The translations under genes were made by a program, and so were the position numbers. A stretch of DNA of 64,000 bases from Arenibacter nanhaiticus (GTDB taxonomy: Bacteria; Bacteroidota; Bacteroidia; Flavobacteriales; Flavobacteriaceae): the NCBI RefSeq assembly GCF_900141935.1, contig NZ_FQYX01000013.1, forward strand, positions 21,020 to 85,019, given 5' to 3'. Positions within the stretch are counted from its first letter, which is position 1. Every line of letters starts with the position of its first letter. Below, piece by piece: positions 1 to 64,000 of the stretch. The notes below the pieces were generated by a model. It ran no database searches and was not told the DNA's origin. It was given only the letters and a program-made list of their open reading frames with translations.

Positions 1-558
1 GGAATCCAAGGCGAAACTGGAGCTACTGGAGCCACTGGTGCTACTGGGGCGGCAGGCACGGATGGTATGGACGGTGCAACCGGGGCCAAAGGTGATACGG
101 GAGCGACAGGTCCACAAGGTGTAAAAGGTGATAAAGGAGAAACCGGAGCTACTGGCGAACAAGGAATCCAAGGAGAGACCGGAGCCACTGGGGCGACCGG
201 TGTACAAGGAATCCAAGGTGAAACCGGGGCTACTGGCCCAACGGGTGCCCAAGGGGCCACAGGTCCACAAGGTCCTTCTGGTGAAAGTGAATCTGGAGGT
301 GGATTTGTTCGAAAGATCAGAAAAGTCAATAGTGATACGACCTTAAAACTAGATGACTTTACCTTAATCATTGAAGGAAACAACCAAACTATTTATTTTC
401 CTTCAACCGCTGAAATTGGCCAGATTTACGTTGTTAAAGTTATGGGGACTAATACCAATACAAATATTAACGACAACGGGAATAAGACGTTAAAATTAAC
501 AAATAACAGTGTGAACTGGTTTCAATTTGATGGCGCTAACTGGCATCTAATAAATTAA
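1..558 (+). CDS. Collagen-like repeat protein, C-terminal part (5' end outside window)
   Basis: The reading frame is open from base 1 and ends at a TAA at 556-558, so only the last 185 residues are present. Residues 1 to about 93 are uninterrupted Gly-X-Y triplets, rich in GATG and GIQGETG units; a 45-bp unit repeats at 163 and 208, with a related unit at base 1. A Gly/Ser linker then leads to about 85 residues of non-collagen sequence ending in a Trp/Phe-rich beta-type segment, which may be a trimerisation or tip domain. Bacterial proteins of this kind are usually exposed on the surface. The function is unknown. The next gene, 77 bases downstream on the same strand, also encodes a surface-type protein, so the two may be related. 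No terminator separates them. Confidence 0.8.
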
Positions 559-635
559 GATAAGAAGCAATTCAGAATTACTCCTTCTTTATAAAACCTT
601 TGATTACAAAACAACAAAGCAAGTCCAATAGTATC

Positions 636-1814
636 ATGAATACCATAAAATACATAGTTAATATTCTTCTTTTTGCCAGTGCATTTTATGCAAATTGTCA
701 AGAGGCAGTCCATAACTATGGTAGCATCCAAATACATGAAACGGCTATGGTGGGCTTTCATATGGATATTATTAACGATGGGACTTTTGATGAGAACAAA
801 GGATTGGTAGGGTTTTATAATGAAGATAATGCATTGACCATCTCTGGGGCTTTTGCCCCGATCTTTGACGATTTGGAAGTGGCCATTACGGATGGACTAT
901 ATCTAGAGACGTCTATGGGAGTGAACAACAATCTTAATTTTGTCGATGGCAATATTTTTACCCCTAAGAATAGAAGCGATATAGTTGTTCGGTTTTTTGA
1001 CCAAGCCTTTTATGTTGGCGATGGTATAAAAACTAAAATTGAGGGCTACGCTACCGCAATCAATAAGGACACTTTTACCTTCCCGGTTGGGGATGATGAT
1101 CGTATTAGGCCTATGACTGTTATCTCTGACACCATCATTCCCCTGTCCAAATGTGCTTATTTCTTTGAAGACCCCAACGGTCTTGAAACAACCCAAAGGA
1201 ATAATGAATCCAAGAAGTTAGATTTTAACGTAAAGAAAGTAAGCTCCAAGGAATATTGGCGTTTAGAGGGCGATAATCCCGTACAAGCAACCCTGAGTTG
1301 GGATACCAAAAGTAATATTGGTAGCCTCGGAGAATATCTTAGTGATCTTATTGTAGTGGGGTGGCGTAAAAAAGACCAGAAATGGCAGAACCTTGGAAAT
1401 GCAATAGTGGAAGGAGAAATAGGCATGGGCAGCATTACTTCGAATACTTTTTTACCCAACGACTACGAACTGATTACCATTGGTGGAATATTAGATCTTA
1501 ATGAAGTATTGACAACAATTGATTTGGGCAATTATTTTTTAACACCAAATGGCGATGGAAAAAATGATTTTTTGGTGCTAGACGGTATCACGGAATCTCC
1601 CAATAATCTATTGCAAATATTTAATAGATTTGGCGTTTTGGTATATTCTAAAGCTAATTATAATAATGAGTTCAATGGCTTATCAAACCAAAAAACACTT
1701 ATAAATGGTGATAGAGGACTGTCTTCGGGAGTATATTTCTATATCCTCACCTTACATGATTTAAAAATAAAACATCAGGGTTATATGTATATTTCGCAGA
1801 AGGCAACCCCTTAA
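636..1814 (+). CDS. Secreted protein with gliding-motility-type (T9SS) C-terminal domain
   Basis: 392 aa from the ATG at 636. A longer frame opens at a TTG at 600, but the ATG gives a clean signal peptide (MNTIKYIVNILLFASAFYANC, cleavage near residue 21). The central region is beta-rich and unrecognised. The last 90 or so residues match the gliding-motility-associated C-terminal domain (CHU_C type): a LTPNGDGKND motif, then an IFNRFGVLVY segment and a final GVYFYILTL strand. In Bacteroidota that domain directs export through the type IX secretion system and attachment at the cell surface. No catalytic motif is visible. The collagen-like gene lies just upstream. Cargo status is inferred from the C-terminal domain. 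Confidence 0.82.
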   Translation: MNTIKYIVNILLFASAFYANCQEAVHNYGSIQIHETAMVGFHMDIINDGTFDENKGLVGFYNEDNALTISGAFAPIFDDLEVAITDGLYLETSMGVNNNLNFVDGNIFTPKNRSDIVVRFFDQAFYVGDGIKTKIEGYATAINKDTFTFPVGDDDRIRPMTVISDTIIPLSKCAYFFEDPNGLETTQRNNESKKLDFNVKKVSSKEYWRLEGDNPVQATLSWDTKSNIGSLGEYLSDLIVVGWRKKDQKWQNLGNAIVEGEIGMGSITSNTFLPNDYELITIGGILDLNEVLTTIDLGNYFLTPNGDGKNDFLVLDGITESPNNLLQIFNRFGVLVYSKANYNNEFNGLSNQKTLINGDRGLSSGVYFYILTLHDLKIKHQGYMYISQKATP

Positions 1815-1925
1815 TTCCATGTCTGTAACATGTAGGCTCCCCTACTCTATAAAATAATTTCCATGAAACATATGTTATCTATTTATTCATCTGATTTCCT
1901 TATATTTAAATAATTTACTAGTCCT

Positions 1926-2660
1926 ATGCATAGAAGATCTTTTATAAAAAAAAGTAGCTATACTGGTTTAGCCATGTCTATTTTACCAGGGCTTAGCCTT
2001 AGTAAAGAGTCCCAATATTCGGTCTTGGAATTGATGGGAAAAACTAGTATTGACCTTTTTGGAACAGAAATTAACCTTAGAAAGGAAGCCCATGATGCTT
2101 TTTTAGACATGAAGAAAGCCGCTTATAGCGATGGGGTAGATTTAAAAATAGTGTCGAGTTACCGAAATTTTCACCGTCAGGATGCCATATGGGAAGGCAA
2201 ATACTTACAATTTACGGAGCAAGAAGGGATGTCTCCGCCCGCAGCTATTGAAAATATTATTCAATATTCTACCATACCAGGAACAAGCCGCCATCATTGG
2301 GGTACCGATGCGGATATTATTGACGGTTACCCAAGAACTACAGGTGATGTTCTTGAGGTTGAAAAATTCGAGGAAGGCGGACCTTTTGCGTATTTTAAAA
2401 AATGGATGGATGAAAACGCTACCAAATTTGGCTTCTATTTGGTCTACACCGAAAACCCAAAAAGGAAGGGTTTTAAATACGAGCCCTGGCATTACAGCTA
2501 TGCTCCCCTATCCGTTCCGATGTTGACAAGCTTCAGGAGAAAAAATATTTTTAAATTGTTGTTGGAAGAAGACATCATAGGAAAGGAAAATTTTAGCTCT
2601 GGCTTTTTAAAAGACTATATACAGAACAACATACTATCTATAAATCCGGAATTATTATAA
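1926..2660 (+). CDS. M15 family D-alanyl-D-alanine carboxypeptidase (VanY-like)
   Basis: 244 aa. The VanY/M15B signature is complete: SSYRNFHRQ at 77-85, SRHHWGTDAD at 121-130 (zinc ligands H123 and D130; D at position 128 replaces the usual Ala), and EPWH at 186-189 (E186 as base, H189 as ligand). The family trims the terminal D-Ala of peptidoglycan stem peptides in the periplasm. The N-terminus begins MHRRSFIKKS followed by a hydrophobic stretch, which looks like a twin-arginine signal. A TATATTTA -7-like element at 1901 precedes the gene. An M48 protease follows 33 bases downstream, so the two envelope hydrolases may be co-transcribed. Confidence 0.88.
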   Translation: MHRRSFIKKSSYTGLAMSILPGLSLSKESQYSVLELMGKTSIDLFGTEINLRKEAHDAFLDMKKAAYSDGVDLKIVSSYRNFHRQDAIWEGKYLQFTEQEGMSPPAAIENIIQYSTIPGTSRHHWGTDADIIDGYPRTTGDVLEVEKFEEGGPFAYFKKWMDENATKFGFYLVYTENPKRKGFKYEPWHYSYAPLSVPMLTSFRRKNIFKLLLEEDIIGKENFSSGFLKDYIQNNILSINPELL

Positions 2661-2693
2661 TTATTTAGAGTATTGACCTGATAATTAAGCATC

Positions 2694-3467
2694 ATGAAAA
2701 GAGGCAGTTGGAAAATTAGAATATTTATTGGCGCAGCCATTATAGCCTTTGCTTTTATTCAACGTTGTAACAATAAAGAAAAAAACCCATATACCGGAAG
2801 GGTCCAAAACATTAGTATGGATACGGAGCAAGAAATTGCCATTGGTTTACAAACAGCTCCTGAAATCGCCCAACAATATGGCGGTCTTTATCCCGATGAG
2901 CGTATGCAAGCTTTTGTAGATCAAATAGGAAATAAACTTGTTAACAATAGTTTGGCAAGAGAGACACCTTATCAGTACGACTTTCATTTACTTGCCGATG
3001 ACAACACCATAAATGCCTTTGCCTTACCGGGCGGACCGGTTTTTATCACCTATGCCCTATTTTCTAAATTGAACGAAGCACAACTTGCCGGTGTGTTGGG
3101 ACACGAAATTGGACATGTCATAGGCAGGCATTCTGCCGAAAGAATAGCCGATAGCAATTTTTGGAAAACCGTTACCCTAGGAGCTTCTGTAGGTGCGGAT
3201 GCTGGGGATATTGTAGGAAGCATAGGTAGAACCACTCTTTTGACCAACGGTAGAGAAGATGAGTTGGAAAGCGATGAATTGGGCGTTCTTTTTATGATAA
3301 ACGCTGGATACGACCCCCATGAAATGATAAAAGTAATGGAAATATTAAAATCGGCAGCAGGGGAAAATAACATTCCTGAATTTCAAAGTACACACCCCGA
3401 TCCGGATAACAGAATTGAAAAAATTAAGGCTGCCATAAAAAAACACCAAGAAGCATTACAACGATAA
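2694..3467 (+). CDS. M48 family zinc metalloprotease, membrane-anchored
   Basis: 257 aa. The catalytic HEIGH motif is at 137-141 and the downstream acidic motif ELESDELG is at about 190-197, as in periplasmic M48 (Oma1/BepA/LoiP-like) peptidases. An N-terminal hydrophobic segment (residues 9-23) ends in QRC, which is not a good lipobox, so I read it as a signal anchor. Such enzymes work in envelope protein quality control. The C-terminus carries a HPDPDNRIE motif that is usual in this family. It follows the VanY-like gene closely and a strong hairpin follows its stop, so the transcript probably ends there. Confidence 0.88.
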   Translation: MKRGSWKIRIFIGAAIIAFAFIQRCNNKEKNPYTGRVQNISMDTEQEIAIGLQTAPEIAQQYGGLYPDERMQAFVDQIGNKLVNNSLARETPYQYDFHLLADDNTINAFALPGGPVFITYALFSKLNEAQLAGVLGHEIGHVIGRHSAERIADSNFWKTVTLGASVGADAGDIVGSIGRTTLLTNGREDELESDELGVLFMINAGYDPHEMIKVMEILKSAAGENNIPEFQSTHPDPDNRIEKIKAAIKKHQEALQR

Positions 3468-3470
3468 ATC

Positions 3471-3505
3471 ACTAAAAGATAATAAGTTATTCATTATCTT
3501 TTAGT
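3471..3505 (+). terminator. Perfect 13-bp hairpin after the M48 gene
   Basis: ACTAAAAGATAAT at 3471-3483 pairs with ATTATCTTTTAGT at 3493-3505 across a 9-base loop. It starts four bases after the protease stop codon. There is no separate T-run, but the right arm is U-rich, so terminator or 3'-end stabiliser are both possible. Confidence 0.55.
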
Positions 3506-3587
3506 ACCTTGCGTCCATACCCAAACTTATTGCTACCTCATACCAAACTCTTATAGCTTTGATTAATAATCATTAAAAAAGGACTAT

Positions 3588-3755
3588 ATGGGAACACTAT
3601 TACATTTTAAAAGTATTTATCTGGAAGCGTTTGAGAATTGTAAGCCAGAGATTGCTGTAGTACTCTTAAAAATTTACTCTATTTTTTGTATGGCCATGAT
3701 ATTTATGGCCCTTTATGCCTTTGTTTACAGAGCATTTACTGGATTTGAATTTTAG
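3588..3755 (+). CDS. Small membrane protein, 55 aa (DUF6747-like)
   Basis: An ATG at 3588 opens 55 codons ending in TAG. The product starts MGTLLHFKSIYLEAFENCKP, has a hydrophobic helix at about residues 22-47 (KIYSIFCMAMIFMALYAFVY), and ends YRAFTGFEF. The IYLEAF start and the single helix with an FxYRxxTGF end resemble, from memory, the flavobacterial small family DUF6747; I could not check this. The gene sits alone between two hairpins (3471-3505 and 3804-3832), which supports an independent transcript. Function unknown. Confidence 0.7.
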   Translation: MGTLLHFKSIYLEAFENCKPEIAVVLLKIYSIFCMAMIFMALYAFVYRAFTGFEF

Positions 3756-3803
3756 ATTTACAATTTTAGCAGAACACTAGAAGAGTTTAACAGCATTTAA
3801 AAT

Positions 3804-3832
3804 AACCTATTGGGATTTCCCAATAGGTTTTT
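3804..3832 (+). terminator. Rho-independent terminator between convergent genes
   Basis: AACCTATTGGG at 3804-3814 pairs with CCCAATAGGTT at 3819-3829 around a 4-base loop, followed by T residues. It lies after the 55-aa gene and before the 3' end of the convergent ankyrin gene. The other side is AT-rich, so it may also serve the minus strand. Confidence 0.8.
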
Positions 3833-3851
3833 GGGTCCTTGAAAAATGTGA

Positions 3852-4247
3852 TTACTTCTTCAATTGATTTTCAATAATTCTCAATGTTTCAAAAGCATTA
3901 GCTTCTTGTGCATATTTTTGGGCCGAATAACCACTATTACATCTTAGTGTAATATCGGCACCATTTTTAATAAGAAGTTCTAAAATTGCTCCTCTATTAT
4001 AGCGGGCAGCAAAAATCACTGGCGTTTTTCCCAAAGATTTTTGATTTACATCAACGCCGTTCTCTAAATAGCGTTTGACCGATTCGATATCTCCTTTTAC
4101 AATAGCTTTGCAAAAAGGTGATATTTCCTCGATTTTAATGGTAGTTTCTGAGTCATTTCCCATTCCATTGCCCGATAGATTTTTGGCACTAAGTCCATAA
4201 ACCACAAGCAATAATACTCCAGTTGTGATGATGATTGTCTTTCTCAT
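3852..4247 (-). CDS. Small secreted ankyrin-repeat protein
   Basis: 131 aa. The N-terminal 21 residues (MRKTIIITTGVLLLVVYGLSA) form a signal peptide. Two to three ankyrin repeats follow: residues 45-77 (FCKAIVKGDIESVKRYLENG-type), 78-110 (TPVIFAARYNRGAILELLIKNGAD) and a degenerate third (GYSAQKYAQE). Ankyrin repeats bind other proteins; the partner is unknown and the protein should be periplasmic. It is a single gene, divergent from gpmI. Confidence 0.8.
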   Translation of the reverse strand: MRKTIIITTGVLLLVVYGLSAKNLSGNGMGNDSETTIKIEEISPFCKAIVKGDIESVKRYLENGVDVNQKSLGKTPVIFAARYNRGAILELLIKNGADITLRCNSGYSAQKYAQEANAFETLRIIENQLKK

Positions 4248-4445
4248 GATGAATAATTTTTAAAAGTTTTTTGATGATAATTAATAGACCTGTCCAGGGG
4301 CCATTTGTTTCAGCATAACATATTAAATAACATAATTTTAACAGTTGGATCGTTTTCGAAGGTTCCATTTACAACATCGCCCCTATCGTATGTGAAATTT
4401 TCAAAAAAGCTCCGTTATATGCTAGTTAAAGAGCTTAAATCGTAC

Positions 4446-4453
4446 TATTTTTG
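4446..4453 (+). promoter_or_regulatory. -7 element TATTTTTG of gpmI
   Basis: Matches the Bacteroidota consensus TAnnTTTG 19 bases before the gpmI ATG, implying a leader of about 15 bases. No clear -33 TTTG at the expected spacing. Confidence 0.6.
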
Positions 4454-4472
4454 AAGTAGAAAAACATAGAAC

Positions 4473-5990
4473 ATGAACAAGAAAGTGATTTTAATGATTT
4501 TGGATGGCTGGGGAAAATCTCCAGACCCTAAAGTCTCTGCAATAGAAAATGCCAATACTCCATTTATAGATTCTCTATATACTACTTATGCGAATGCCAA
4601 TCTTTTAACCGATGGTATGAATGTAGGCTTGCCGGAAGGCCAAATGGGAAATAGCGAAGTAGGCCATATGAATTTAGGTGCTGGCCGCATTGTTTATCAA
4701 GATCTGGCAAAAATAAACCTTGCCATTGAACAGGACACCTTAAAAGACGAACAGGTTCTTAAAGATGCTTTTTTACATGCTAAAAAAAATAATAAAACTG
4801 TACATTTTCTTGGGTTACTAAGTGACGGAGGCGTACATAGCCATACCTCGCACCTTAAAGGTCTTATTAGTGCCAGCGAAAGCTACGGGATTAAAAACAC
4901 CTTTATCCATGCCTTTACCGATGGTCGTGATGTAGACCCTAAAAGCGGTGTAGGTTATTTAGATGACATCAATAATTATTGTGCCGATAAAAATGCGAAA
5001 TTGGCTACTGTAATAGGACGTTATTATGCAATGGACAGGGATAAAAGGTGGGAACGAGTAAAACTTGCCTATGACCTTTTGGTGAATAGTGTTGGAACAA
5101 AAACCCAAAACATTTCTGAAGCTATCAAGAGTAGTTATGAAGAAGGTGTTACCGACGAGTTTATAAAGCCAATAGTACTTACAAACGAAGAGGGTGCGCC
5201 TTTGGCCAATATAAAAGAGGACGATGTTGTAATCTTTTTCAACTTTAGGACAGATAGAGGTAGAGAACTTACACAGGTCCTTAGTCAGCAAGACATGCAT
5301 GAGCAAAACATGCATAAATTAAACTTGTACTATGTTACAATGACCAATTATGACGAATCTTATACAGGGGTTAAGGTAGTGTATGACAAAGACAATATCC
5401 AGGACACCTTAGGCGAAACTTTGGCCAATGCCCATAAAAAGCAAATTCGTATCGCAGAAACTGAAAAGTATCCGCACGTTACCTTTTTCTTCAATGGGGG
5501 TAGAGAAATTCCGTTTGAAGGGGAACAACGAATTCTATGTCCTTCTCCCAAGGTAGCCACCTATGATCTGAAGCCCGAAATGAGCGCTTATGAAATTAGG
5601 GATGCTATTATTCCTGAATTGAATAAAGGGGAAGCCGATTTTGTTTGCTTAAATTTTGCCAATCCAGATATGGTTGGACATACTGGAGATATGCAAGCTG
5701 CTATTAAAGCCTGTGAAGTTGTAGATAGATGTGCAGAATCTGTAATAAATGCAGGTTTAGAAAATGGATATACGACATTGGTCATTGCAGACCACGGGAA
5801 CTGCGAAACCATGGTTAACCCAGATGGCACTCCTAATACGGCCCATACGATCAACCCGGTTCCGTTAATTTTAGTAGACAAGGACCTAAAAAATATAAAA
5901 GATGGTGTTTTAGGTGATTTAGCACCTACTATTCTAAAATTAATTGGTGTACCACAACCTAAATTAATGACTAGGGAGTCATTGGTATAA
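4473..5990 (+). CDS. gpmI: 2,3-bisphosphoglycerate-independent phosphoglycerate mutase
   Basis: 505 aa, the usual length. It interconverts 3- and 2-phosphoglycerate in glycolysis and gluconeogenesis, in the cytosol. Visible family features: metal-binding DGWG at 11-14, the phosphoserine motif GNSEVGH with S61 as catalytic nucleophile, the FTDGRD segment near 150, RYYAMDRD near 187-194, and the C-terminal ADHGNCE metal site. The start is fixed by the conserved MNKKVILMILDGWG beginning and by the -7 element at 4446. It appears monocistronic: map, 79 bases on, has its own promoter. Confidence 0.97.
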   Translation: MNKKVILMILDGWGKSPDPKVSAIENANTPFIDSLYTTYANANLLTDGMNVGLPEGQMGNSEVGHMNLGAGRIVYQDLAKINLAIEQDTLKDEQVLKDAFLHAKKNNKTVHFLGLLSDGGVHSHTSHLKGLISASESYGIKNTFIHAFTDGRDVDPKSGVGYLDDINNYCADKNAKLATVIGRYYAMDRDKRWERVKLAYDLLVNSVGTKTQNISEAIKSSYEEGVTDEFIKPIVLTNEEGAPLANIKEDDVVIFFNFRTDRGRELTQVLSQQDMHEQNMHKLNLYYVTMTNYDESYTGVKVVYDKDNIQDTLGETLANAHKKQIRIAETEKYPHVTFFFNGGREIPFEGEQRILCPSPKVATYDLKPEMSAYEIRDAIIPELNKGEADFVCLNFANPDMVGHTGDMQAAIKACEVVDRCAESVINAGLENGYTTLVIADHGNCETMVNPDGTPNTAHTINPVPLILVDKDLKNIKDGVLGDLAPTILKLIGVPQPKLMTRESLV

Positions 5991-6055
5991 AGGTTAAACT
6001 TTTAATAAATTATAACTCAACACCTTAGGAACTCTGTGTTTTTAAAGTATTGTTT

Positions 6056-6063
6056 TACATTTG
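6056..6063 (+). promoter_or_regulatory. -7 element TACATTTG of map
   Basis: TAnnTTTG match ending only 6 bases before the map ATG at 6070. Transcription would start within a few bases of the start codon, so the mRNA may be leaderless. It also argues against the upstream TTG at 6061, which lies inside this element. Confidence 0.6.
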
Positions 6064-6069
6064 TATTCT

Positions 6070-6888
6070 ATGGTAAAAATTAAAACTTTAGAGGAGATAG
6101 AATTAATGCGTGAAAGCGCATTAATAGTGAGTAAAACCTTAGGCATGCTTGCTAGTGAAGTAAAACCTGGTGTAACCACCTTGCATTTGGATAAGCTTGC
6201 AGAGGAATATATAAGAGATCATGGCGGTGTACCTGCATTTTTAGGCCTCTACGATTTCCCAAATTCTTTATGCATGAGTCCTAATGCCCAAGTAGTTCAT
6301 GGTATTCCCAATAATACCCCATTACAAGAAGGTGATATTATTTCAATTGATTGTGGTGTTTTAAAGAACGAATTCTACGGCGATCACGCCTATACGTTCG
6401 AGGTTGGTGAAGTAGCTCCGGAGGTTAAAAAATTACTTCAGGTAACCAAGGAATCCCTTTATATTGGCATACGCAAATTTAAGGCAGGAAACCGCGTCGG
6501 CGATGTGGGTTATGCCATTCAAAAATATACCGAAGACCACGGTTACGGTGTAGTCCGCGAATTGGTAGGACATGGATTGGGCAGAAAAATGCACGAAGAT
6601 CCGGAAATGCCAAATTATGGGAAACGAGGAAAAGGCAAGAAATTTGTAGAAGGTATGGTGGTTGCCATTGAACCTATGATAAATCTAGGAACTCAAAGGA
6701 TAAATCAGTTACAAGACGGATGGACTATATTAACGGCCGATAATAAAGCTAGTGCCCACTTTGAGCACGATGTAGCGATTGTTAACGGAAAGCCCGAAAT
6801 TTTATCTACCTTCGCGTATATTTATGAAGCCTTAGGTATTAAAAGTAATGAAGAAGACGAATTTCGTCAAAAGGCATTAGTATTGTAA
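6070..6888 (+). CDS. map: Type I methionine aminopeptidase
   Basis: 272 aa from the ATG at 6070. A frame extension to a TTG at 6061 is rejected because that codon belongs to the promoter element and the conserved start MVKIKTLEEIELMRESA begins here. The enzyme removes the initiator Met from nascent proteins. Family hallmarks are present: VVHGIPN, the first metal Asp in SIDCGV, the second in GDHAYTF, the GHGLGRKMHEDP His motif, the IEPM Glu, and a final FEHDVAI Glu. The C-terminal extension of about 20 residues is short and unexceptional. Confidence 0.96.
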   Translation: MVKIKTLEEIELMRESALIVSKTLGMLASEVKPGVTTLHLDKLAEEYIRDHGGVPAFLGLYDFPNSLCMSPNAQVVHGIPNNTPLQEGDIISIDCGVLKNEFYGDHAYTFEVGEVAPEVKKLLQVTKESLYIGIRKFKAGNRVGDVGYAIQKYTEDHGYGVVRELVGHGLGRKMHEDPEMPNYGKRGKGKKFVEGMVVAIEPMINLGTQRINQLQDGWTILTADNKASAHFEHDVAIVNGKPEILSTFAYIYEALGIKSNEEDEFRQKALVL

Positions 6889-6957
6889 TCCTTCTTTTAA
6901 GTCTTCAGGATACTTATTAATTCCCTATACCAAGTACTAGCAGTACCTATTTTTTAA

Positions 6958-6997
6958 CAACGAACCAAGTTTTATATCTTTAGAACTTGGTTTGTTG
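6958..6997 (+). promoter_or_regulatory. 14-bp hairpin enclosing a -7-like element
   Basis: CAACGAACCAAGTT (6958-6971) pairs with AACTTGGTTTGTTG (6984-6997), with one G-T wobble. The 12-base loop holds TATCTTTA (6975-6982), a variant of TAnnTTTG. No T-run follows, so this is not a typical terminator. It could be a dyad operator over the promoter of the methyltransferase gene that starts 18 bases later, or a 3' structure of map. Confidence 0.5.
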
Positions 6998-7015
6998 TAA
7001 TATGACTAACCATTT

Positions 7016-7792
7016 ATGAAACGTATTTTCAAGTTTTTTCTTAATACCATTCCACGCCCATTATTAATAAAACTGAGTTATCTCGTTAGACCCCTTCTCT
7101 CTGTTTTCTTACGAGGAAAGAGGTATACAGATCCAATTGATGGAAAACAGTTTTCCAAGTTCCTCCCGTATGGATATGAGAACCCTAGGGATAATGTTTT
7201 GTCCCCTTCTACCCTATCATTGGAACGCCATAGACTATTATGGTTGTTTTTACAAAATGAAACCAAATTTTTCACGGCAAGGTCTAGAGTATTACATTTT
7301 GCCCCTGAACAAGCCTTTTATGATAGGTTTAAACTACTAGATAATATAGATTATACCACTACGGATTTAGATTCTCCGTTGGCCGATGTCACCGCCGATA
7401 TATGCAATTTACCCTTTCAGGACAATTCCTTTGATGTCATATTCTGCAATCATGTTTTAGAACATATTCCAGATGATACAAAGGCTATGCAAGAATTGTA
7501 CAGGATATTAAAACCAGGAGGTTGGGGTATTTTTCAAGTTCCTCAAGATTTAGAAAGACAAACTACCTATGAGGACGATAGTATAACCGACAAAAAAGAA
7601 AGAGCTAAAATATTTGGACAATATGACCATGTGAGGATTTACGGGAAAGACTACTTTGACAAACTCAGAAGCATAGGCTTCAAAGTACATGAAATAGATT
7701 ACACCCTTAAAAACCTCACCGCAGAAGAAATTGACCGTTATCGACTAGCAAAAGGAGAAATTATTCCCTTTGTTTCGAAGCAATTACTCTAG
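7016..7792 (+). CDS. Class I SAM-dependent methyltransferase
   Basis: 258 aa with a methyltransferase type 11 core at about residues 95-170. The SAM-binding strand reads VLHFAPEQAF rather than the usual glycine-rich loop; an acidic DLDSPLADVTADI segment and the FDVIFCNHVLEHIPDD motif follow, then a YRILKPGGWG motif. The N-terminal 40 residues are basic and partly hydrophobic. The substrate cannot be predicted. The 3' end overlaps the convergent apbE-like gene by 9 bases. Confidence 0.85.
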   Translation: MKRIFKFFLNTIPRPLLIKLSYLVRPLLSVFLRGKRYTDPIDGKQFSKFLPYGYENPRDNVLSPSTLSLERHRLLWLFLQNETKFFTARSRVLHFAPEQAFYDRFKLLDNIDYTTTDLDSPLADVTADICNLPFQDNSFDVIFCNHVLEHIPDDTKAMQELYRILKPGGWGIFQVPQDLERQTTYEDDSITDKKERAKIFGQYDHVRIYGKDYFDKLRSIGFKVHEIDYTLKNLTAEEIDRYRLAKGEIIPFVSKQLL

Positions 7793-8824
7793 GATCATCT
7801 TTTTAAAGCCTTCGGTCATATATTCTTGGGTATTCCCGTTTTCACCGATATAGATAATATATCCTTCCAGATTTTTATGACCTTCCAAAATAGCTTTTGA
7901 CTGCTCAAGATCCATTGCCATAAAGCCTGTTGCAAAAGCATCGGCGGTAGCACAATTCTCGGCGACTACCGTAGTGGCCAAAATATTTGAATTTTTAGTA
8001 AAACCGGATTTTGGATCGATGGTGTGTACATATTTCTCCCCTGTATTTTTATCGACCCTATATTTTCTGTAATTACCAGAAGAAGCCATGGCCCTATCCT
8101 TAAGGTTAACTAACCTCTTAGACGTTCTATTTTCTCCCATTTGAGGATCGTCTACAGCCACTACCCACTGTTTTTTCTTTATGGTATTTTCACCTTTAGC
8201 AACCAGTTCTCCCCCTACTTCCAAAAGGTAATTTGTTATTCCTTTGCCATCTAACATTACCGCTAACCTATCTATAGAATAGCCCTTAGCGATAGCATTG
8301 AAATCGAAATAAATATTTGGATTCTTCTTTTTGATTTTGTTTTCTGCAGTGAGTAAGACCTTGTTAAATCCGACAAAATCCAATAAACTATCTACTTTAA
8401 TACTGTCTAGTTCTATCTGTTCACCTGGTCCAAAACCCCAAGCATTTACAAGAGAGCCTACTGTGGGATCAAAATAACCATCGGTTTTTTCGTAAATTGC
8501 TTTAGAAAGGTTAAATACCTCTTGAAACATATGATCTACCACTAGGGTTGAATCTCCTTTATTAATCTTGGAGATATCAGAGGTTGGTATATAAGTAGAC
8601 ATAGAATGATTAACCACCTCAAAGATAGAATCTATTTGTTGTTCCAGTTTTAACTCCTTATCGGAAATAATGATAAGATTATAGGAGGTTCCTAAGGCCT
8701 CCCCGGAATGAACATTTTTAACTAATTGATTCTTTTCGCCACAGCCTTGCACCATAACAACCAATAATGCTCCTACTCCTAAAAGCCTCTTAGGATATTT
8801 TAATAAGTCCCTCATAATCTTCAA
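7784..8824 (-). CDS. apbE: FAD:protein FMN transferase (ApbE family) lipoprotein
   Basis: 346 aa, starting MKIMRDLLK; a start three codons later (8815) is equally possible. A hydrophobic signal ends in VQGC (C28), a lipobox. ApbE enzymes use FAD to attach FMN covalently to a Thr in target proteins on the outer face of the inner membrane. Family features are the SMSTYIPTSDIS segment, DPTVGSLVNAWGFG, DFNAIAKGYSID, the VGGELVAKG segment, and the HTIDPKSG and ATTVVAENCATADAFAT motifs near the C-terminus. It lies after the nqr operon, so its natural targets are probably NqrB and NqrC. It overlaps the upstream 120-aa gene by about 35 bases, implying translational coupling. Confidence 0.95.
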   Translation of the reverse strand: MKIMRDLLKYPKRLLGVGALLVVMVQGCGEKNQLVKNVHSGEALGTSYNLIIISDKELKLEQQIDSIFEVVNHSMSTYIPTSDISKINKGDSTLVVDHMFQEVFNLSKAIYEKTDGYFDPTVGSLVNAWGFGPGEQIELDSIKVDSLLDFVGFNKVLLTAENKIKKKNPNIYFDFNAIAKGYSIDRLAVMLDGKGITNYLLEVGGELVAKGENTIKKKQWVVAVDDPQMGENRTSKRLVNLKDRAMASSGNYRKYRVDKNTGEKYVHTIDPKSGFTKNSNILATTVVAENCATADAFATGFMAMDLEQSKAILEGHKNLEGYIIYIGENGNTQEYMTEGFKKMILE

Positions 8825-9152
8825 TATAATCTTGGTTTAAATAAACAGGCAAATCTTTATCTGTAGCGTTGTACAATCCCACTCCGGCATAAAAGGCATC
8901 AGCTTGATGTTTTTCGGCATGCTCCTTCATTTTTTTCATCAATACGGGGTCGTAATCCGTAGGATCATGAGGATAGGCCACAGCCCTCACTACTATAAAG
9001 TATAATTGCTTGTCTTTTAAGCAAACATATTGTGGATTTTTCTTGGGCTGACTATTTATCCCCATAAACTCAAAGCCATTGGCTTCTAAATGCTTGCCAA
9101 CAATATTCATGGCCAAATTATGCAATTCCTGCGCTGTCAAAGGTGTACTCAT
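8790..9152 (-). CDS. Conserved hypothetical protein of the nqr locus, 120 aa
   Basis: 120 aa, soluble, starting MSTPLTAQELHNLAMNIVGK. There is no signal peptide, no transmembrane helix and no flavin or Fe-S motif. It contains a YVCLKDKQLYFIVVRAVAYP strand region and an acidic YIEDYEGLI end. It lies between nqrF and apbE. Databases sometimes label such genes as Nqr subunit F by position; nothing in the sequence supports that, since the real NqrF is complete and adjacent. An accessory or assembly role in Na+-NQR is an inference from location only. A hairpin with an A/T run sits 16 bases before its start. Confidence 0.75.
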   Translation of the reverse strand: MSTPLTAQELHNLAMNIVGKHLEANGFEFMGINSQPKKNPQYVCLKDKQLYFIVVRAVAYPHDPTDYDPVLMKKMKEHAEKHQADAFYAGVGLYNATDKDLPVYLNQDYIEDYEGLIKIS

Positions 9153-9167
9153 ACTACAAAATTAAGA

Positions 9168-9196
9168 CAAAAAAAACCGATGTAAAATACATCGGT
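9168..9196 (-). terminator. Terminator-like hairpin at the end of nqrF
   Basis: Read on the minus strand, ACCGATGTA and TACATCGGT (9176-9184 with 9188-9196) form a 9-bp stem with a 3-base loop, followed by a run of eight T. It would end or attenuate the nqrA-F transcript before the 120-aa gene and apbE. A weaker stem (GACCTG/CAGGTC) lies at 9214-9243. Confidence 0.75.
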
Positions 9197-9259
9197 CCTT
9201 AATATTATTATAAGACCTGTACAGTTTTTATACCATGCAGGTCTCTTAAAATTTAATGG

Positions 9260-10567
9260 TTATCCTCCAAAATCATCAAATCTGATATGCTCATCTGGAA
9301 TACCGAAATCTTCACCCATTTTCTGAACTGCTTTGTTCATCAATGGAGGTCCACAGAAGTACAATTCAATATCTTCCGGAGATTCGTGGTGGTTAAGGTA
9401 GTTTTCAATTACACAATTGTGAATAAATCCAACAAATCCATCCCCTGGGGCATCTATATTTTCTTTCACCTTCCAATTATCTTCTGGCAATGGTTCTGAA
9501 AGTGCCAAATAGAATTTAAAGTTAGGGAATTCTTTCTCTAATCTATAGAAATGATCTAGGTAGAATAATTCTCTCTTAGATCTACCTCCGTACCAATAAG
9601 TAACCTTACGGTTTGTCTTTAAGGTATTAAACAAGTGATATAAATGAGATCTCATTGGCGCCATACCTGCTCCACCTCCTACATAAAGCATTTCTGACTC
9701 TGATTCATTGATAAAGAATTCTCCATAAGGTCCTGAAATAGTTACAGGATCTCCTTTTTTCAAGTTAAAGATATACGAAGAAGCGATACCTGGATTTACA
9801 TCCATCCAACCGTTTTTAGCCCTATCCCATGGCGGAGTAGCGATACGAACGTTCAACATAATTTCTCTTCCTTCAGCTGGGTAAGAAGCCATAGAGTAAG
9901 CTCTTTCTACAGTCTCCGGATTCTTCATCACCAAAGGCCATAAGTTAAACTTATCCCATTCTGCTTGAAACTTATCTGGTGTCTCGTGCTCTTCTGGATG
10001 CGCAGTGATATCCATATCAGAGAATTTCACCTCACATGGTGGAATTTCAATTTGGATATACCCACCAGCTTTATAGCCCATATCCTCAGGGATTTCGACT
10101 ACAAATTCCTTAATAAAGGAAGCAACGTTATAGTTACGTACAACGGTACCTTGCCATTTTTTAATACCAAAAACCTCTTCAGGTATAGTAATATCCATGT
10201 CTTGTTTCACCTTTACCTGACAGGCCAAACGGGCACCTTGAGTTAATTCTTTTTTAGAAAAGTGTGGTGTTTCGGTTGGTAAAGCCTCACCACCTCCAGA
10301 AAGAACGTGACATTCACACTGAATACAGGTACCCCCACCTCCACATGCTGAAGGAAGGAATATTTTTTGATTTCCTAAGGTAGATAACAAAGACCCCCCT
10401 GAACCAACTTCTATTTTCTTTTCGCCATTTATCGTAATGGTTACCGGTCCTGATGGTGACAACTTTTCTTTTGTAAAAAGTAAAAGAGCGACCAACAATA
10501 ACAGTAGCACCATAAAAGCAACTACCGTAATAATTATTGTACCAAGTGTACTTGTAGCTAATATCAT
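9260..10567 (-). CDS. nqrF: Na+-translocating NADH:quinone reductase subunit F
   Basis: 435 aa. This is the electron entry subunit: it oxidises NADH by FAD and passes electrons to a 2Fe-2S centre. Order: one N-terminal membrane helix (about 8-31); a ferredoxin domain with C75, C81, C84 and C116 ([13 protein letters not shown] motif); an FAD domain with RAYSMASYP; and an NAD domain with [13 protein letters not shown] and the C-terminal YFCGPPLMN. The gene follows nqrE by 2 bases. It ends with the conserved FDDFGG. Confidence 0.98.
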
Positions 10568-10569
10568 TT

Positions 10570-11307
10570 TTACTCGTTTATTATAGCATTGTTGTATGAA
10601 ACTGAATTCCCATCAGTTTCTTTAATCGTTTTAACTTCTTCGGTTTTCTGAACGGTATTCTTTTCAACCTCTGCTGGAGCTTCGTCACCACCAGTAAGCA
10701 TACCTCCGAAACTCATAAAACCAATAGCCATAAGTCCGGTTATAATGAAGGTAATACCAAGACCTCTTAATGGAGCTGGCACATTAGAATAGCGTATTTT
10801 TTCGCGAATAGCAGCAATTGCCAAAATAGCAAGGAACCAACCAATTCCTGAAGACAAGCCGTAATTAAAAGCTAATCCCAAAGATTGAATATCTCTAGAC
10901 TGCATAAACAAAGATCCCCCAAGAATAGCACAGTTTACCGCAATTAAGGGTAAAAATATTCCCAAGGAATTGTAAAGTGCAGGAGAAAACTTTTCTACCA
11001 CTATTTCCACCAATTGTACCATCGTTGCAATGGTAGCAATAAACAAAATAAAGGATAAAAAGCTTAGGTCATAATCGGCATATTCTGGCCCCAACCAAGC
11101 CAAAGCCCCATTTCTTAAAAGATACTGATCCAACAACCAGTTAAGGGGTACCGTAACCGCAAGTACAAATATTACTGCGGCTCCCAAACCTACTGCAGTA
11201 GTCACTTTTTTAGAAACGGCAAGGTAAGAACACATTCCTAAGAACGTGGCAAATACCATATTATCTATGAATATGGATTTAAAAAATAATTCTACATGTT
11301 CTAACAT
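10570..11307 (-). CDS. nqrE: Na+-translocating NADH:quinone reductase subunit E
   Basis: 245 aa, an integral membrane subunit with about six helices. With NqrD it holds a Fe centre in the membrane and forms part of the Na+ path. The conserved start ([20 protein letters not shown]) and the [12 protein letters not shown] segment identify it. The family is usually about 200 aa; here the last 40 or so residues form an extra polar tail ([20 protein letters not shown] and on) with no recognisable fold. It lies 25 bases after nqrD and 2 bases before nqrF. Confidence 0.97.
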
Positions 11308-11332
11308 AACATTCTTTTCTTAATAATGACTA

Positions 11333-11980
11333 CTAGTTTTCTTCTATTAATGCTTTGTTACGCGAGCGTTGTACCCATATAATGATACCAACTACTATTA
11401 AGGCCATGGGCGACAACAACATAAATCCGTTGTTTTCGTACCCAATAGCATATAGACCAGTTTTTTCGATAGGATCTCCTAACACCTTAATACCTAATAA
11501 GGTACCCGATCCCAATAGCTCTCTAAAGAATCCGATAATCACAAGGATCAAACCGTATCCCGCAGAGTTACCAATGCCATCTAGGAAAGATTTCCATGGT
11601 CCATTCGCCAAAGCGAAGGCCTCAAAACGTCCCATGATAATACAGTTAGTAATGATTAACCCAATGAAAACAGAAAGAGTTTTGCTCAACTCATAAGCAA
11701 AGGCTTTTAACACTTGGTCTACAATAATCACCAAGGTAGCTACCACCACCAATTGAACAATAATTCTGATCTTCGAAGGAATTATATTTCTCATCAAGGA
11801 AATAACAACATTTCCCAACCCCAGTACAAACACAACGGACAATGCCATTACGATTGAGGCTTTAAGTTCTGCTGTAATTGCCAATGCGGAACAAATACCC
11901 AATACCTGGATGGTAATAGGGTTATTATCTGCTAATGGATCTAGTATAAGTCTAGAATCTTTTTTTGAAAGTAGTGCCAT
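11333..11980 (-). CDS. nqrD: Na+-translocating NADH:quinone reductase subunit D
   Basis: 215 aa, about six membrane helices. It is paralogous to NqrE and related to RnfE/RnfA. Diagnostic segments are the DPLADNNPITIQVLGICSAL start and the LIITNCIIMGRFEAFA stretch with its conserved Cys. It is in the middle of the operon, with 3 bases to nqrC. Together with NqrE it coordinates the intramembrane iron centre (known for the family). Confidence 0.97.
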   Translation of the reverse strand: MALLSKKDSRLILDPLADNNPITIQVLGICSALAITAELKASIVMALSVVFVLGLGNVVISLMRNIIPSKIRIIVQLVVVATLVIIVDQVLKAFAYELSKTLSVFIGLIITNCIIMGRFEAFALANGPWKSFLDGIGNSAGYGLILVIIGFFRELLGSGTLLGIKVLGDPIEKTGLYAIGYENNGFMLLSPMALIVVGIIIWVQRSRNKALIEEN

Positions 11981-11983
11981 TGT

Positions 11984-12736
11984 TTAATTTTTAACTCTTA
12001 TGGTTTCCAAATAAGGTTTATAAAGGTTTACGCTTTCTTTGATCATTGCAGATAAGCCGTCACCTGTAATGGTTGCACCTGCCAATGCATCAACTTCATT
12101 ATCGTCTTTGTCTTCATTGGTAGGGTCGTTGTTTCCTTTTGCCACGGCAATACCAGCGTAACGATCATTATCAAGGATAGACTCTCCAATAAAATCATCC
12201 ATAAAATAACGTTGCTTAATATTTGCACCGAGTCCTGGAGTTTCACCTTTATGATCAAAATACACTCCTTGAACTACCATGGTTTCATCCAAGGCTACAA
12301 AGCCCCAAATAGCATCCCATAATCCTTTGCCTCGCATAGGGATAATGTAATTCTTCTTACCGTCTTTTTCCCCGACAAAAACAGGCAACCTTCTTGTCTT
12401 TCCGTTTTTAGCCCTAGTTTCTTCTGCTTTTAAATCTATCAAATAAGCATTAGGATCCGAAGTAATATTCTCTCCTTCAATCACTAATTGTTCTTTGATA
12501 TATTTAGAAAACTCACCAGCTACTTTATCTGTTGAAACAAAATTAACGCTTCCTTCGTCTTCATTTTCATTTACACCCATGGCGTAAAGAATATTTTGTT
12601 GCTTTTCCAATCTTTCGTTTTCCCCAATTCTTTCTTTCAAGGATGATGCGAAAAATGCTAAAAGCGACCCAACGACGATCACCATAATAGCGGCGAACAT
12701 AATTGTGTAACTATTTTTTTCTGTATTAACTGCCAT
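11984..12736 (-). CDS. nqrC: Na+-translocating NADH:quinone reductase subunit C
   Basis: 250 aa. One N-terminal helix (about 10-31) anchors a periplasmic FMN-binding domain. The flavinylation motif reads LAGATITG at 218-225: T222 is the likely FMN acceptor, and the first position of the usual S/T-G-A-T is Ala. The GETPGLGANI and LWDAIWGFVAL segments are typical. The FMN would be attached by the ApbE protein encoded at the end of this locus. It is separated from nqrB by 2 bases. Confidence 0.97.
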   Translation of the reverse strand: MAVNTEKNSYTIMFAAIMVIVVGSLLAFFASSLKERIGENERLEKQQNILYAMGVNENEDEGSVNFVSTDKVAGEFSKYIKEQLVIEGENITSDPNAYLIDLKAEETRAKNGKTRRLPVFVGEKDGKKNYIIPMRGKGLWDAIWGFVALDETMVVQGVYFDHKGETPGLGANIKQRYFMDDFIGESILDNDRYAGIAVAKGNNDPTNEDKDDNEVDALAGATITGDGLSAMIKESVNLYKPYLETIRVKN

Positions 12737-12738
12737 GA

Positions 12739-14007
12739 TTATACTGTTTCTGCTTTTAATTCTTTTGCTTTTCCATGAGCTCCTCCTGCCAAATCTTTAC
12801 TAGCTTGAAGACGCTTCATTCTTTTATTAACGTTTGCTCTAACCACGTAGTGATCAATAGTAGGAGCAAATACGTTCATTAACAAAATAGCCAAGAACAC
12901 TCCTTCTGGATAAGCTGGGTTAAACACTCTGATCATTACTGAAATAAATCCGATAAAGAATCCATATATCCATTTCCCTTTATCCGTTTGAGAACCAGTA
13001 ACTGGATCAGTAGCCATATAAACGATACCAAAAGCCAAACCACCTACAAGTAAGTGCTTCCAGAACTCAAAGCTCATCAATCCATAAAACTTAGAAGTTT
13101 CTGCGATCCAACCTAGTTCTGTTGCACCATTAAAAATAAGTCCCATAACCAAAGCTCCGGCCACGGCACTCACCATAATTCTCCAGCTTGCGATCTTAGT
13201 AAAGATTAAGAACAACCCTCCTAACAAAATAAGGAGCGTAGAAGTTTCCCCTACAGAACCTGGGATAAATCCGAAAAACATATCTGAGATAGAATAACTC
13301 ATTTCAGATCCTCTTCCTTGTGCTAAAAACCCCAGGATAGTTTCTCCAGAGATTGCATCAGGCCCTCCTGCTTTTTCAACTGCTTGGTGTACCCAAACCT
13401 TATCACCACTCATCCAGGTAGGATAAGCAAAGAACAAGAATGCTCTAATAGTCAATGCTGGGTTTAGAATATTCATTCCAGTACCACCAAAAACTTCTTT
13501 TCCAATAACTACTCCGAAGACAACAGCTACAGCCAACATCCATAATGGTGTATCGATAGGAACGATCAACGGCACTAACATACCGGTAACCAAATACCCT
13601 TCTTCCACTTCGTGACCTTTAATTACCGCGAATATAAACTCTACGACAAGACCAACAACATAGGACACAATTACTAAAGGCAATACTGTCCATGCTCCCA
13701 TTAAAAAATTCTCCCAGGTAATAAAATTACCAAAAAGAGATGCTTGACGGATAACGCCATTCGCAGCATCTACCGCAGCGTAATGCTGATATCCTGCATT
13801 AAAAATACCGAAGATAAGCACTGGCACCAACGCCATGATTACCGTATTCATCGTACGCTTCAAATCATCCACGGCACGTACATGTCCGCCTGAGTGCGTA
13901 GTTTCATTTGGAGTATATAAAAAAGTATGCAACGCATTAAAGGCCGGAGCCATCTTTTTACCCTTATATCTCTCCTTAAGGTTATGTAAATTACTTTTTA
14001 AGCTCAT
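12739..14007 (-). CDS. nqrB: Na+-translocating NADH:quinone reductase subunit B
   Basis: 422 aa, the large membrane subunit with about ten helices. It binds riboflavin and a covalent FMN and forms most of the Na+ channel. The flavinylation site is SGET at 220-223 (T223), a variant of the S-G-A-T consensus. Conserved stretches include GGTGMNILNPAL at 174-185 and the MATDPVTGSQT segment. The cytoplasmic N-terminus is about 50 residues. The gene directly follows nqrA with a 3-base gap. Confidence 0.97.
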   Translation of the reverse strand: MSLKSNLHNLKERYKGKKMAPAFNALHTFLYTPNETTHSGGHVRAVDDLKRTMNTVIMALVPVLIFGIFNAGYQHYAAVDAANGVIRQASLFGNFITWENFLMGAWTVLPLVIVSYVVGLVVEFIFAVIKGHEVEEGYLVTGMLVPLIVPIDTPLWMLAVAVVFGVVIGKEVFGGTGMNILNPALTIRAFLFFAYPTWMSGDKVWVHQAVEKAGGPDAISGETILGFLAQGRGSEMSYSISDMFFGFIPGSVGETSTLLILLGGLFLIFTKIASWRIMVSAVAGALVMGLIFNGATELGWIAETSKFYGLMSFEFWKHLLVGGLAFGIVYMATDPVTGSQTDKGKWIYGFFIGFISVMIRVFNPAYPEGVFLAILLMNVFAPTIDHYVVRANVNKRMKRLQASKDLAGGAHGKAKELKAETV

Positions 14008-14010
14008 CTT

Positions 14011-15363
14011 TTATCCTATTTCTTTATATAATAAATCCAAACCTTCCCTGATGATTTGTTGGTGGGGCTGCTTAGAGATGCAAATAAACTCCGTTAGAGA
14101 AAAATCTTCAGGAGCTACTTCATAAAGTCCCAATTGCTCCATTTCATCAAGATCTTTAACCATGCACGCTTTTAGTAATTGTAATGGGTAAATATCTAAT
14201 GGAAAAACCTTTTCGTACATTCCAGTAACCACAAATGCTCTGTGCTCTCCGTTTGTATTGGTATTTAAATCGTATTTTTTATTTGGGGTCAACCAAGAAA
14301 AAGTAAGTGATCTTGTTGTTGATATCTTATCAAAAACTGGTTTATTCCATCCAAACAGCTCATAATCGTCTCCTTCTGGAATAGCGGTAACGGTACTGTT
14401 ATAATACCCTAAATACCCATTAGGTGTAGTTTGACTACCTGTTAACACATCGCCATTAATAAGCCTGAAATTCTCTGTATTCACACCGCTAGCATAAAGA
14501 AAGGTTGCGATTTCAGCTCCTATTTTAGTAACATAATACTTAGGTTCCTTTACACTAGAACCTGCCAATGCCACTATTCTTTCGGCATTAAACTTACCGC
14601 TCAGCAACAACTCACCAATAATCACCAAGTCTTGTGGAGTAACCGTCCAAACAACTTCTCCTTTATTAATAGGATCTATTTTATTTATCTGGGTACCTAC
14701 CAAACCAGCTGGATGCGGCCCTGAAACTCTATGCAGTTCAATACCGCTCATAGCTTCAAGAACAGACTGACTTCCTTTACCCACAGAAACATGTACTTTG
14801 CCAGAAGTCAATTTCGCCAAGGCACCGATAGCAGCCTGCAGCTCTTTTTCTTTTCCTTGAAGAATATAATCTAGATCTGCCGACAATGGACTCGTCGCAT
14901 AACCGGAGATAAAAATTGCTTTAGGCGTAACGTCCGGATTCGCAATAATATCGTACGGCCTTTGTTTTATAAAAGACCAACATCCAGATTTTAAAAGCAG
15001 TGCTTTAATTTCTTCCGTGGAAGCGTTCTGCGGCACAATCGTCTCGTGCTCAACAAATTCCTGGCTCTTATCGGCCAAAATCTTTAAAGTTAAAATCCTC
15101 CTTCTTGCACCTCTTACTACCTCAACCAGTTCGCCGCTCACAGGAGAAACAAAAAGCATATCCTCTTTATCTTTATTAAAGAAAAGTGGTTGTCCAGCCT
15201 TTACCTCAGCCCCTTGCTTAACTAACATTTTAGGTGTAATACCGTGAAAATCCTGAAGATTAATCGCATAAACATTACTTAAAACAGCTTTGGAAGTTAT
15301 CTTTTCCGCTTCACCAATAAGATTAATGTTCAAGCCTTTTTTAATTCGAATGTCTTTTGACAT
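14011..15363 (-). CDS. nqrA: Na+-translocating NADH:quinone reductase subunit A
   Basis: 450 aa, soluble and lacking signals or membrane segments, as expected for the cytoplasmic quinone-associated subunit. It is the first gene of the nqr operon, so Na+ pumping coupled to NADH oxidation starts here. Family features are the MSKDIRIKKGLNINLIGEAE start, the GPHPAGLVGTQINKIDPI segment, and the C-terminal EFICISKQPHQQIIREGLDL. A -7 element lies 33 bases upstream on the minus strand. Confidence 0.97.
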   Translation of the reverse strand: MSKDIRIKKGLNINLIGEAEKITSKAVLSNVYAINLQDFHGITPKMLVKQGAEVKAGQPLFFNKDKEDMLFVSPVSGELVEVVRGARRRILTLKILADKSQEFVEHETIVPQNASTEEIKALLLKSGCWSFIKQRPYDIIANPDVTPKAIFISGYATSPLSADLDYILQGKEKELQAAIGALAKLTSGKVHVSVGKGSQSVLEAMSGIELHRVSGPHPAGLVGTQINKIDPINKGEVVWTVTPQDLVIIGELLLSGKFNAERIVALAGSSVKEPKYYVTKIGAEIATFLYASGVNTENFRLINGDVLTGSQTTPNGYLGYYNSTVTAIPEGDDYELFGWNKPVFDKISTTRSLTFSWLTPNKKYDLNTNTNGEHRAFVVTGMYEKVFPLDIYPLQLLKACMVKDLDEMEQLGLYEVAPEDFSLTEFICISKQPHQQIIREGLDLLYKEIG

Positions 15364-15396
15364 ATTTAGTAGACCTTAGGTTATCAAAATTTCGAG

Positions 15397-15404
15397 CAAA
15401 TTTA
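15397..15404 (-). promoter_or_regulatory. -7 element TAAATTTG of the nqr operon
   Basis: On the minus strand TAAATTTG fits TAnnTTTG and lies 33 bases before the nqrA start, giving a leader of roughly 25-30 bases. No obvious -33 element. The divergent gene at 15513 has TACCTTTA at 15488, a weaker match. Confidence 0.55.
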
Positions 15405-15512
15405 GTACTTAAAAGAAAGTTTTCATAATTATTACCCATAAATTTAGAGATTAAGGCTTGCTAAAATATTTGACCCGCCATTTTTCTTACCTTTACGTAA
15501 AATTATCATAAA

Positions 15513-16757
15513 ATGCGATCCTATTTTTATACGATAATATTTCTATTAGGCACCTACCTATCTCCTGCTCAGGTACAAGAAGAAATAAATCCCCCTTCGA
15601 ATATTAAATCTATAATTTTCAAAGGTCAAACTGACGACCAATTTCCCATCGTGTTATTAGGAGACCCTATATATTTAGAATTTGACGACCTTTTCGCTAA
15701 CGAAGAAGACTATTATTTCAAAATTATCCACTGTAATTACGATTGGACCCCCTCGGCCCTGCTCAAATCCGAATACTTAAATGGCATGGACAACCAACGA
15801 ATCACAGATTACAACAACAGTTACTCTACCTTACAGCCATACTCTAACTACAAGCTTTCCATTCCAAATGAGCACTTAAGTTTAAAGGTGAGCGGTAATT
15901 ACCTAATCGCTATTTACAACAACTATGATGAGCTTCAATTTTCCAGACGATTTATTGTCTACCAAGACCTGGTATCTGTCCAATCCGAGGTAAAGCGCTC
16001 CAGAGATTTTAATTACCTCAATGAAAAACAAAATGTACAATTTTCCATCAACGCCAGTGACATCTCCTTGGTCAACCCAAAAAAAGAGGTAAAAGTCGCC
16101 ATCTTACAAAACTACCAATGGTCCACAGCTAAGTACAACCTTACACCTCAATTTATTTTAGGAAACACCTTAAGCTATAAGTACGACAAGGAAACCAGTT
16201 TTTTTGGAGGCAATGAATATCTGAATTTTGACACCAAAGACCTAAGGGCCCCCAGTGCTGCCATTTCTAAAGTAGCATTGAACGATCTTTACGAGCACTA
16301 CCTTTTCCCTAACGAATACAGACATAAGCACCCTTACACCTATTTTCCTGATATCAACGGCGATTTTGTAATTAGAACCCTCCAAGGAGAAAACAACTCT
16401 ACAGAAGCAGAGTACTCTTTTATTCACTTCTATTTGCCATACTCTAAAGAATTAGGCCTTAACAACGTATATGTTTATGGTAAATACAACAATTACGCTC
16501 TTAATGAAGAAAACAAAATGACGTACAATGAGGACAGCGGGTATATGGAGGCTACCATAAAAATGAAACAAGGTTTCTACAATTACAAATATGTTGTTGA
16601 AAACGAGGACGGTGACATAGAACTAAATACAGTATCTGGCAATTTTCATTTTACGGAAAACAATTATTTAATACTAGTCTACTATAGAAAATTTGGCGAT
16701 ATCTATGACAGTATTATCGGAATAGGCTCTGCAAACTCAACCTCTTTAACCAACTAA
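15513..16757 (+). CDS. Type IX secretion system plug-type protein (DUF5103)
   Basis: 414 aa with an N-terminal signal peptide (MRSYFYTIIFLLGTYLSPAQ). The sequence is beta-rich throughout and has the DUF5103 hallmarks: an IHCNYDWTPSALLKSEYLNG segment near residue 72, a FSRRFIVYQD strand, and a final NYLILVYYRKFGD stretch. The family includes the plug protein that closes the SprA/Sov translocon channel in the outer membrane. I assign it to the family; whether it is the plug itself is an inference. It is divergent from nqrA. Confidence 0.85.
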   Translation: MRSYFYTIIFLLGTYLSPAQVQEEINPPSNIKSIIFKGQTDDQFPIVLLGDPIYLEFDDLFANEEDYYFKIIHCNYDWTPSALLKSEYLNGMDNQRITDYNNSYSTLQPYSNYKLSIPNEHLSLKVSGNYLIAIYNNYDELQFSRRFIVYQDLVSVQSEVKRSRDFNYLNEKQNVQFSINASDISLVNPKKEVKVAILQNYQWSTAKYNLTPQFILGNTLSYKYDKETSFFGGNEYLNFDTKDLRAPSAAISKVALNDLYEHYLFPNEYRHKHPYTYFPDINGDFVIRTLQGENNSTEAEYSFIHFYLPYSKELGLNNVYVYGKYNNYALNEENKMTYNEDSGYMEATIKMKQGFYNYKYVVENEDGDIELNTVSGNFHFTENNYLILVYYRKFGDIYDSIIGIGSANSTSLTN

Positions 16758-16807
16758 AACAAAAAATGTAACTGTTTCCTATTTACAATCTATAAAATCG
16801 GATTCCT

Positions 16808-17920
16808 ATGAAACATATTACGACTCCGAAAGGGCGATACAAATTAAAGCACCGAGGTACAAAGTGCTTAAACTGTGACCATTCATTGGACATCAGTGAT
16901 AGATTTTGCCCTAATTGTTCACAAGAAAACAGCACTAAAAAACTCAGCCTAAAGGTTTATATAGTCGAGTTTTTCTCCACCTTTATTGCTTATGATTCCA
17001 AACTAATAAGAACCTTATCCCACCTCTTGTTTCATCCCGGCAAGATGACTAAAGACTACATTCTGGGAAAAAGAGCTAGCTTTACGAATCCATTTCGGTT
17101 TTTACTAAGTTTATCTATAATATACTTTTTACTTCTAAATGCAACTGGAGATTACACGCAACTTGACAATATCAACACTCCCGATGATAGCAATTTTTTA
17201 TTTTCCGGAATATCGGAATTGAATATCGATAACAACGACAGTGACACCAAAGGAATCAACCCCTCAGACTCCCTAAGCACAACACGAAATTTAGATAGTT
17301 ATAAAAAAAGTAAGGATTCGGTCATACTTCGTAATCCGGAGGCATATTTTGAAACTATAAAAGATAAAACCACCCTCAACCGAATCACTAAAAAGATCGA
17401 CTTTTACAATACGCTTATTAGAAATGAAAAAGTGTATTCGTTTAAGGCACTTTATCAGAAATACAATATCCCCAACACTAAGGAAAACCTCTTTTGCTAT
17501 AAAACCACAAAAGGCTTATTGAAGGCTTTTAATCAACCTGGAAGCTTTATTGCGGCGCTTATATCGAGACTTCCGTTCTTAATTTTCTTTTTACTTCCAA
17601 TATTCACCTTGTTCATTTTCCTGACATATGTCAGGAAAAAATATAATTATACCGATAATCTAATTTTTTGTTTCCACAATCAATCAATGTTATTTATATT
17701 GCTCATTACAAGACTTTTAATAGATACCACATTCAGCATAAGCAGTAATATAGTTTTCCTTTTAATATTTGGAATATACCTATACAAAGCTATGCTTAAC
17801 TTTTATGGCCAAAGCAGAATTATGACTTTTGTTAAATATATGTTTTTAAACGTAGTGTTTCTTATTTTAGCAGTACTTTCAGTGGTTTTGCTTTCGTTAG
17901 GAAGCATTTTAACATATTAG
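16808..17920 (+). CDS. DUF3667 family membrane protein with zinc ribbon
   Basis: 370 aa. The N-terminus has a four-Cys zinc ribbon: C20, C23, C34 and C37 in a CLNC...CPNC arrangement. A conserved EFFSTFIAYDSKLIRTL-type segment and a LFHPGKMTKDYI loop follow, then one helix near 93-113. A long polar insert runs to about residue 250, and the C-terminal 110 residues hold about four hydrophobic helices. The layout matches DUF3667, common in Bacteroidota and of unknown function. It is followed by apaG after 11 bases, so probably co-transcribed. Confidence 0.82.
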   Translation: MKHITTPKGRYKLKHRGTKCLNCDHSLDISDRFCPNCSQENSTKKLSLKVYIVEFFSTFIAYDSKLIRTLSHLLFHPGKMTKDYILGKRASFTNPFRFLLSLSIIYFLLLNATGDYTQLDNINTPDDSNFLFSGISELNIDNNDSDTKGINPSDSLSTTRNLDSYKKSKDSVILRNPEAYFETIKDKTTLNRITKKIDFYNTLIRNEKVYSFKALYQKYNIPNTKENLFCYKTTKGLLKAFNQPGSFIAALISRLPFLIFFLLPIFTLFIFLTYVRKKYNYTDNLIFCFHNQSMLFILLITRLLIDTTFSISSNIVFLLIFGIYLYKAMLNFYGQSRIMTFVKYMFLNVVFLILAVLSVVLLSLGSILTY

Positions 17921-17931
17921 AATTTATCGTT

Positions 17932-18318
17932 ATGACAACACAGATAACCAAAGGGATTAAAATATCGGTAATCACTAGTTTTGAAGGCACATTTTTCAAA
18001 AACTACAAAATGCATTTTGCTTTTGGATATACGATTACCATCGAAAACCAAAGTAAAGATTCTGTGCAGCTCACTTCTAGACATTGGCAGATTTACGATT
18101 CTCTAAACGATTTAGAAATTTTAAACGGGGAGGGAGTGATAGGCAAAAAGCCTGTTTTAAGACCTGGACAATCTCACACCTATAGTTCTGGCTGCTTATT
18201 AACCTCTACCATTGGAGCTATGAAAGGCCACTATAACATGGTAAACTTAAACAATTCTGAAAAATTTAGAGTACAAATCCCCAACTTCAAATTCAGTGCA
18301 CCATTTGTTCTAAATTAG
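17932..18318 (+). CDS. apaG: ApaG domain protein
   Basis: 128 aa, the whole length being a single ApaG (DUF525) fibronectin-like beta domain. Recognisable parts are the IKISVITSFEG start, the FGYTITIENQSKDSVQL strand pair, the RHWQIYDSLN strand, GVIGKKPVLRPGQSHTYSSG, and the GAMKGHYNM loop. ApaG is linked to Co2+/Mg2+ homeostasis in enterobacteria; its biochemical role is not settled. It follows the DUF3667 gene closely. Confidence 0.93.
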   Translation: MTTQITKGIKISVITSFEGTFFKNYKMHFAFGYTITIENQSKDSVQLTSRHWQIYDSLNDLEILNGEGVIGKKPVLRPGQSHTYSSGCLLTSTIGAMKGHYNMVNLNNSEKFRVQIPNFKFSAPFVLN

Positions 18319-18365
18319 CCATAAATTACTTATAATCTTCGTTTTAATATCGCAGATGCTTTTAT

Positions 18366-18373
18366 TACCTTTG
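18366..18373 (+). promoter_or_regulatory. -7 element TACCTTTG of pruA
   Basis: Exact TAnnTTTG match 29 bases before the pruA ATG; implies a leader of about 25 bases. Confidence 0.6.
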
Positions 18374-18401
18374 CCTTAATTTTAATCTAAAATTCAAAAT
18401 C

Positions 18402-20030
18402 ATGGGTAAAGGATTTTTTCAAGTCCCCACAGCGTATAACGAACCTATAAAAAGTTTTGCTCCCGGAACTCCGGAGAGAGAAGCTGTTCTAAAACAATAC
18501 AAGGCATATTTTAACGATACGGTTGATGTACCAATGTATATTGGCAGTAAAGAAGTTAAAACAGGGAACACCAAACCTATGTCTCCTCCACACGACCACA
18601 AACATATTGTTGGGCAATACCACCTTGCCGACAAGGAGCATGTTACTGAAGCAATTGACAATGCTTTAGAGTCTAGAGAAAAGTGGGCTAATTTGGCTTG
18701 GGAACAACGCGCCGCAATTTTCTTAAAAGCAGCAGATCTAATCGCTGGTCCTTATCGAGCTAAAATAAATGCTGCTACGATGATTGCCCAGTCGAAAACC
18801 ATACATCAGGCAGAGATTGATGCGGCCTGTGAATTCATCGATTTTCTTCGTTTTAACGTAGAATACATGACCCAAATATACGCAGAACAACCAGAATCTG
18901 CCGAGGGTATTTGGAATCGTGTAGAGTACAGACCCTTAGAAGGATTCGTATATGCCATTACTCCGTTTAACTTTACTGCTATTGCCGGAAACCTTCCCGC
19001 AAGTGCTGCTATGATGGGTAATGTTGTTGTTTGGAAACCAAGCGACCACCAAATCTTTTCTGCCAAGGTTATTGTTGATATTTTTAAAGAAGCCGGACTT
19101 CCTGATGGTGTTATCAATGTTGTGTACGGCGATCCTGTTATGATTACCAAAACAGTTATAGACCGTCCGGAGTTTGCAGGAATTCACTATACAGGCTCTA
19201 CTTTTGTATTTAAAGAATTGTGGAAACAAATTGGAAATAACATCCATATTTATAATACTTACCCAAGAATAGTTGGTGAAACCGGAGGTAAAGATTTTAT
19301 CCTTGCACACCCAACAGCCAATACGAAGCAAGTAGCTACGGCTATTGTCAGAGGAGCCTTTGAGTTTCAAGGACAAAAATGTAGTGCTGCCTCAAGGGTA
19401 TACTTGCCAAAATCGACGGCACAAGAAATCTTGGAACATGTAAAGGCCGATTTAGCGTCTTTTAACAAACCGGGATCGCCTGAAGACATGAGCAATTTCA
19501 TTACGGCGGTTATTCACGAAGCCTCTTTTGACAAACTTGCAAAATATATCGATCAGGCCAAAGCAGATACAAATGCTACCATTTTTGCCGGAGGCAATTA
19601 CGATAAGTCGAGAGGTTACTTTATAGAACCTACCGTAATCGTAACAACTGATCCAAAATATACTACGATGGAAACGGAGCTTTTTGGCCCTGTTGTTACC
19701 GTTTATATATACGAGGATGCAGAATGGTCCAATACACTTACATTGATAGATCAAACTTCGGAATACGCCCTTACGGGAGCTGTTATTTCTGGAGACCGCT
19801 ACACTATTGAAGAAGCGACTAAAGCCCTTCAAAACTGTGCCGGTAACTTCTACATCAATGACAAACCAACCGGAGCTGTCGTAGGACAACAACCGTTTGG
19901 TGGTGCAAGAGCTTCAGGAACCAACGACAAGGCTGGTTCTGCACAAAACTTATTGCGTTGGGTTTCTCCAAGACTAATAAAAGAAACCTTTGTTACTCCT
20001 GTAGATTACAGATATCCGTTCTTAGGGTAA
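18402..20030 (+). CDS. pruA: L-glutamate gamma-semialdehyde dehydrogenase
   Basis: 542 aa, the length of the stand-alone P5C dehydrogenase. It oxidises glutamate semialdehyde to glutamate with NAD+ in proline catabolism. Aldehyde dehydrogenase features: the ITPFNFTAIAGNLP cofactor segment, WKPSDHQ, the IHYTGSTFVF loop, ETGGKDF with the general base Glu, GQKCSAASRVY with the catalytic Cys, and ETELFGPV. The C-terminus carries NDKPTGAVVGQQPFGGARASG, specific for this family. A strong terminator follows, so it is monocistronic. No proline dehydrogenase gene lies in this window. Confidence 0.97.
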   Translation: MGKGFFQVPTAYNEPIKSFAPGTPEREAVLKQYKAYFNDTVDVPMYIGSKEVKTGNTKPMSPPHDHKHIVGQYHLADKEHVTEAIDNALESREKWANLAWEQRAAIFLKAADLIAGPYRAKINAATMIAQSKTIHQAEIDAACEFIDFLRFNVEYMTQIYAEQPESAEGIWNRVEYRPLEGFVYAITPFNFTAIAGNLPASAAMMGNVVVWKPSDHQIFSAKVIVDIFKEAGLPDGVINVVYGDPVMITKTVIDRPEFAGIHYTGSTFVFKELWKQIGNNIHIYNTYPRIVGETGGKDFILAHPTANTKQVATAIVRGAFEFQGQKCSAASRVYLPKSTAQEILEHVKADLASFNKPGSPEDMSNFITAVIHEASFDKLAKYIDQAKADTNATIFAGGNYDKSRGYFIEPTVIVTTDPKYTTMETELFGPVVTVYIYEDAEWSNTLTLIDQTSEYALTGAVISGDRYTIEEATKALQNCAGNFYINDKPTGAVVGQQPFGGARASGTNDKAGSAQNLLRWVSPRLIKETFVTPVDYRYPFLG

Positions 20031-20051
20031 CACTTAATAATATTTCAAACA

Positions 20052-20084
20052 AAAAAAAGGCTGCTCATTGAGCGGCCTTTTTTT
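20052..20084 (+). terminator. Rho-independent terminator of pruA
   Basis: A-rich left arm followed by GGCTGCTC, a 3-base loop, GAGCGGCC and a T-run; a 15-bp stem (20052-20066 with 20070-20084) with one G-T pair. 22 bases after the pruA stop. Confidence 0.9.
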
Positions 20085-20457
20085 ATTAATACTTATACTA
20101 TGCCATGTTTCCTGAACTACGACTTAGAAAAAATAGGAGTCGCATTTCTTTACGCTTTAGAATTAGAAGTAACACTGTTTTATAGTTGCTTTTCTCTAGT
20201 AACGCTTCCCCTATAAATTACAGTACAAATTGCCTAGATTAAATGTTTCCTATACTTTATTACTCAATAGTATTGATGAAAAAAATCTTCTGTCAGGAAT
20301 CATACCCCTTTAATTTAGAAGTCAGCCCTAATACTCCATCATAAATACTGCAAACCCTCCTTGTACAGACTTTTTCTTACATTTTAACCGCTCCAGTGTA
20401 AAGTTTAGGTTAATTTTTTGTAAATTCAGCGTAAACTCAATTATAAAAATCTAAGAT
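20085..20457 (+). other. Non-coding stretch upstream of the 42-aa gene
   Basis: About 370 bases of low-GC sequence. No open frame of note, no exact TAnnTTTG and no strong hairpin. The last 60 bases contain GGTTAATTTTTTG (20408-20420), which could be a degenerate promoter for the small gene at 20458. Confidence 0.4.
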
Positions 20458-20586
20458 ATGAAAACAAAAAACCCAACATACCACCAAAAACAATCAAAAC
20501 CTTTTTCCTTTAGTCTACTCTTTAAATATCTAAAAGACTACGCTAAAAGATGTAAAGAATCGTACTACCGAATGTTAAGTTTATAG
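20458..20586 (+). CDS. Possible small basic protein, 42 aa
   Basis: ATG at 20458, TAG at 20584-20586. The product starts MKTKNPTYHQKQSKPFSFSL and ends CKESYYRMLSL; it is very basic (many Lys/Arg), with an aromatic middle (FSLLFKYLKDYAKR). No domain recognised. Its 3' end stops two bases before the end of convergent rsmG. Codon choice looks like that of neighbouring genes and an AT-rich leader precedes it, but there is no homology evidence. Confidence 0.4.
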   Translation: MKTKNPTYHQKQSKPFSFSLLFKYLKDYAKRCKESYYRMLSL

Positions 20587-20588
20587 TA

Positions 20589-21233
20589 TTATCCCTTAAA
20601 CTTCATAGGAAGATATACTAGTTTTTTGGTTTCATAGAACTCCTCTTCATAAATATCGGACAGCTTATATATTTGCACCGTGCGGTACTCTTTTAATTCT
20701 TCTTCCAAGTCGCCTCCTTTTAGATAAAGAATACCGTTTTTACGGTCGTGCTCGGAGTTCTTTTTGATTCTGCCTTTTACCCAGTGCACAAAAGTAGGCA
20801 TAGCGGCTACGGCCCTGCTTACAATAAAATCGAATTGTTCTTTAATTTCCTCTACCCGACAATTTTTTGCAGTTACATTGGTTATCCCGAGTCCGTCTAC
20901 CACTTCTTGAACCACTTTTATTTTTTTCCCTATAGCATCGACCAGCGTGAAATGGGTTTCAGGAAATAATATTGCCAAAGGGATACCAGGAAAACCTCCT
21001 CCGGTACCTACATCCATCACGGTGGAACCAGGCCTAAATTGTTGGAATTTAGCAATAGCCAGGGCGTGCAATACATGTCGCAAATACAGTTCATCTATAT
21101 CCTTTCTGGACACCACGTTAATTTTAGTGTTCCAGTCTTGGTATAAAAACTGTAGTTTTTCAAACTGTTCTTTTTGCAATTCCGTTAGATCCGGAAAGTA
21201 TTTATATATGATATCGATCCCCATAATTTTCAA
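20589..21233 (-). CDS. rsmG: 16S rRNA (guanine(527)-N7)-methyltransferase
   Basis: 214 aa. It methylates G527 of 16S rRNA using SAM. Features: the NVVSRKDIDELYLRH segment, the SAM loop MDVGTGGGFPGIPLAI near 74-89, the TLVDAIGKK acidic loop, and FDFIVSRAVA. An alternative start at the second Met (three codons in) is possible. It is transcribed away from the desaturase gene. Confidence 0.96.
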   Translation of the reverse strand: MKIMGIDIIYKYFPDLTELQKEQFEKLQFLYQDWNTKINVVSRKDIDELYLRHVLHALAIAKFQQFRPGSTVMDVGTGGGFPGIPLAILFPETHFTLVDAIGKKIKVVQEVVDGLGITNVTAKNCRVEEIKEQFDFIVSRAVAAMPTFVHWVKGRIKKNSEHDRKNGILYLKGGDLEEELKEYRTVQIYKLSDIYEEEFYETKKLVYLPMKFKG

Positions 21234-21339
21234 AATATTAATTGCAAAAATAGTATTTTCGACGCCATTTGTTAACTTTTAACAAAGTAGATATATATAA
21301 TAAAGTTATGAATTACCGTATCTTTACAAAAAATTACGC

Positions 21340-22443
21340 ATGGATAATAAAACCGTAAGGTTTTCAAGAAAAGACTCCACTCAATTCTTCAAAACCTTAA
21401 ACAAAAGAGTAAACGATTATTTTAAGGAAAATAATATTAAGAAAACGGGGAACTGGAGATTGCATTTAAAGACTGCTATTATGTTCGCCTTATTTTTGGC
21501 ACCCTATTTTTTAATTTTGACCCTTGGTCTCCCTAATTGGGCCAACCTGTTATTGACCATCGTTATGGGAATAGGAATGGCCGGAGTTGGCATGAACGTT
21601 ATGCACGATGGCAACCACGGGTCCTACTCTACCAAGAAATGGGTCAACAAGATCATGGGGGGCAGCATCTATATTCTTGCTGGAAACGTCTATAATTGGC
21701 AAGTACAGCACAATGTGTTACACCACACCTACACCAATATTCACGAGCACGATGAAGATTTGGAAGCCGGTAGGATCCTTAGATTTTCGAAACATGCCGA
21801 ATGGAGAAAATACCATAAATTTCAGCATTTTTACTCTATTTTCCTTTATGGACTTTTGACCTTTAACTGGGCTATTACTACAGATTTTCAACAAATGTAC
21901 CGTTACACCAAACGAAAACTAGCTTATGGCAAATTCCCAAATCCATTTATGAACTGGAGTATGTTGGTAGTGACTAAAATTATTTATATCACGATTTGGA
22001 TTGTCCTTCCAATGTTATTTTTAGACATTCCGTGGTGGACGATTATTTTAGGATTTTTCATCATGCATTATGTTGCCGGGGTTATTCTAAGTGTTGTTTT
22101 TCAATTGGCACATGTGGTAAAAGATGCCGACACCCCACTACCCCAGGAAGATGGTAGCATGAAAAACACCTGGGCTATTCACCAACTTTTCACCACGGTA
22201 AATTTTGGCACTAAAAACCGTATTATCAATTGGTTTACAGGAGGATTAAACCACCAGGTAGAGCATCACATTTTCCCTAACATCAGCCATGTACATTACA
22301 CAAAAATTGCCAAAATTGTTAAAGAGACAGCAAATGAATTTAATTTGCCCTACAACGAATATAAAACTACTAGAAAAGCCATAATTTCGCACTTCAAGCA
22401 TTTGAAAGAACTGGGCAAAAACCCTGAAATACAATATCAGTAA
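21340..22443 (+). CDS. Fatty acid desaturase (acyl-CoA/acyl-lipid type)
   Basis: 367 aa membrane protein with the three histidine boxes of the di-iron desaturases: HDGNH at 89-93, HNVLHH at 124-129, and QVEHH at 306-310. The Q in the third box is typical of front-end and related desaturases (linoleoyl-CoA desaturase-like). Two hydrophobic pairs lie at about 47-85 and 205-260. It should introduce a double bond into a membrane fatty acid; the position cannot be told. A TATCTTTA -7-like element is at 21319-21326. The aminotransferase gene follows by 14 bases, perhaps as one transcript. Confidence 0.92.
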   Translation: MDNKTVRFSRKDSTQFFKTLNKRVNDYFKENNIKKTGNWRLHLKTAIMFALFLAPYFLILTLGLPNWANLLLTIVMGIGMAGVGMNVMHDGNHGSYSTKKWVNKIMGGSIYILAGNVYNWQVQHNVLHHTYTNIHEHDEDLEAGRILRFSKHAEWRKYHKFQHFYSIFLYGLLTFNWAITTDFQQMYRYTKRKLAYGKFPNPFMNWSMLVVTKIIYITIWIVLPMLFLDIPWWTIILGFFIMHYVAGVILSVVFQLAHVVKDADTPLPQEDGSMKNTWAIHQLFTTVNFGTKNRIINWFTGGLNHQVEHHIFPNISHVHYTKIAKIVKETANEFNLPYNEYKTTRKAIISHFKHLKELGKNPEIQYQ

Positions 22444-22457
22444 ATTTAAACATCGAG

Positions 22458-23642
22458 ATGAAAAACCACTTATCCAATAGGATTAACTCAATGGCTACTT
22501 CGGCTACTTTAGCTATGGCCGCAAAAGCAAGAGAATTAAAAAGCGAAGGAAAAGATATCATTGGGCTTAGTTTAGGGGAGCCTGATTTTAACATTCCTGA
22601 TTTTATCAAGGAAGCTGCCAAACAAGCCGTAGATGACAACTACAGCAGCTACTCTCCTGTTGATGGATATGCAGACTTAAAGCAGGCAATAGCCAACAAA
22701 TTCAAAAGAGACAATGGTCTAACCTACGGTCTTAACCAGATTGTGGTTTCTACTGGAGCGAAGCAATCTTTAGCCAACATTGCCATGGTAATGTTAAACC
22801 AAGGAGACGAGGTTATTTTACCTGCACCTTACTGGGTAAGCTACAGCGATATTGTAAAACTTGCCGAAGGGGTTCCTGTAGAAGTTGCTACAAGTATTGA
22901 TACCGATTTTAAAATGACCCCGGAACAATTGGAAAAAGCGATTACGCCAAAGACCAAAATGATTTGGTTTAGCTCTCCATGTAATCCAAGTGGATCTGTT
23001 TACAACGAAGAAGAATTGGAAGGTTTGGCCGTGGTTCTCAGAAAGCACCCAAATATTTTTGTTGTCTCCGATGAAATCTACGAGCACATAAACTTCAGAG
23101 GAGGCCATGTAAGCATCGCCAATATCGATGGAATGTACGATCGTACCATCACTGTAAACGGTGTTTCCAAGGCATTTGCCATGACCGGATGGAGAATTGG
23201 ATACATTGGTGCTCCTGAATGGATTGCCAAGGCATGTACCAAGTTCCAAGGCCAAATTACCAGTGGTGCCAATGCTATCGCCCAACGCGCTACCATCGCC
23301 GCGCTTGAGGCCCCTGTTTCTTCTATCAAATACATGATCGACGAATTTCACAAAAGACGCGACCTTGTTTTAGCCCTTTTAGGCGAAATAAAAGGGTTTA
23401 ACCTAAACGTTCCTGAAGGGGCTTTTTACGTATTCCCGGACATTTCTGGTTTCTTCGGAAAAACTTTAAACGGTAGTCTCATTAACAATGCTTCTGACTT
23501 TTCATTATACCTGTTAGAACACGCCAATGTAGCAACCGTTACCGGAGAAGCTTTTGGCAACCCTAACTGTATCCGTATTTCATACGCAGCATCGGAAAAA
23601 GAACTAAGGGAAGCGATCGGCAGAATTAAGGCTGTTCTATAA
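22458..23642 (+). CDS. PLP-dependent aminotransferase, aspartate aminotransferase type
   Basis: 394 aa, class I/II fold type I. Features: the LSLGEPDFNIPDFI start, the YSPVDGYADLK segment, PAPYWVSYSD, SPCNPSG, VVSDEIYEHI (PLP-binding Asp and Tyr), the PLP lysine in VNGVSKAFAMTGWRIGYIGA, and the substrate-binding Arg in CIRISYAAS. This is the aspartate/prephenate aminotransferase group (AspC-like). The exact keto-acid partner is not readable. A strong terminator follows. Confidence 0.93.
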   Translation: MKNHLSNRINSMATSATLAMAAKARELKSEGKDIIGLSLGEPDFNIPDFIKEAAKQAVDDNYSSYSPVDGYADLKQAIANKFKRDNGLTYGLNQIVVSTGAKQSLANIAMVMLNQGDEVILPAPYWVSYSDIVKLAEGVPVEVATSIDTDFKMTPEQLEKAITPKTKMIWFSSPCNPSGSVYNEEELEGLAVVLRKHPNIFVVSDEIYEHINFRGGHVSIANIDGMYDRTITVNGVSKAFAMTGWRIGYIGAPEWIAKACTKFQGQITSGANAIAQRATIAALEAPVSSIKYMIDEFHKRRDLVLALLGEIKGFNLNVPEGAFYVFPDISGFFGKTLNGSLINNASDFSLYLLEHANVATVTGEAFGNPNCIRISYAASEKELREAIGRIKAVL

Positions 23643-23663
23643 CTTGTTTTTATATATATTTAT

Positions 23664-23701
23664 AAATATGGCTGCCTTTAAAAGGCAGCCATATTTTTTT
23701 T
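23664..23701 (+). terminator. Rho-independent terminator of the aminotransferase gene
   Basis: AAATATGGCTGCCT pairs with AGGCAGCCATATTT (23664-23677 with 23683-23696), 5-base loop, T-run. Confidence 0.92.
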
Positions 23702-23860
23702 AGTCCTCTTAGCCACTTCCTAAAAAAACCATTAGCATTTCCCGAAGGTAGCACTGTTAAGCTATTTTCATAAATCACCTTGCTTGGTTACCCACAACTA
23801 GTCGTAACCATGGCAACCATTAAAATCGCAGTTTATAAAGTTCAATACGATCGTATTTTT

Positions 23861-23940
23861 GCGTTAGGGACCGCGGCGGCATCCCCGCAGCGGAGCAAGG
23901 GATACAGACAAGGGCCCGCCCGACGAAGGAGGGAACGCCC
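23861..23940 (+). repeat. 80-bp GC-rich dispersed repeat, copy A
   Basis: Starts GCGTTAGGGACCGCGGCGGC and ends GAAGGAGGGAACGCCC. It is 77 or more of 80 bases identical to copies at 36996-37075 (opposite strand) and 39562-39641. GC content is about 70 percent against AT-rich flanks. The ends can pair (GCGTT with AACGC) and an inner ATCCC pairs with GGGAT 13 bases later. It occupies the otherwise featureless 350-base gap between the aminotransferase terminator and trkH. A small structured RNA or a non-autonomous mobile element are both possible. Confidence 0.9.
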
Positions 23941-24047
23941 AAAATAACATGCCAAAATCTAAGGGTATTTAGAGTCAACTTTTCTTAATACCTATTCTAT
24001 TTGATTTAGCACACAAAATCCAGCTGTTTCCCATAGAAACTCAGTCA

Positions 24048-25538
24048 TTAGCTGGTTTTCCAAAAATATGGTGTACATAAAATAAGGACGGTAAACAGTT
24101 CTAATCTTCCCAACAACATTAAAAAACCACACCACCATTTACCCAATTCCGGAAGACTATTATAATTGCTTACCGGATTTAGGCTCCCTAGGGCAGGCCC
24201 TACATTCCCCAAGGAAGAGGCTGCACCCCCAATGGCACTGGTAAAATCGAGTCCTAGAGCACCCAGGCCGAGTGAACCAATTATAAACAACAACATATAC
24301 AGCACAAAAAATCCGATGATGTTATATACGATATGCTCATCTACGGTCTTATTATTATACCTTACCGGAATAATGGCATTGTTATGAAGGGTACGCTTAA
24401 ACTCTAACAAGCCATTCCTAATAATCAACAAATGCCTCATCACCTTGATTCCCCCTGAAGTAGATCCGGCGGAACCACCTAGAAACATTAACCCAAAAAA
24501 TAGCACCGTAAGAAAAGGAGCCCATGAGGTAAAATCGGCCGTCACAAAACCTGTGGTGGTAATTACAGAAACTACCTGAAACAAGGAATGTCTGAAGGCA
24601 CTTTCTGCCTCTCCAAAGACCATAGGATGAAAATCGGACATTGGCACATTGGCCTTTAAATAAACAACCAAGGCCGCGATTAGAGAAAAACTGATTATAA
24701 AAATGGAATACATTTTAAATTCTTCATCAAAAAGAACCTTTTGGATTTTCCCCTTAAAGGCATAATAACTCAATACAAAATTGCTCCCTGCCAAAAACAT
24801 AAATAAAATAACTATATATTGAATCAAAGGCTGGTCGTTCCAATAGGCCATACTTAAATTCTTGGTAGAAAATCCGCCTGTAGATAAGGTTGCCAAGGAA
24901 TGATTTATAGCGTCAAAAAAGGACATTCCCGCCAATTTCAACAGCAGGGTCTCTGCCACGGTATAGCCAAAATAAATCAGCCACAATCTCTTTGCTGTGT
25001 CCGTAATCCTAGGGTGTAGCTTATCGGTACTCGGACCCGGAGCCTCGGCCGCGAAAAGCTGCATGCCCCCGATTCCCAAAAGGGGCAAAATAGCAATAGC
25101 AAGGACTATAATCCCCATCCCCCCTATCCAATGGGTCAGACTTCTCCAAAAAAGAATTCCTTCGGGAAGCGCTTCGATATCGTCGACAATACTAGCCCCT
25201 GTAGTGGTATACCCTGATATGGTTTCAAAAAAAGCGTTGGTAACACCTGGAATGGCTCCGGAAAAAAGATAAGGCAACATACCGGAGGCAGACATAACAA
25301 GCCACCCAAAAGTAACGATGATATACCCTTCCCTACGTTTTACCTCCTTCTTATGGGTACGTGTATAGAACATAGAAACGGTTCCTATGAGCATGGTAAT
25401 AATCCCTGCCAAGGATATATCCAAAGTGACGCCATCGTCATAAATACCGCTTACTATGGCCGCTATAATCATAAAAAAGCCATTGCAAAGCAACAGCAAT
25501 CCCATGAGGTGAAATATGATTTTTAAATTTAATCGCAT
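24048..25538 (-). CDS. trkH: Trk-type potassium uptake protein, membrane subunit
   Basis: 496 aa with ten or so hydrophobic helices and four pore loops of the TrkH/KtrB type: SGYTTTGAS near 108-116, LATLSTGGFST, VVSVITTTGFVT and SSLGNVGPALG. These form the K+ selectivity filter. The helical hairpin start MRLNLKIIFHLMGLLLLCNG is typical. It follows trkA with a 4-base gap; TrkA gates TrkH, so the pair makes a complete K+ importer in the inner membrane. Confidence 0.95.
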   Translation of the reverse strand: MRLNLKIIFHLMGLLLLCNGFFMIIAAIVSGIYDDGVTLDISLAGIITMLIGTVSMFYTRTHKKEVKRREGYIIVTFGWLVMSASGMLPYLFSGAIPGVTNAFFETISGYTTTGASIVDDIEALPEGILFWRSLTHWIGGMGIIVLAIAILPLLGIGGMQLFAAEAPGPSTDKLHPRITDTAKRLWLIYFGYTVAETLLLKLAGMSFFDAINHSLATLSTGGFSTKNLSMAYWNDQPLIQYIVILFMFLAGSNFVLSYYAFKGKIQKVLFDEEFKMYSIFIISFSLIAALVVYLKANVPMSDFHPMVFGEAESAFRHSLFQVVSVITTTGFVTADFTSWAPFLTVLFFGLMFLGGSAGSTSGGIKVMRHLLIIRNGLLEFKRTLHNNAIIPVRYNNKTVDEHIVYNIIGFFVLYMLLFIIGSLGLGALGLDFTSAIGGAASSLGNVGPALGSLNPVSNYNSLPELGKWWCGFLMLLGRLELFTVLILCTPYFWKTS

Positions 25539-25542
25539 GAAC

Positions 25543-26892
25543 CTAGAGAAATAACTTTTCTATTTTTTGAATCGCGCTAGGCAAACAACAGACTACCACT
25601 CGGTCTCCCTGAAGAATCTCAAATCCACCTAGTGCTATGATCCCTTTATTATCACGTATAACGCCACCGATGGTAGCCTCTCTAGGAAACTCTAATTCCC
25701 GTATCAATTTCCCGTTGACCCTAGAGGTTGGTTTTACCACAAATTCCAATATTTCGGCATTTAAATTATTCAACCTGGTCACTGCTACAACTTCTCCCTT
25801 ACGGATATGCCTAAATATATTATTGGCCGCCAGCAGCTTTTTATTGAGTAGGGTATCTATTCCGATAGAATGCGAAAGCTGAAAATAATCCATGTTTTCG
25901 ACCAAGGCTATCGTTTTTTTAACATTCTTTGATTTAGCGACCAAACAGGACATGATATTGGTTTCGGAATTTCCCGTCACCGCAACAAAAGCATCCATAG
26001 CCTCTAAATTCTCTTCTTCGAGCAATTCTACATTTCTACCATCGCCATTAATAATTAAGGCATTGGGAAGCATATCGGCAAGATCGAAAGCTTTTTCTTT
26101 ATCCTTTTCAATTAGCTTTACATTGAACTTATTGACACAGAGATCACGAGCGGTTTTAAAGCCAACCTGACTCCCCCCTAGTATCATTACATTTTTTATT
26201 TCTTTACGCTCTGTACCGGTTAGTTTATGAATTTCTTCGACACCTTCTTTGGAGATAATAAAATATACCTGATCTTTTTCCTTAAAAACCGTATCGCCTC
26301 GAGGCACGGTGGTATATTGAGTACCGCTTCGCTGAAGCGCTATGGGCATAAAGTGCAGTTCGGGAAAAATTTTCGCAGCATCTTTCACCATCTTCCCTAC
26401 AAAGGGTGCCGTTTTTGGCATGCACACCCCCACCATAATTAAGGCACCATCTTCAAATTCGTAGGTATTATTAAAACCCGATTGATTTAATAAAAGTTGT
26501 ATCTCCGTAGCAGCCAATGCCTCTGGCGAAATTAACTCATCTATTCCAAGATCGGAAAATTTAAGATCTTCTTTATTATGAATAAATTCTGCATTAGAAA
26601 TCCTAGCAATGGTTCTTTTACTCCCCAATTGCTTTGCCAACATACACAAGGTAAGGTTAGTCGTCTCCGAAGACGTTACCGCAATAACTAAATCCGATTT
26701 TCCCACTTGGGCATCTTTTAACACTGCAATAGAAGTAGCATCTCCTCTGAGCACCCGTATATCCAAATGGCTATCGGCATAAGACAAGCTGTCTTTATTG
26801 CTGTCTATTAAAGTAATATCCTGGGATTCGTAAGAGAGCAATTTTGCCAAATGAAATCCTACTTCACCAGCCCCCGCAATAATAATTTTCAT
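25543..26892 (-). CDS. trkA: Trk system potassium transporter, peripheral NAD-binding subunit
   Basis: 449 aa with two tandem RCK modules. Each has a Rossmann motif (GAGEVGFHLAK at 6-16; LGGSQVGFKTAR in the second half) and a TrkA-C domain; conserved inner motifs are RGDATS and NGDGRN with an acidic end of strand beta-2 (LIDSN and LIEKD). It binds nucleotides and controls TrkH. First gene of the trkAH operon. No consensus -7 element was found upstream. Confidence 0.95.
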   Translation of the reverse strand: MKIIIAGAGEVGFHLAKLLSYESQDITLIDSNKDSLSYADSHLDIRVLRGDATSIAVLKDAQVGKSDLVIAVTSSETTNLTLCMLAKQLGSKRTIARISNAEFIHNKEDLKFSDLGIDELISPEALAATEIQLLLNQSGFNNTYEFEDGALIMVGVCMPKTAPFVGKMVKDAAKIFPELHFMPIALQRSGTQYTTVPRGDTVFKEKDQVYFIISKEGVEEIHKLTGTERKEIKNVMILGGSQVGFKTARDLCVNKFNVKLIEKDKEKAFDLADMLPNALIINGDGRNVELLEEENLEAMDAFVAVTGNSETNIMSCLVAKSKNVKKTIALVENMDYFQLSHSIGIDTLLNKKLLAANNIFRHIRKGEVVAVTRLNNLNAEILEFVVKPTSRVNGKLIRELEFPREATIGGVIRDNKGIIALGGFEILQGDRVVVCCLPSAIQKIEKLFL

Positions 26893-27284
26893 CTATTGAG
26901 TAAAAAGTTTTTCATAACATGAACCTACAATATTAACCTGGAAATAAAAATAATTAAATTAACTATTTCGATTAATAGACTTGAAGGAAAAGCATGGCAA
27001 AACTACATAATTTTATTGTGTTGCCACTGTTTATACCCGAGAGAAACTCTCCCATCCCACCTAAAGACAAAGATTTACAGGATATCCCTTCCCTTTTTAT
27101 GGGTATTTTAAAGAAATAATAGCTAATTTATATATCCTATGGAATCAAAACCCTTGGCATTAATTTTTTCAAGAAACACTGTACCTAAACCATTGGACAT
27201 AAATTTTCGCTCCAGTCTAATATCTAAACCAAAGTTGCACCATAACTTTATGGTTAAATAGTATCTTTACCAAAAATTTTAAAA
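26893..27284 (+). other. Non-coding gap between divergent trkA and ubiE
   Basis: 392 AT-rich bases. A TATCTTTA element at 27262-27269 probably serves ubiE. A 41-codon frame at 26994-27119 was seen but has no support as a gene. No hairpin with a T-run and no repeat. Confidence 0.45.
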
Positions 27285-28013
27285 ATGAACAAAAAAGTCA
27301 CTCCATACAGCGATTCTAAACTTGGCAAAAAGGAGCAAGTAACACAAATGTTCGATAATATTTCTGGCGATTACGACGGACTTAATAGGGTTATTTCTTT
27401 TGGCATTGATATAAAATGGAGAAAACGGGTTGTAGCTATTATTGGCAAAACGAATCCCAAAAACATTTTAGATATTGCTACAGGCACGGGTGACCTTGCC
27501 ATAAACATGGTTAAAACAGGCGCTAAAGAAATCATTGGCTTAGATATTTCTCCTGGCATGTTGGCTATAGGAAAGAAAAAAATAGCGGATAAAAATCTAG
27601 ATAAGACCATTAAAATGGTGGTCGGAGACAGTGAAAAATTACCGTTCCAAGACAACACTTTCGATGCCGTTACCGTAGCTTTTGGTGTGCGTAATTTTGA
27701 AAATCTTGAAGTAGGGTTATCAGAAATATATAGAGTTCTTAAGCCCACGGGCACATTTGTGGTATTAGAAACTTCAGTACCAACAAAAACACCTTACAGA
27801 CAGGGTTACAAAATATACACCAAATATATTTTACCTACCATCGGACGTTTATTTTCCAAAGATCGTAGCGCTTATTCTTATCTTTCGGAATCGGCTGCTT
27901 CTTTTCCACACGGACAGGCCTTCAACAATATTTTACAAAAAACAGGGTTTATAAAGGTAGAGAACAAACCTCAAACCATGGGTGTTGCCACTATTTACGT
28001 TGCTACAAAATAA
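27285..28013 (+). CDS. ubiE: Bifunctional demethylmenaquinone/ubiquinone methyltransferase
   Basis: 242 aa. In Bacteroidota, which use menaquinone, it makes the last methylation of menaquinone synthesis (MenG activity). Motifs: [20 protein letters not shown] with the conserved UbiE start, the SAM loop [12 protein letters not shown] near 63-74, GLDISPGML, the [12 protein letters not shown] segment, and YRVLKPTG. It is followed three bases later by a porT-like gene, a common flavobacterial pair. Confidence 0.96.
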
Positions 28014-28016
28014 CAG

Positions 28017-28718
28017 ATGAAACAGATTCTTATCCTTTTTACCGTTTTTGTGTTCCTAGGCCCTACCCTTAGGGCCCAGTTTAACGAAAAGCCTGTATTA
28101 AACCTCCAAAACGAGGATAAGGCTCTCTTAAATTGGGGCTATTTCCTAGGTTTTAACCAATACGATTTTAAGTTTAACTACAAAGAAGACACAGAAGATA
28201 TTTTGGTTCGCAAATCTATAGGCTTCAACGTGGGGCTTATTGGGGAATTGCGACTCAATAAGTTTATGGATCTACGTTTTGAACCCGGTCTCCATTACAA
28301 TCAGCGCGATTTAGGATCTCGTAAGTTTTTCGAAGGCGAAGAAGACGAAGCTGTTCGAGAGATAAAATCGACTTACATCAATTTCCCCCTATTATTAAAG
28401 GTAAGTACCAAAAGGTTGGGCAACTTTAAACCTTTTATCATTGGGGGAGCATCGACCTCTTTAAACCTTGGGAGCAACGAAAAAAGCGTAGAAGATAACG
28501 CAAGTGGTACCTTCCGCATGAAAAAGAACACCCACTACTACGAACTGGGCTTTGGCATCGATTTTTATTTGGAATACTTTAAATTTAGTCCGTCTATCCG
28601 GGGCGTTTTTGCCATCAACGACGAATTAATTCGCGACAAGGACCCTAATAGTAGGTGGACAGGAAATATAGACACCATGAAAACCAGAGGGCTTTTTGTG
28701 AATTTTACTTTTGAATAA
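28017..28718 (+). CDS. porT: PorT-like outer membrane protein of type IX secretion
   Basis: 233 aa with a signal peptide ending LRAQ at residue 21. Predicted to be an eight-stranded beta-barrel: alternating strands such as FLGFNQYDFKFNY, LRFEPGLHYNQRDL, INFPLLLKVST and YELGFGIDFYLEYFKF, ending in a Phe-rich strand (LFVNFTFE). PorT/SprT is needed for T9SS secretion and gliding in this phylum. The position directly after ubiE supports the call. Its end is 6 bases from the convergent methyltransferase gene. Confidence 0.87.
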   Translation: MKQILILFTVFVFLGPTLRAQFNEKPVLNLQNEDKALLNWGYFLGFNQYDFKFNYKEDTEDILVRKSIGFNVGLIGELRLNKFMDLRFEPGLHYNQRDLGSRKFFEGEEDEAVREIKSTYINFPLLLKVSTKRLGNFKPFIIGGASTSLNLGSNEKSVEDNASGTFRMKKNTHYYELGFGIDFYLEYFKFSPSIRGVFAINDELIRDKDPNSRWTGNIDTMKTRGLFVNFTFE

Positions 28719-28724
28719 ACCTAC

Positions 28725-29447
28725 TTAGCTTCTTCTAATTTCGTTTAATAGAATTGCGGTAGCCGTAGCCACATTAAGGCTTTCTGTGGCAGTGGTACCA
28801 AACTGGGGAATACTAATTTTTTTGGCAACCAAGGCTTCTATACTTTTAGAAACCCCATTGGCCTCGTTCCCCATAACCAAAATTCCGGTTTCTGGCATTT
28901 TTTCGCCGTAGACCAACTTTCCTTCCATAAAAGCTCCGTACACAGGAACCTTTACCTCTTGAAGAACGCTGTGCAAATTAGCATACACGATATTCACACG
29001 GGTAATAGAGCCCATGGTTGCCTGTAGCGTTTTAGGATTATAGCAATCGACCGTTGCCGAAGAACAAAGCAGCGTTGGAATGCCGAACCAATCGCAAAGA
29101 CGGATGATGGTCCCTAAATTTCCAGGGTCTCTAACATCGTCCAGTGCCACCACCCAATTAGAAAAATCTATTTCTTTCTCTTCGGGCATGTGAAAAACCC
29201 CTAAAACCTTATTAGGAGTGGTTAAACTGCTCATTTTTTTCAGATCGCCTTCGGCAACCAATGTCATTCCTTCCGTATTTGGAGGCAATACAGAAGGATC
29301 GCTCACATAAACTTGGTAGTTTTTTAAGCGAGAAGCTAATAGCTCTTTTACGGTTTTTACCCCTTCAACCACAAACAACTTATGTAGTGCTCGGTATTTT
29401 TTTTGCTGTAAGCTTTTTATAAATTTTATTTGGCTTTTACCAACCAT
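28725..29447 (-). CDS. TrmH/SpoU family RNA 2'-O-methyltransferase
   Basis: 240 aa. An N-terminal substrate-binding domain starts MVGKSQIKFIKSLQQKKYRA; the SPOUT catalytic domain has motif 1 DDVRDPGNLGTIIR near 128-141, motif 2 GNEANGVS and motif 3 ATESLNVATATAILL. It 2'-O-methylates a ribose in rRNA or tRNA; the target nucleotide is not deducible. It is divergent from tamL, and the two promoter regions overlap. Confidence 0.93.
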   Translation of the reverse strand: MVGKSQIKFIKSLQQKKYRALHKLFVVEGVKTVKELLASRLKNYQVYVSDPSVLPPNTEGMTLVAEGDLKKMSSLTTPNKVLGVFHMPEEKEIDFSNWVVALDDVRDPGNLGTIIRLCDWFGIPTLLCSSATVDCYNPKTLQATMGSITRVNIVYANLHSVLQEVKVPVYGAFMEGKLVYGEKMPETGILVMGNEANGVSKSIEALVAKKISIPQFGTTATESLNVATATAILLNEIRRS

Positions 29448-29457
29448 TCAAATAACG

Positions 29458-29465
29458 TATTTTTG
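29458..29465 (+). promoter_or_regulatory. -7 element TATTTTTG of tamL
   Basis: Exact TAnnTTTG match. Transcription would start near 29471, which excludes a start at 29430 and favours the ATG at 29490. Confidence 0.6.
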
Positions 29466-29489
29466 ACTCCTATGAGGACCCGATTGTCT

Positions 29490-32060
29490 ATGATTAAAAA
29501 CTTCCCAAAAATAAGCTTAATATTCCTAGCAATTGCAATCACCTCTTGTAATGCTTTAAAAAGGGTTGGAAAGGACGAACTGTTACTTTCCAAAAACACT
29601 CTGTATGCCGACGATAAAAAAATTACCGACGAGGACATCCATAGTTTAATTGTTCAAAAACCAAATAGCAGAGTGTTAGGATACCCCCTGCGCCTAAACT
29701 TGTACAACCTTGCAAAAAAAGACCCCGACTCTTCTTTCCAGACCTGGTTGCAGAAAAAAGAAAAAAGGGAACAACGCCTCATTAATTTTTTATCGGAAAA
29801 GCAGGTAAACCGCTTAGGGGAGTCCTTTCTTGTGAAAGGAGCCAGCATTTGGTTAAAAAATATTGGCGAGGCCCCAGTGGTTATAGACACCGCAAAAACC
29901 AACAAATCCCTCCGAAGATTAAATGCCTATTATAAAAGCAAGGGGTATTTTAATAACAATACCACTTTTGTTATAGACAGTAACAAACAGAGAGGCCGCA
30001 TCACTTATAAACTAGACTTGGGCGCCCCGTTCCTTATCGATTCTGTATCGGACAAAATCGCTTCCAAAGCATTGGATTCCATCTACCATTCGGAGAAAAG
30101 GAATTCTTTAATTAAAAAGGGACAAAAAATAGATTTGGACAATTTAAACAACGAAAGGGAAAGACTGACAAATTTATTTAGGAATACCGGGGTACATAAT
30201 TTTCAAGAAAGCTCTATCTCTTATGATTTAATTGGCGACACGACAAAAGTTAGTGGCAATCAGAAATTGGATATTCTGTTAAACATTGATAACCTTCGAA
30301 AAAGAACCGACAATAATATTACTACTACGGAGTATAAGGTGTATAGATTTAAAGATATTAATATCTACACAGACTATCTTTTTAATTCCGACACGGATAG
30401 CTTGCAATCTATCACCTATAATGACTTTACCATATATTATAAGGACAAATTACGATACAAACCAAAAGCCATCACCGACGCTGTCTTTCTAAAAAAGGAT
30501 AGTATTTATAGGGAAATTGACAGAATTAGGACATATAGGCAGATCAACAATTTGAATTCTTTTAAATATCCCAACATCGAATTTAAAGAAGACAGCATTC
30601 AACCTTATTTAACCACCAATATATACCTGGCCCCAAGGCCTAAATACTCGTTGGGAACAGACTTGGACATTACCCATTCTAACATACAATTTTTAGGCTT
30701 GGGCTTTAGCCCATCCTTGCAAGCTAGAAACTTATTTAAAGGTGCCGAACATCTCAGTATCTCTGGAAGGATCAACCTAGGAGCTTCTAAAGACCCAAAA
30801 ATAACGGACAACCGTTTTTTCAACATTTTAGAATTTGGAGGCGACGTCAACTTAAACATCCCAAGGATTTGGTTTCCGTTAGTAAACACCAATAAGATTA
30901 TCCCCAACTATATGTTACCACAGACAAAAGTGTCTATTGGTACAATGTTTCAGCAAAATATAGGTTTGGACAAGCAAACTTTTAATGCTGTCTTTGGATA
31001 CAATTGGTCGCCTACAGATTTCAAGAAAAACAATATAGAATTGTTAAATGTACAATTTGTACGCAATGTAAACCCCAACAGGTTTTTTATGGTATATCAA
31101 AATACCTATAATAAATTAGACAATATAGCGGACAATTATCAGGACAATGCAGCCCTTGCCGAATACTTCGAAACTTTGGAAGGGGAAACCGAACCAACGC
31201 TCATTATCCCGGAAGGCACCACAGGTTTTACCAACGCTATTTTAAACAGACAAGTGGCATCTTCTTCCCAAGACTACACCGAAATCAGCAGTATTGAGGA
31301 AAGAAGGAAAAGGCTTTCTGAAAATAATTTAATCTTTGCCAGCAACTATACCTATAACAAAACCAGTAAAAAAAGCATTACTGATAACAATTTTTATCAA
31401 TTTAGATTCAAATTAGAAAGCGCTGGAAGTCTCCTAACGGGTTTATCAAAATTAATCGACTTTAATAAAAACGAAGAAGACAAAGCCTTAGTGTTCAAAG
31501 TTCCGTATTCCCAATACTTAAAAACGGAATTAGACTTTATAAAGCACTTCACCATTTCAGGTTCTGACGTACTGGCCTTTAGAAGCTTTTTTGGCATCGC
31601 TATCCCTTACGGCAATTCGGACAACATTCCTTTTGTAAGGAGTTATTTTGCAGGAGGCTCTAACGACAATCGCGCTTGGCTGCCGTATTCCCTTGGCCCT
31701 GGCGCTACCAAGGATTTAAATGACTTTAATGAGGCAAACTTAAAAATAGCCTTTAACCTAGAGTACAGATTTCCTATCGTTGGCAATATCAAAGGAGCGC
31801 TATTTGCCGACGCTGGCAACATTTGGAATGCCATGGACAACGTTCAGGACAGCGCTGCCACTTTCAACGATTTTAGCTCTTTGGCCGAAATAGCTTTAGG
31901 GACCGGCATAGGTTTAAGATATGATTTTACATACTTTGTTTTTAGGCTAGATATGGGGCTAAAGACCTATAATCCTGCTGAAGAAGCGGCAAAAAGATGG
32001 TTCAGAGATTACAACTTAGCGAACGCTGTCTTCAATATAGGGATAAATTATCCTTTTTAG
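29490..32060 (+). CDS. tamL: Translocation and assembly module lipoprotein (BamA/TamA-like, TamL)
   Basis: 856 aa from the ATG at 29490, chosen because it gives a proper lipoprotein signal (MIKNFPKISLIFLAIAITSC, C20) and because the -7 element at 29458 excludes the longer frame from 29430. POTRA-like regions occupy roughly the first 370 residues and a C-terminal 16-strand Omp85 barrel the rest, with the conserved VRSYFAGGSNDNRAW motif and a GIGLRYDFTYFVFRLDMG segment. The last residue is Phe. TamL, peculiar to Bacteroidota, works with TamB in outer membrane biogenesis. No tamB lies in this window. Confidence 0.92.
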   Translation: MIKNFPKISLIFLAIAITSCNALKRVGKDELLLSKNTLYADDKKITDEDIHSLIVQKPNSRVLGYPLRLNLYNLAKKDPDSSFQTWLQKKEKREQRLINFLSEKQVNRLGESFLVKGASIWLKNIGEAPVVIDTAKTNKSLRRLNAYYKSKGYFNNNTTFVIDSNKQRGRITYKLDLGAPFLIDSVSDKIASKALDSIYHSEKRNSLIKKGQKIDLDNLNNERERLTNLFRNTGVHNFQESSISYDLIGDTTKVSGNQKLDILLNIDNLRKRTDNNITTTEYKVYRFKDINIYTDYLFNSDTDSLQSITYNDFTIYYKDKLRYKPKAITDAVFLKKDSIYREIDRIRTYRQINNLNSFKYPNIEFKEDSIQPYLTTNIYLAPRPKYSLGTDLDITHSNIQFLGLGFSPSLQARNLFKGAEHLSISGRINLGASKDPKITDNRFFNILEFGGDVNLNIPRIWFPLVNTNKIIPNYMLPQTKVSIGTMFQQNIGLDKQTFNAVFGYNWSPTDFKKNNIELLNVQFVRNVNPNRFFMVYQNTYNKLDNIADNYQDNAALAEYFETLEGETEPTLIIPEGTTGFTNAILNRQVASSSQDYTEISSIEERRKRLSENNLIFASNYTYNKTSKKSITDNNFYQFRFKLESAGSLLTGLSKLIDFNKNEEDKALVFKVPYSQYLKTELDFIKHFTISGSDVLAFRSFFGIAIPYGNSDNIPFVRSYFAGGSNDNRAWLPYSLGPGATKDLNDFNEANLKIAFNLEYRFPIVGNIKGALFADAGNIWNAMDNVQDSAATFNDFSSLAEIALGTGIGLRYDFTYFVFRLDMGLKTYNPAEEAAKRWFRDYNLANAVFNIGINYPF

Positions 32061-32075
32061 AGCTAATTATTTTAT

Positions 32076-32083
32076 TACTTTTG
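32076..32083 (+). promoter_or_regulatory. -7 element TACTTTTG of fba
   Basis: TAnnTTTG match 35 bases before the fba ATG, beginning 16 bases after the tamL stop. Confidence 0.6.
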
Positions 32084-32117
32084 TCAATCTTTTAATTAAC
32101 TACACTAAAGTAAGATT

Positions 32118-33185
32118 ATGGCACACGAGATTAAACCAGGAGTTGCAACCGGAGATGAAGTACAGGCAATTTTTAAATATGCGAAAGAAAAAGGATTTGC
32201 CCTTCCTGCTGTAAACGTTATTGGTTCTGACACCATTAATGGGGTTTTGGAAACTGCTGCAAGTTTAAATGCACCGGTTATTATTCAGTTCTCCAATGGC
32301 GGCGCACAATTTAACGCTGGGAAAGGATTATCTAACGACGGACAACAAGCGGCCATTCAAGGAGCTATCGCTGGGGCCAAGCATGTACACCAATTAGCAG
32401 AAGCTTATGGAGCTAGCGTAATTTTACATACAGACCACTGTGCAAAAAAATTATTGCCTTGGATCGATGGTTTATTAGAAGCTAGTGAAAAGCATTTTGC
32501 AGAAACAGGAAAGCCTTTGTTCAGCTCTCATATGATCGATTTATCGGAAGAGCCCTTAGAGGAGAATATTGCCATCTGTAAAGAATATCTTGCTAGAATG
32601 AGCAAAATGGGCATGACCCTAGAAATTGAACTGGGAATCACAGGTGGTGAAGAAGACGGTGTGGACAATACCGACGTTGACGATTCTAAACTGTACACCC
32701 AACCAGAAGAAGTTGCTTATGCTTATGAGGAACTTTCTAAAATAAGCCCTAAATTTACAATTGCCGCTGCTTTCGGTAATGTACACGGTGTTTACAAGCC
32801 TGGAAATGTTAAATTGACTCCGAAAATCTTAAAGAACTCTCAAGAGTTTATTTCTGAAAAATACGGGGTTGAAGAAAACCATATCGATTTTGTATTCCAC
32901 GGAGGTTCTGGATCAACTATTGAAGAGATTCGTGAAGCTATCGGTTATGGTGTTATTAAAATGAATATCGATACAGATCTACAATATGCTTTCTTATCTG
33001 GAATCAGAGATTATATTCAAGATAAAAAAGACTATTTACAAGGACAAATTGGCAATCCAAATGGAGCCGATGAGCCTAACAAAAAGTATTACGACCCACG
33101 TGTTTGGTTAAGAGAAGGTGAAAAAACTTTTATCGAGCGTTTAAAGAAAGCCTTCGAAGACCTTAACAACGTAAATACTTTATAA
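32118..33185 (+). CDS. fba: Fructose-bisphosphate aldolase, class II
   Basis: 355 aa. It cleaves fructose 1,6-bisphosphate with a zinc ion. Conserved features: the FALPAVNVIGSDTINGVLE start, the zinc/catalytic HTDHC motif near 107-111, the EIELGITGGEEDG segment, the AFGNVHGVYKPGN His motif near 218-230, and the FHGGSGS phosphate-binding loop. The length and the YTQPEE loop fit the E. coli FbaA type. It is followed by accD after 24 bases, possibly on one transcript. Confidence 0.97.
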   Translation: MAHEIKPGVATGDEVQAIFKYAKEKGFALPAVNVIGSDTINGVLETAASLNAPVIIQFSNGGAQFNAGKGLSNDGQQAAIQGAIAGAKHVHQLAEAYGASVILHTDHCAKKLLPWIDGLLEASEKHFAETGKPLFSSHMIDLSEEPLEENIAICKEYLARMSKMGMTLEIELGITGGEEDGVDNTDVDDSKLYTQPEEVAYAYEELSKISPKFTIAAAFGNVHGVYKPGNVKLTPKILKNSQEFISEKYGVEENHIDFVFHGGSGSTIEEIREAIGYGVIKMNIDTDLQYAFLSGIRDYIQDKKDYLQGQIGNPNGADEPNKKYYDPRVWLREGEKTFIERLKKAFEDLNNVNTL

Positions 33186-33209
33186 TCCGCAAACCTTAAT
33201 ACAACATTT

Positions 33210-34070
33210 ATGTCATCTTGGTTCAAAAGAAAGGAAAAAGGTATACAAACTGCCACAGATCAAAAAAAGGACACTCCTAAAGGCCTTTGGTATAAATCCC
33301 CTACGGGAAAAATTGTAGAAGCCGATGAATTGGCCAAAAACTTTTATGTAAGCCCCGAGGACGATTACCATGTTCGCATCGGCAGTAAAGAATATTTTGA
33401 AATTCTTTTCGATAATAATGAGTTTAAAGAGCTAGATGCAAAGCTTACGTCCAAGGACCCTTTAAAGTTCGAGGATACTAAAAAATATGTTGACCGTTTA
33501 AAAGCGGCCGAGAAGAAAACAGGATTAAAAGATGCTGTAAGAACCGGCGTTGGAAAATCACTGGGCAAGGAAATAGTCATCTCATGTATGGACTTTAGCT
33601 TTATTGGCGGGTCTATGGGAAGTGTCGTTGGCGAAAAAATCGCAAGAGGTATAGATTATGCGATCAAAAACAAACTACCATTTGTTATGATCTCAAAATC
33701 TGGTGGTGCCCGTATGATGGAAGCTGCCCTATCCTTGATGCAATTAGCCAAAACATCGGCTAAATTGGCTCAACTTGCAGAGGCTGGATTGCCGTATATT
33801 TCCTTATGTACGGACCCTACCACTGGAGGAACCACCGCTTCTTATGCCATGTTGGGAGATATTAATATTTCCGAACCAGGTGCTCTTATCGGTTTTGCCG
33901 GACCACGAGTGGTAAAAGAAGCTACTGGAAAAGAATTGCCAGAAGATTTTCAAACAGCAGAGTTTTTGCAAGAACACGGTTTTTTAGATTTTATAGTTCA
34001 CCGTAGAGATCTTAAAAAGAAAATTAATCTTTATATAGATCTAATCGAAAACAAGCCTGTTAGGGCCTAA
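33210..34070 (+). CDS. accD: Acetyl-CoA carboxylase carboxyltransferase subunit beta, zinc-ribbon cysteines lost
   Basis: 286 aa. With AccA it transfers the carboxyl from carboxybiotin to acetyl-CoA, the first step in fatty acid synthesis. The crotonase-like core is normal: [48 protein letters not shown] and the GFAGPRVV segment. The N-terminal region equivalent to the E. coli zinc ribbon (residues about 26-60, starting [10 protein letters not shown]) has no cysteine at all; the CxxC pairs read KSPTG and SPED. The fold is probably kept without metal. I recall similar proteins in other flavobacteria but cannot check. Confidence 0.95.
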
Positions 34071-34117
34071 TAATTTTCTGTTTGTCAATTATCGGCAGAC
34101 TATAAAAAAAATAATCG

Positions 34118-34147
34118 TATATTTGCGCCCTTGACCGAATTTCGGTC
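34118..34147 (+). promoter_or_regulatory. rpsO promoter and leader hairpin
   Basis: A TATATTTG -7 element (34118-34125) is followed by GACCGAA at 34133-34139 and TTCGGTC at 34141-34147, a 5-7 bp hairpin in a leader of about 50 bases. Many bacteria control rpsO through S15 binding to its own leader; a role here is only a possibility. Confidence 0.5.
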
Positions 34148-34179
34148 ATGTACATAAAAATCATTAAAACAATATTGGA

Positions 34180-34449
34180 ATGTATTTAACTAAAGAAGTA
34201 AAAGCTGAGATTTTTCAGAAGCATGGTGGTGAAGCAGTAAACACAGGTTCTGCCGAAGGACAAATTGCTTTGTTCACTTACAGAATCAACCACTTAACAG
34301 AGCACTTAAAAAAGAATCGCAAAGATTTTAACACTGAGCGTTCTCTAGTAAAATTGGTAGGTAAGAGAAGATCTCTTCTAGATTATTTAATTAAGAAAGA
34401 TATTACTAGATATCGTGCTATAATTAAAGAATTAGGAATTAGAAAATAA
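34180..34449 (+). CDS. rpsO: 30S ribosomal protein S15
   Basis: 89 aa, the exact family length. It binds the central domain of 16S rRNA. Conserved stretches: NTGSAEGQIALFTYRINHLT at 22-41 and LVKLVGKRRSLLDYL near 57-71, followed by YRAIIKELGIRK at the end. It has its own promoter and a strong terminator and lies upstream of pnp, the same order as in E. coli, though with 228 bases between. Confidence 0.98.
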   Translation: MYLTKEVKAEIFQKHGGEAVNTGSAEGQIALFTYRINHLTEHLKKNRKDFNTERSLVKLVGKRRSLLDYLIKKDITRYRAIIKELGIRK

Positions 34450-34455
34450 TTCACG

Positions 34456-34488
34456 AAAAGGGGGAAAGTTGTACTTTCCCCCTTTTTT
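34456..34488 (+). terminator. Rho-independent terminator of rpsO
   Basis: AAAAGGGGGAAAGT pairs with ACTTTCCCCCTTTT (34456-34469 with 34473-34486) across a 3-base loop, ending in T residues. Confidence 0.93.
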
Positions 34489-34677
34489 ACAATACCCATA
34501 ACGTTGATTATCAATTCTATGGCAAAGCCCTTAGGATCCCTTAAGGCAAAACAAAAAGCTTACTTATAGTTTTTCATTGGTCCACAACACACAACTACAA
34601 CACAACAACTTCGTTTCTACAAGGCGAAAGACCATTGTTTAACAAACCTATAAAGAGATAGGTTTTAATTCGTATTT

Positions 34678-36897
34678 ATGATACCAAAAGTATTTAAAGA
34701 GGTCATTGACCTAGGTGACGGTAGGGAAATTTCTATCGAAACCGGAAAATTGGCTAAGCAGGCCCATGGTTCTGTTGTTGTTCAATCAGGCGACTGTATG
34801 TTATTGTGTACCGTTGTTTCTAACTACAAGGCCAGTGATGTAGATTTTCTACCTTTGACGGTAGATTACCGTGAAAAATTTGCCGCTGCCGGACGTTACC
34901 CAGGTGGATTCTTTAAAAGAGAAGCCAGACCTAGTGACGGTGAAGTATTGACTATGAGATTGGTAGACCGCGTTTTACGTCCACTTTTCCCAAAAGACTA
35001 TCATTCAGAAACTCAAGTGATGATTCAGTTAATGTCTCATGACGACAATGTAATGCCAGAAGCTATGGCTGGTTTGGCTGCTTCTGCTGCCATTCAGTTA
35101 TCTGACTTCCCATTTGAATGTGCCATTTCTGAAGTACGTGTAGGACGTATTGATGGTAAATTTATCCTTAACCCAACTAGAGAACAATTAGAGTTGTCTG
35201 ACATCGATATGATGATCGGAGCCTCTGCAGATTCTGTAATGATGGTAGAAGGTGAGATGAAAGAAATCTCAGAAGAAGAAATGGTAGAAGCCATTGAGTT
35301 TGCCCATGAAGCTATAAAAGTTCAATGTGCCGCCCAGTTGCGTTTGGCCGAAGCTTTCGGTAAAAAAGAAGTACGCGAGTACACCCCAGAAAAAGAAGAC
35401 GAGGCCTTAGCTAAGAGAATTCACGATATGGCTTACGACAAAGTATATGCCATTGCAAAAGCCGGATCGTCTAAAAAAGAAAGAACTACTGCCTTTGCTG
35501 AAATAAAAGAGGAGATCAAAGCTTCTTTTTCTGAAGAGGAAAATGCCGAATTTGGAGACTTGGTTTCCAAGTACTACTACCAAGCAGAAAAAGCTGCCGT
35601 TAGAGACCTTACCTTAAACGAAGGATTACGTCTAGACGGTAGAAAAACAGATGAGATTCGTCCTATCTGGTGCGAGGTTAACTACCTGCCTTCTACCCAC
35701 GGTTCTGCAATCTTTACAAGAGGAGAAACTCAGGCCTTGGCCACGGTAACCCTAGGAACTTCTAGAGAAGCCAACAAAATAGACATGCCGTCTTTTGAAG
35801 GTGAGGAAAAATTCTATCTACATTATAACTTCCCTCCTTTCTCAACTGGTGAAGCTAAACCAATCAGAGGTACTTCACGTAGAGAGGTAGGACACGGAAA
35901 CTTGGCACAACGTGCCTTAAAAGGAATGATCCCCGAAGATTGCCCTTATACTGTAAGAGTGGTTTCGGAAGTATTAGAATCTAACGGTTCTTCTTCTATG
36001 GCTACCGTATGTAGTGGTACTATGGCCCTTATGGATGCCGGTGTTCAAATGATCAAACCGGTTTCGGGTATTGCTATGGGATTGATCTCTGATAGCGAAA
36101 GCGGTAAATACGCCGTTTTATCGGATATCTTAGGTGATGAAGATCACTTGGGAGATATGGACTTTAAGGTTACCGGAACCGCAGATGGTATTACTGCCTG
36201 TCAGATGGATATTAAAGTAAAAGGTCTTTCTTATGAAATTTTGGTGAACGCTTTAAAACAAGCAAGAGCCGGACGTTTACATATCTTGGAAAAAATTACC
36301 GAAACTATCGCTACACCTAACCAAGATGTAAAAGCACACGCTCCTAAAATGGTTACAAGAACTATTCCTGGACAATTTATCGGTGCTTTGATCGGACCTG
36401 GTGGAAAAGTTATCCAAGAATTACAGAAAGCTACCGATACTACTATCGTTATCAACGAAGATCCTGTTACCGAAGAAGGTATTGTAGAAATTTTAGGTAC
36501 TAATCAGGACGGAATCGATATGGTATTGGCCAAAATAGACTCCTTAATGTTTAAACCAGAGTTAGGTGGTGCTTATGAAGTTAAAGTAATTAAAATGCTC
36601 GATTTTGGTGCGGTAGTAGAATATACCGAAGCGCCAGGAAATGAAGTATTGCTTCACGTATCCGAACTAGCTTGGGAACGTACCGAGAATGTATCCGATG
36701 TCGTAAAGATGGGTGATGTTTTTGACGTGAAATATTTTGGTCTTGATCCAAGGACTAAAAAAGAAAAAGTATCTCGCAAAGCGTTACTTCCAAAACCTGA
36801 AGGATTTGTTGAAAGACCTCCAAGGGATAACAAAGGTAGCGGAAGAGATAACCGTGGCCGCGACAACCGCAGAGACGATAGAAAACCAAGAGACTAA
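34678..36897 (+). CDS. pnp: Polynucleotide phosphorylase
   Basis: 739 aa. It degrades RNA 3' to 5' with phosphate. Two RNase PH domains (about 10-230 and 310-540), with [21 protein letters not shown] in the first and [23 protein letters not shown] in the second; a KH domain with [12 protein letters not shown] near 577-588; and an S1 domain ([17 protein letters not shown]) near 640-710. The last 30 residues are an Arg/Asp/Gly-rich tail ([19 protein letters not shown]), probably disordered and RNA-binding. It is a single gene with its own terminator. Confidence 0.98.
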
Positions 36898-36922
36898 TCT
36901 TTCAGTCTTTTAAATACATTAA

Positions 36923-36954
36923 AGCCTATTCATTCAGATGGATAGGTTTTTTTT
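36923..36954 (+). terminator. Rho-independent terminator of pnp
   Basis: AGCCTATTCA with TGGATAGGTT (36923-36932 and 36939-36948), two G-T pairs, followed by a run of T. Confidence 0.85.
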
Positions 36955-36995
36955 GTTACCCCCTACTTCAAAATTTACAATGGCCATATTGCTTT

Positions 36996-37075
36996 GGGCG
37001 TTCCCTCCTTCGTCGGGCGGGCCCTTGGCTATATCCCTTGCTACGCTGCGGGGATGCCGCCGCGGTCCCTAACGC
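36996..37075 (-). repeat. 80-bp GC-rich dispersed repeat, copy B
   Basis: On the minus strand it begins GCGTTAGGGACCGCGGCGGC and ends GGGAACGCCC. Three differences from copy A and two from copy C. It lies in the 450-base gap between the pnp terminator and rpoD. The rest of that gap (37076-37349) is AT-rich with no frame, no exact TAnnTTTG and no clear terminator; it must hold the rpoD promoter. Confidence 0.9.
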
Positions 37076-37349
37076 ATCATTACCTCTCCATGCTAATACG
37101 CTCTCAAAAGCAACCAATCTGCCATCTATGCGGCTTTTAAAAAAATATAGATAAAGACAAGAAGAATTACTAAATCCTTCTATACCATAAAGCTAGCCCT
37201 GCTCAAAAGGTGTTAAATCAAGCTTTTTTTCCTGTTTTTTCGTTATTATGTAAAAAAAAATAATTAAATTGTAACATTTTAGTCGCTTCGAACGTATAAC
37301 CTAATGCAGCCCATGCTTACTGCACTTAATTTAGAAAGGAAAAACTTCG

Positions 37350-38213
37350 ATGAGACAGCTAAAAATTACAAAACAGGTTACCAATAGAGAAACCGCTTCT
37401 TTAGATAAATATTTGCAAGAAATTGGAAAAGTTGATCTTATTACTGCGGATGAAGAGGTTGAATTGGCACAAAGGATCAAGGCGGGCGATCAGGTTGCCC
37501 TAGAGAAATTGACAAAAGCCAATTTGCGATTTGTGGTTTCCGTAGCAAAGCAATACCAAAACCAAGGCTTAACCCTACCCGATTTAATTAACGAAGGCAA
37601 CCTTGGACTTATTAAGGCTGCCCAACGTTTTGACGAAACCCGTGGATTTAAATTTATCTCCTATGCCGTATGGTGGATTCGTCAATCGATCCTTCAGGCG
37701 TTGGCAGAGCAATCTCGTATTGTTAGACTTCCTTTAAACAAGATTGGATCTATCAATAAGATCAACAAGACATTCGCCTTCTTGGAGCAAGCACACGAAA
37801 GACAGCCTTCCGCAGAAGAAATTGCCAAGGAATTGGATATGACTGTTGAAGACGTAAAACAATCCCTAAAAAACTCTGGACGCCACGTATCCATGGATGC
37901 CCCTTTGATCGACGGGGAAGATTCTAACCTCTACGATGTATTGCGAAGTGGAGAATCGCCAAACCCAGATAGGGAATTATTACACGAGTCTCTTAGAACA
38001 GAAATAGAAAGAGCTTTAGAAACCTTAACCCCAAGAGAAGCCGATGTTATCCGTTTATATTTCGGATTGGCAGGACAGCACTCTATGACCTTGGAAGAAA
38101 TTGGAGAAACTTTTGACCTTACAAGAGAAAGAGTACGTCAAATTAAGGAAAAAGCCATCAGAAGGTTAAAACATACTTCTAGAAGTAAAATTCTAAAAAC
38201 TTATTTAGGATAA
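37350..38213 (+). CDS. rpoD: Primary RNA polymerase sigma factor
   Basis: 287 aa, much shorter than the E. coli protein: region 1.1 and the non-conserved insert are absent, as usual in Bacteroidota. Regions seen in order: 1.2 ([20 protein letters not shown], 18-37), 2.1-2.4 with [19 protein letters not shown] and the [13 protein letters not shown] promoter-melting helix, 3 ([15 protein letters not shown]), and 4.2 with the helix-turn-helix [20 protein letters not shown]. It recognises the TAnnTTTG promoters seen in this window. A terminator follows. Confidence 0.97.
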
Positions 38214-38330
38214 ACCCATACATGTATTCATTACCTGCAACAACATCGTATTTGGAAAGTTGTTGTTAAAATAATACATTGTGAACCGTAACAACAGTTA
38301 TCATGACTGTTCGTTTTTTGATTGATGAAT

Positions 38331-38361
38331 AAACTCCGGCTGATTACCGGAGTTTTTTTTT
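38331..38361 (+). terminator. Rho-independent terminator between rpoD and trmL
   Basis: AAACTCCGG pairs with CCGGAGTTT (38331-38339 with 38347-38355), 7-base loop, long T-run. It lies 118 bases after the rpoD stop. Confidence 0.92.
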
Positions 38362-38375
38362 AAAACCCCTCATTA

Positions 38376-38831
38376 ATGCCCTACAATATTGTTCTTATAG
38401 AACCCGAAATTCCGATGAATACCGGAAACATCGGTAGATTAAGTTTAGCCACCGGAGCAAACCTTCACCTGGTAAAACCCTTTGGTTTTGAATTGGATGA
38501 CAAACGAGTTAAACGTGCCGGCCTGGATTACTGGCAACATATTTCGCTTTTTATCTATGAAAGTACCGAGGATTTTTTTGCCACTCATAAAGACAAGGAA
38601 ATGGCATTCTTCTCTAGTCATGGTGAAAAGGACCATTGGTCAATAGACTTTAAGGAAGACATGTTTTTTGTTTTTGGCAAGGAATCCAAGGGGCTCTCAA
38701 ACGAAATCACGGACAACAACCAAGACAAATTATATAAAATTCCCTTATACAGTCCACATATACGCAGCTTAAATTTAGCCAATGCGGTGAGTATTGTCAT
38801 GTATGAAGGCCTAAGAAGTCTTCGCAGCTAA
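38376..38831 (+). CDS. trmL: tRNA (cytidine/uridine-2'-O)-methyltransferase
   Basis: 151 aa SPOUT enzyme that methylates the ribose at wobble position 34 of tRNA-Leu in characterised members. Motifs: the IEPEIPMNTGNIGRLSLATG start, KPFGFELDDKRVKRAGLDYW, FGKESKGL and IPLYSPHIRSLNLANAV with the knot-forming C-terminus. It lies only 20 bases after the rpoD terminator, so its promoter may overlap that hairpin. Confidence 0.95.
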   Translation: MPYNIVLIEPEIPMNTGNIGRLSLATGANLHLVKPFGFELDDKRVKRAGLDYWQHISLFIYESTEDFFATHKDKEMAFFSSHGEKDHWSIDFKEDMFFVFGKESKGLSNEITDNNQDKLYKIPLYSPHIRSLNLANAVSIVMYEGLRSLRS

Positions 38832-38906
38832 GATTTTTTTAGATCCAGCATCCTGCTACCAACCGCTATTCCTTTAGGAGATGTAAGGTATGCTTTGGCA
38901 TTTTAC

Positions 38907-38914
38907 TATATTTG
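38907..38914 (+). promoter_or_regulatory. -7 element TATATTTG of the FKBP gene
   Basis: TAnnTTTG match 33 bases before the ATG. Confidence 0.58.
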
Positions 38915-38939
38915 TGCCGTTTTAAAATAATAGAACCTT

Positions 38940-39398
38940 ATGAAGTATACCTTTTTTGCACTAGTATTTGCCCTGTTTATTTCGTGTGATGACGATAAGA
39001 AAGCAGAGGATATAGATTATGTTGCCAAGAATGAATTGGAAATTACCGAGTATATTAAAGACAACAGCCTAAACGCCCAAAAAGGTGAAAATGGCCTGTA
39101 TTATGTCATCGATGAACCGGGAGAGGGAAAACAACCTACTGCCTCTTCGCAAGTAACCGTTGCCTATAAGGGAACTTTTATCAACGGAAAAAAATTCGAT
39201 GAAAGTGGTGCAGAGGGCATAACTTTTGGCTTAAACCAAGTGATTAGTGGTTGGACCATGGGCATCCCTTATTTTAAAGAAGGTGGTAGCGGTATGCTTT
39301 TAGTACCGGCACATTTAGGATATGGAAATAGAGATTACGGGCCAATCCCTGGCGGTTCTGTGCTTATTTTTGATGTAAAACTCATCGCTGTCAATTAA
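38940..39398 (+). CDS. FKBP-type peptidyl-prolyl isomerase, lipoprotein
   Basis: 152 aa. A lipobox (LFISC, C16) follows a short hydrophobic signal, so it is periplasm-facing and lipid-anchored. The FKBP domain spans about 50-150: VTVAYKGTFINGKKFDES, VISGWTMGIPYFKEGG and the LLVPAHLGYGNR segment with GGSVLIFDVKLIAV at the end, keeping the aromatic active-site residues. It assists folding of exported proteins. Similar FKBP lipoproteins (GldI-type) are linked to gliding in flavobacteria; no gld gene is adjacent, so no symbol is given. Confidence 0.92.
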   Translation: MKYTFFALVFALFISCDDDKKAEDIDYVAKNELEITEYIKDNSLNAQKGENGLYYVIDEPGEGKQPTASSQVTVAYKGTFINGKKFDESGAEGITFGLNQVISGWTMGIPYFKEGGSGMLLVPAHLGYGNRDYGPIPGGSVLIFDVKLIAVN

Positions 39399-39463
39399 CA
39401 TCAATACTATGGTACTCAGTTTATAAATTAGGAATAAGTGCCATTAAAGCGCAATCCAAAAAG

Positions 39464-39488
39464 AAAAAGCCCTTTAATGGGCTTTTTT
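39464..39488 (+). terminator. Rho-independent terminator of the FKBP gene
   Basis: AAAAAGCCC pairs with GGGCTTTTT (39464-39472 with 39479-39487) with a 6-base loop. Confidence 0.9.
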
Positions 39489-39561
39489 TGGGGCTATGTT
39501 TTAGTGTTTAAGTCCTTTCTTCCACAACTCTTATTAATATTGATTTAGAGAGCTTTAGTTT

Positions 39562-39641
39562 GCGTTAGGGACCGAGGCGGCATCCCCGCAGCGTAGCAAG
39601 GGATACAGCCAAGGGCCCGCCCGACGAAGGAGGGAACGCCC
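39562..39641 (+). repeat. 80-bp GC-rich dispersed repeat, copy C
   Basis: Begins GCGTTAGGGACCGAGGCGGC and ends GGGAACGCCC. It sits in the gap of about 380 bases between the FKBP terminator and the radical SAM gene. The remainder of that gap holds a small hairpin (GCCTTG 39742-39747 with CAAGGC 39761-39766) and a -7 element at 39810. Confidence 0.9.
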
Positions 39642-39809
39642 AAATAAAAATAATAAGACCGTTTATACTTTGTAATACCTTATTTGGACTCCAGCTATTA
39701 AGGTGCTAGGGAAAATAATGGAGGGGAAATTAATATACATTGCCTTGGCCTTCCGAACCTCAAGGCTAAACCTCTTGTTAAAAAGCCTATTATTCCTTAA
39801 AATTTCATT

Positions 39810-39817
39810 TATTTTTG
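39810..39817 (+). promoter_or_regulatory. -7 element TATTTTTG of the radical SAM gene
   Basis: TAnnTTTG match 61 bases before the TTG start at 39871; supports transcription of this gene and a leader of about 48 bases. Confidence 0.55.
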
Positions 39818-39870
39818 CACAGACTTTAGACCTTGTAACCTATCCTGTCTATTGGTAAAACCCAAAACTT

Positions 39871-42069
39871 TTGAAAGACATTCTCCTTCTTACGCCTCCC
39901 TTTACCCAATTAAACACCCCTTATCCGGCAACCGCCTATTTAAAAGGGTTCTTAAACACCAAAAACATTGGGAGTTTTCAGATAGATTTGGGCATTGAGG
40001 TTATTTTGGCCATTTTTTCAAAAAAAGGACTGGAAAACATATTTGCATTGGCCGAAAAAAACCAACGGATAGTGACAGCGAATGCAGGGCGTATTTTTGC
40101 TTTACAACACCACTATTTAAAGACCATAGATCCTGTTATTTCTTTTTTACAGGGCCATAATGCTACCCTGGCCAGACAGATATGTACTGATGATTTTTTG
40201 CCACAGGCTTCTAGATTTCATCAGTTGGACGATATGGAATGGGCATTTGGCGCTATGGGCACCCAAGACAAGGCCAAACATTTGGCTACGCTGTACTTAG
40301 AAGATCTCTCCGATTTTATCGTGGAATGTATAGACGAAAATTTTGGTTTTAGCCGCTATGCAGAACGCTTGGGAAGAAGTGCCAATTCTTTTGACGAACT
40401 GTATCAGCATTTACAAAAGGAGCCTACCTATATAGACCGTATTACCCTAAATATTTTGGAACAACGCCTAAAAACCGTGCAACCAAAACTGGTCTGTATT
40501 TCTGTTCCCTTCCCTGGCAATTTATACAGCGCCTTTAAATGCGCGCAGTTCATTAAAGCGCATTATCCCGGAATTAAAACTTCTATGGGCGGCGGATTTC
40601 CAAATACGGAATTGCGATCGCTCACCGATACCAGGGTTTTCGAATTCTTTGATTTTATTACCCTAGACGACGGAGAGCTTCCTATAGAGCTTTTGGTATC
40701 GCATATTACCAATACCGAGCCAGCGCAAGAACAGCCGGAATTTAAACGGACCTATGTCCTTGAACACGGAGCGGTATCGTACCATAACTCCTCCCCAAGG
40801 CCAGACTACAAACAAAGTCAGGTAGGCACCCCAGACTATTCGGATCTGCTTTTGGACAAGTATATTTCCGTTATAGAAATTGCCAATCCCATGCACAGCC
40901 TTTGGAGCGATGGCCGATGGAACAAGCTTACTATGGCCCACGGTTGTTATTGGGGAAAATGTACTTTTTGCGATATCTCCCTAGATTATATAAAAATCTA
41001 CGAACCTATTGCTGCCAAACTTTTGGTAGACAGAATGGAAGAGCTCATAGAAACCACCGGGGAAAGAGGTTTTCATTTTGTAGATGAGGCGGCTCCCCCG
41101 GCCCTTATGCGTGCTTTGGCGCTCGAAATTATAAAACGGAAATTAACCGTTACCTGGTGGACCAATATCCGATTTGAGAAAAGTTTTAGCCGCGACCTAT
41201 GCGTGTTGTTAAAAACATCGGGCTGCATTGCTATTTCGGGCGGATTGGAAGTGGCATCGGACCGATTATTGGCCTTGATAAAAAAAGGGGTTACCGTTAC
41301 CCAAGTAGCCCAAGTAACCAGAAACTTAACAGAGTCGGGAATCATGGTACACGCTTACCTTATGTACGGGTATCCTACCCAAACTGTTCAGGAGACCGTA
41401 GATAGCCTTGAAATGGTTCGACAAATGTTTGAGCTTGGAGTATTACAATCGGGCTTCTGGCATCAATTTGCCCTTACGGCCCACAGTCCTATTGGCTTAA
41501 ATCCGTCGGAATACAAAATAGTCCCACAATACGAAGAAATAAGCTTTGCCAACAATGATGTGCAGTTTATTGACAAAACCGGTATCGATCATGAACAATT
41601 TAGTTATGGGCTTAAAAAATCGCTCTTCAATTTTATGCACGGCATTTGCTTTGACTATCCCTTGCAGGACTGGTTCGATTTTAAAATCCCAAAAACTACT
41701 ATCGCCCCCAATTTTATCGAAACAGCACTAAACGCGGAACCTGTGTTTACCAATAAACAAAATGCCAAAATTGTCTGGTTGGGAAACCCACCATTGGTAC
41801 AAACCCTGACAAAATCGAAAAAAGGACAAAGTTGGGAACTATTAAAACTAAGCTTTCATGACAAAACAGAAACGGTCACTATTTCGGTCGACAAGGAAAA
41901 AGGAGCATGGCTTTTGGATACTTTAGGCAAAATATCGCCTTATAAAGATAAAACCCTTACTTTTTCTCAATTAAAAGCAGATTTTGAAACTTCTTTTGAT
42001 GACTTCGAGCTTTTTTGGTATTCAAAACCCTTATCGGTTTTAAAAAATCATGGCTTATTAGTACTTTAA
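39871..42069 (+). CDS. B12-binding-domain radical SAM protein (TTG start)
   Basis: 732 aa from TTG at 39871. An in-frame stop lies at 39856 and the first ATG is far inside (residue 122), while the start KDILLLTPPFTQLNTPYPA is clearly the conserved N-terminus of this group, so TTG is the only sensible start. A Rossmann-like B12-binding region at about 200-245 ends in SMGGGFPNTELR. The radical SAM cluster motif is HGCYWGKCTFCD with C359, C364 and C367, a CX4CX2C spacing rather than the usual CX3CX2C. A typical TIM-barrel follows, with ISGGLEVASDRLLALIKKGV and AYLMYGYP. No DXHXXG cobalamin motif was noticed. The substrate is unknown; cytosolic. Confidence 0.87.
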   Translation: MKDILLLTPPFTQLNTPYPATAYLKGFLNTKNIGSFQIDLGIEVILAIFSKKGLENIFALAEKNQRIVTANAGRIFALQHHYLKTIDPVISFLQGHNATLARQICTDDFLPQASRFHQLDDMEWAFGAMGTQDKAKHLATLYLEDLSDFIVECIDENFGFSRYAERLGRSANSFDELYQHLQKEPTYIDRITLNILEQRLKTVQPKLVCISVPFPGNLYSAFKCAQFIKAHYPGIKTSMGGGFPNTELRSLTDTRVFEFFDFITLDDGELPIELLVSHITNTEPAQEQPEFKRTYVLEHGAVSYHNSSPRPDYKQSQVGTPDYSDLLLDKYISVIEIANPMHSLWSDGRWNKLTMAHGCYWGKCTFCDISLDYIKIYEPIAAKLLVDRMEELIETTGERGFHFVDEAAPPALMRALALEIIKRKLTVTWWTNIRFEKSFSRDLCVLLKTSGCIAISGGLEVASDRLLALIKKGVTVTQVAQVTRNLTESGIMVHAYLMYGYPTQTVQETVDSLEMVRQMFELGVLQSGFWHQFALTAHSPIGLNPSEYKIVPQYEEISFANNDVQFIDKTGIDHEQFSYGLKKSLFNFMHGICFDYPLQDWFDFKIPKTTIAPNFIETALNAEPVFTNKQNAKIVWLGNPPLVQTLTKSKKGQSWELLKLSFHDKTETVTISVDKEKGAWLLDTLGKISPYKDKTLTFSQLKADFETSFDDFELFWYSKPLSVLKNHGLLVL

Positions 42070-42243
42070 GATAAAAGAGGATTCCGTTTGAAGGAAGAGT
42101 ATTTTAGTAACATTAACTACTCGCAGCAAACATCTCTTTTTTTGTGATACCAAGTTTTTTTACCCAAGGTACTTTCCAGATTTATTTTGAAAAAAATTGG
42201 CTATAAGTTGGGTAGAAAAAAAAGGTAAACTACGAATTTACCG

Positions 42244-42251
42244 TACCTTTG
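42244..42251 (+). promoter_or_regulatory. -7 element TACCTTTG of the DEAD-box helicase gene
   Basis: TAnnTTTG match. The frame's upstream TTG at 42249 lies within it and is therefore not a start. Confidence 0.6.
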
Positions 42252-42278
42252 TACACATATTTTCGAAAATTAACATCC

Positions 42279-43514
42279 ATGAATTTTAAAGAGTTAAGGC
42301 TTAACAAACCTATCTTAAGAGCAATAGCTGAAAAAAATTACGACGCTCCTACTCCGGTCCAAGAAATGACTATTCCTCTTATCCTCGATGGGAAAGACGT
42401 TATTGCTTCGGCACAAACGGGTACTGGTAAAACAGCAGCCTTTGCCTTACCTATTTTACAGCTTTTATTTGACAGACAGGACGCCTCTAAAAAAGGTAAA
42501 AAGATAAAGGCCTTAATCATAAGTCCAACCAGGGAGTTGGCCATGCAGATTCAGGATAACTTTAAAGATTACGCCCAATACACCAATCTTGTTTCGGCTG
42601 TTATATATGGAGGATCGGCTATAGAACCACAGATAGAAACCCTAAAAAAAGGAGTCGATATCCTAGTGGCAACCCCCGGTAGGTTATTGGATTTGCACAA
42701 ACAGGATGTTATTAATTTAGATTATATAGAGACCTTGGTTTTGGACGAGGCAGATTTAATGTTGGATATGGGCTTTATTGACGATGTCAAGAAAATAGAA
42801 CGTCTATGTCCAAAAGGAAAACAAATTTTATTGTTCTCTGCTACCATGCCTTTTAAAGTGGTTCAATTGGCTAATAGTATTTTAAAAGATGCCGAAAAGG
42901 TTGCCGTCACCCCTACCTCATCGGCGGCAGCCCGGGTTCATCAAATACTTTATTTTACGCCTAAACCCAAAAAAATAGAGCTGTGCCTTCACCTTTTAAG
43001 AAATACGATAAAAGGCAATATCCTTATCTTTAGGAGAACCAAACACGGTGTCGACAAACTCGAACAAACCCTTCTTAGAAACAATTATAAGGTAGATAGC
43101 ATTCATGGCGCCAAAAGTCAGGAGGAAAGACAAGAAGCCTTAAACAGGTTTAAAAATAAGGAAACCAATATTCTAATAGCCACAGACGTTGCTGCAAGGG
43201 GTATTGATATCGATAACCTGGACAGTGTTGTAAACTTTGATTTACCCAACATTCCAGAAACCTATGTTCACCGAATCGGAAGAACGGGAAGAGCGGGCCA
43301 AAGCGGTACCTCGTACTCCTTTTGTTCTGCAGACGAAAAGCAATATGTCATTAGCATTCAAAAATTGATGCAAAAACATATCGATGTAGAAGAAGACCAC
43401 CCTTATCCATTAGATCCGAAAGCTCAGCCCGAAGTGCACAAAAGAAAAGGCAGTAAACACAGGAAAGGCAGAAAATCTGAAGGTTCAAAAAAGAAAAAGA
43501 AACGCTGGTATTAA
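42279..43514 (+). CDS. DEAD-box ATP-dependent RNA helicase
   Basis: 411 aa from the ATG at 42279 (MNFKELRLNK, the family's Q-motif start). Motifs in order: Q motif (PTPVQEMTIP), I AQTGTGKT 45-52, Ia PTRELA, Ib TPGRL, II DEAD, III SAT, IV-VI including ATDVAARGIDI and HRIGRTGRAG. The C-terminal tail (after about 380) is very basic (HKRKGSKHRKGRKSEGSKKK), as in RhlE-type proteins. It unwinds RNA in ribosome assembly or decay; the specific role is not deducible. Confidence 0.96.
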   Translation: MNFKELRLNKPILRAIAEKNYDAPTPVQEMTIPLILDGKDVIASAQTGTGKTAAFALPILQLLFDRQDASKKGKKIKALIISPTRELAMQIQDNFKDYAQYTNLVSAVIYGGSAIEPQIETLKKGVDILVATPGRLLDLHKQDVINLDYIETLVLDEADLMLDMGFIDDVKKIERLCPKGKQILLFSATMPFKVVQLANSILKDAEKVAVTPTSSAAARVHQILYFTPKPKKIELCLHLLRNTIKGNILIFRRTKHGVDKLEQTLLRNNYKVDSIHGAKSQEERQEALNRFKNKETNILIATDVAARGIDIDNLDSVVNFDLPNIPETYVHRIGRTGRAGQSGTSYSFCSADEKQYVISIQKLMQKHIDVEEDHPYPLDPKAQPEVHKRKGSKHRKGRKSEGSKKKKKRWY

Positions 43515-43665
43515 TAACAGTGGCATTGCCCCTAATGCTATTAACACCCAATATGTTTTCCATAAATATGCAGGAATCATAGAATTCATCTACTAATGAA
43601 GAGATCGTTTTTTAGGAAACCTATCAAATTATTATCTTTATACCATAAAATTATAGCGACTGAAA

Positions 43666-44325
43666 ATGGATAAAAAAATCATAGCACCTTCCCTGTTGGC
43701 TGCCGACTTTGCCAACCTACAACAAGATATAGAAATGGTAAACAACAGTGAGGCAGATTGGTTTCATATCGACATCATGGATGGTGTGTTTGTCCCTAAT
43801 ATATCCTTTGGCATGCCTGTTTTAAAAGCCATTACGGCACATGCCCAGAAGACTATAGATGTACATTTAATGATTGTAGATCCAGACCGTTATATCAAAA
43901 CCTTTGCCGATTTAGGAGCTCATAATTTGACGGTACATTATGAAGCTTGTACACATCTGCACCGAACCCTACAAGCCATAAAGGCCGAAGGGATGACAGC
44001 TGGAGTGGCCCTAAACCCACATACGAATATCAATCTTTTGGAAGATATTATCAATGATATTGATCTAGTTTTGATAATGAGTGTAAACCCTGGGTTTGGC
44101 GGACAATCCTTTATTGAGAACACATACGATAAGGTCAAGGCTCTAAAAGAACTCATCAACCGTAAAGGGGCTCATACCATAATAGAGATCGATGGCGGTG
44201 TTAGTTCGGAAAATGCCAAAGAGCTTATCGATGCCGGTGCCGATGTATTGGTGGCAGGGAGCTTTATTTTTCAGAGTGACAACCCTACCAAGACCATCAA
44301 AGAATTAAATGAATTAATTGGGTAA
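43666..44325 (+). CDS. rpe: Ribulose-phosphate 3-epimerase
   Basis: 219 aa TIM barrel. Motifs: APSLLAADFANL start, WFHIDIMDGVFVPNISFG with metal His and catalytic Asp, DVHLMIVDP, VNPGFGGQSFI, and the second Asp in EIDGGVSSENA, ending VAGSFIF. It acts in the pentose phosphate pathway. A TATCTTTA -7-like element is at 43633-43640. The stop overlaps the next ATG (TAATG), so ypdA is translationally coupled. Confidence 0.97.
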   Translation: MDKKIIAPSLLAADFANLQQDIEMVNNSEADWFHIDIMDGVFVPNISFGMPVLKAITAHAQKTIDVHLMIVDPDRYIKTFADLGAHNLTVHYEACTHLHRTLQAIKAEGMTAGVALNPHTNINLLEDIINDIDLVLIMSVNPGFGGQSFIENTYDKVKALKELINRKGAHTIIEIDGGVSSENAKELIDAGADVLVAGSFIFQSDNPTKTIKELNELIG

Positions 44326-45302
44326 TGAAGAATTTTGATATTGTCATTGTTGGAGGAGGACCTATTGGTATTGCATGTGGCCTAGAAGCTAAAAAGAAAG
44401 GCCTTTCCTATGTTATTCTAGAAAAGGGATGTATCGTCAATTCCCTTTACCATTACCCGCAGAACATGCAGTTCTTTTCTTCTTCGGAGAAATTAGAAAT
44501 AGATAATATTCCCTTCATCAGTATTGAGGCCAAACCTAAAAGAAATGAAGCCTTAGAGTATTACAGACGCATTGTGACCAGCAATGAACTGAACATACAA
44601 CTGTTTGAAAAGGTAGGATCCGTCCAAAAAATGGACGGGTATTTTGAAATCCAAACAACAAAAAACACCTATCGTGCATCCAATGTTATTTTAGCAACCG
44701 GGTTTTATGACATCCCTAATAAGATGGATGTTCCTGGGGAAGACCTGGATAAGGTATCGCATTATTACAAGGATCCCCACTTTTATTCTAGCCAGAAAGT
44801 AGCCGTTATAGGCGCCAGCAATTCGTCTATAGATGCTGCCTTGGAGTGCTACCGAAGAGGCGCCGATGTTACCCTTATCATTCGTGGCCCAGGGGTAGGA
44901 GAACGTGTAAAATATTGGGTAAGGCCCGATATTATCAATAGAATTGAAGAAGGCAGTATAAAAGCCTACTATAATAGTACCGTAAAAGAAATTACCGAAG
45001 AGGAGATTATAATACAATCGTCCACAGAGACCATAGCCTTGAAAAACGATTATGTATTGGCCCTTACGGGATATATGCCAAATTTTGGATTTTTGGAAAA
45101 GATAGGCATCCAACTATCAGAAGACGAAAAAAGACTTCCACAATACGACCCGGAAACGATGGAAACCAATGTAGAAGGTATTTATTTGGCTGGAGTTATT
45201 TGCGGGGGCATGGAAACCCATAAATGGTTTATAGAAAACTCTAGGGTTCATGCCAACATGATCATAGGTTCTATACTCGAAAAAAGAACCGTAAACACCT
45301 AA
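44325..45302 (+). CDS. ypdA: YpdA-family putative bacillithiol disulfide reductase
   Basis: 325 aa FAD/NADPH-dependent oxidoreductase of the thioredoxin reductase-like group. Features: FAD loop IVGGGPIGIACGLEA, FSSSEKLEI, the ATGFYDIPN segment, the NADPH loop VIGASNSSIDAALE, and LALTGYMPNFGFLE. It lacks the CxxC pair of thioredoxin reductase, as expected for YpdA/Bdr, which reduces bacillithiol disulfide. The ATG shares a base with the rpe stop. A bidirectional-looking terminator follows. Confidence 0.9.
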   Translation: MKNFDIVIVGGGPIGIACGLEAKKKGLSYVILEKGCIVNSLYHYPQNMQFFSSSEKLEIDNIPFISIEAKPKRNEALEYYRRIVTSNELNIQLFEKVGSVQKMDGYFEIQTTKNTYRASNVILATGFYDIPNKMDVPGEDLDKVSHYYKDPHFYSSQKVAVIGASNSSIDAALECYRRGADVTLIIRGPGVGERVKYWVRPDIINRIEEGSIKAYYNSTVKEITEEEIIIQSSTETIALKNDYVLALTGYMPNFGFLEKIGIQLSEDEKRLPQYDPETMETNVEGIYLAGVICGGMETHKWFIENSRVHANMIIGSILEKRTVNT

Positions 45303-45320
45303 GAAACGCCTTAAAATAAA

Positions 45321-45366
45321 AACCCAAGGAGACACTATACGGAAGCGTCTTCTTGGGTTCTTTATT
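45321..45366 (+). terminator. Terminator between convergent ypdA and the sulfatase
   Basis: AACCCAAGGAGAC pairs with GTCTTCTTGGGTT (45321-45333 with 45347-45359, one G-T wobble), followed by TTTATT. The minus side is A/T-rich, so it may work in both directions. Confidence 0.85.
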
Positions 45367-45375
45367 CAAGAATAC

Positions 45376-46890
45376 TTAATACGGTTTATCAAACAGCTCG
45401 CTCGATGAGATAGTGCTATTGGCAGGTAGTATTACTTTTCTTAAAAACTTAGTGTCGTTGGTTTCCTTGCACCAATCGAGTAGCTTTTGACGATACACAT
45501 CCAATTTTTCTGAATAGGTTGTAGAATTCACCAAATTATTCATTTCAAAGGGATCGTTTTCTAGATCAAATAACTGCTCTCTGTTTTTTCCCCAACTGTA
45601 CAATACGTACTTGTATTTTTTACCGATCAACGCCCTACCTAAGGTTCCATAGGCCTGCTTTCCTTCAAATTTAGTCTCTACCACTACAAAGTCCCTTTCT
45701 TTACTTTTCTTTTTCCCTTCCAGTCGCGGTTTTATACTTTCTCCTCGCAACTCTTCTGGAATAGGAATTCGGGCATAATCACAAATAGTAGGGTACAGAT
45801 CTAACCCATTACTGATCAAGCTTTGGTCTACCCCTTTCTTAAACCCTTTTTTTCCTTTGTAAGTCATAATAAAAGGCACTTTAACGCTTTCCTGAAAAAG
45901 GGCCGTTTTTTGGTTCCAACCATGGGAAGCATTTCCGTCGCCATGGTCACTGGTAAATATAATCAGGGTATTGTCACTTAAGCCCATAGCATCAATGGCG
46001 TCTATAATCTTTCCTATCTCTCGGTCTACTTTTTCTACCAGCCTATAATAGGTATAGCGGTACTGTCTCCAATCTTCTTCGGTATAATTTTGGGTCGGGT
46101 ACACCTTCTTATCTACGTCTTGCTCTATTTGCAAGGCTTCGGGAAAAGTTTCCGATTTCTTGAAATTAGGGGGCAGCCCTGGTGTTTCGCTAAGGGGAAC
46201 CATGGGGATATTCCCATAAGGCAAGGGTTCGTTCCTCGCCCATTCGCATATATTATGCGGGTTGTCAAAAGAAGCTACCAAAAAGAAGGGCTTGTTGCCA
46301 TCTTTTTTAGATGCCATATAGTCGATACATTTCTCTGCCAAAGGGATATCCCCAAAATCTGCGATCTTCTCAAAACCATTTCCTTCGGAGATAGCCGCCT
46401 CATGGGCATGCCATTTACCACCATAGGCACAGTCATACCCTGCCTGTTGCATGATATTCCCTAAGCCCATTTCCTTATTTTCAACGGACATGATATTATC
46501 ACCAGAAACATTGGAATTAACCCCTAGGGTATGTGGCATTTTCCCAGTAAACATACTGGATCTCGAAGGACTGCACAACGGAAAAGTAACATAGGCGTTG
46601 TGAAAGCGAACGCCATTTTTGGCCAATTTGTCTAAATTAGGGGTTTTTAAATCCGTATTCCCCGCTATACTCATTGCCGCTGCTTGGTGTTGATCGGTCA
46701 TAATCAACACTATATTGGGTCTTTCCTTATCCTGAACCCCATCTGAAAGAGATTTTTGAGCCCAGCTTAGTTGGCAGACCAACAACAAGCCTATTGTTAA
46801 TAAGTTGTTTATTGCTGTTTTAAGTGTTCCCTTCGACCAATTCCCTGAATTGGCGACAATCACAATGTTCTGATTTGGTTCGATGTTCAT
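45376..46890 (-). CDS. Sulfatase (S1 type), PUL gene
   Basis: 504 aa. Cys-type sulfatase signature CSPSR at 106-110 (C106 becomes formylglycine) in FPLCSPSRSSMFTGK, metal residues in IMTDQHQ near 64-69, and FTSDHGDG further on. The start MNIEPNQNIV precedes an uncommonly long polar region (about 24 residues) before a hydrophobic signal (INNLLTIGLLLVCQLSWAQ), so the true start may be internal. Formylglycine maturation needs a radical SAM anSME, not encoded in this window. The substrate position cannot be told; the locus points to sulfated GalNAc or uronate. It is last in the PUL. Confidence 0.93.
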   Translation of the reverse strand: MNIEPNQNIVIVANSGNWSKGTLKTAINNLLTIGLLLVCQLSWAQKSLSDGVQDKERPNIVLIMTDQHQAAAMSIAGNTDLKTPNLDKLAKNGVRFHNAYVTFPLCSPSRSSMFTGKMPHTLGVNSNVSGDNIMSVENKEMGLGNIMQQAGYDCAYGGKWHAHEAAISEGNGFEKIADFGDIPLAEKCIDYMASKKDGNKPFFLVASFDNPHNICEWARNEPLPYGNIPMVPLSETPGLPPNFKKSETFPEALQIEQDVDKKVYPTQNYTEEDWRQYRYTYYRLVEKVDREIGKIIDAIDAMGLSDNTLIIFTSDHGDGNASHGWNQKTALFQESVKVPFIMTYKGKKGFKKGVDQSLISNGLDLYPTICDYARIPIPEELRGESIKPRLEGKKKSKERDFVVVETKFEGKQAYGTLGRALIGKKYKYVLYSWGKNREQLFDLENDPFEMNNLVNSTTYSEKLDVYRQKLLDWCKETNDTKFLRKVILPANSTISSSELFDKPY

Positions 46891-47005
46891 AATTTCCCTT
46901 CAATTGATTTATGGCATATATCTAAGTCACTAAAATATCATATAAAGCGGTTCTATTTTTTTAATACTTTATAGCACTATGTATCGTTAACGATTCTTTG
47001 GTGTC

Positions 47006-48589
47006 CTACTCAACGATATTTACCTCGTGAACATTGACAAAGGAACCTTGTGTTACTATGCCCATTTTCTCTTGTAATTCGGCTACCTTTTCGGGCATCT
47101 CATTCGCTAGATTATCTTGTTCATTAGGATCTTCTACCAGATTATACAATTGCGGTTTAGTCTCAAACCCCGTCTCAATCTTAGGTCCCCATGGTACCAT
47201 TTTAGGTCCATCGTGGGGCAGAATATATTTCCACCCGTTCTCTATATAAGATAACGGACCTTGAAAGCTCTCGTGTATCAGGGATCCTCTACCGCTCTGG
47301 TCTTCGCCATTTAGGACAGCCAGCATATTTTGGCTATCTACCGCTTGGCCCTTATCCACATCAACACCTAGCAAAGTACTAAAGGACCTTAGAAAATCGA
47401 CCTGACTAAACAGTGCGTTAGAAATGCTCCCCTTTCCTTTGGCATCGGGCCATCTGATGATCATGGGGATTTTTGCTCCACCATCATAAGAACTGTATTT
47501 ACCTCCTCTTAAGCCGCCTGTAGGTTTATGGTCACCCACCAATTCTCTTGCTTGGTCGTGGTATCCGTCGTCTAAAACCGGACCGTTGTCACTCGAAAAA
47601 ACAACTATGGTATTATCTAATAAATTTTGGGTTTCTAAAATTTTCATAATTTCCTTGACGGTCCAATCTAATTGAAGAATAACATCTCCCCTTGGGCCCA
47701 TGCCACTTTTACCTTGGAACATTTTGTTGGCTACTCTTGGCACATGTATGTCATGAGTCGATAGCAATAAGAAAAATGGTTGATCCTTACTAGAATTAAT
47801 GAATTTTTTAGATTTATCTACCAATTCCATAGGGATGGTTTCATCATCCCATAAAGCGGCTTTACCACCCTCCATAAAACCAATTCTACTGATACCGTTT
47901 ACAATAGTATTGTTATGGCCTTGCGAAGGTTTCATGGTTAATAACTCCGGATTTTCTTTCCCTGTAGGCCAATTTCCAATCTTCTCTTTGTAATTTACTT
48001 TTACAGGATCGCTAGGGTCCAAATTAACTATATGATGATTTTCAACAAAAACACATGGTACTCTGTCGCCCGTTGCTGGAATTATATACGAATAATCAAA
48101 CCCTATTTCTAAAGGTCCAGGACTAATTTTTCCGTTCCAATTTGGTCCATTTTCATCCCCTAGACCTAAATGCCATTTCCCTACAATACCAGTATTATAA
48201 CCAGCAGTTTTTAATATACCTGGCAAAGTTGTTTTCCTGGTATCAATCAGAAGTGACTCATCTCCTGCAGCAACCCCAGTTCCTTTTTTACGCCACGCAT
48301 AATCCCCTGTTAATAACGAATATCTTGAAGGGGTACAAGTAGCGGCCGTGGCATAAGCATTTGTAAATAGTATGCCATCCTTGGCCAAGGCATCAATATT
48401 AGGAGTACTAATGGTAGTGGCCCCATAGGAACTGATATCCCCATATCCTAAGTCATCTGTGTATATAAAAACGATATTGGGTTTCTTTTTGTCCTGAACA
48501 ACTTGGGCAGACTTTTCTTTTTGCTCTTTGCAGCCCACCATAGCAATACCCAGCAGTATTGCTATTATATAGCTTCTTTTTATGGTCAT
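47006..48589 (-). CDS. Arylsulfatase-type sulfatase, lipoprotein, PUL gene
   Basis: 527 aa with lipobox MVGC (C20). Cys-type signature CTPSR at 85-89, metal-binding YTDDLGYGD near 43-51 and VVFSSDNGP. This is the classical arylsulfatase layout (two Asp at the metal site), different from the other two sulfatases here. It would desulfate imported oligosaccharides on the outside of the inner membrane or in the periplasm. 115 bases separate it from the last sulfatase gene. Confidence 0.94.
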   Translation of the reverse strand: MTIKRSYIIAILLGIAMVGCKEQKEKSAQVVQDKKKPNIVFIYTDDLGYGDISSYGATTISTPNIDALAKDGILFTNAYATAATCTPSRYSLLTGDYAWRKKGTGVAAGDESLLIDTRKTTLPGILKTAGYNTGIVGKWHLGLGDENGPNWNGKISPGPLEIGFDYSYIIPATGDRVPCVFVENHHIVNLDPSDPVKVNYKEKIGNWPTGKENPELLTMKPSQGHNNTIVNGISRIGFMEGGKAALWDDETIPMELVDKSKKFINSSKDQPFFLLLSTHDIHVPRVANKMFQGKSGMGPRGDVILQLDWTVKEIMKILETQNLLDNTIVVFSSDNGPVLDDGYHDQARELVGDHKPTGGLRGGKYSSYDGGAKIPMIIRWPDAKGKGSISNALFSQVDFLRSFSTLLGVDVDKGQAVDSQNMLAVLNGEDQSGRGSLIHESFQGPLSYIENGWKYILPHDGPKMVPWGPKIETGFETKPQLYNLVEDPNEQDNLANEMPEKVAELQEKMGIVTQGSFVNVHEVNIVE

Positions 48590-48701
48590 AATTATAAGTT
48601 TTATTGTCGTTATTTAAATATTTTATGTTTTTGCCCTCTATGCAAAGGAATAAACCCCTCATGGCTGTCCTTCTCTACTAACTAGCAGAAGCCACAGCGT
48701 T

Positions 48702-50327
48702 TTATTGCTGCCCAACCTTTTGCGAAGCCAACTCCCTTTCTATTTTATACCATTCTTTTTGATACTTTTCAATCCATTCTGGGGGGTTCCCTAATCTGTA
48801 TTTTAATTGTGCTTCGTATAAGGATTCAGGAAAAACGGCCTGTCCTAAACTTTCAAGATATCCGAGGTTTTCTTGAATGAAGCTTGTCCTTGAACCATGC
48901 ATACCTACAACGGTAGGATTCACGACAGAAAACCCCCAATACAAATGTTTTGGACCTGACAGTTTCCAGAAATCGTAATTATCTTGTGGTTCACCCACTC
49001 TTTTATAGTTCCATAAGGTTAATCCTTTTAAGTGATGCGGCTCATTCTTGTAATAACCACCGTGGCTGGTCATTTTTGAACCTTCGTACATATCCACCAA
49101 ATTATTGATTGGAATGTCGGCATGGGAATCCCATCCTTGTTTTGGCGTTTTTACGCGCCAAATTACAGATCCCGATGTTTTGTGAGACATAGATGCGCCA
49201 TGGAATTGCCCGTTATTGGAAGCATCCTTAATTAAACCCGTTAACACCCGTGTAGACTGTGTCACGTTCGTTAATTTATGTCCGCTGTTCCCTTCGACCC
49301 ATAACATTAAAACAGAAGATGCATAACTTTTGCTAACAGAAACAGCTCCACTAACACTGCTAAACCGGCATCTTCTAACCCAAGAGTTTGCCACTCTTTG
49401 CATAGAAACCATAGACCAAGCATTGTCGTGCAAAAAATCTTTATGGTGCACAAATGTATCCTTAAAATTTGCTTTGAAGAAGATATCTTCTACACCCACA
49501 TTTTCTAACGGATAAAAAGGTTTTGCTTGCCAATTGTAATCGGTATTAATCGAATTTATCAACGGGTCTTTTAAGGTGATTTTATTCCCAGAAATACTTT
49601 TTATTTCATGGTTCTCAATAAATGTCACTCCTTCTTGTTGAATCTTTTCCCATTGTGGTCTTGGTTTCTTTCCTTCAAATGATTCTTTTGCAACAGTGAC
49701 ATTATAAGGCATTTGTAGTTGTATAAACTTTGTATCTTTAAAGATGTCTGCATTTTTCACAACAATGGTAAACGCTCCTTCATTTGCGTTTTCTGTGATC
49801 TTTGTTCGTTGTTTTTCTCCTTTTTTTGAGGAAAATGTAAACATATAACTCACTTTCCATTCAGGTTCATCGGGCGTTCGTTGCAACATGTGATCTTTCA
49901 TATTAATCACCGTTCCATTTTTCCCCATGCCACTTCCCTTTAAAATAATATTAGAAGATGATATTTCAATAGGATTTGTTTTTTTGGGTTTCACATTCAC
50001 CATAAAATCTCCTGGCGGAAAAAACACAATGCCCCCCTTGTTTAATTCTGCTGCGTTTATAGCAGCCTGAATAGCCTCTTGGTCCGAAATACTATCATTG
50101 GGGATAGCGCCAAAATCTAACACATTAAAAACCTTTAAACCCTTATGATTTTCGGGGATTCCTTTTTCACCAAGTTGATATCCGGCATAGGAATAATCAA
50201 ATAGCAATGGAATTTCAGGGTCGTTTATTTCACCTGTAAATTTTTTCCATATAACCGCTTCTTGAGCAAATGACGGGCCTATGTTAAATATGAAAGCTAT
50301 AAAATAAGTAATAAAAAGTACACGCAT
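48702..50327 (-). CDS. Parallel beta-helix protein with DUF4955-like end (candidate lyase)
   Basis: 541 aa with a signal peptide (cleavage near GPSFAQ, residue 22). A pectate-lyase-like region starts FNVLDFGAIPNDSISDQEAI, as in right-handed beta-helix enzymes, and runs through repeated short strands to about residue 450. The C-terminal 100 residues (SLYEAQLKYRLG ... PPEWIEKYQKEWY) match my memory of DUF4955. I recall, but cannot verify, that this architecture resembles the glycosaminoglycan lyase family PL29 of Bacteroides. Its place directly after a PL8 lyase supports a lyase or uronate-active role. No catalytic residues can be named with confidence. Confidence 0.75.
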   Translation of the reverse strand: MRVLFITYFIAFIFNIGPSFAQEAVIWKKFTGEINDPEIPLLFDYSYAGYQLGEKGIPENHKGLKVFNVLDFGAIPNDSISDQEAIQAAINAAELNKGGIVFFPPGDFMVNVKPKKTNPIEISSSNIILKGSGMGKNGTVINMKDHMLQRTPDEPEWKVSYMFTFSSKKGEKQRTKITENANEGAFTIVVKNADIFKDTKFIQLQMPYNVTVAKESFEGKKPRPQWEKIQQEGVTFIENHEIKSISGNKITLKDPLINSINTDYNWQAKPFYPLENVGVEDIFFKANFKDTFVHHKDFLHDNAWSMVSMQRVANSWVRRCRFSSVSGAVSVSKSYASSVLMLWVEGNSGHKLTNVTQSTRVLTGLIKDASNNGQFHGASMSHKTSGSVIWRVKTPKQGWDSHADIPINNLVDMYEGSKMTSHGGYYKNEPHHLKGLTLWNYKRVGEPQDNYDFWKLSGPKHLYWGFSVVNPTVVGMHGSRTSFIQENLGYLESLGQAVFPESLYEAQLKYRLGNPPEWIEKYQKEWYKIERELASQKVGQQ

Positions 50328-50383
50328 TGTTGTGGGTAATTTCTCTATTTAAAGACTTAGAAGCAACAGGATGCCTTCTTGGC

Positions 50384-53300
50384 CTAAGAACTTAATTTCA
50401 TCATTTTAAACACCCTTGGAAATCCATCTTTACACTCTAAACTAATGACGGTTTTCGTACCAGAATTATCGATAGCGGTTATAAAATCGGCTGGCAAGGC
50501 ACTCCATTTCCCTTCTAAGGTAATGGTCAGTGTAACTGGGGTGCTGTAATTCCTATATTTATTCGGTTGGTATTCCGGAAAATTCAAATCGGGCTGCACA
50601 GCACTGATGGTTATATTTTTATCAGAATCCTTTCTCACCATAATTAATGCAGGTTCCGACACTTCTGATAAATAACCACTATCCAATTTTCTCTTTGCCT
50701 CAAAAACGGCGTATGCCGTGCTGTTCGACTTATGGTCCGAAACAATATGAGCTGTACTATCGGCTCTAATAATGGTATAAGAATCATCGGCCTTTGCCTT
50801 TTTCTCGAATTTCTTTTGATCTTCCTCCTTCAGAAAGGGATAAATAACATATTGATAGTTGGCATTTTTAGGAGCCAATCCATGGTCTATCCAAGCAGCA
50901 GCATAATCGGCCTCGGTCTCTTTTGCTCCTTTGCCCTTGGCATTCATTCTCCCGGTATTGACCGAATACTTGTTGTGATAAGAATGTTGATGTTCCTTCT
51001 TTAATTGTACGGCGGTATTGGAAAGGATATAATACCCATTCCCATAAGGATCTACCACCCAGTTATTCTTTTTCACATCAGAAGCCAATTCTGTTTTTAC
51101 CGGAAACTTTGTTATAGTTTTATTAGATGTGTAGAGCGGAATTTTTGGATCTATTAACAAAGACTGAAAAAGATTGGTCTGTACAGGATTATTTTCGTCT
51201 ACACTACAAATATTGGTTCCTATTACTATCAGCTTGTCACCAAATGAAAATACCGATTTCTTGGCATACAATTTTCCTGGAAATCCCACTTTCGTTTCTG
51301 GCCATTCCGAATTAGAGCCTTTGCCTTCATTTAAGATCATTCCAAAAACCCCGTTCCCGTCCAATTCCGTTGCCCCGGCAAAGGTTTCATTGGAACGGAA
51401 CATTATTAGTGGCATTTTTGGTTCCAATTCTTCAAAAGGCAAGTTAATTACGGTAGCCCCTGGATATCGGTTCCAATCCCAACCCTCCTGAACAAAGCCG
51501 CTTCCTATTTCTCCATTTCGGTTTAACAGTTGTATGGTTCCGTTGGCAGGGTATCTACCATACCTATTTTCATCAACATAAATTTCAGATGCCCATACAT
51601 ATTTACTATACCCCTTAACAATGGCGGCCCAATCGTTGCGCCTATGAATTGCCGTGGCTGCATAGGGCATGGTATGATAGCCTTCGAGCTGTTCTGGTTG
51701 TATTCCGTTAATTTCCCTAAAAAGGGTACTATTGAGTTTATCTTCTTTTCCCCATAGTCTAAGATATGCAGCGGCTATCTCCTTATCAATTTTCTCGGTT
51801 CCCTCGGGATTTCCAGCATATGCCATTAAAAGATACTCTTCTTTTAAGGATTTAATACTGTTGGCTTCCAAGGGATGTCGTCCTGCATTTCCAAATCCCC
51901 AATCGTACAGTTGACTATAAGCTCTAGTATTTAAAAAGGCCTTTTTAAAATTCTCATGTCCGTCCGTTTTTATTCGAAACCTAGTCCCTGACAAGGTTCT
52001 GATTACTTTAGGGACCGTTTTAAAGGCACCATAGCCGTAAGCCGGATAGTGACCATTGTGATGCCATGCCGTACCATCTACCTTAAAGCCCCATTCTTCA
52101 TTTTGTTGTGCTAGGGTTATAGAGATATAATTAGAATAAGCATGTAATAAGGCTGCTTGCTTTTCCTGGCTATCCATAAGGAAAATCAACATTAAATGAT
52201 AATAGGATTGTGTGTTTAGGTAATCGATATTTACATGAAAATTACTTTCATCGTCCAAAAGCATTCCTAAGTTAAACAACCAGTGCAAACTTGCGCCAAT
52301 CTCATTTAACAAACCGTTGTCGTATAGCAATTGTCGCATGGTAAAAAATGCCTCGGTAATGTCCCTAACGTTATACCCAATATGATGCCTTGTACCGCCA
52401 GCGGCACCAGCCACCCAACCTTGATCTAAAAAGTATTTAGTCCCGGTCAAAAACATTTCCTCAATTTCCTGTTTCTGGGAGGTATCTGCCCTATCGTGAA
52501 AATTAGCCAGTTTTTTTAATACTTTCCCCAAATCCGACACATCATTAACCTTTAATGGCCCATGTTGTTTCTCATCATAATACTCCTGCCTTATCATAAA
52601 AGTTAAAGGAGGCCCTATTACCGTCTCACCCGTATCCTTTATATTTAACTTTTGAAAATCTTCCCGTAAAGACTTTATATACACCTTGTATTTCTTATCG
52701 ATCCTTAAATCTGCGTCAATTAATTTTTCGAATTTTTGTAAATCCATCCTCACAGCCATAGAAATTGGGGATACCTCCAAATTCTTAATGCGTTCGTAAT
52801 TGCTTATCAAAGGCATCCAATGATCACTTCCCAATTTAGTATCTGCCTTAATAAAGGGCACCAAAAGATCTGGGTATTGATGCCTGTCATCCTGGTATTG
52901 TGAAAAAACAATGTCGTCTAGATATAGTTTTCCCTTTTCTGCTGAAGTACTAATTCTAAAATAATCATAATCTACTTCTGCTCCCTTCTCTGGAGCATTT
53001 CCTTGCATTTCATAAAAAGGAACCCAAATTCGTCGCCATCCTTTAAAAGACAATGGAACATCAAACCAAACCGCTACTTTTCCTTCTTTTTCAAAGGAAA
53101 TAGTTAGGGTATCGTTTTGTGGTGTCTCGTTGTAAAGGGAAATCGCTGTAGTGGGACTAGACGGAAAGTAATTTCCGTACCGCAATGGACTTTCTGCATG
53201 TGACAATATCCTAAAATTGGCAGTCCCTAGACTACTTTGGCCTTGCCATTCCCATTTCAATGACGATTTTCCTAACCTCATACGATCAGTACTGATAGCC

Positions 53301-53488
53301 AAAGTGCTATTAGAATTTTGATATAACTCTAATACGTTGCTGGACTCAAAAGATTCTAAGGCGGGTAGCTTCGTTTGTTGTGAAAAACCTATACCAGTGA
53401 TTAAAAAAAGGACCATTTTAATTGGCATACGTTTTCTTGATTTATAAAATAATGATCTCATTAGTTTCCTTATATTTTTAATAGGCAT
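50384..53488 (-). CDS. PL8 family chondroitin sulfate ABC-type lyase
   Basis: 1034 aa. It cleaves uronate-containing glycosaminoglycans by beta-elimination, leaving a 4,5-unsaturated uronic acid. Order: signal, N-terminal carbohydrate-binding-like jelly roll (about 40-200), alpha-toroid (about 225-610) and beta domains. Catalytic residues are intact: H477 and Y484 (HNGHYPAY, spacing 7 as in the Proteus ABC lyase), R537 (NAGRHP) and E640 (ENRYGRY). Length matches the Proteus enzyme (1021 aa, from memory). The start is uncertain: Met 1, Met 10 (53461) or Met 21 (53428) all precede the same signal (VLFLITGIGFSQ). It follows the lipoprotein gene by 35 bases. Confidence 0.95.
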   Translation of the reverse strand: MPIKNIRKLMRSLFYKSRKRMPIKMVLFLITGIGFSQQTKLPALESFESSNVLELYQNSNSTLAISTDRMRLGKSSLKWEWQGQSSLGTANFRILSHAESPLRYGNYFPSSPTTAISLYNETPQNDTLTISFEKEGKVAVWFDVPLSFKGWRRIWVPFYEMQGNAPEKGAEVDYDYFRISTSAEKGKLYLDDIVFSQYQDDRHQYPDLLVPFIKADTKLGSDHWMPLISNYERIKNLEVSPISMAVRMDLQKFEKLIDADLRIDKKYKVYIKSLREDFQKLNIKDTGETVIGPPLTFMIRQEYYDEKQHGPLKVNDVSDLGKVLKKLANFHDRADTSQKQEIEEMFLTGTKYFLDQGWVAGAAGGTRHHIGYNVRDITEAFFTMRQLLYDNGLLNEIGASLHWLFNLGMLLDDESNFHVNIDYLNTQSYYHLMLIFLMDSQEKQAALLHAYSNYISITLAQQNEEWGFKVDGTAWHHNGHYPAYGYGAFKTVPKVIRTLSGTRFRIKTDGHENFKKAFLNTRAYSQLYDWGFGNAGRHPLEANSIKSLKEEYLLMAYAGNPEGTEKIDKEIAAAYLRLWGKEDKLNSTLFREINGIQPEQLEGYHTMPYAATAIHRRNDWAAIVKGYSKYVWASEIYVDENRYGRYPANGTIQLLNRNGEIGSGFVQEGWDWNRYPGATVINLPFEELEPKMPLIMFRSNETFAGATELDGNGVFGMILNEGKGSNSEWPETKVGFPGKLYAKKSVFSFGDKLIVIGTNICSVDENNPVQTNLFQSLLIDPKIPLYTSNKTITKFPVKTELASDVKKNNWVVDPYGNGYYILSNTAVQLKKEHQHSYHNKYSVNTGRMNAKGKGAKETEADYAAAWIDHGLAPKNANYQYVIYPFLKEEDQKKFEKKAKADDSYTIIRADSTAHIVSDHKSNSTAYAVFEAKRKLDSGYLSEVSEPALIMVRKDSDKNITISAVQPDLNFPEYQPNKYRNYSTPVTLTITLEGKWSALPADFITAIDNSGTKTVISLECKDGFPRVFKMMKLSS

Positions 53489-53523
53489 ATATCATGGCTT
53501 CTTTTGCCAAAACACCCTCATGA

Positions 53524-54228
53524 TTAATATATTTTCCAATCTTTAAACCAAACACTTTTTGTAAAACTGCTTTGGTCTTTAGCATTGCTTTGAAAATTAC
53601 TCACCAACGCCAAATCGCCCTTCCACCTTTCTATAGCTACATGGTTCTTAGATATATTGGCCAATAATTTACCCGTGCTAATGTCGGAGATAGCAACATT
53701 TACCACATAGTTATTTGTCTCTGGCCTAAGTTGCACTTTTAGGTTCACTCCAGTAGGCAATGCTTTCATCACATTCTTATTTTTAGGATTAGGGCTTGGC
53801 GTTCCTATAAACAATACCCCGTTAGTACTGACCCCTATATTTAAGCCTTTTCGATCCACCGCATGATCTGAACTTAGGTTATCGGCTCCCAAATTAAATC
53901 CGGCCCAATTCTTACTATTCCCAACCAAATCCCCATTATAAAAACCAACCTCAACTTCCATTTCAAAGGTTCCCTCTCTTAACTGAGGTGTTAACAGGTG
54001 AACTGTTCTATTTTCCCTACTGACCAAACATTCCAATTTCCCATTGGACACCTGCCAATCTTCCAATGGATAAGGCGTATACTCTGGCCCTACCCTTGAA
54101 GGTGTTGCAGTGCCTGTAAAATCACATTTAAAGACGATCTTATTTTCTATCTTGCCTTTACACCCCAGCAAGGTATAAAGCAAGATAATTAAGCATACAA
54201 CTGTCCTATTAAAACTCCAGGCATTCAT
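53524..54228 (-). CDS. PUL lipoprotein of unknown function
   Basis: 234 aa from the Met at 54228. The longer frame (from 54270) would overlap the sulfatase gene by 29 bases, and the shorter start gives a good lipoprotein signal: MNAWSFNRTVVCLIILLYTL then LGC (C23). The rest is beta-rich (EGTFEMEVEVGFYNG, GLNIGVSTNGVLFIG, NLKVQLRPETNNYVVNVAIS) and looks like a jelly roll or concanavalin-like sandwich. It is possibly a cell-surface glycan-binding protein or a secreted glycan-active protein. I recognise no named family. It is tightly packed between a sulfatase and the PL8 gene. Confidence 0.78.
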   Translation of the reverse strand: MNAWSFNRTVVCLIILLYTLLGCKGKIENKIVFKCDFTGTATPSRVGPEYTPYPLEDWQVSNGKLECLVSRENRTVHLLTPQLREGTFEMEVEVGFYNGDLVGNSKNWAGFNLGADNLSSDHAVDRKGLNIGVSTNGVLFIGTPSPNPKNKNVMKALPTGVNLKVQLRPETNNYVVNVAISDISTGKLLANISKNHVAIERWKGDLALVSNFQSNAKDQSSFTKSVWFKDWKIY

Positions 54229-54241
54229 TGGTCTCGATGGT

Positions 54242-55771
54242 TTACTTTGCTGGTACCGTTTCTGAATCATTTAACTTTTGGAATCGTTTAAACCAAGGGT
54301 CCTTTTTATCCTTTAATTGCTTTAAAAGTTTCTTTTTCAACCCGCTTTTCAATTCCGTATCCTTTTCGGCTATATTATGTTTTTGAAAAGGATCGTTTTT
54401 ATTATCGTATAAAAATTCACGGGCTTGGTTTTGGTCATCCAAGGTGATCACATAAGTATGGGTGTGGGTCCTTATTCCACGGTGTCCCGATGCTGGCTGT
54501 CCTTCTTCTATATAGTAATACAAGACAGAACTTGGTCTTTTCCCTTCATTTTTTAAAATGATGGACGATAGGTCTTGGCCATCTACATTGGAAGGAATAC
54601 CATCTGTAGTACCTAGCATATTTAGGATAGTCGGCATAATATCCGTAGCACCAATAAGCAGATCGTCTTTTTGGCCTCCCTTAATTTTAGCCGGCCATCT
54701 AATGATAAAAGGAACGTTTATAGCTTCTTCATACCATACATTTTTTGACATTAAAGCATGGCTACCCATCATTTCGCCATGATCTGAGGTAATGACTACT
54801 ATAGTGTTATCTTCCAATCCCTCTTCTTCCAAGGCCTTTAACACTCTCCCTATTTGGTCGTCTACACCCGTCACCATAGCATAATAATTACGGATATGCT
54901 CTTTGGCCAATTCGGTTCTTTTCCTGGTTGCTCCCTTATGGAAGGCCAATTCTTGGGCCTCGCTATCCAAATCTAGATTTCCTCTATTGAGCAATTCCTC
55001 CAAGGATTTGTCCTTATAGGGTGCTATATATTTTTCAGGCACATATTGATATGGGGGATGGGGTGGATTTACTGACCAAAAAAGAGCAAAGGGCTTGTCT
55101 TTAGTCCTTGTTTTCTCGGAGGGGTTTTTAATATAATCGATGATCACATCTGCTTCGTGCTTGGCAGACCATTCGTTGATATACGTCAGCTCATCCTCCG
55201 CAGCATCGTTGATCCAATAATGAGGTGTGTTGTGCTCATCAAAAGTGCCATAAGCATACCAAAAATTAAACCCGTGCCGAAATTCCTTAGGGGTATAAGC
55301 ATCCCATAACACCGTATCCTTATCCGCAACAGGCGGTGGAGAGGTTAAATGTAATTTCCCTACATAACCGGCATCATAACCGTTCTTTACCAAAACATCG
55401 GAAAAACTAATATCGTCTTTTTGCCATGAATTATTGTACTTATACCTATTGGAGTTACTATTGGTCAGCACCGAATTATTATAAGGTAATTTTCCGGTCA
55501 TCAACATAGCCCGGTAAGGGCTACACAGCGGAAAGTTACTTATAGCATCTGTAATCACCATTCCCTCTTTGGCCAGTTGATCCATATTAGGAGTCACCAC
55601 CGGATCTTGTCCATTGATCCCAATAGCCGAATTTCGCAATTGATCGGGAAAGATAAACAGCAAATTGGCTGCTTCCTTTTGCGAGGGTTTTAAGGTAGGC
55701 TTACAAGAAACCATAGTGGCGAACACCCAACTAAATAGCAACAAATACCGAATTACAAAATGCATGTTCAT
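54242..55771 (-). CDS. Sulfatase (S1 type), lipoprotein, PUL gene
   Basis: 509 aa with lipobox MVSC (C23). Cys-type signature CSPYR at 83-87 within NFPLCSPYRAMLMTGK, metal residues FIFPDQLR near 39-46, and VVITSDHGEMMGSH. It is in the same DQ-type subgroup as the 45376 sulfatase and unlike the 47006 one. It is preceded by GH88 with a 5-base gap, so they are co-translated; this pairing suggests action on the disaccharides released by PL8. Confidence 0.94.
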   Translation of the reverse strand: MNMHFVIRYLLLFSWVFATMVSCKPTLKPSQKEAANLLFIFPDQLRNSAIGINGQDPVVTPNMDQLAKEGMVITDAISNFPLCSPYRAMLMTGKLPYNNSVLTNSNSNRYKYNNSWQKDDISFSDVLVKNGYDAGYVGKLHLTSPPPVADKDTVLWDAYTPKEFRHGFNFWYAYGTFDEHNTPHYWINDAAEDELTYINEWSAKHEADVIIDYIKNPSEKTRTKDKPFALFWSVNPPHPPYQYVPEKYIAPYKDKSLEELLNRGNLDLDSEAQELAFHKGATRKRTELAKEHIRNYYAMVTGVDDQIGRVLKALEEEGLEDNTIVVITSDHGEMMGSHALMSKNVWYEEAINVPFIIRWPAKIKGGQKDDLLIGATDIMPTILNMLGTTDGIPSNVDGQDLSSIILKNEGKRPSSVLYYYIEEGQPASGHRGIRTHTHTYVITLDDQNQAREFLYDNKNDPFQKHNIAEKDTELKSGLKKKLLKQLKDKKDPWFKRFQKLNDSETVPAK

Positions 55772-55776
55772 AATAC

Positions 55777-57006
55777 CTAGTTTACTGAATTCATTTTCTT
55801 TAATCTATCCAAAGCCTCAATATAATAATAATCGGCATAGATCAGGGCAACGTCAATTTCGTGTCCCAATGATTTTGCACCTGTCGAATGAAGTAAAAAA
55901 GAATCGGCTTTCCCTACTCCCGAATATTTTTCGGAACTTAAAGAAGTTAACATGTTTAGGGCCGCGTTATAATATTTATTTTGCAATGCTTCGTCTTCCA
56001 TGTACGTACTAAGCTCTAACAAACCAGAGGCGACTATAGCGGCAGCAGAGGCATCCCTATCATCATCTTTTGTAGTGTCTATATCAAAATCCCAATGAGG
56101 TATGTAATCTTCTGGAAGTAGTTCTAAGTACTTATCGGCAATCTTTTGTGCAAAATCTAGAAACTTTTTGTCCTTTGTTTCCCTATACATCAAGGTATAC
56201 CCATAAATCCCCCATGCCTGTCCTCTAGACCAACGGCTATCATCGTGAAGACCTTGTTTGGTATGCTTGTTCAATACCTTTCCGTTTAAGGAATCGTATT
56301 CTACGACATGCCAAGAGGTGTAATCGTCCCTAAAATGATGTTCCATGGTCGTTTCCGCATGTTTCACGGCAATATCATAATGACTTTTATCCCCACCATT
56401 TTTAGCCGACCAGAACAGCAGTTCCAAATTTAACATATTGTCTATAATGGTGATATGTTGTTGCCAACGTGGGTGCATTTTATTAGACCAAGACCTAATA
56501 GTTCCTACCTTAGGATTAAATCTACTGGCAAGCGAATTTGCCGAAGTCAATAAAATATCCTTATACTCCTTCTTGTCTCCAAAAAGGTACCCATTGCCAT
56601 AAGCAGGAAACATCATAAATCCTATATCGTGGTGTTCGGTAATGGTTTTAAAATCTTCAAAAACTTCGGTTCTTTTGATAGCTTCTTGTTTCCATTTTTC
56701 ATCCTTGGTAATTTCGTACATATACCAAAGTATACCCGGGTAAAATCCGGAGGTCCACACCAATCTTCCGTTTGGTATTTCTTTCCATTCGGTTTCGTTT
56801 GTTTCTATTAGCCTAGGGTGCTTGGAAAGATCGGTTAACTTGGGTACGGCTATTTCCAATTGTGACTCGCAATCTTCAATGGCGCCATTCAAATCAAATG
56901 CCACGCTTTTTCCATTTAGGACTTGTGCCGTAGCAGTTTCTTTTTTCTTTTGTCCAGATTGGCAGCTTGCCAAGCAAAAAACTAGGGACAGTAATAATAA
57001 TCTCAT
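55777..57006 (-). CDS. GH88 unsaturated glucuronyl hydrolase, lipoprotein
   Basis: 409 aa with lipobox LASC (C15). It hydrolyses the unsaturated uronic acid from lyase-produced oligosaccharides by hydration of the double bond. An (alpha/alpha)6 barrel; catalytic D127 (HHDIGFM) and D189 (IIDNMLN) are present, with substrate-site WSRGQAWGIYG near 259-269 and HWDFD. It is the expected partner for the PL8 lyase. It heads the cluster GH88-sulfatase-lipoprotein-PL8 after a gap of 323 bases with a terminator-like hairpin. Confidence 0.95.
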   Translation of the reverse strand: MRLLLLSLVFCLASCQSGQKKKETATAQVLNGKSVAFDLNGAIEDCESQLEIAVPKLTDLSKHPRLIETNETEWKEIPNGRLVWTSGFYPGILWYMYEITKDEKWKQEAIKRTEVFEDFKTITEHHDIGFMMFPAYGNGYLFGDKKEYKDILLTSANSLASRFNPKVGTIRSWSNKMHPRWQQHITIIDNMLNLELLFWSAKNGGDKSHYDIAVKHAETTMEHHFRDDYTSWHVVEYDSLNGKVLNKHTKQGLHDDSRWSRGQAWGIYGYTLMYRETKDKKFLDFAQKIADKYLELLPEDYIPHWDFDIDTTKDDDRDASAAAIVASGLLELSTYMEDEALQNKYYNAALNMLTSLSSEKYSGVGKADSFLLHSTGAKSLGHEIDVALIYADYYYIEALDRLKKMNSVN

Positions 57007-57070
57007 TCGTTTGCATTTTTATGTTAATACTTTACTTTTTAATCTTTGGTTTCCGTTAGATGATGATTGT

Positions 57071-57116
57071 AAAAAAAACACCCCACATATTTTTCTATGG
57101 ACAATACGGGGATGTT
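57071..57116 (-). terminator. Terminator-like hairpin upstream of GH88
   Basis: On the minus strand AACATCCCC pairs with GGGGTGTT (one bulged T), with a loop of 23 bases and a run of eight T. It may end the susCD-FG-GAP transcript or act as attenuator in the GH88 leader. The rest of 57007-57329 is AT-rich with no frame and no exact TAnnTTTG. Confidence 0.6.
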
Positions 57117-57329
57117 CTAAACTCAACTCAATCAACTAACTTTTCAATGGTGCTTTGAGACCTATTTTACTTTTAGGTTTCAGGGCCTAAGACAAAGTTG
57201 CAGTATATTCATAAAAACTAGAGGGGCTAAAAGTTCAATAAGCGGGTGCTCACTGACCAAAGCCATCAAAAACACTTAAAATTCAATATTTTATAAAAAC
57301 CCCACTTCTTCGCTTTCAAAGAATGGCGT

Positions 57330-60300
57330 TTATTTTTTTAAAGGTTGATTGATCCTATAAATTTGAAGCGGGCCATTATTTTGGGCAAACACCATCAATT
57401 GATCCGAATCTCGTTGTGTCACTATTGCAATATCACGAATTTCTCCATTCAAATAAAGTCCGCTTTCCAGATTGTTCACCGCCTTAAAGCTTCCTTTACC
57501 ATCTCCTAAAAGTAAAAGCCCTCTATTGGCATCATAACGCCCATATTTTACTCGTGTACCGAAAAAATTTCCTCCTAAAAGCAGATCTAAATTCCCATCC
57601 AGATCAAAGTCTTTGGCAACCATACCGTAAATGGGACTAAATTGTGCTTCTTTTGGCAAGGGCGATAGCTTAAACCGGCCCTCCCCTAAATTTTCCATAT
57701 AGCTAGTTTCAAAACTTCTAGCTTCCAAGACTGTAGCCTCCTTCAATTGATCGGGGGTAAAAATGTCGGTAATTTTTTCATCGGCATAATCTACATAATT
57801 AACGTACCTTGCTTTTAACTTGTTTAACTGCCCCAATAGATCGTCTTTAGAAAACACCGGATAACTTTCGTTCCCGATATAGGAACAAAGAATCGGATCT
57901 AAAGAACCATTGCCATCAAAATCGCTGACATACAAACTCACCGGTTTTTCTTGGGATGCTTTTAATTGGGAGTTCAGTCCAAAATTTCCTATGACATAAT
58001 CTATATCCCCATCTCCATCAAAATCTTCAGCTATGATTTTGTTCCACCAGCCCTGTGAATTTTTAAGGCCAGAGTTATCTGCCAATTCTTCTAATTTTCC
58101 ATTCTGACTACGGAAGGCGCGAATTCCCATAAATTCGCCGACAAGAATAAGGTCGTAAGCTGCATCCCCATTAAAATCGCTCCATACAGCATCGGTAACC
58201 ATCCCCGGATATTCTAGCAAAGGATTTACTTGGTTTGTAATATCTTTAAAATTCCCTTTTCCATCATTTTCAAGGACATAGCTACGGGCCGTATTTGGAT
58301 ATTTCCCTGGAACTAATCTCCCTCCAACAAATAAATCCAAATCCCCATCATTATCCCAATCAGCAGCCTTTACACAAGAGCCACTATGTCTCATCGTGGG
58401 AATAGATTCGACCTTCTTTTTAAAATTCCCCTTCCCATCATTAAAATATATCCTATCCTGAAGTTGCGGTGAACCTGCATCGTACTCATTGCCCCCACTT
58501 ACAACATACAAATCTTGGTCCCCATCATTATCGGCGTCAAAAAACAATGCGCCTATATCTTCACTGTCCTTATCTTGATCGAAGGATTTTTGATGCGACA
58601 AAGTGAATGTTCCAGATGTTGTCTGAGTATAAATTTGTCCTGGACTATTCTTTGCGCCTCCAATAAACAGATCCTCCAAGCCATCACCATTAATATCGGC
58701 CTTGGTAATTTTAGGGCCTTGGGTAGATAATTTATGGGGCAGTAATTGTTCTCTTTTAAAATCGACATACCTATTTTCCCTATGTGTATAAGCCATCAAA
58801 CTATCCTTGGTTAGCATAATAAAATACTTCTTAGTTGAAGCACTTATGGTCGCTAAATCAACTGCCTCAGCTTCCGTATGATTCAAGGTTACTGTTTCGT
58901 TTGCTTTTATATTATTTAATTGTTGAACCTTCCCATCTGGCCAGGTTATTGCTAGTTCATTTATATTTACAGCCTTCCCTAAACCGAACAAAAGGCCATA
59001 ATCTACAGAAGACTGATAGCCTCGTGTAGGAATCATTTCTTGAGTAAGAACCTCATTATTTATTTTTAAGGTTACCTTGGCCCCTACGCCAAAAACATTG
59101 CCTTTAGCTCCTTTCAGTTGTACTTTAAGGTAATTGTTCTGTGTTATAAGTTCACTGTTGTTTCTATATATAAATGCTTCCTCGTCTATATTGTTTACTA
59201 CAAGATCTAAATCCCCATCATTGTCCAGATCGGCATACGCGGCACCATTGGAGAGTGATTTTTGCCCCATTCCCCAATCACCATTCATCTTTTGAAAGCT
59301 AAGGTCGCCCTTATTCCTATAGATATAGTTTTCTTCAACAGTAGCAGGTATTTTTTCTATCAGCTCCATTAGGGCCTTAGATTGTCGGGTTTGATTTTCC
59401 TTTAGTTTTTCATTTACCGCATAGTTCATAAAGTCCATATTGGTATAATCGCGTTTATAGCCATTGGTAACAAAAAGATCTTTAAAACCATCGTTGTCAA
59501 AATCGGCAAAAAGGGATGCCCAACTCCAATCTGTATTTGATACGCCTGAAAACTGACCTATTTCGGAAAATGATTCTCCTTGATTGTTTAGCTGTAGCAT
59601 ATTTCGCATGGTCTGGTTGTAAAATCCAGAATTCACTAAGAGTTGGTATTTGTCGTAGTTGTCAGGTCCAGAAATCATTTTTTGACGACTATTTCCTTCT
59701 GGCAGCATATCCAAGGTCATAATATCGGTAAAGCCATCATTATTTATATCGGCAATATCAGATCCCATGGAGAAAAGAGAAGTATGGCCAATAAACTGTT
59801 CCAAACTTTCTATAAACGATCCGTTTTGATCATTGATATATAGATAATCCTGTTCATTATAATCATTGGAAATATAAATATCCAACCAACCGTCGTTATT
59901 TATATCTGAAACGGCAATTCCCAATCCAAACCCTAGCACATTTGAAACTAGACCAGCTTCTTGACTTGCCTCTTTATATTTCCCATGATCGTTTCTATAG
60001 AGCTTATCTGAATATGCGCTATTCTTTCTGTTTTTTAAGGAAGGGGTTATTTGTCCAAATCCTGCATAATCTTGGGTAGAATGGTTAAGGATATATAAAT
60101 CTAAGTCTCCATCGCGATCATAGTCAAAAAAGGCCGCTTGAGTAGAATACCCATCATCGGCAATACCATATTCTTCTGCTTTTTCTGTGAAAGATGGCAG
60201 TTCGGAATTGGCTGTGGCTCCGTTATTAATAAATAACAGGTTTTTTCTTTTATTGGGGTCCTTTGCTGCAGATCGACATATGTAGATATCTAAAAAGCCA

Positions 60301-60677
60301 TCACCATTAACATCTGCCATGGTAACTCCAGTATTCCACAAGCCCTCTGCGAATACGCCAGCTTCCTTGGCTACTTCCTTAAATTTAAAATCCCCTTGGT
60401 TGAGGTACAAATGGCTCCCCACCATGTTACCGGTAAAATAAATATCCGAAAGTCCATCATTGTTAACATCTCCTATAGCCACACCTCCCCCATTGTACAA
60501 ATACCCATATTCCAATACATTGAATTCTTCCGTTTCTTGAAGTATGTTCTTAAAAGTTATTCCGGTAGTACTAGGCGATAACAGGCTAAACATTTTATCT
60601 CTGTCATTACCTCCACATGAAAACAATAAAAGAGCAAGGAGTATGGTTATGGTTGGTTTAATTTTAGGTATTTTCAT
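57330..60677 (-). CDS. FG-GAP/VCBS repeat lipoprotein with UnbV (ASPIC) domain
   Basis: 1115 aa, lipobox LLFSC (C21). About 14 Ca2+-binding FG-GAP repeats with the DxNxDGxxD pattern (DVNNDGLSDIYF, DINGDGLEDLFI, DFDGDGDIDYVI and others) form one or two beta-propellers; between the two repeat blocks (about 510-595) is an ASPIC/UnbV domain containing EMIPTRGYQSSVDYG and WPDGKVQQL. Such proteins are usually cell-surface glycan- or protein-binding modules. Placed right after susD in the PUL, it may bind or present the substrate; no catalytic motif seen. 212 bases with two hairpins separate it from susD. Confidence 0.88.
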   Translation of the reverse strand: MKIPKIKPTITILLALLLFSCGGNDRDKMFSLLSPSTTGITFKNILQETEEFNVLEYGYLYNGGGVAIGDVNNDGLSDIYFTGNMVGSHLYLNQGDFKFKEVAKEAGVFAEGLWNTGVTMADVNGDGFLDIYICRSAAKDPNKRKNLLFINNGATANSELPSFTEKAEEYGIADDGYSTQAAFFDYDRDGDLDLYILNHSTQDYAGFGQITPSLKNRKNSAYSDKLYRNDHGKYKEASQEAGLVSNVLGFGLGIAVSDINNDGWLDIYISNDYNEQDYLYINDQNGSFIESLEQFIGHTSLFSMGSDIADINNDGFTDIMTLDMLPEGNSRQKMISGPDNYDKYQLLVNSGFYNQTMRNMLQLNNQGESFSEIGQFSGVSNTDWSWASLFADFDNDGFKDLFVTNGYKRDYTNMDFMNYAVNEKLKENQTRQSKALMELIEKIPATVEENYIYRNKGDLSFQKMNGDWGMGQKSLSNGAAYADLDNDGDLDLVVNNIDEEAFIYRNNSELITQNNYLKVQLKGAKGNVFGVGAKVTLKINNEVLTQEMIPTRGYQSSVDYGLLFGLGKAVNINELAITWPDGKVQQLNNIKANETVTLNHTEAEAVDLATISASTKKYFIMLTKDSLMAYTHRENRYVDFKREQLLPHKLSTQGPKITKADINGDGLEDLFIGGAKNSPGQIYTQTTSGTFTLSHQKSFDQDKDSEDIGALFFDADNDGDQDLYVVSGGNEYDAGSPQLQDRIYFNDGKGNFKKKVESIPTMRHSGSCVKAADWDNDGDLDLFVGGRLVPGKYPNTARSYVLENDGKGNFKDITNQVNPLLEYPGMVTDAVWSDFNGDAAYDLILVGEFMGIRAFRSQNGKLEELADNSGLKNSQGWWNKIIAEDFDGDGDIDYVIGNFGLNSQLKASQEKPVSLYVSDFDGNGSLDPILCSYIGNESYPVFSKDDLLGQLNKLKARYVNYVDYADEKITDIFTPDQLKEATVLEARSFETSYMENLGEGRFKLSPLPKEAQFSPIYGMVAKDFDLDGNLDLLLGGNFFGTRVKYGRYDANRGLLLLGDGKGSFKAVNNLESGLYLNGEIRDIAIVTQRDSDQLMVFAQNNGPLQIYRINQPLKK

Positions 60678-60796
60678 ATGTGTTTTAATTATTGTTTTTA
60701 ACAGTCATTTGAAATTCACATAGCTGAATTCGTAGTTGCGACCAGTTTTCGGTCATGCTCATTTCATAGATATATTGGTTAAAACAAATCAATTTA

Positions 60797-60859
60797 CGGT
60801 CTTTTTGTACGTATGACCAAAACAAATCAACAAAAAGACCGCACTAATGGCGGTCTTTT
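60797..60859 (-). promoter_or_regulatory. Two mutually exclusive hairpins between susD and the FG-GAP gene
   Basis: Hairpin 1: AAAAGACCGC (60833-60842) with GCGGTCTTTT (60850-60859), on the minus strand a terminator with T-run, 31 bases after the susD stop. Hairpin 2: CGGTCTTTTTGT (60797-60808) with ACAAAAAGACCG (60830-60841), 12 perfect pairs, 21-base loop. They share bases 60833-60841, so only one can form. Confidence 0.75.
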
Positions 60860-60889
60860 ATCACTTCTTCATTAAACTATATCAACAGT

Positions 60890-62485
60890 TTAATTTTTCT
60901 TATCCCACCAAACTTTTGTAGTTCCATTGTCCGGACCCCCTAAAAGATTGCTCACAGCATTTTCTACAGCTGCACCATTATCTGAATATTCACTAGATAC
61001 ATAAGGCATCCTACGTGGAATTTCGTTCACAGGAATATCTGGATTAAGGGAATTTAACCTGTTGTATAAGGTTGGATATCCAGTCCTTCTACGTTCGGCA
61101 TAGGCTTCTTCGCTGTCTGGGTATAGGGCGATCCACTTTTGAGTAATAATTTGTTCGAGTTGTTTTTCCTTAGGGGCCAATAGGTCATAAGCCACTGGTA
61201 TATTAGATACTGGTGGATTTGATGCATCCATAGCGGCTGGCACATTAGGACTACTCACATAATCATTCCCTGAAAGATCGGTTCCCGAATACCCATATTC
61301 GGTATGGGATGCGTTAATTCCACTCTCATAAAGGGCTAGTGCACTTCCACCCATATTCCAGCCTTCCAAAGCGCCTTCTGCTCTTAAGAAATAGGCTTCT
61401 GCAGCCCTTATGATACTATAAGCAGGCCCTGGACTGTCCGCAATGGTATATGGTTCGGCCATATCGGAGGCAATTGTATTAAAACTAATTCCCTGTTTAT
61501 CAGATTTTGTCTGCCCGTTGCGCATTCCTTCGTAATTAAATGTTACTCCCACAGGATCATCCGAAGTATCGGGACTTCCCGCTTCTGCAAAATAGTCCGC
61601 TACCCTAGGATCTTGGTATCCTTTAAGAATACTTTCCATATCACCACTCATACGAAATTCACCCCATTGGGTAATAGTAGTATAAGGGTTTCTAAAATTG
61701 GTATTGGTTGCTATGGCTGCATTGTCGGCATTGGATTCCATGACTCCATCGGCAACCGCCTTTTCTGCTTGCGCTTGTGAAAGTGTTGGATTGGCATATT
61801 TAACTCTAATAGCCAAACGCAAACGCAGGGTATTGGCAAATTTCAACCAGGAATCTGCCGATCCACCATAAATTACATCATTAGCGCCAAGAAATGATGT
61901 TGTACCTGCATTAGCTTTTAATACGGTAACGGCTTCATCCAAGGTGGTAAAAAAGTCGTTGTATATGTCCTCTTGTGAATCGTAAGGTACTTCCTTTTCT
62001 AAATTACCAAAATTTGAATACGGAATTGGCCCCCAAAGATCTGTAACTCTGTGATAAGCGTACACCCGCCACACTTTCATCATGGCATTTTCTAAATTAA
62101 AGCCAAGTTCCTCGGCAGTGTCTTCCGCAATCTTGATATTCGGTGCCGATCTGGTATAAAACCAACGGTAAGCACCATTTAACCATCTTCCTACCAGGAT
62201 ATATTGATCACTGTCAAAATTTGGTGCCGTAGTAGAAAAATAGTTTGCATATACATCCGTAAACAAAGAGTGTCCTAATTGAAATGGTCCTCTCCCTTCT
62301 GGATAAGGCAGGTTTGTAGGAGTATATAATGCCCTTTTAACAAATAAAGGGTATTCGGACTGGGTAACGGCATCCTGGGTAAAATTCTTGGGATCTGAGT
62401 TGATCTCGTCAAAATTGTCCGTACAACTTCCCAGCATTGCGGTAAGCGTTATCCCGAGACTAATTTTTACTAATATATTTTTCAT
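60890..62485 (-). CDS. susD: SusD/RagB-family outer membrane lipoprotein
   Basis: 531 aa, lipobox MLGSC (C21). SusD-like type 2 (RagB) protein with an N-terminal alpha-helical TPR region (WRVYAYHRVTDLWGPIPYS) and a C-terminal binding region with RAEAYFLRAEGALEGW and EQIITQKWIAL. It binds oligosaccharide at the surface and works with SusC as lid. It follows susC by 27 bases, so they are co-transcribed. The glycan is inferred to be glycosaminoglycan from the neighbours. Confidence 0.95.
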   Translation of the reverse strand: MKNILVKISLGITLTAMLGSCTDNFDEINSDPKNFTQDAVTQSEYPLFVKRALYTPTNLPYPEGRGPFQLGHSLFTDVYANYFSTTAPNFDSDQYILVGRWLNGAYRWFYTRSAPNIKIAEDTAEELGFNLENAMMKVWRVYAYHRVTDLWGPIPYSNFGNLEKEVPYDSQEDIYNDFFTTLDEAVTVLKANAGTTSFLGANDVIYGGSADSWLKFANTLRLRLAIRVKYANPTLSQAQAEKAVADGVMESNADNAAIATNTNFRNPYTTITQWGEFRMSGDMESILKGYQDPRVADYFAEAGSPDTSDDPVGVTFNYEGMRNGQTKSDKQGISFNTIASDMAEPYTIADSPGPAYSIIRAAEAYFLRAEGALEGWNMGGSALALYESGINASHTEYGYSGTDLSGNDYVSSPNVPAAMDASNPPVSNIPVAYDLLAPKEKQLEQIITQKWIALYPDSEEAYAERRRTGYPTLYNRLNSLNPDIPVNEIPRRMPYVSSEYSDNGAAVENAVSNLLGGPDNGTTKVWWDKKN

Positions 62486-62512
62486 TTTTTTTCTTTTAAG
62501 GTTAGGAATAAT

Positions 62513-64000
62513 TTAGAATCCAAGATTTAGGGAAACTCCAAAAGTACGGGTCGTTGGTGGTGCAAATGCTTCCCTTCCTTCTGCTGAATTATCAACACTA
62601 TTGACCGCTTCTGGATCTACGTTTTCCGCTTTATTGGAGAAAAAGAATAGGTTTCTACCTACTAAAGAAACTCTGGCAGAGGTTAAAAATGTTTTTGAAA
62701 GAAATCTATCAGACACGGCATACCCTAATACAAGCTCTCGTAGTCTTATATTTGAAGCATCTCTGATAAAGGCTTCTCCTACTGGCGTATTTCTCCCCCC
62801 TACTCTGTTCCAAAGATCTTCGGAATTAACAGCGATATTATTAGAGGCTCCGGTTTCTGTTACCGCCGTTTCACCCTTATAAACATTTTCTCCGAACACC
62901 AAGGATCCATCACGACCTTGTGCAGTATAATCTAACTGCCCGTCTCCTGCAAGAATGGCCTCGGTAAAACTAGCTATAGTTCCTCCTTGACGGATATCGA
63001 TCAGTGCACTCAATGAAAAGTCCTTGTAGCTAAAAGAATTTCTAATTCCGCCCAACCAGTCTGGATTAAAGTTGGCAATTTTCACATCAAGACCAGGGGT
63101 AATTTGAGGAAGCCCAAGAGCATCAACAACAACCCTTCCTTGATCATCACGAAGAAATCCTCTCGAATAAACGTCACCAAATTCTCCACCTTTAACCAAT
63201 TTATAAGATCTAATGAAGTCGGTACTAATCGTTAATTCATCAAAGCCATCGGCTATTTCTAAAACTTCACTATTGTTTTTGGCAAAGTTTATATCCAAGT
63301 CCCAAGAGAAATCGGATGATTCAATAATTGTAGCTCCCAAAACAATCTCCAACCCTGAATTCTGTACGTCGGCACCATTCTGAAATCTCGCCGCTATACC
63401 AGACCCGGTTGGTGTTGGGGTACTGAATATTTGATCGAAGGTATTAGACTTGTACCAAGTTAGGTCAAAACGAAATCTATTATCCATAAACCTAGTATCG
63501 AAACCTATTTCTGTTGATCTTGTCGATTCTGGTCTAAGATCTGGGTTAGGCAATACTGGGTTAATATCAAGTGTTCCATTTCTTATATCTGCTCGTCTAG
63601 ATAAACTAAAAGCATTGGTATCATTACCTACTTCTGCCCATGATCCTCTTAACTTTAAAAAGCTAAAAAACTCAGGTAATTCTACCAAGTCACTAACCAC
63701 GGCCGTTAAACCTACGGAAGGATAAAAATAAGACCTATTAGCACTAGGAAGGGTTGAACTCCAATCATTCCTACCAGTAAGATTTAAAAACAATGCATTC
63801 TTATAAGATACTTCTGCAAGAGCGTACACCGATTGAACCTCAAAGTTATCAAATGTTTCTGTGGCCGTTGGATCAGCAGTGTTACTCAAGGCAAAAAAGT
63901 TTTCTATTGTAAAAGTAGTTCCATCACCAATAAGGTCATTAGATTTAAATACCCTTTTATTAGCTCCAGCACTTAGATCTAGTGCGAAATCCTCAGAAAT
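62513..64000 (-). CDS. susC: SusC-family TonB-dependent transporter, C-terminal part (5' end outside window)
   Basis: The frame stays open from the window end to the stop at 62513 (495 residues). A TTG at 63889 is not a start: the frame runs on above it, coding ENFFALSNTADPT. The remaining part is the C-terminal half of a beta-barrel with typical SusC segments LFLNLTGRNDWSSTLP, PNPDLRPESTRSTEIGFDTR, NASNIRLRELVLGY-like, and a Phe-ended last strand (TFGVSLNLGF). It imports oligosaccharides across the outer membrane using TonB energy. Plug and TonB box lie outside. Confidence 0.95.
   Translation of the reverse strand: MSEDFALDLSAGANKRVFKSNDLIGDGTTFTIENFFALSNTADPTATETFDNFEVQSVYALAEVSYKNALFLNLTGRNDWSSTLPSANRSYFYPSVGLTAVVSDLVELPEFFSFLKLRGSWAEVGNDTNAFSLSRRADIRNGTLDINPVLPNPDLRPESTRSTEIGFDTRFMDNRFRFDLTWYKSNTFDQIFSTPTPTGSGIAARFQNGADVQNSGLEIVLGATIIESSDFSWDLDINFAKNNSEVLEIADGFDELTISTDFIRSYKLVKGGEFGDVYSRGFLRDDQGRVVVDALGLPQITPGLDVKIANFNPDWLGGIRNSFSYKDFSLSALIDIRQGGTIASFTEAILAGDGQLDYTAQGRDGSLVFGENVYKGETAVTETGASNNIAVNSEDLWNRVGGRNTPVGEAFIRDASNIRLRELVLGYAVSDRFLSKTFLTSARVSLVGRNLFFFSNKAENVDPEAVNSVDNSAEGREAFAPPTTRTFGVSLNLGF

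Follow-up and report, generated by a model that had tools for sequence, protein, structure and literature searches.

The 80-bp, GC-rich subfamily of the Flavo-1 repeats and its strand alternation in the genome of Arenibacter nanhaiticus

The 80-bp unit in the window and its fold

The window, i.e. the whole stretch of 64,000 nucleotides of Arenibacter nanhaiticus DNA that was analysed, harbours three copies of an 80-bp unit (Table 1). Counted from the sequences, the three pairs of copies differ at 3, 3 and 2 positions, the GC content of the copies is 70–71% compared to 38.6% for the window, and an AAA follows each of the three. Coordinates, strands and these features agree with the first-pass annotation, which had described a repeat of about 70 percent GC in an AT-rich genome with two to three substitutions between copies and an AAA after each. 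It had also placed the changes mainly in loops and junctions, and three of the four variable positions are indeed situated in loops, the fourth (position 48) belonging to a two-pair helix; nor was any transposase frame seen inside the unit, as it had stated when setting the unit apart from insertion sequences.

Elsewhere in the window an S15-Flavobacteria ribosomal leader (RF03161) is found at 34118–34182 (+) before the S15 gene (34180–34449). Between the sigma-70 gene and copy 3, at 38376–39398, lie a gene for a SpoU-type methylase and the FKBP gene, and the open reading frames beginning at 38376 and 38940 are missing in the four Arenibacter loci compared. Two explanations could be ruled out for the window: a composite transposon carrying genes between divergent ends, the gene order at copies 2 and 3 being shared with other Arenibacter and with other genera, and a replicative intramolecular transposition inverting the segment between copies, the genes being without inversion.

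Table 1. Copies of the 80-bp unit in the window and parts of the fold as positioned in copy 1.
Feature	Position	Strand	Remarks
Copy 1 of the 80-bp unit	23861–23940	+	Between convergent genes: aminotransferase (22458–23642, +) and TrkH (24048–25538, -)
Copy 2 of the 80-bp unit	36996–37075	-	Past a terminator-like site of pnp (34678–36897, +), ahead of the sigma-70 gene (37350–38213, +)
Copy 3 of the 80-bp unit	39562–39641	+	Between 38940–39398 (+, FKBP) and 39871–42069 (+, radical SAM)
Closing helix, 5' arm GCGTT	23861–23865	+	Pairs with AACGC at 23934–23938; helix 1, 99.1% of cells paired in A3 and A4 alike
Core stem, 5' arm GGG-A-CC	23867–23872	+	Pairs with GG-G-CCC at 23912–23917; helix 2, both-side changes in five of five pairs (A3)
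Core stem GC, internal loop GGC, ATCCC	23876–23885	+	GC pairs with 23907–23908, ATCCC with GGGAT at 23899–23903; helices 3 and 4 (A3, A4)
Apical loop	23886–23898	+	Long A/T hairpin in copies of the Flavo-1 type
Second hairpin CCC-GACGAAGGA-GGG	23919–23933	+	Helix 5 (A3, A4)
Closing helix, 3' arm AACGC, tail CC and flanking AAA	23934–23943	+	AAA counted over 45 copies

The element is a multi-helix unit of 80 bp, and a covariance model (R1) was built from 30 80-mers of the source genome. In alignment A3, 94.4% of 1,369 cells are paired, compared to 85.5% (sd 0.4) after shuffling and 20–49% with the partners slid, and both-side changes are found in 15 of the 20 pairs (120 cells; shuffled means 6.3 and 35.4). 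The corresponding figures for A4, consisting of 47 copies from stretches of two other genera, are 92.7%, 77.8% and 14–48%, with both-side changes in 17 of the 20 pairs (126 cells; 33.5 when shuffled). Since the structure was imposed on R1 and both alignments were fitted to R1, all these figures lean toward structure. The pairings GCGTT/AACGC and ATCCC/GGGAT, proposed beforehand from the window copies, both lie within the covariation-supported structure; in copy 1 an A at 23908 disrupts one pair of the core stem. Single-sequence minimum-free-energy folding failed to recover the conserved structure (z +0.46 as RNA, -0.20 and -0.42 as DNA against shuffles), and since such folds are no better than those of shuffled sequences, the support for the fold comes from comparison and not from folding energy. 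G-U cells are rare, amounting to 3 of about 1,290 paired cells in A3 and 14 of about 830 in A4 (hand count from the tables). This share of wobble pairs is less than expected of RNA, which leans towards a DNA hairpin or a constraint acting on both strands.

Copy number and relation to Flavo-1

A DNA search of the source genome (4,362,450 bases in 85 contigs) revealed 40 full-length copies with 95–100% identity among the best 40 of 169 candidates. When R1 was used, all 150 candidates scored (the best of 1,559 first-look candidates) were matches, the weakest with an E value of 9.6e-19, so the number of 80-mer copies is at least 150. The three copies of the first-pass annotation, which had proposed searching the genome and its relatives, are thus part of a large family, and the family reaches further: R1 matches over the full length were found in Kordia (2), Algibacter, Psychroserpens, Altibacter, Galbibacter, Flaviramulus and Spongiivirga (80 loci gave 8 such matches at E ≤ 1, down to an E of 0.048), besides counterparts in the nearest relative compared, treated below. 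A wider model, R2, matched 52 of 146 Flavobacteriales genomes, the source genome included, and 21 of 51 genera, in a survey using stricter filters where the best 29 candidates were scored per genome. Plasmid and phage collections gave no match at E ≤ 1e-5. Among viral contigs one was found, with an exact degenerate pattern, to carry a copy of the Flavo-1 type, an IMG/VR contig of 70.5 kb with the element at L217:6228–6251.

Flavo-1 (RF01705), listed in 2010, had been suggested as a possible class for the unit, together with a covariance model and a scan against Rfam. The model was built, with the at least 150 matches given above, but the scan of the window copies was blank: nothing was found at gathering score, and for copy 1 (280 bases) nothing at E ≤ 10. 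RF01705 likewise left the 80-mers of 20 loci without a match at E ≤ 5. Nine other loci on the 80-mer list reach E ≤ 0.001 at 33–38 bits, under the gathering score of 42 bits, a score that the 80-mer does not attain. The source genome itself is rich in Flavo-1, with at least 64 RF01705 matches among the best 150 of 997 first-look candidates, 46 of them above the cut-off, and when the R1 and RF01705 lists are merged 9 of 205 loci are common to both.

The relation becomes clear from the architecture. R1, though built from 80-mers only, retrieves full-length elements of the Flavo-1 type both in the source genome and in other genera. The Flavo-1 type was compared using the Rfam alignments of three RF01705 matches and the sequences of 13, of which one runs past the contig end and one proved closer to the 80-mer type. 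Both types share one order of parts, namely GCGTTA, outer stem, bulge, two pairs, 3x3 loop, GC/GC, 3x3 loop, ATC(C)/GAT, apical part, second hairpin and AACGCCC. The core stem from the outer stem to AUC/GAU, with its two 3x3 internal loops, is that of RF01705, as are the conserved words GCGGCATCC and GATAYAGC; it is seen in A3 and carries covariation in A3 and A4, and the two types occur in the same genome and in Bacteroidetes. The differences are that the Rfam model does not detect the 80-mer, whose stem is GC-rich and whose apical loop is only 13 nt where Flavo-1 types have a long A/T hairpin, and that the closing helix GCGTT/AACGC and the second hairpin of the full element are not among the base pairs of the Rfam model. 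Within the Flavo-1 superfamily of structured repeats, the 80-bp unit forms a shortened, GC-rich subfamily. The suggestion of a Flavo-1 class therefore stands with respect to architecture, ends and the wealth of RF01705 matches in the genome, but not as a direct match of the unit itself.

Genomic setting and history of the sites

Genes were called, and terminators scanned for, with simple custom scripts. Of 30 80-mer loci, 27 have both neighbours called and these lie between convergent (16), tandem (10) and divergent (1) genes. For 40 elements of both types, a set sharing some loci with the first, the numbers are 14 convergent, 19 tandem and 4 divergent out of 37, and in 27 of 39 cases of this set the neighbouring gene on the 3' side runs toward the element. 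Overlap with a called ORF is seen for one of the 30 loci at ≥90 aa and for six of the 40 elements at ≥70 aa. Terminator-like sites (within 150 bases, -6 kcal/mol or better, 63 copies against one local shuffle per flank) are enriched on the 3' side reading toward the element (25 compared to 5 in shuffled flanks) and away from it (20 and 6), and on the 5' side reading toward (22 and 7) and away (12 and 5). As all four classes of side and strand exceed the shuffle, these sites are markers of nearby gene ends and not one fixed arrangement. An intrinsic terminator was rejected as the nature of the element itself, there being, by eye, no T-run after the hairpin, and so were an attC-like integron site (by eye, a long hairpin of suitable form is lacking) and a promoter in the 3' flank, which does not match the flavobacterial -7 box.

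Could the unit act as a transcript, i.e. as a candidate small RNA or an RNA processing or regulatory element? The strong covariation with conserved internal loops speaks for it. A table row in PMC2864571 rates Flavo-1 as probably RNA, though probably not cis-regulatory, and some Flavo-1 matches in Flavobacterium psychrophilum are located in 5' transcribed regions, according to passages of a later paper which give Flavo-1 no function (PMC9723704). The same passages describe matches that are sense or antisense indiscriminately, many of them off transcribed regions (PMC9723704), and of the copies between tandem genes in the source genome, 6 80-mers are sense and 4 antisense, the counts being 8 and 11 in the set of both types. 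Together with the scarcity of wobble pairs this makes a role as RNA quite unlikely.

The two flanks of the element differ. AAA occupies positions +1 to +3 in 42, 42 and 43 of 45 80-mers and an A is found at +6 in 39 of 45. Sequence common to the flanks of other copies (over >10% of the length) is found in 24 of 63 5' flanks and in none of 63 3' flanks, a count in which the members of close pairs sit on one island and are not independent. In the nine inspected of the 16 close pairs described below, the spacers contain recurring non-coding pieces. Islands of this kind between divergent elements (contigs C36, C54 and C80 of the source genome; L157, L159–L163) share pieces, one with CCAGCTGG, and in the same islands short tandem words adjoin the 5' end of the elements. 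No excess of target duplications of 2–9 bp was seen in 60 copies with two registers tried.

A constant 3' junction at AAA, variation in the DNA 5' of the element and the presence of reverse-transcriptase genes are what an RNA-templated retroposon using a reverse transcriptase in trans would be expected to give; one of these enzymes we take, from its sequence, to resemble the group II intron type. The 5' end, however, shows no variable truncation (in a sensitive scan 37 of 40 elements start at model position 1), the target duplication is missing, and a limited search did not connect any reverse transcriptase with the element, so that a retroposon appears highly improbable.

The nearest relative compared (G012) is ~90–96% identical in long aligned blocks of contig C34 and 85–94% identical in C36, with one block at 80%. 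In the aligned part all 24 sites (19 of C36 and 5 of C34) are occupied in G012, in the same order and orientation and without extras in G012; a further three elements of C36, one of C34 and three of contig C3 of G012 lie beyond the alignment. Over the 24 sites, all columns counted, the elements are 90.8% identical, the 5' flanks (100 bases) 61.1% and the 3' flanks 77.6%, and greater nearness to genes may account for part of the conservation on the 3' side. At two of the 24 sites the type differs, being Flavo-1 in the source genome and 80-mer in G012, with an intact 3' flank and, at one of the two, a replaced 5' side as well; over the 22 same-type sites the summed element identity is 94%. Copies 2 and 3 of the window show a compensatory C-G to T-A difference between the two genomes. 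At G000:C36:95952–99315 the source genome has a segment of 3.4 kb that G012 lacks; in G012 the matches to its two flanks overlap there by ~168 bp.

Further out in the genus the picture is different. The spacer between pnp and the sigma-70 gene is 452 bases in the source genome and G012 and 186–205 bases in ten of ten other members of the genus; R2 found no element at this site in any of the ten and one in both of the former. In G004, a genus member assembled in one contig, at least 10 R2 matches were found among the best 150 candidates. As other members lack the element at pnp, matches are few in G004 and 24 of 24 sites are shared, the family appears to have been amplified in the ancestor of the source genome and G012 and to have been static since in the parts compared. 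Recent movement was not seen, every aligned site being common to the two genomes and no empty or new site being found.

Conservation of the elements above their flanks, stability of sites and exchange in kind are more than expected of dead insertions. They raise the question of a chromosomal function, in which the element would be a folded, polar site for protein binding located between operons, with place and orientation under selection and alternating polarity as part of its job; gyrase or IHF sites in BIMEs offer a comparison. The 24 shared sites and orientations in long blocks of ~85–96% DNA identity, the higher conservation of elements than of flanks, the compensatory differences at copies 2 and 3 and the fact that another superfamily type, and not loss, is found at two sites all favour such a function, as does the strand alternation presented below. 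Against it stand the few matches in G004, the absence of the element at pnp from ten of ten genus members and the little alternation in other genomes. A chromosomal function is accordingly regarded as somewhat unlikely, and is kept as the main rival because of the site stability, the conservation, the exchange in kind and two features of the alternation, the lag pattern and a p value of 0.23 given in the next section.

Strand alternation and possible explanations

The merged R1 and RF01705 lists contain at least 205 loci, 103 on the plus and 102 on the minus strand. Among the listed loci 120 of 157 consecutive pairs on the same contig are on opposite strands, a number reached in none of 20,000 strand permutations (maximum 101). 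The bias depends on distance: counts of adjacent pairs on the same and on opposite strands are 0 and 16 below 1.5 kb, 1 and 25 at 1.5–8 kb, 6 and 31 at 8–15 kb, 16 and 30 at 15–25 kb, 13 and 16 at 25–50 kb and 1 and 2 beyond, so the bias fades past ~20 kb. The 16 closest pairs of listed loci (89–1036 bp) are all divergent ('-+', 5' ends facing). Fourteen are mixed and two have both members on the Flavo-1 list only, one of these four members being closer to the 80-mer type; none consists of two 80-mers, yet 150 of the 205 listed loci are on the 80-mer list. A sensitive rescan of C36, C34 and parts of C54 and C80 revealed two more elements in C36, each completing a mixed divergent pair. The first-pass annotation had missed the alternation of strands, the mixed divergent pairs and the wealth of repeats 5' of the elements, and a literature search, chiefly of freely available papers, gave among the entries viewed no account of the 80-bp subfamily or of alternation at kilobase scale.

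A pairwise coupling fit gave, for two 80-mers, -3.1 (se 1.7) below 5 kb, -1.6 at 5–10, -0.64 at 10–20 and -0.21 at 20–40 kb, and for other pairs -3.3 (se 1.7) below 1.5 kb, then -0.92 (1.5–10 kb, se ~0.34), -0.26 and +0.10. This distance-decaying fit is somewhat better than strict sequential alternation (negative log likelihood 74.2 with 8 terms compared to 78.5 with 6 terms), although strict alternation is still compatible given the lag-2 counts: at 10–20 kb, 80-mer pairs with an intervening element have the same orientation in seven of eight cases and adjacent 80-mer pairs are opposite in 29 of 37. At 1.5–20 kb the difference between adjacent 80-mer pairs (9 same, 56 opposite) and other adjacent pairs (7 and 21) is not significant (p 0.23). 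In six other genomes listed matches less than 20 kb apart comprise 14 opposite and 10 same pairs (opposite/same: G040 0/3, G110 7/5, G148 2/0, G004 1/0, G083 2/2 and G124 2/0). Orientation by replication strand was rejected; positions in G083 and G124 looked blocky but the strands, judged by eye on stretches of the genomes, do not track the switch in GC skew.

The alternation is attributed to purging of near-identical direct repeats by selection against recombinational deletion, a cause that we infer from the pattern: avoidance of the same strand decays with distance, is stronger among near-identical copies and is weak in genomes with diverged copies, all of which fit such purging. The lack of close pairs of two 80-mers among the listed loci is attributed in the same way to the instability of long inverted repeats. 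Simple direct-repeat avoidance does not, without further argument, predict that mixed-type pairs avoid the same strand at 1.5–10 kb, nor that seven of eight pairs have the same orientation across a middle element. The latter could reflect strong couplings to the middle element or a polar function. Regarding the elements as folded, polar marks of chromosome organisation, mostly between operons, alternating so that neighbours face each other across 1–20 kb, selected in place and swapped only within the superfamily, is an unlikely proposal.

In its behaviour the family resembles known non-autonomous repeats. As in the REP/BIME and RAYT systems of gammaproteobacteria there are more than 100 mostly extragenic copies (here at least 150), a folded single strand, a preference for the 3' ends of genes and opposite orientations. 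A REP is however a palindrome of 20–40 bp with a tetranucleotide head (PMC3733652), which the 80-mer, with its larger size, is not. The REPs inside BIMEs alternate in orientation within the cluster (PMC2817692), whereas the alternation of the 80-mers runs over 1–20 kb with genes between, the copies being kilobases apart apart from the 16 loose pairs. With MITEs the unit has in common that it is short, non-coding, high in copy number and sharp-ended, but its terminal pairing is only 5 bp, and neither a target duplication nor a parent transposon was found.

Mobilisation as a REP element by a RAYT-type Y1 transposase would agree with the occurrence of PF01797 in 41 of the 52 genomes with R2 matches compared to 22 of the 94 without (146 Flavobacteriales, kinship and genome size uncontrolled). 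Eleven of the 52 nevertheless give no PF01797 match, no RAYT gene flanked by the 80-mer was found, and the sole PF01797 gene of the source genome is flanked by a different palindrome, which did not recur elsewhere in the 510,891 bases scanned (up to 3 mismatches). In the 3.3-kb locus holding this gene there is no superfamily element (R2), the nearest listed 80-mer being ~2.7 kb away. The gene encodes a 144-aa Y1 (RAYT-like) transposase (L031:1420–1854, contig C31) with its own inverted palindromes on either side. Mobilisation by a RAYT is thus very unlikely, and neither the PF01797 gene nor a reverse transcriptase is tied to the element by anything found.

The preferred reading, to which a probability of roughly 0.55 is given, is that a GC-rich Flavo-1 subfamily spread as a non-autonomous REP/MITE-like repeat, with its fold kept and its orientation purged. 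It builds on the family relation, fold, positions, alternation and type difference at fixed sites described above. Of the earlier suggestion of a REP/MITE-like element the behaviour is thus retained, and a flanking RAYT and a target duplication are not. The repeat would have dispersed over the chromosome in the ancestor that this Arenibacter species shares with its nearest relative, and the feature kept would be the fold, i.e. the closing helix, the core stem with its two 3x3 internal loops and the second hairpin. We infer a trans-acting protein that would recognise the fold, in single-stranded DNA or in RNA, while the repeat spreads and is replaced. Copies would persist where insertion is least harmful, often between convergent genes. 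Neighbours of the same orientation within ~15 kb would be rare owing to selection against deletion between near-identical direct repeats, and close pairs of two 80-mers may have been lost through the instability of long inverted repeats.

For Flavo-1 the source genome offers several handles: a homogeneous, amplified subfamily that Rfam misses, the full ends of the element, now visible beyond the core that alone is paired in the Rfam model, fixed sites at which the type differs and a strand pattern spanning the genome. If the alternation is the result of direct-repeat purging, it would be an unusually clear natural record of recombination shaping the orientation of repeats; if it does not stem from purging, it would point to a polar function in the organisation of the chromosome.
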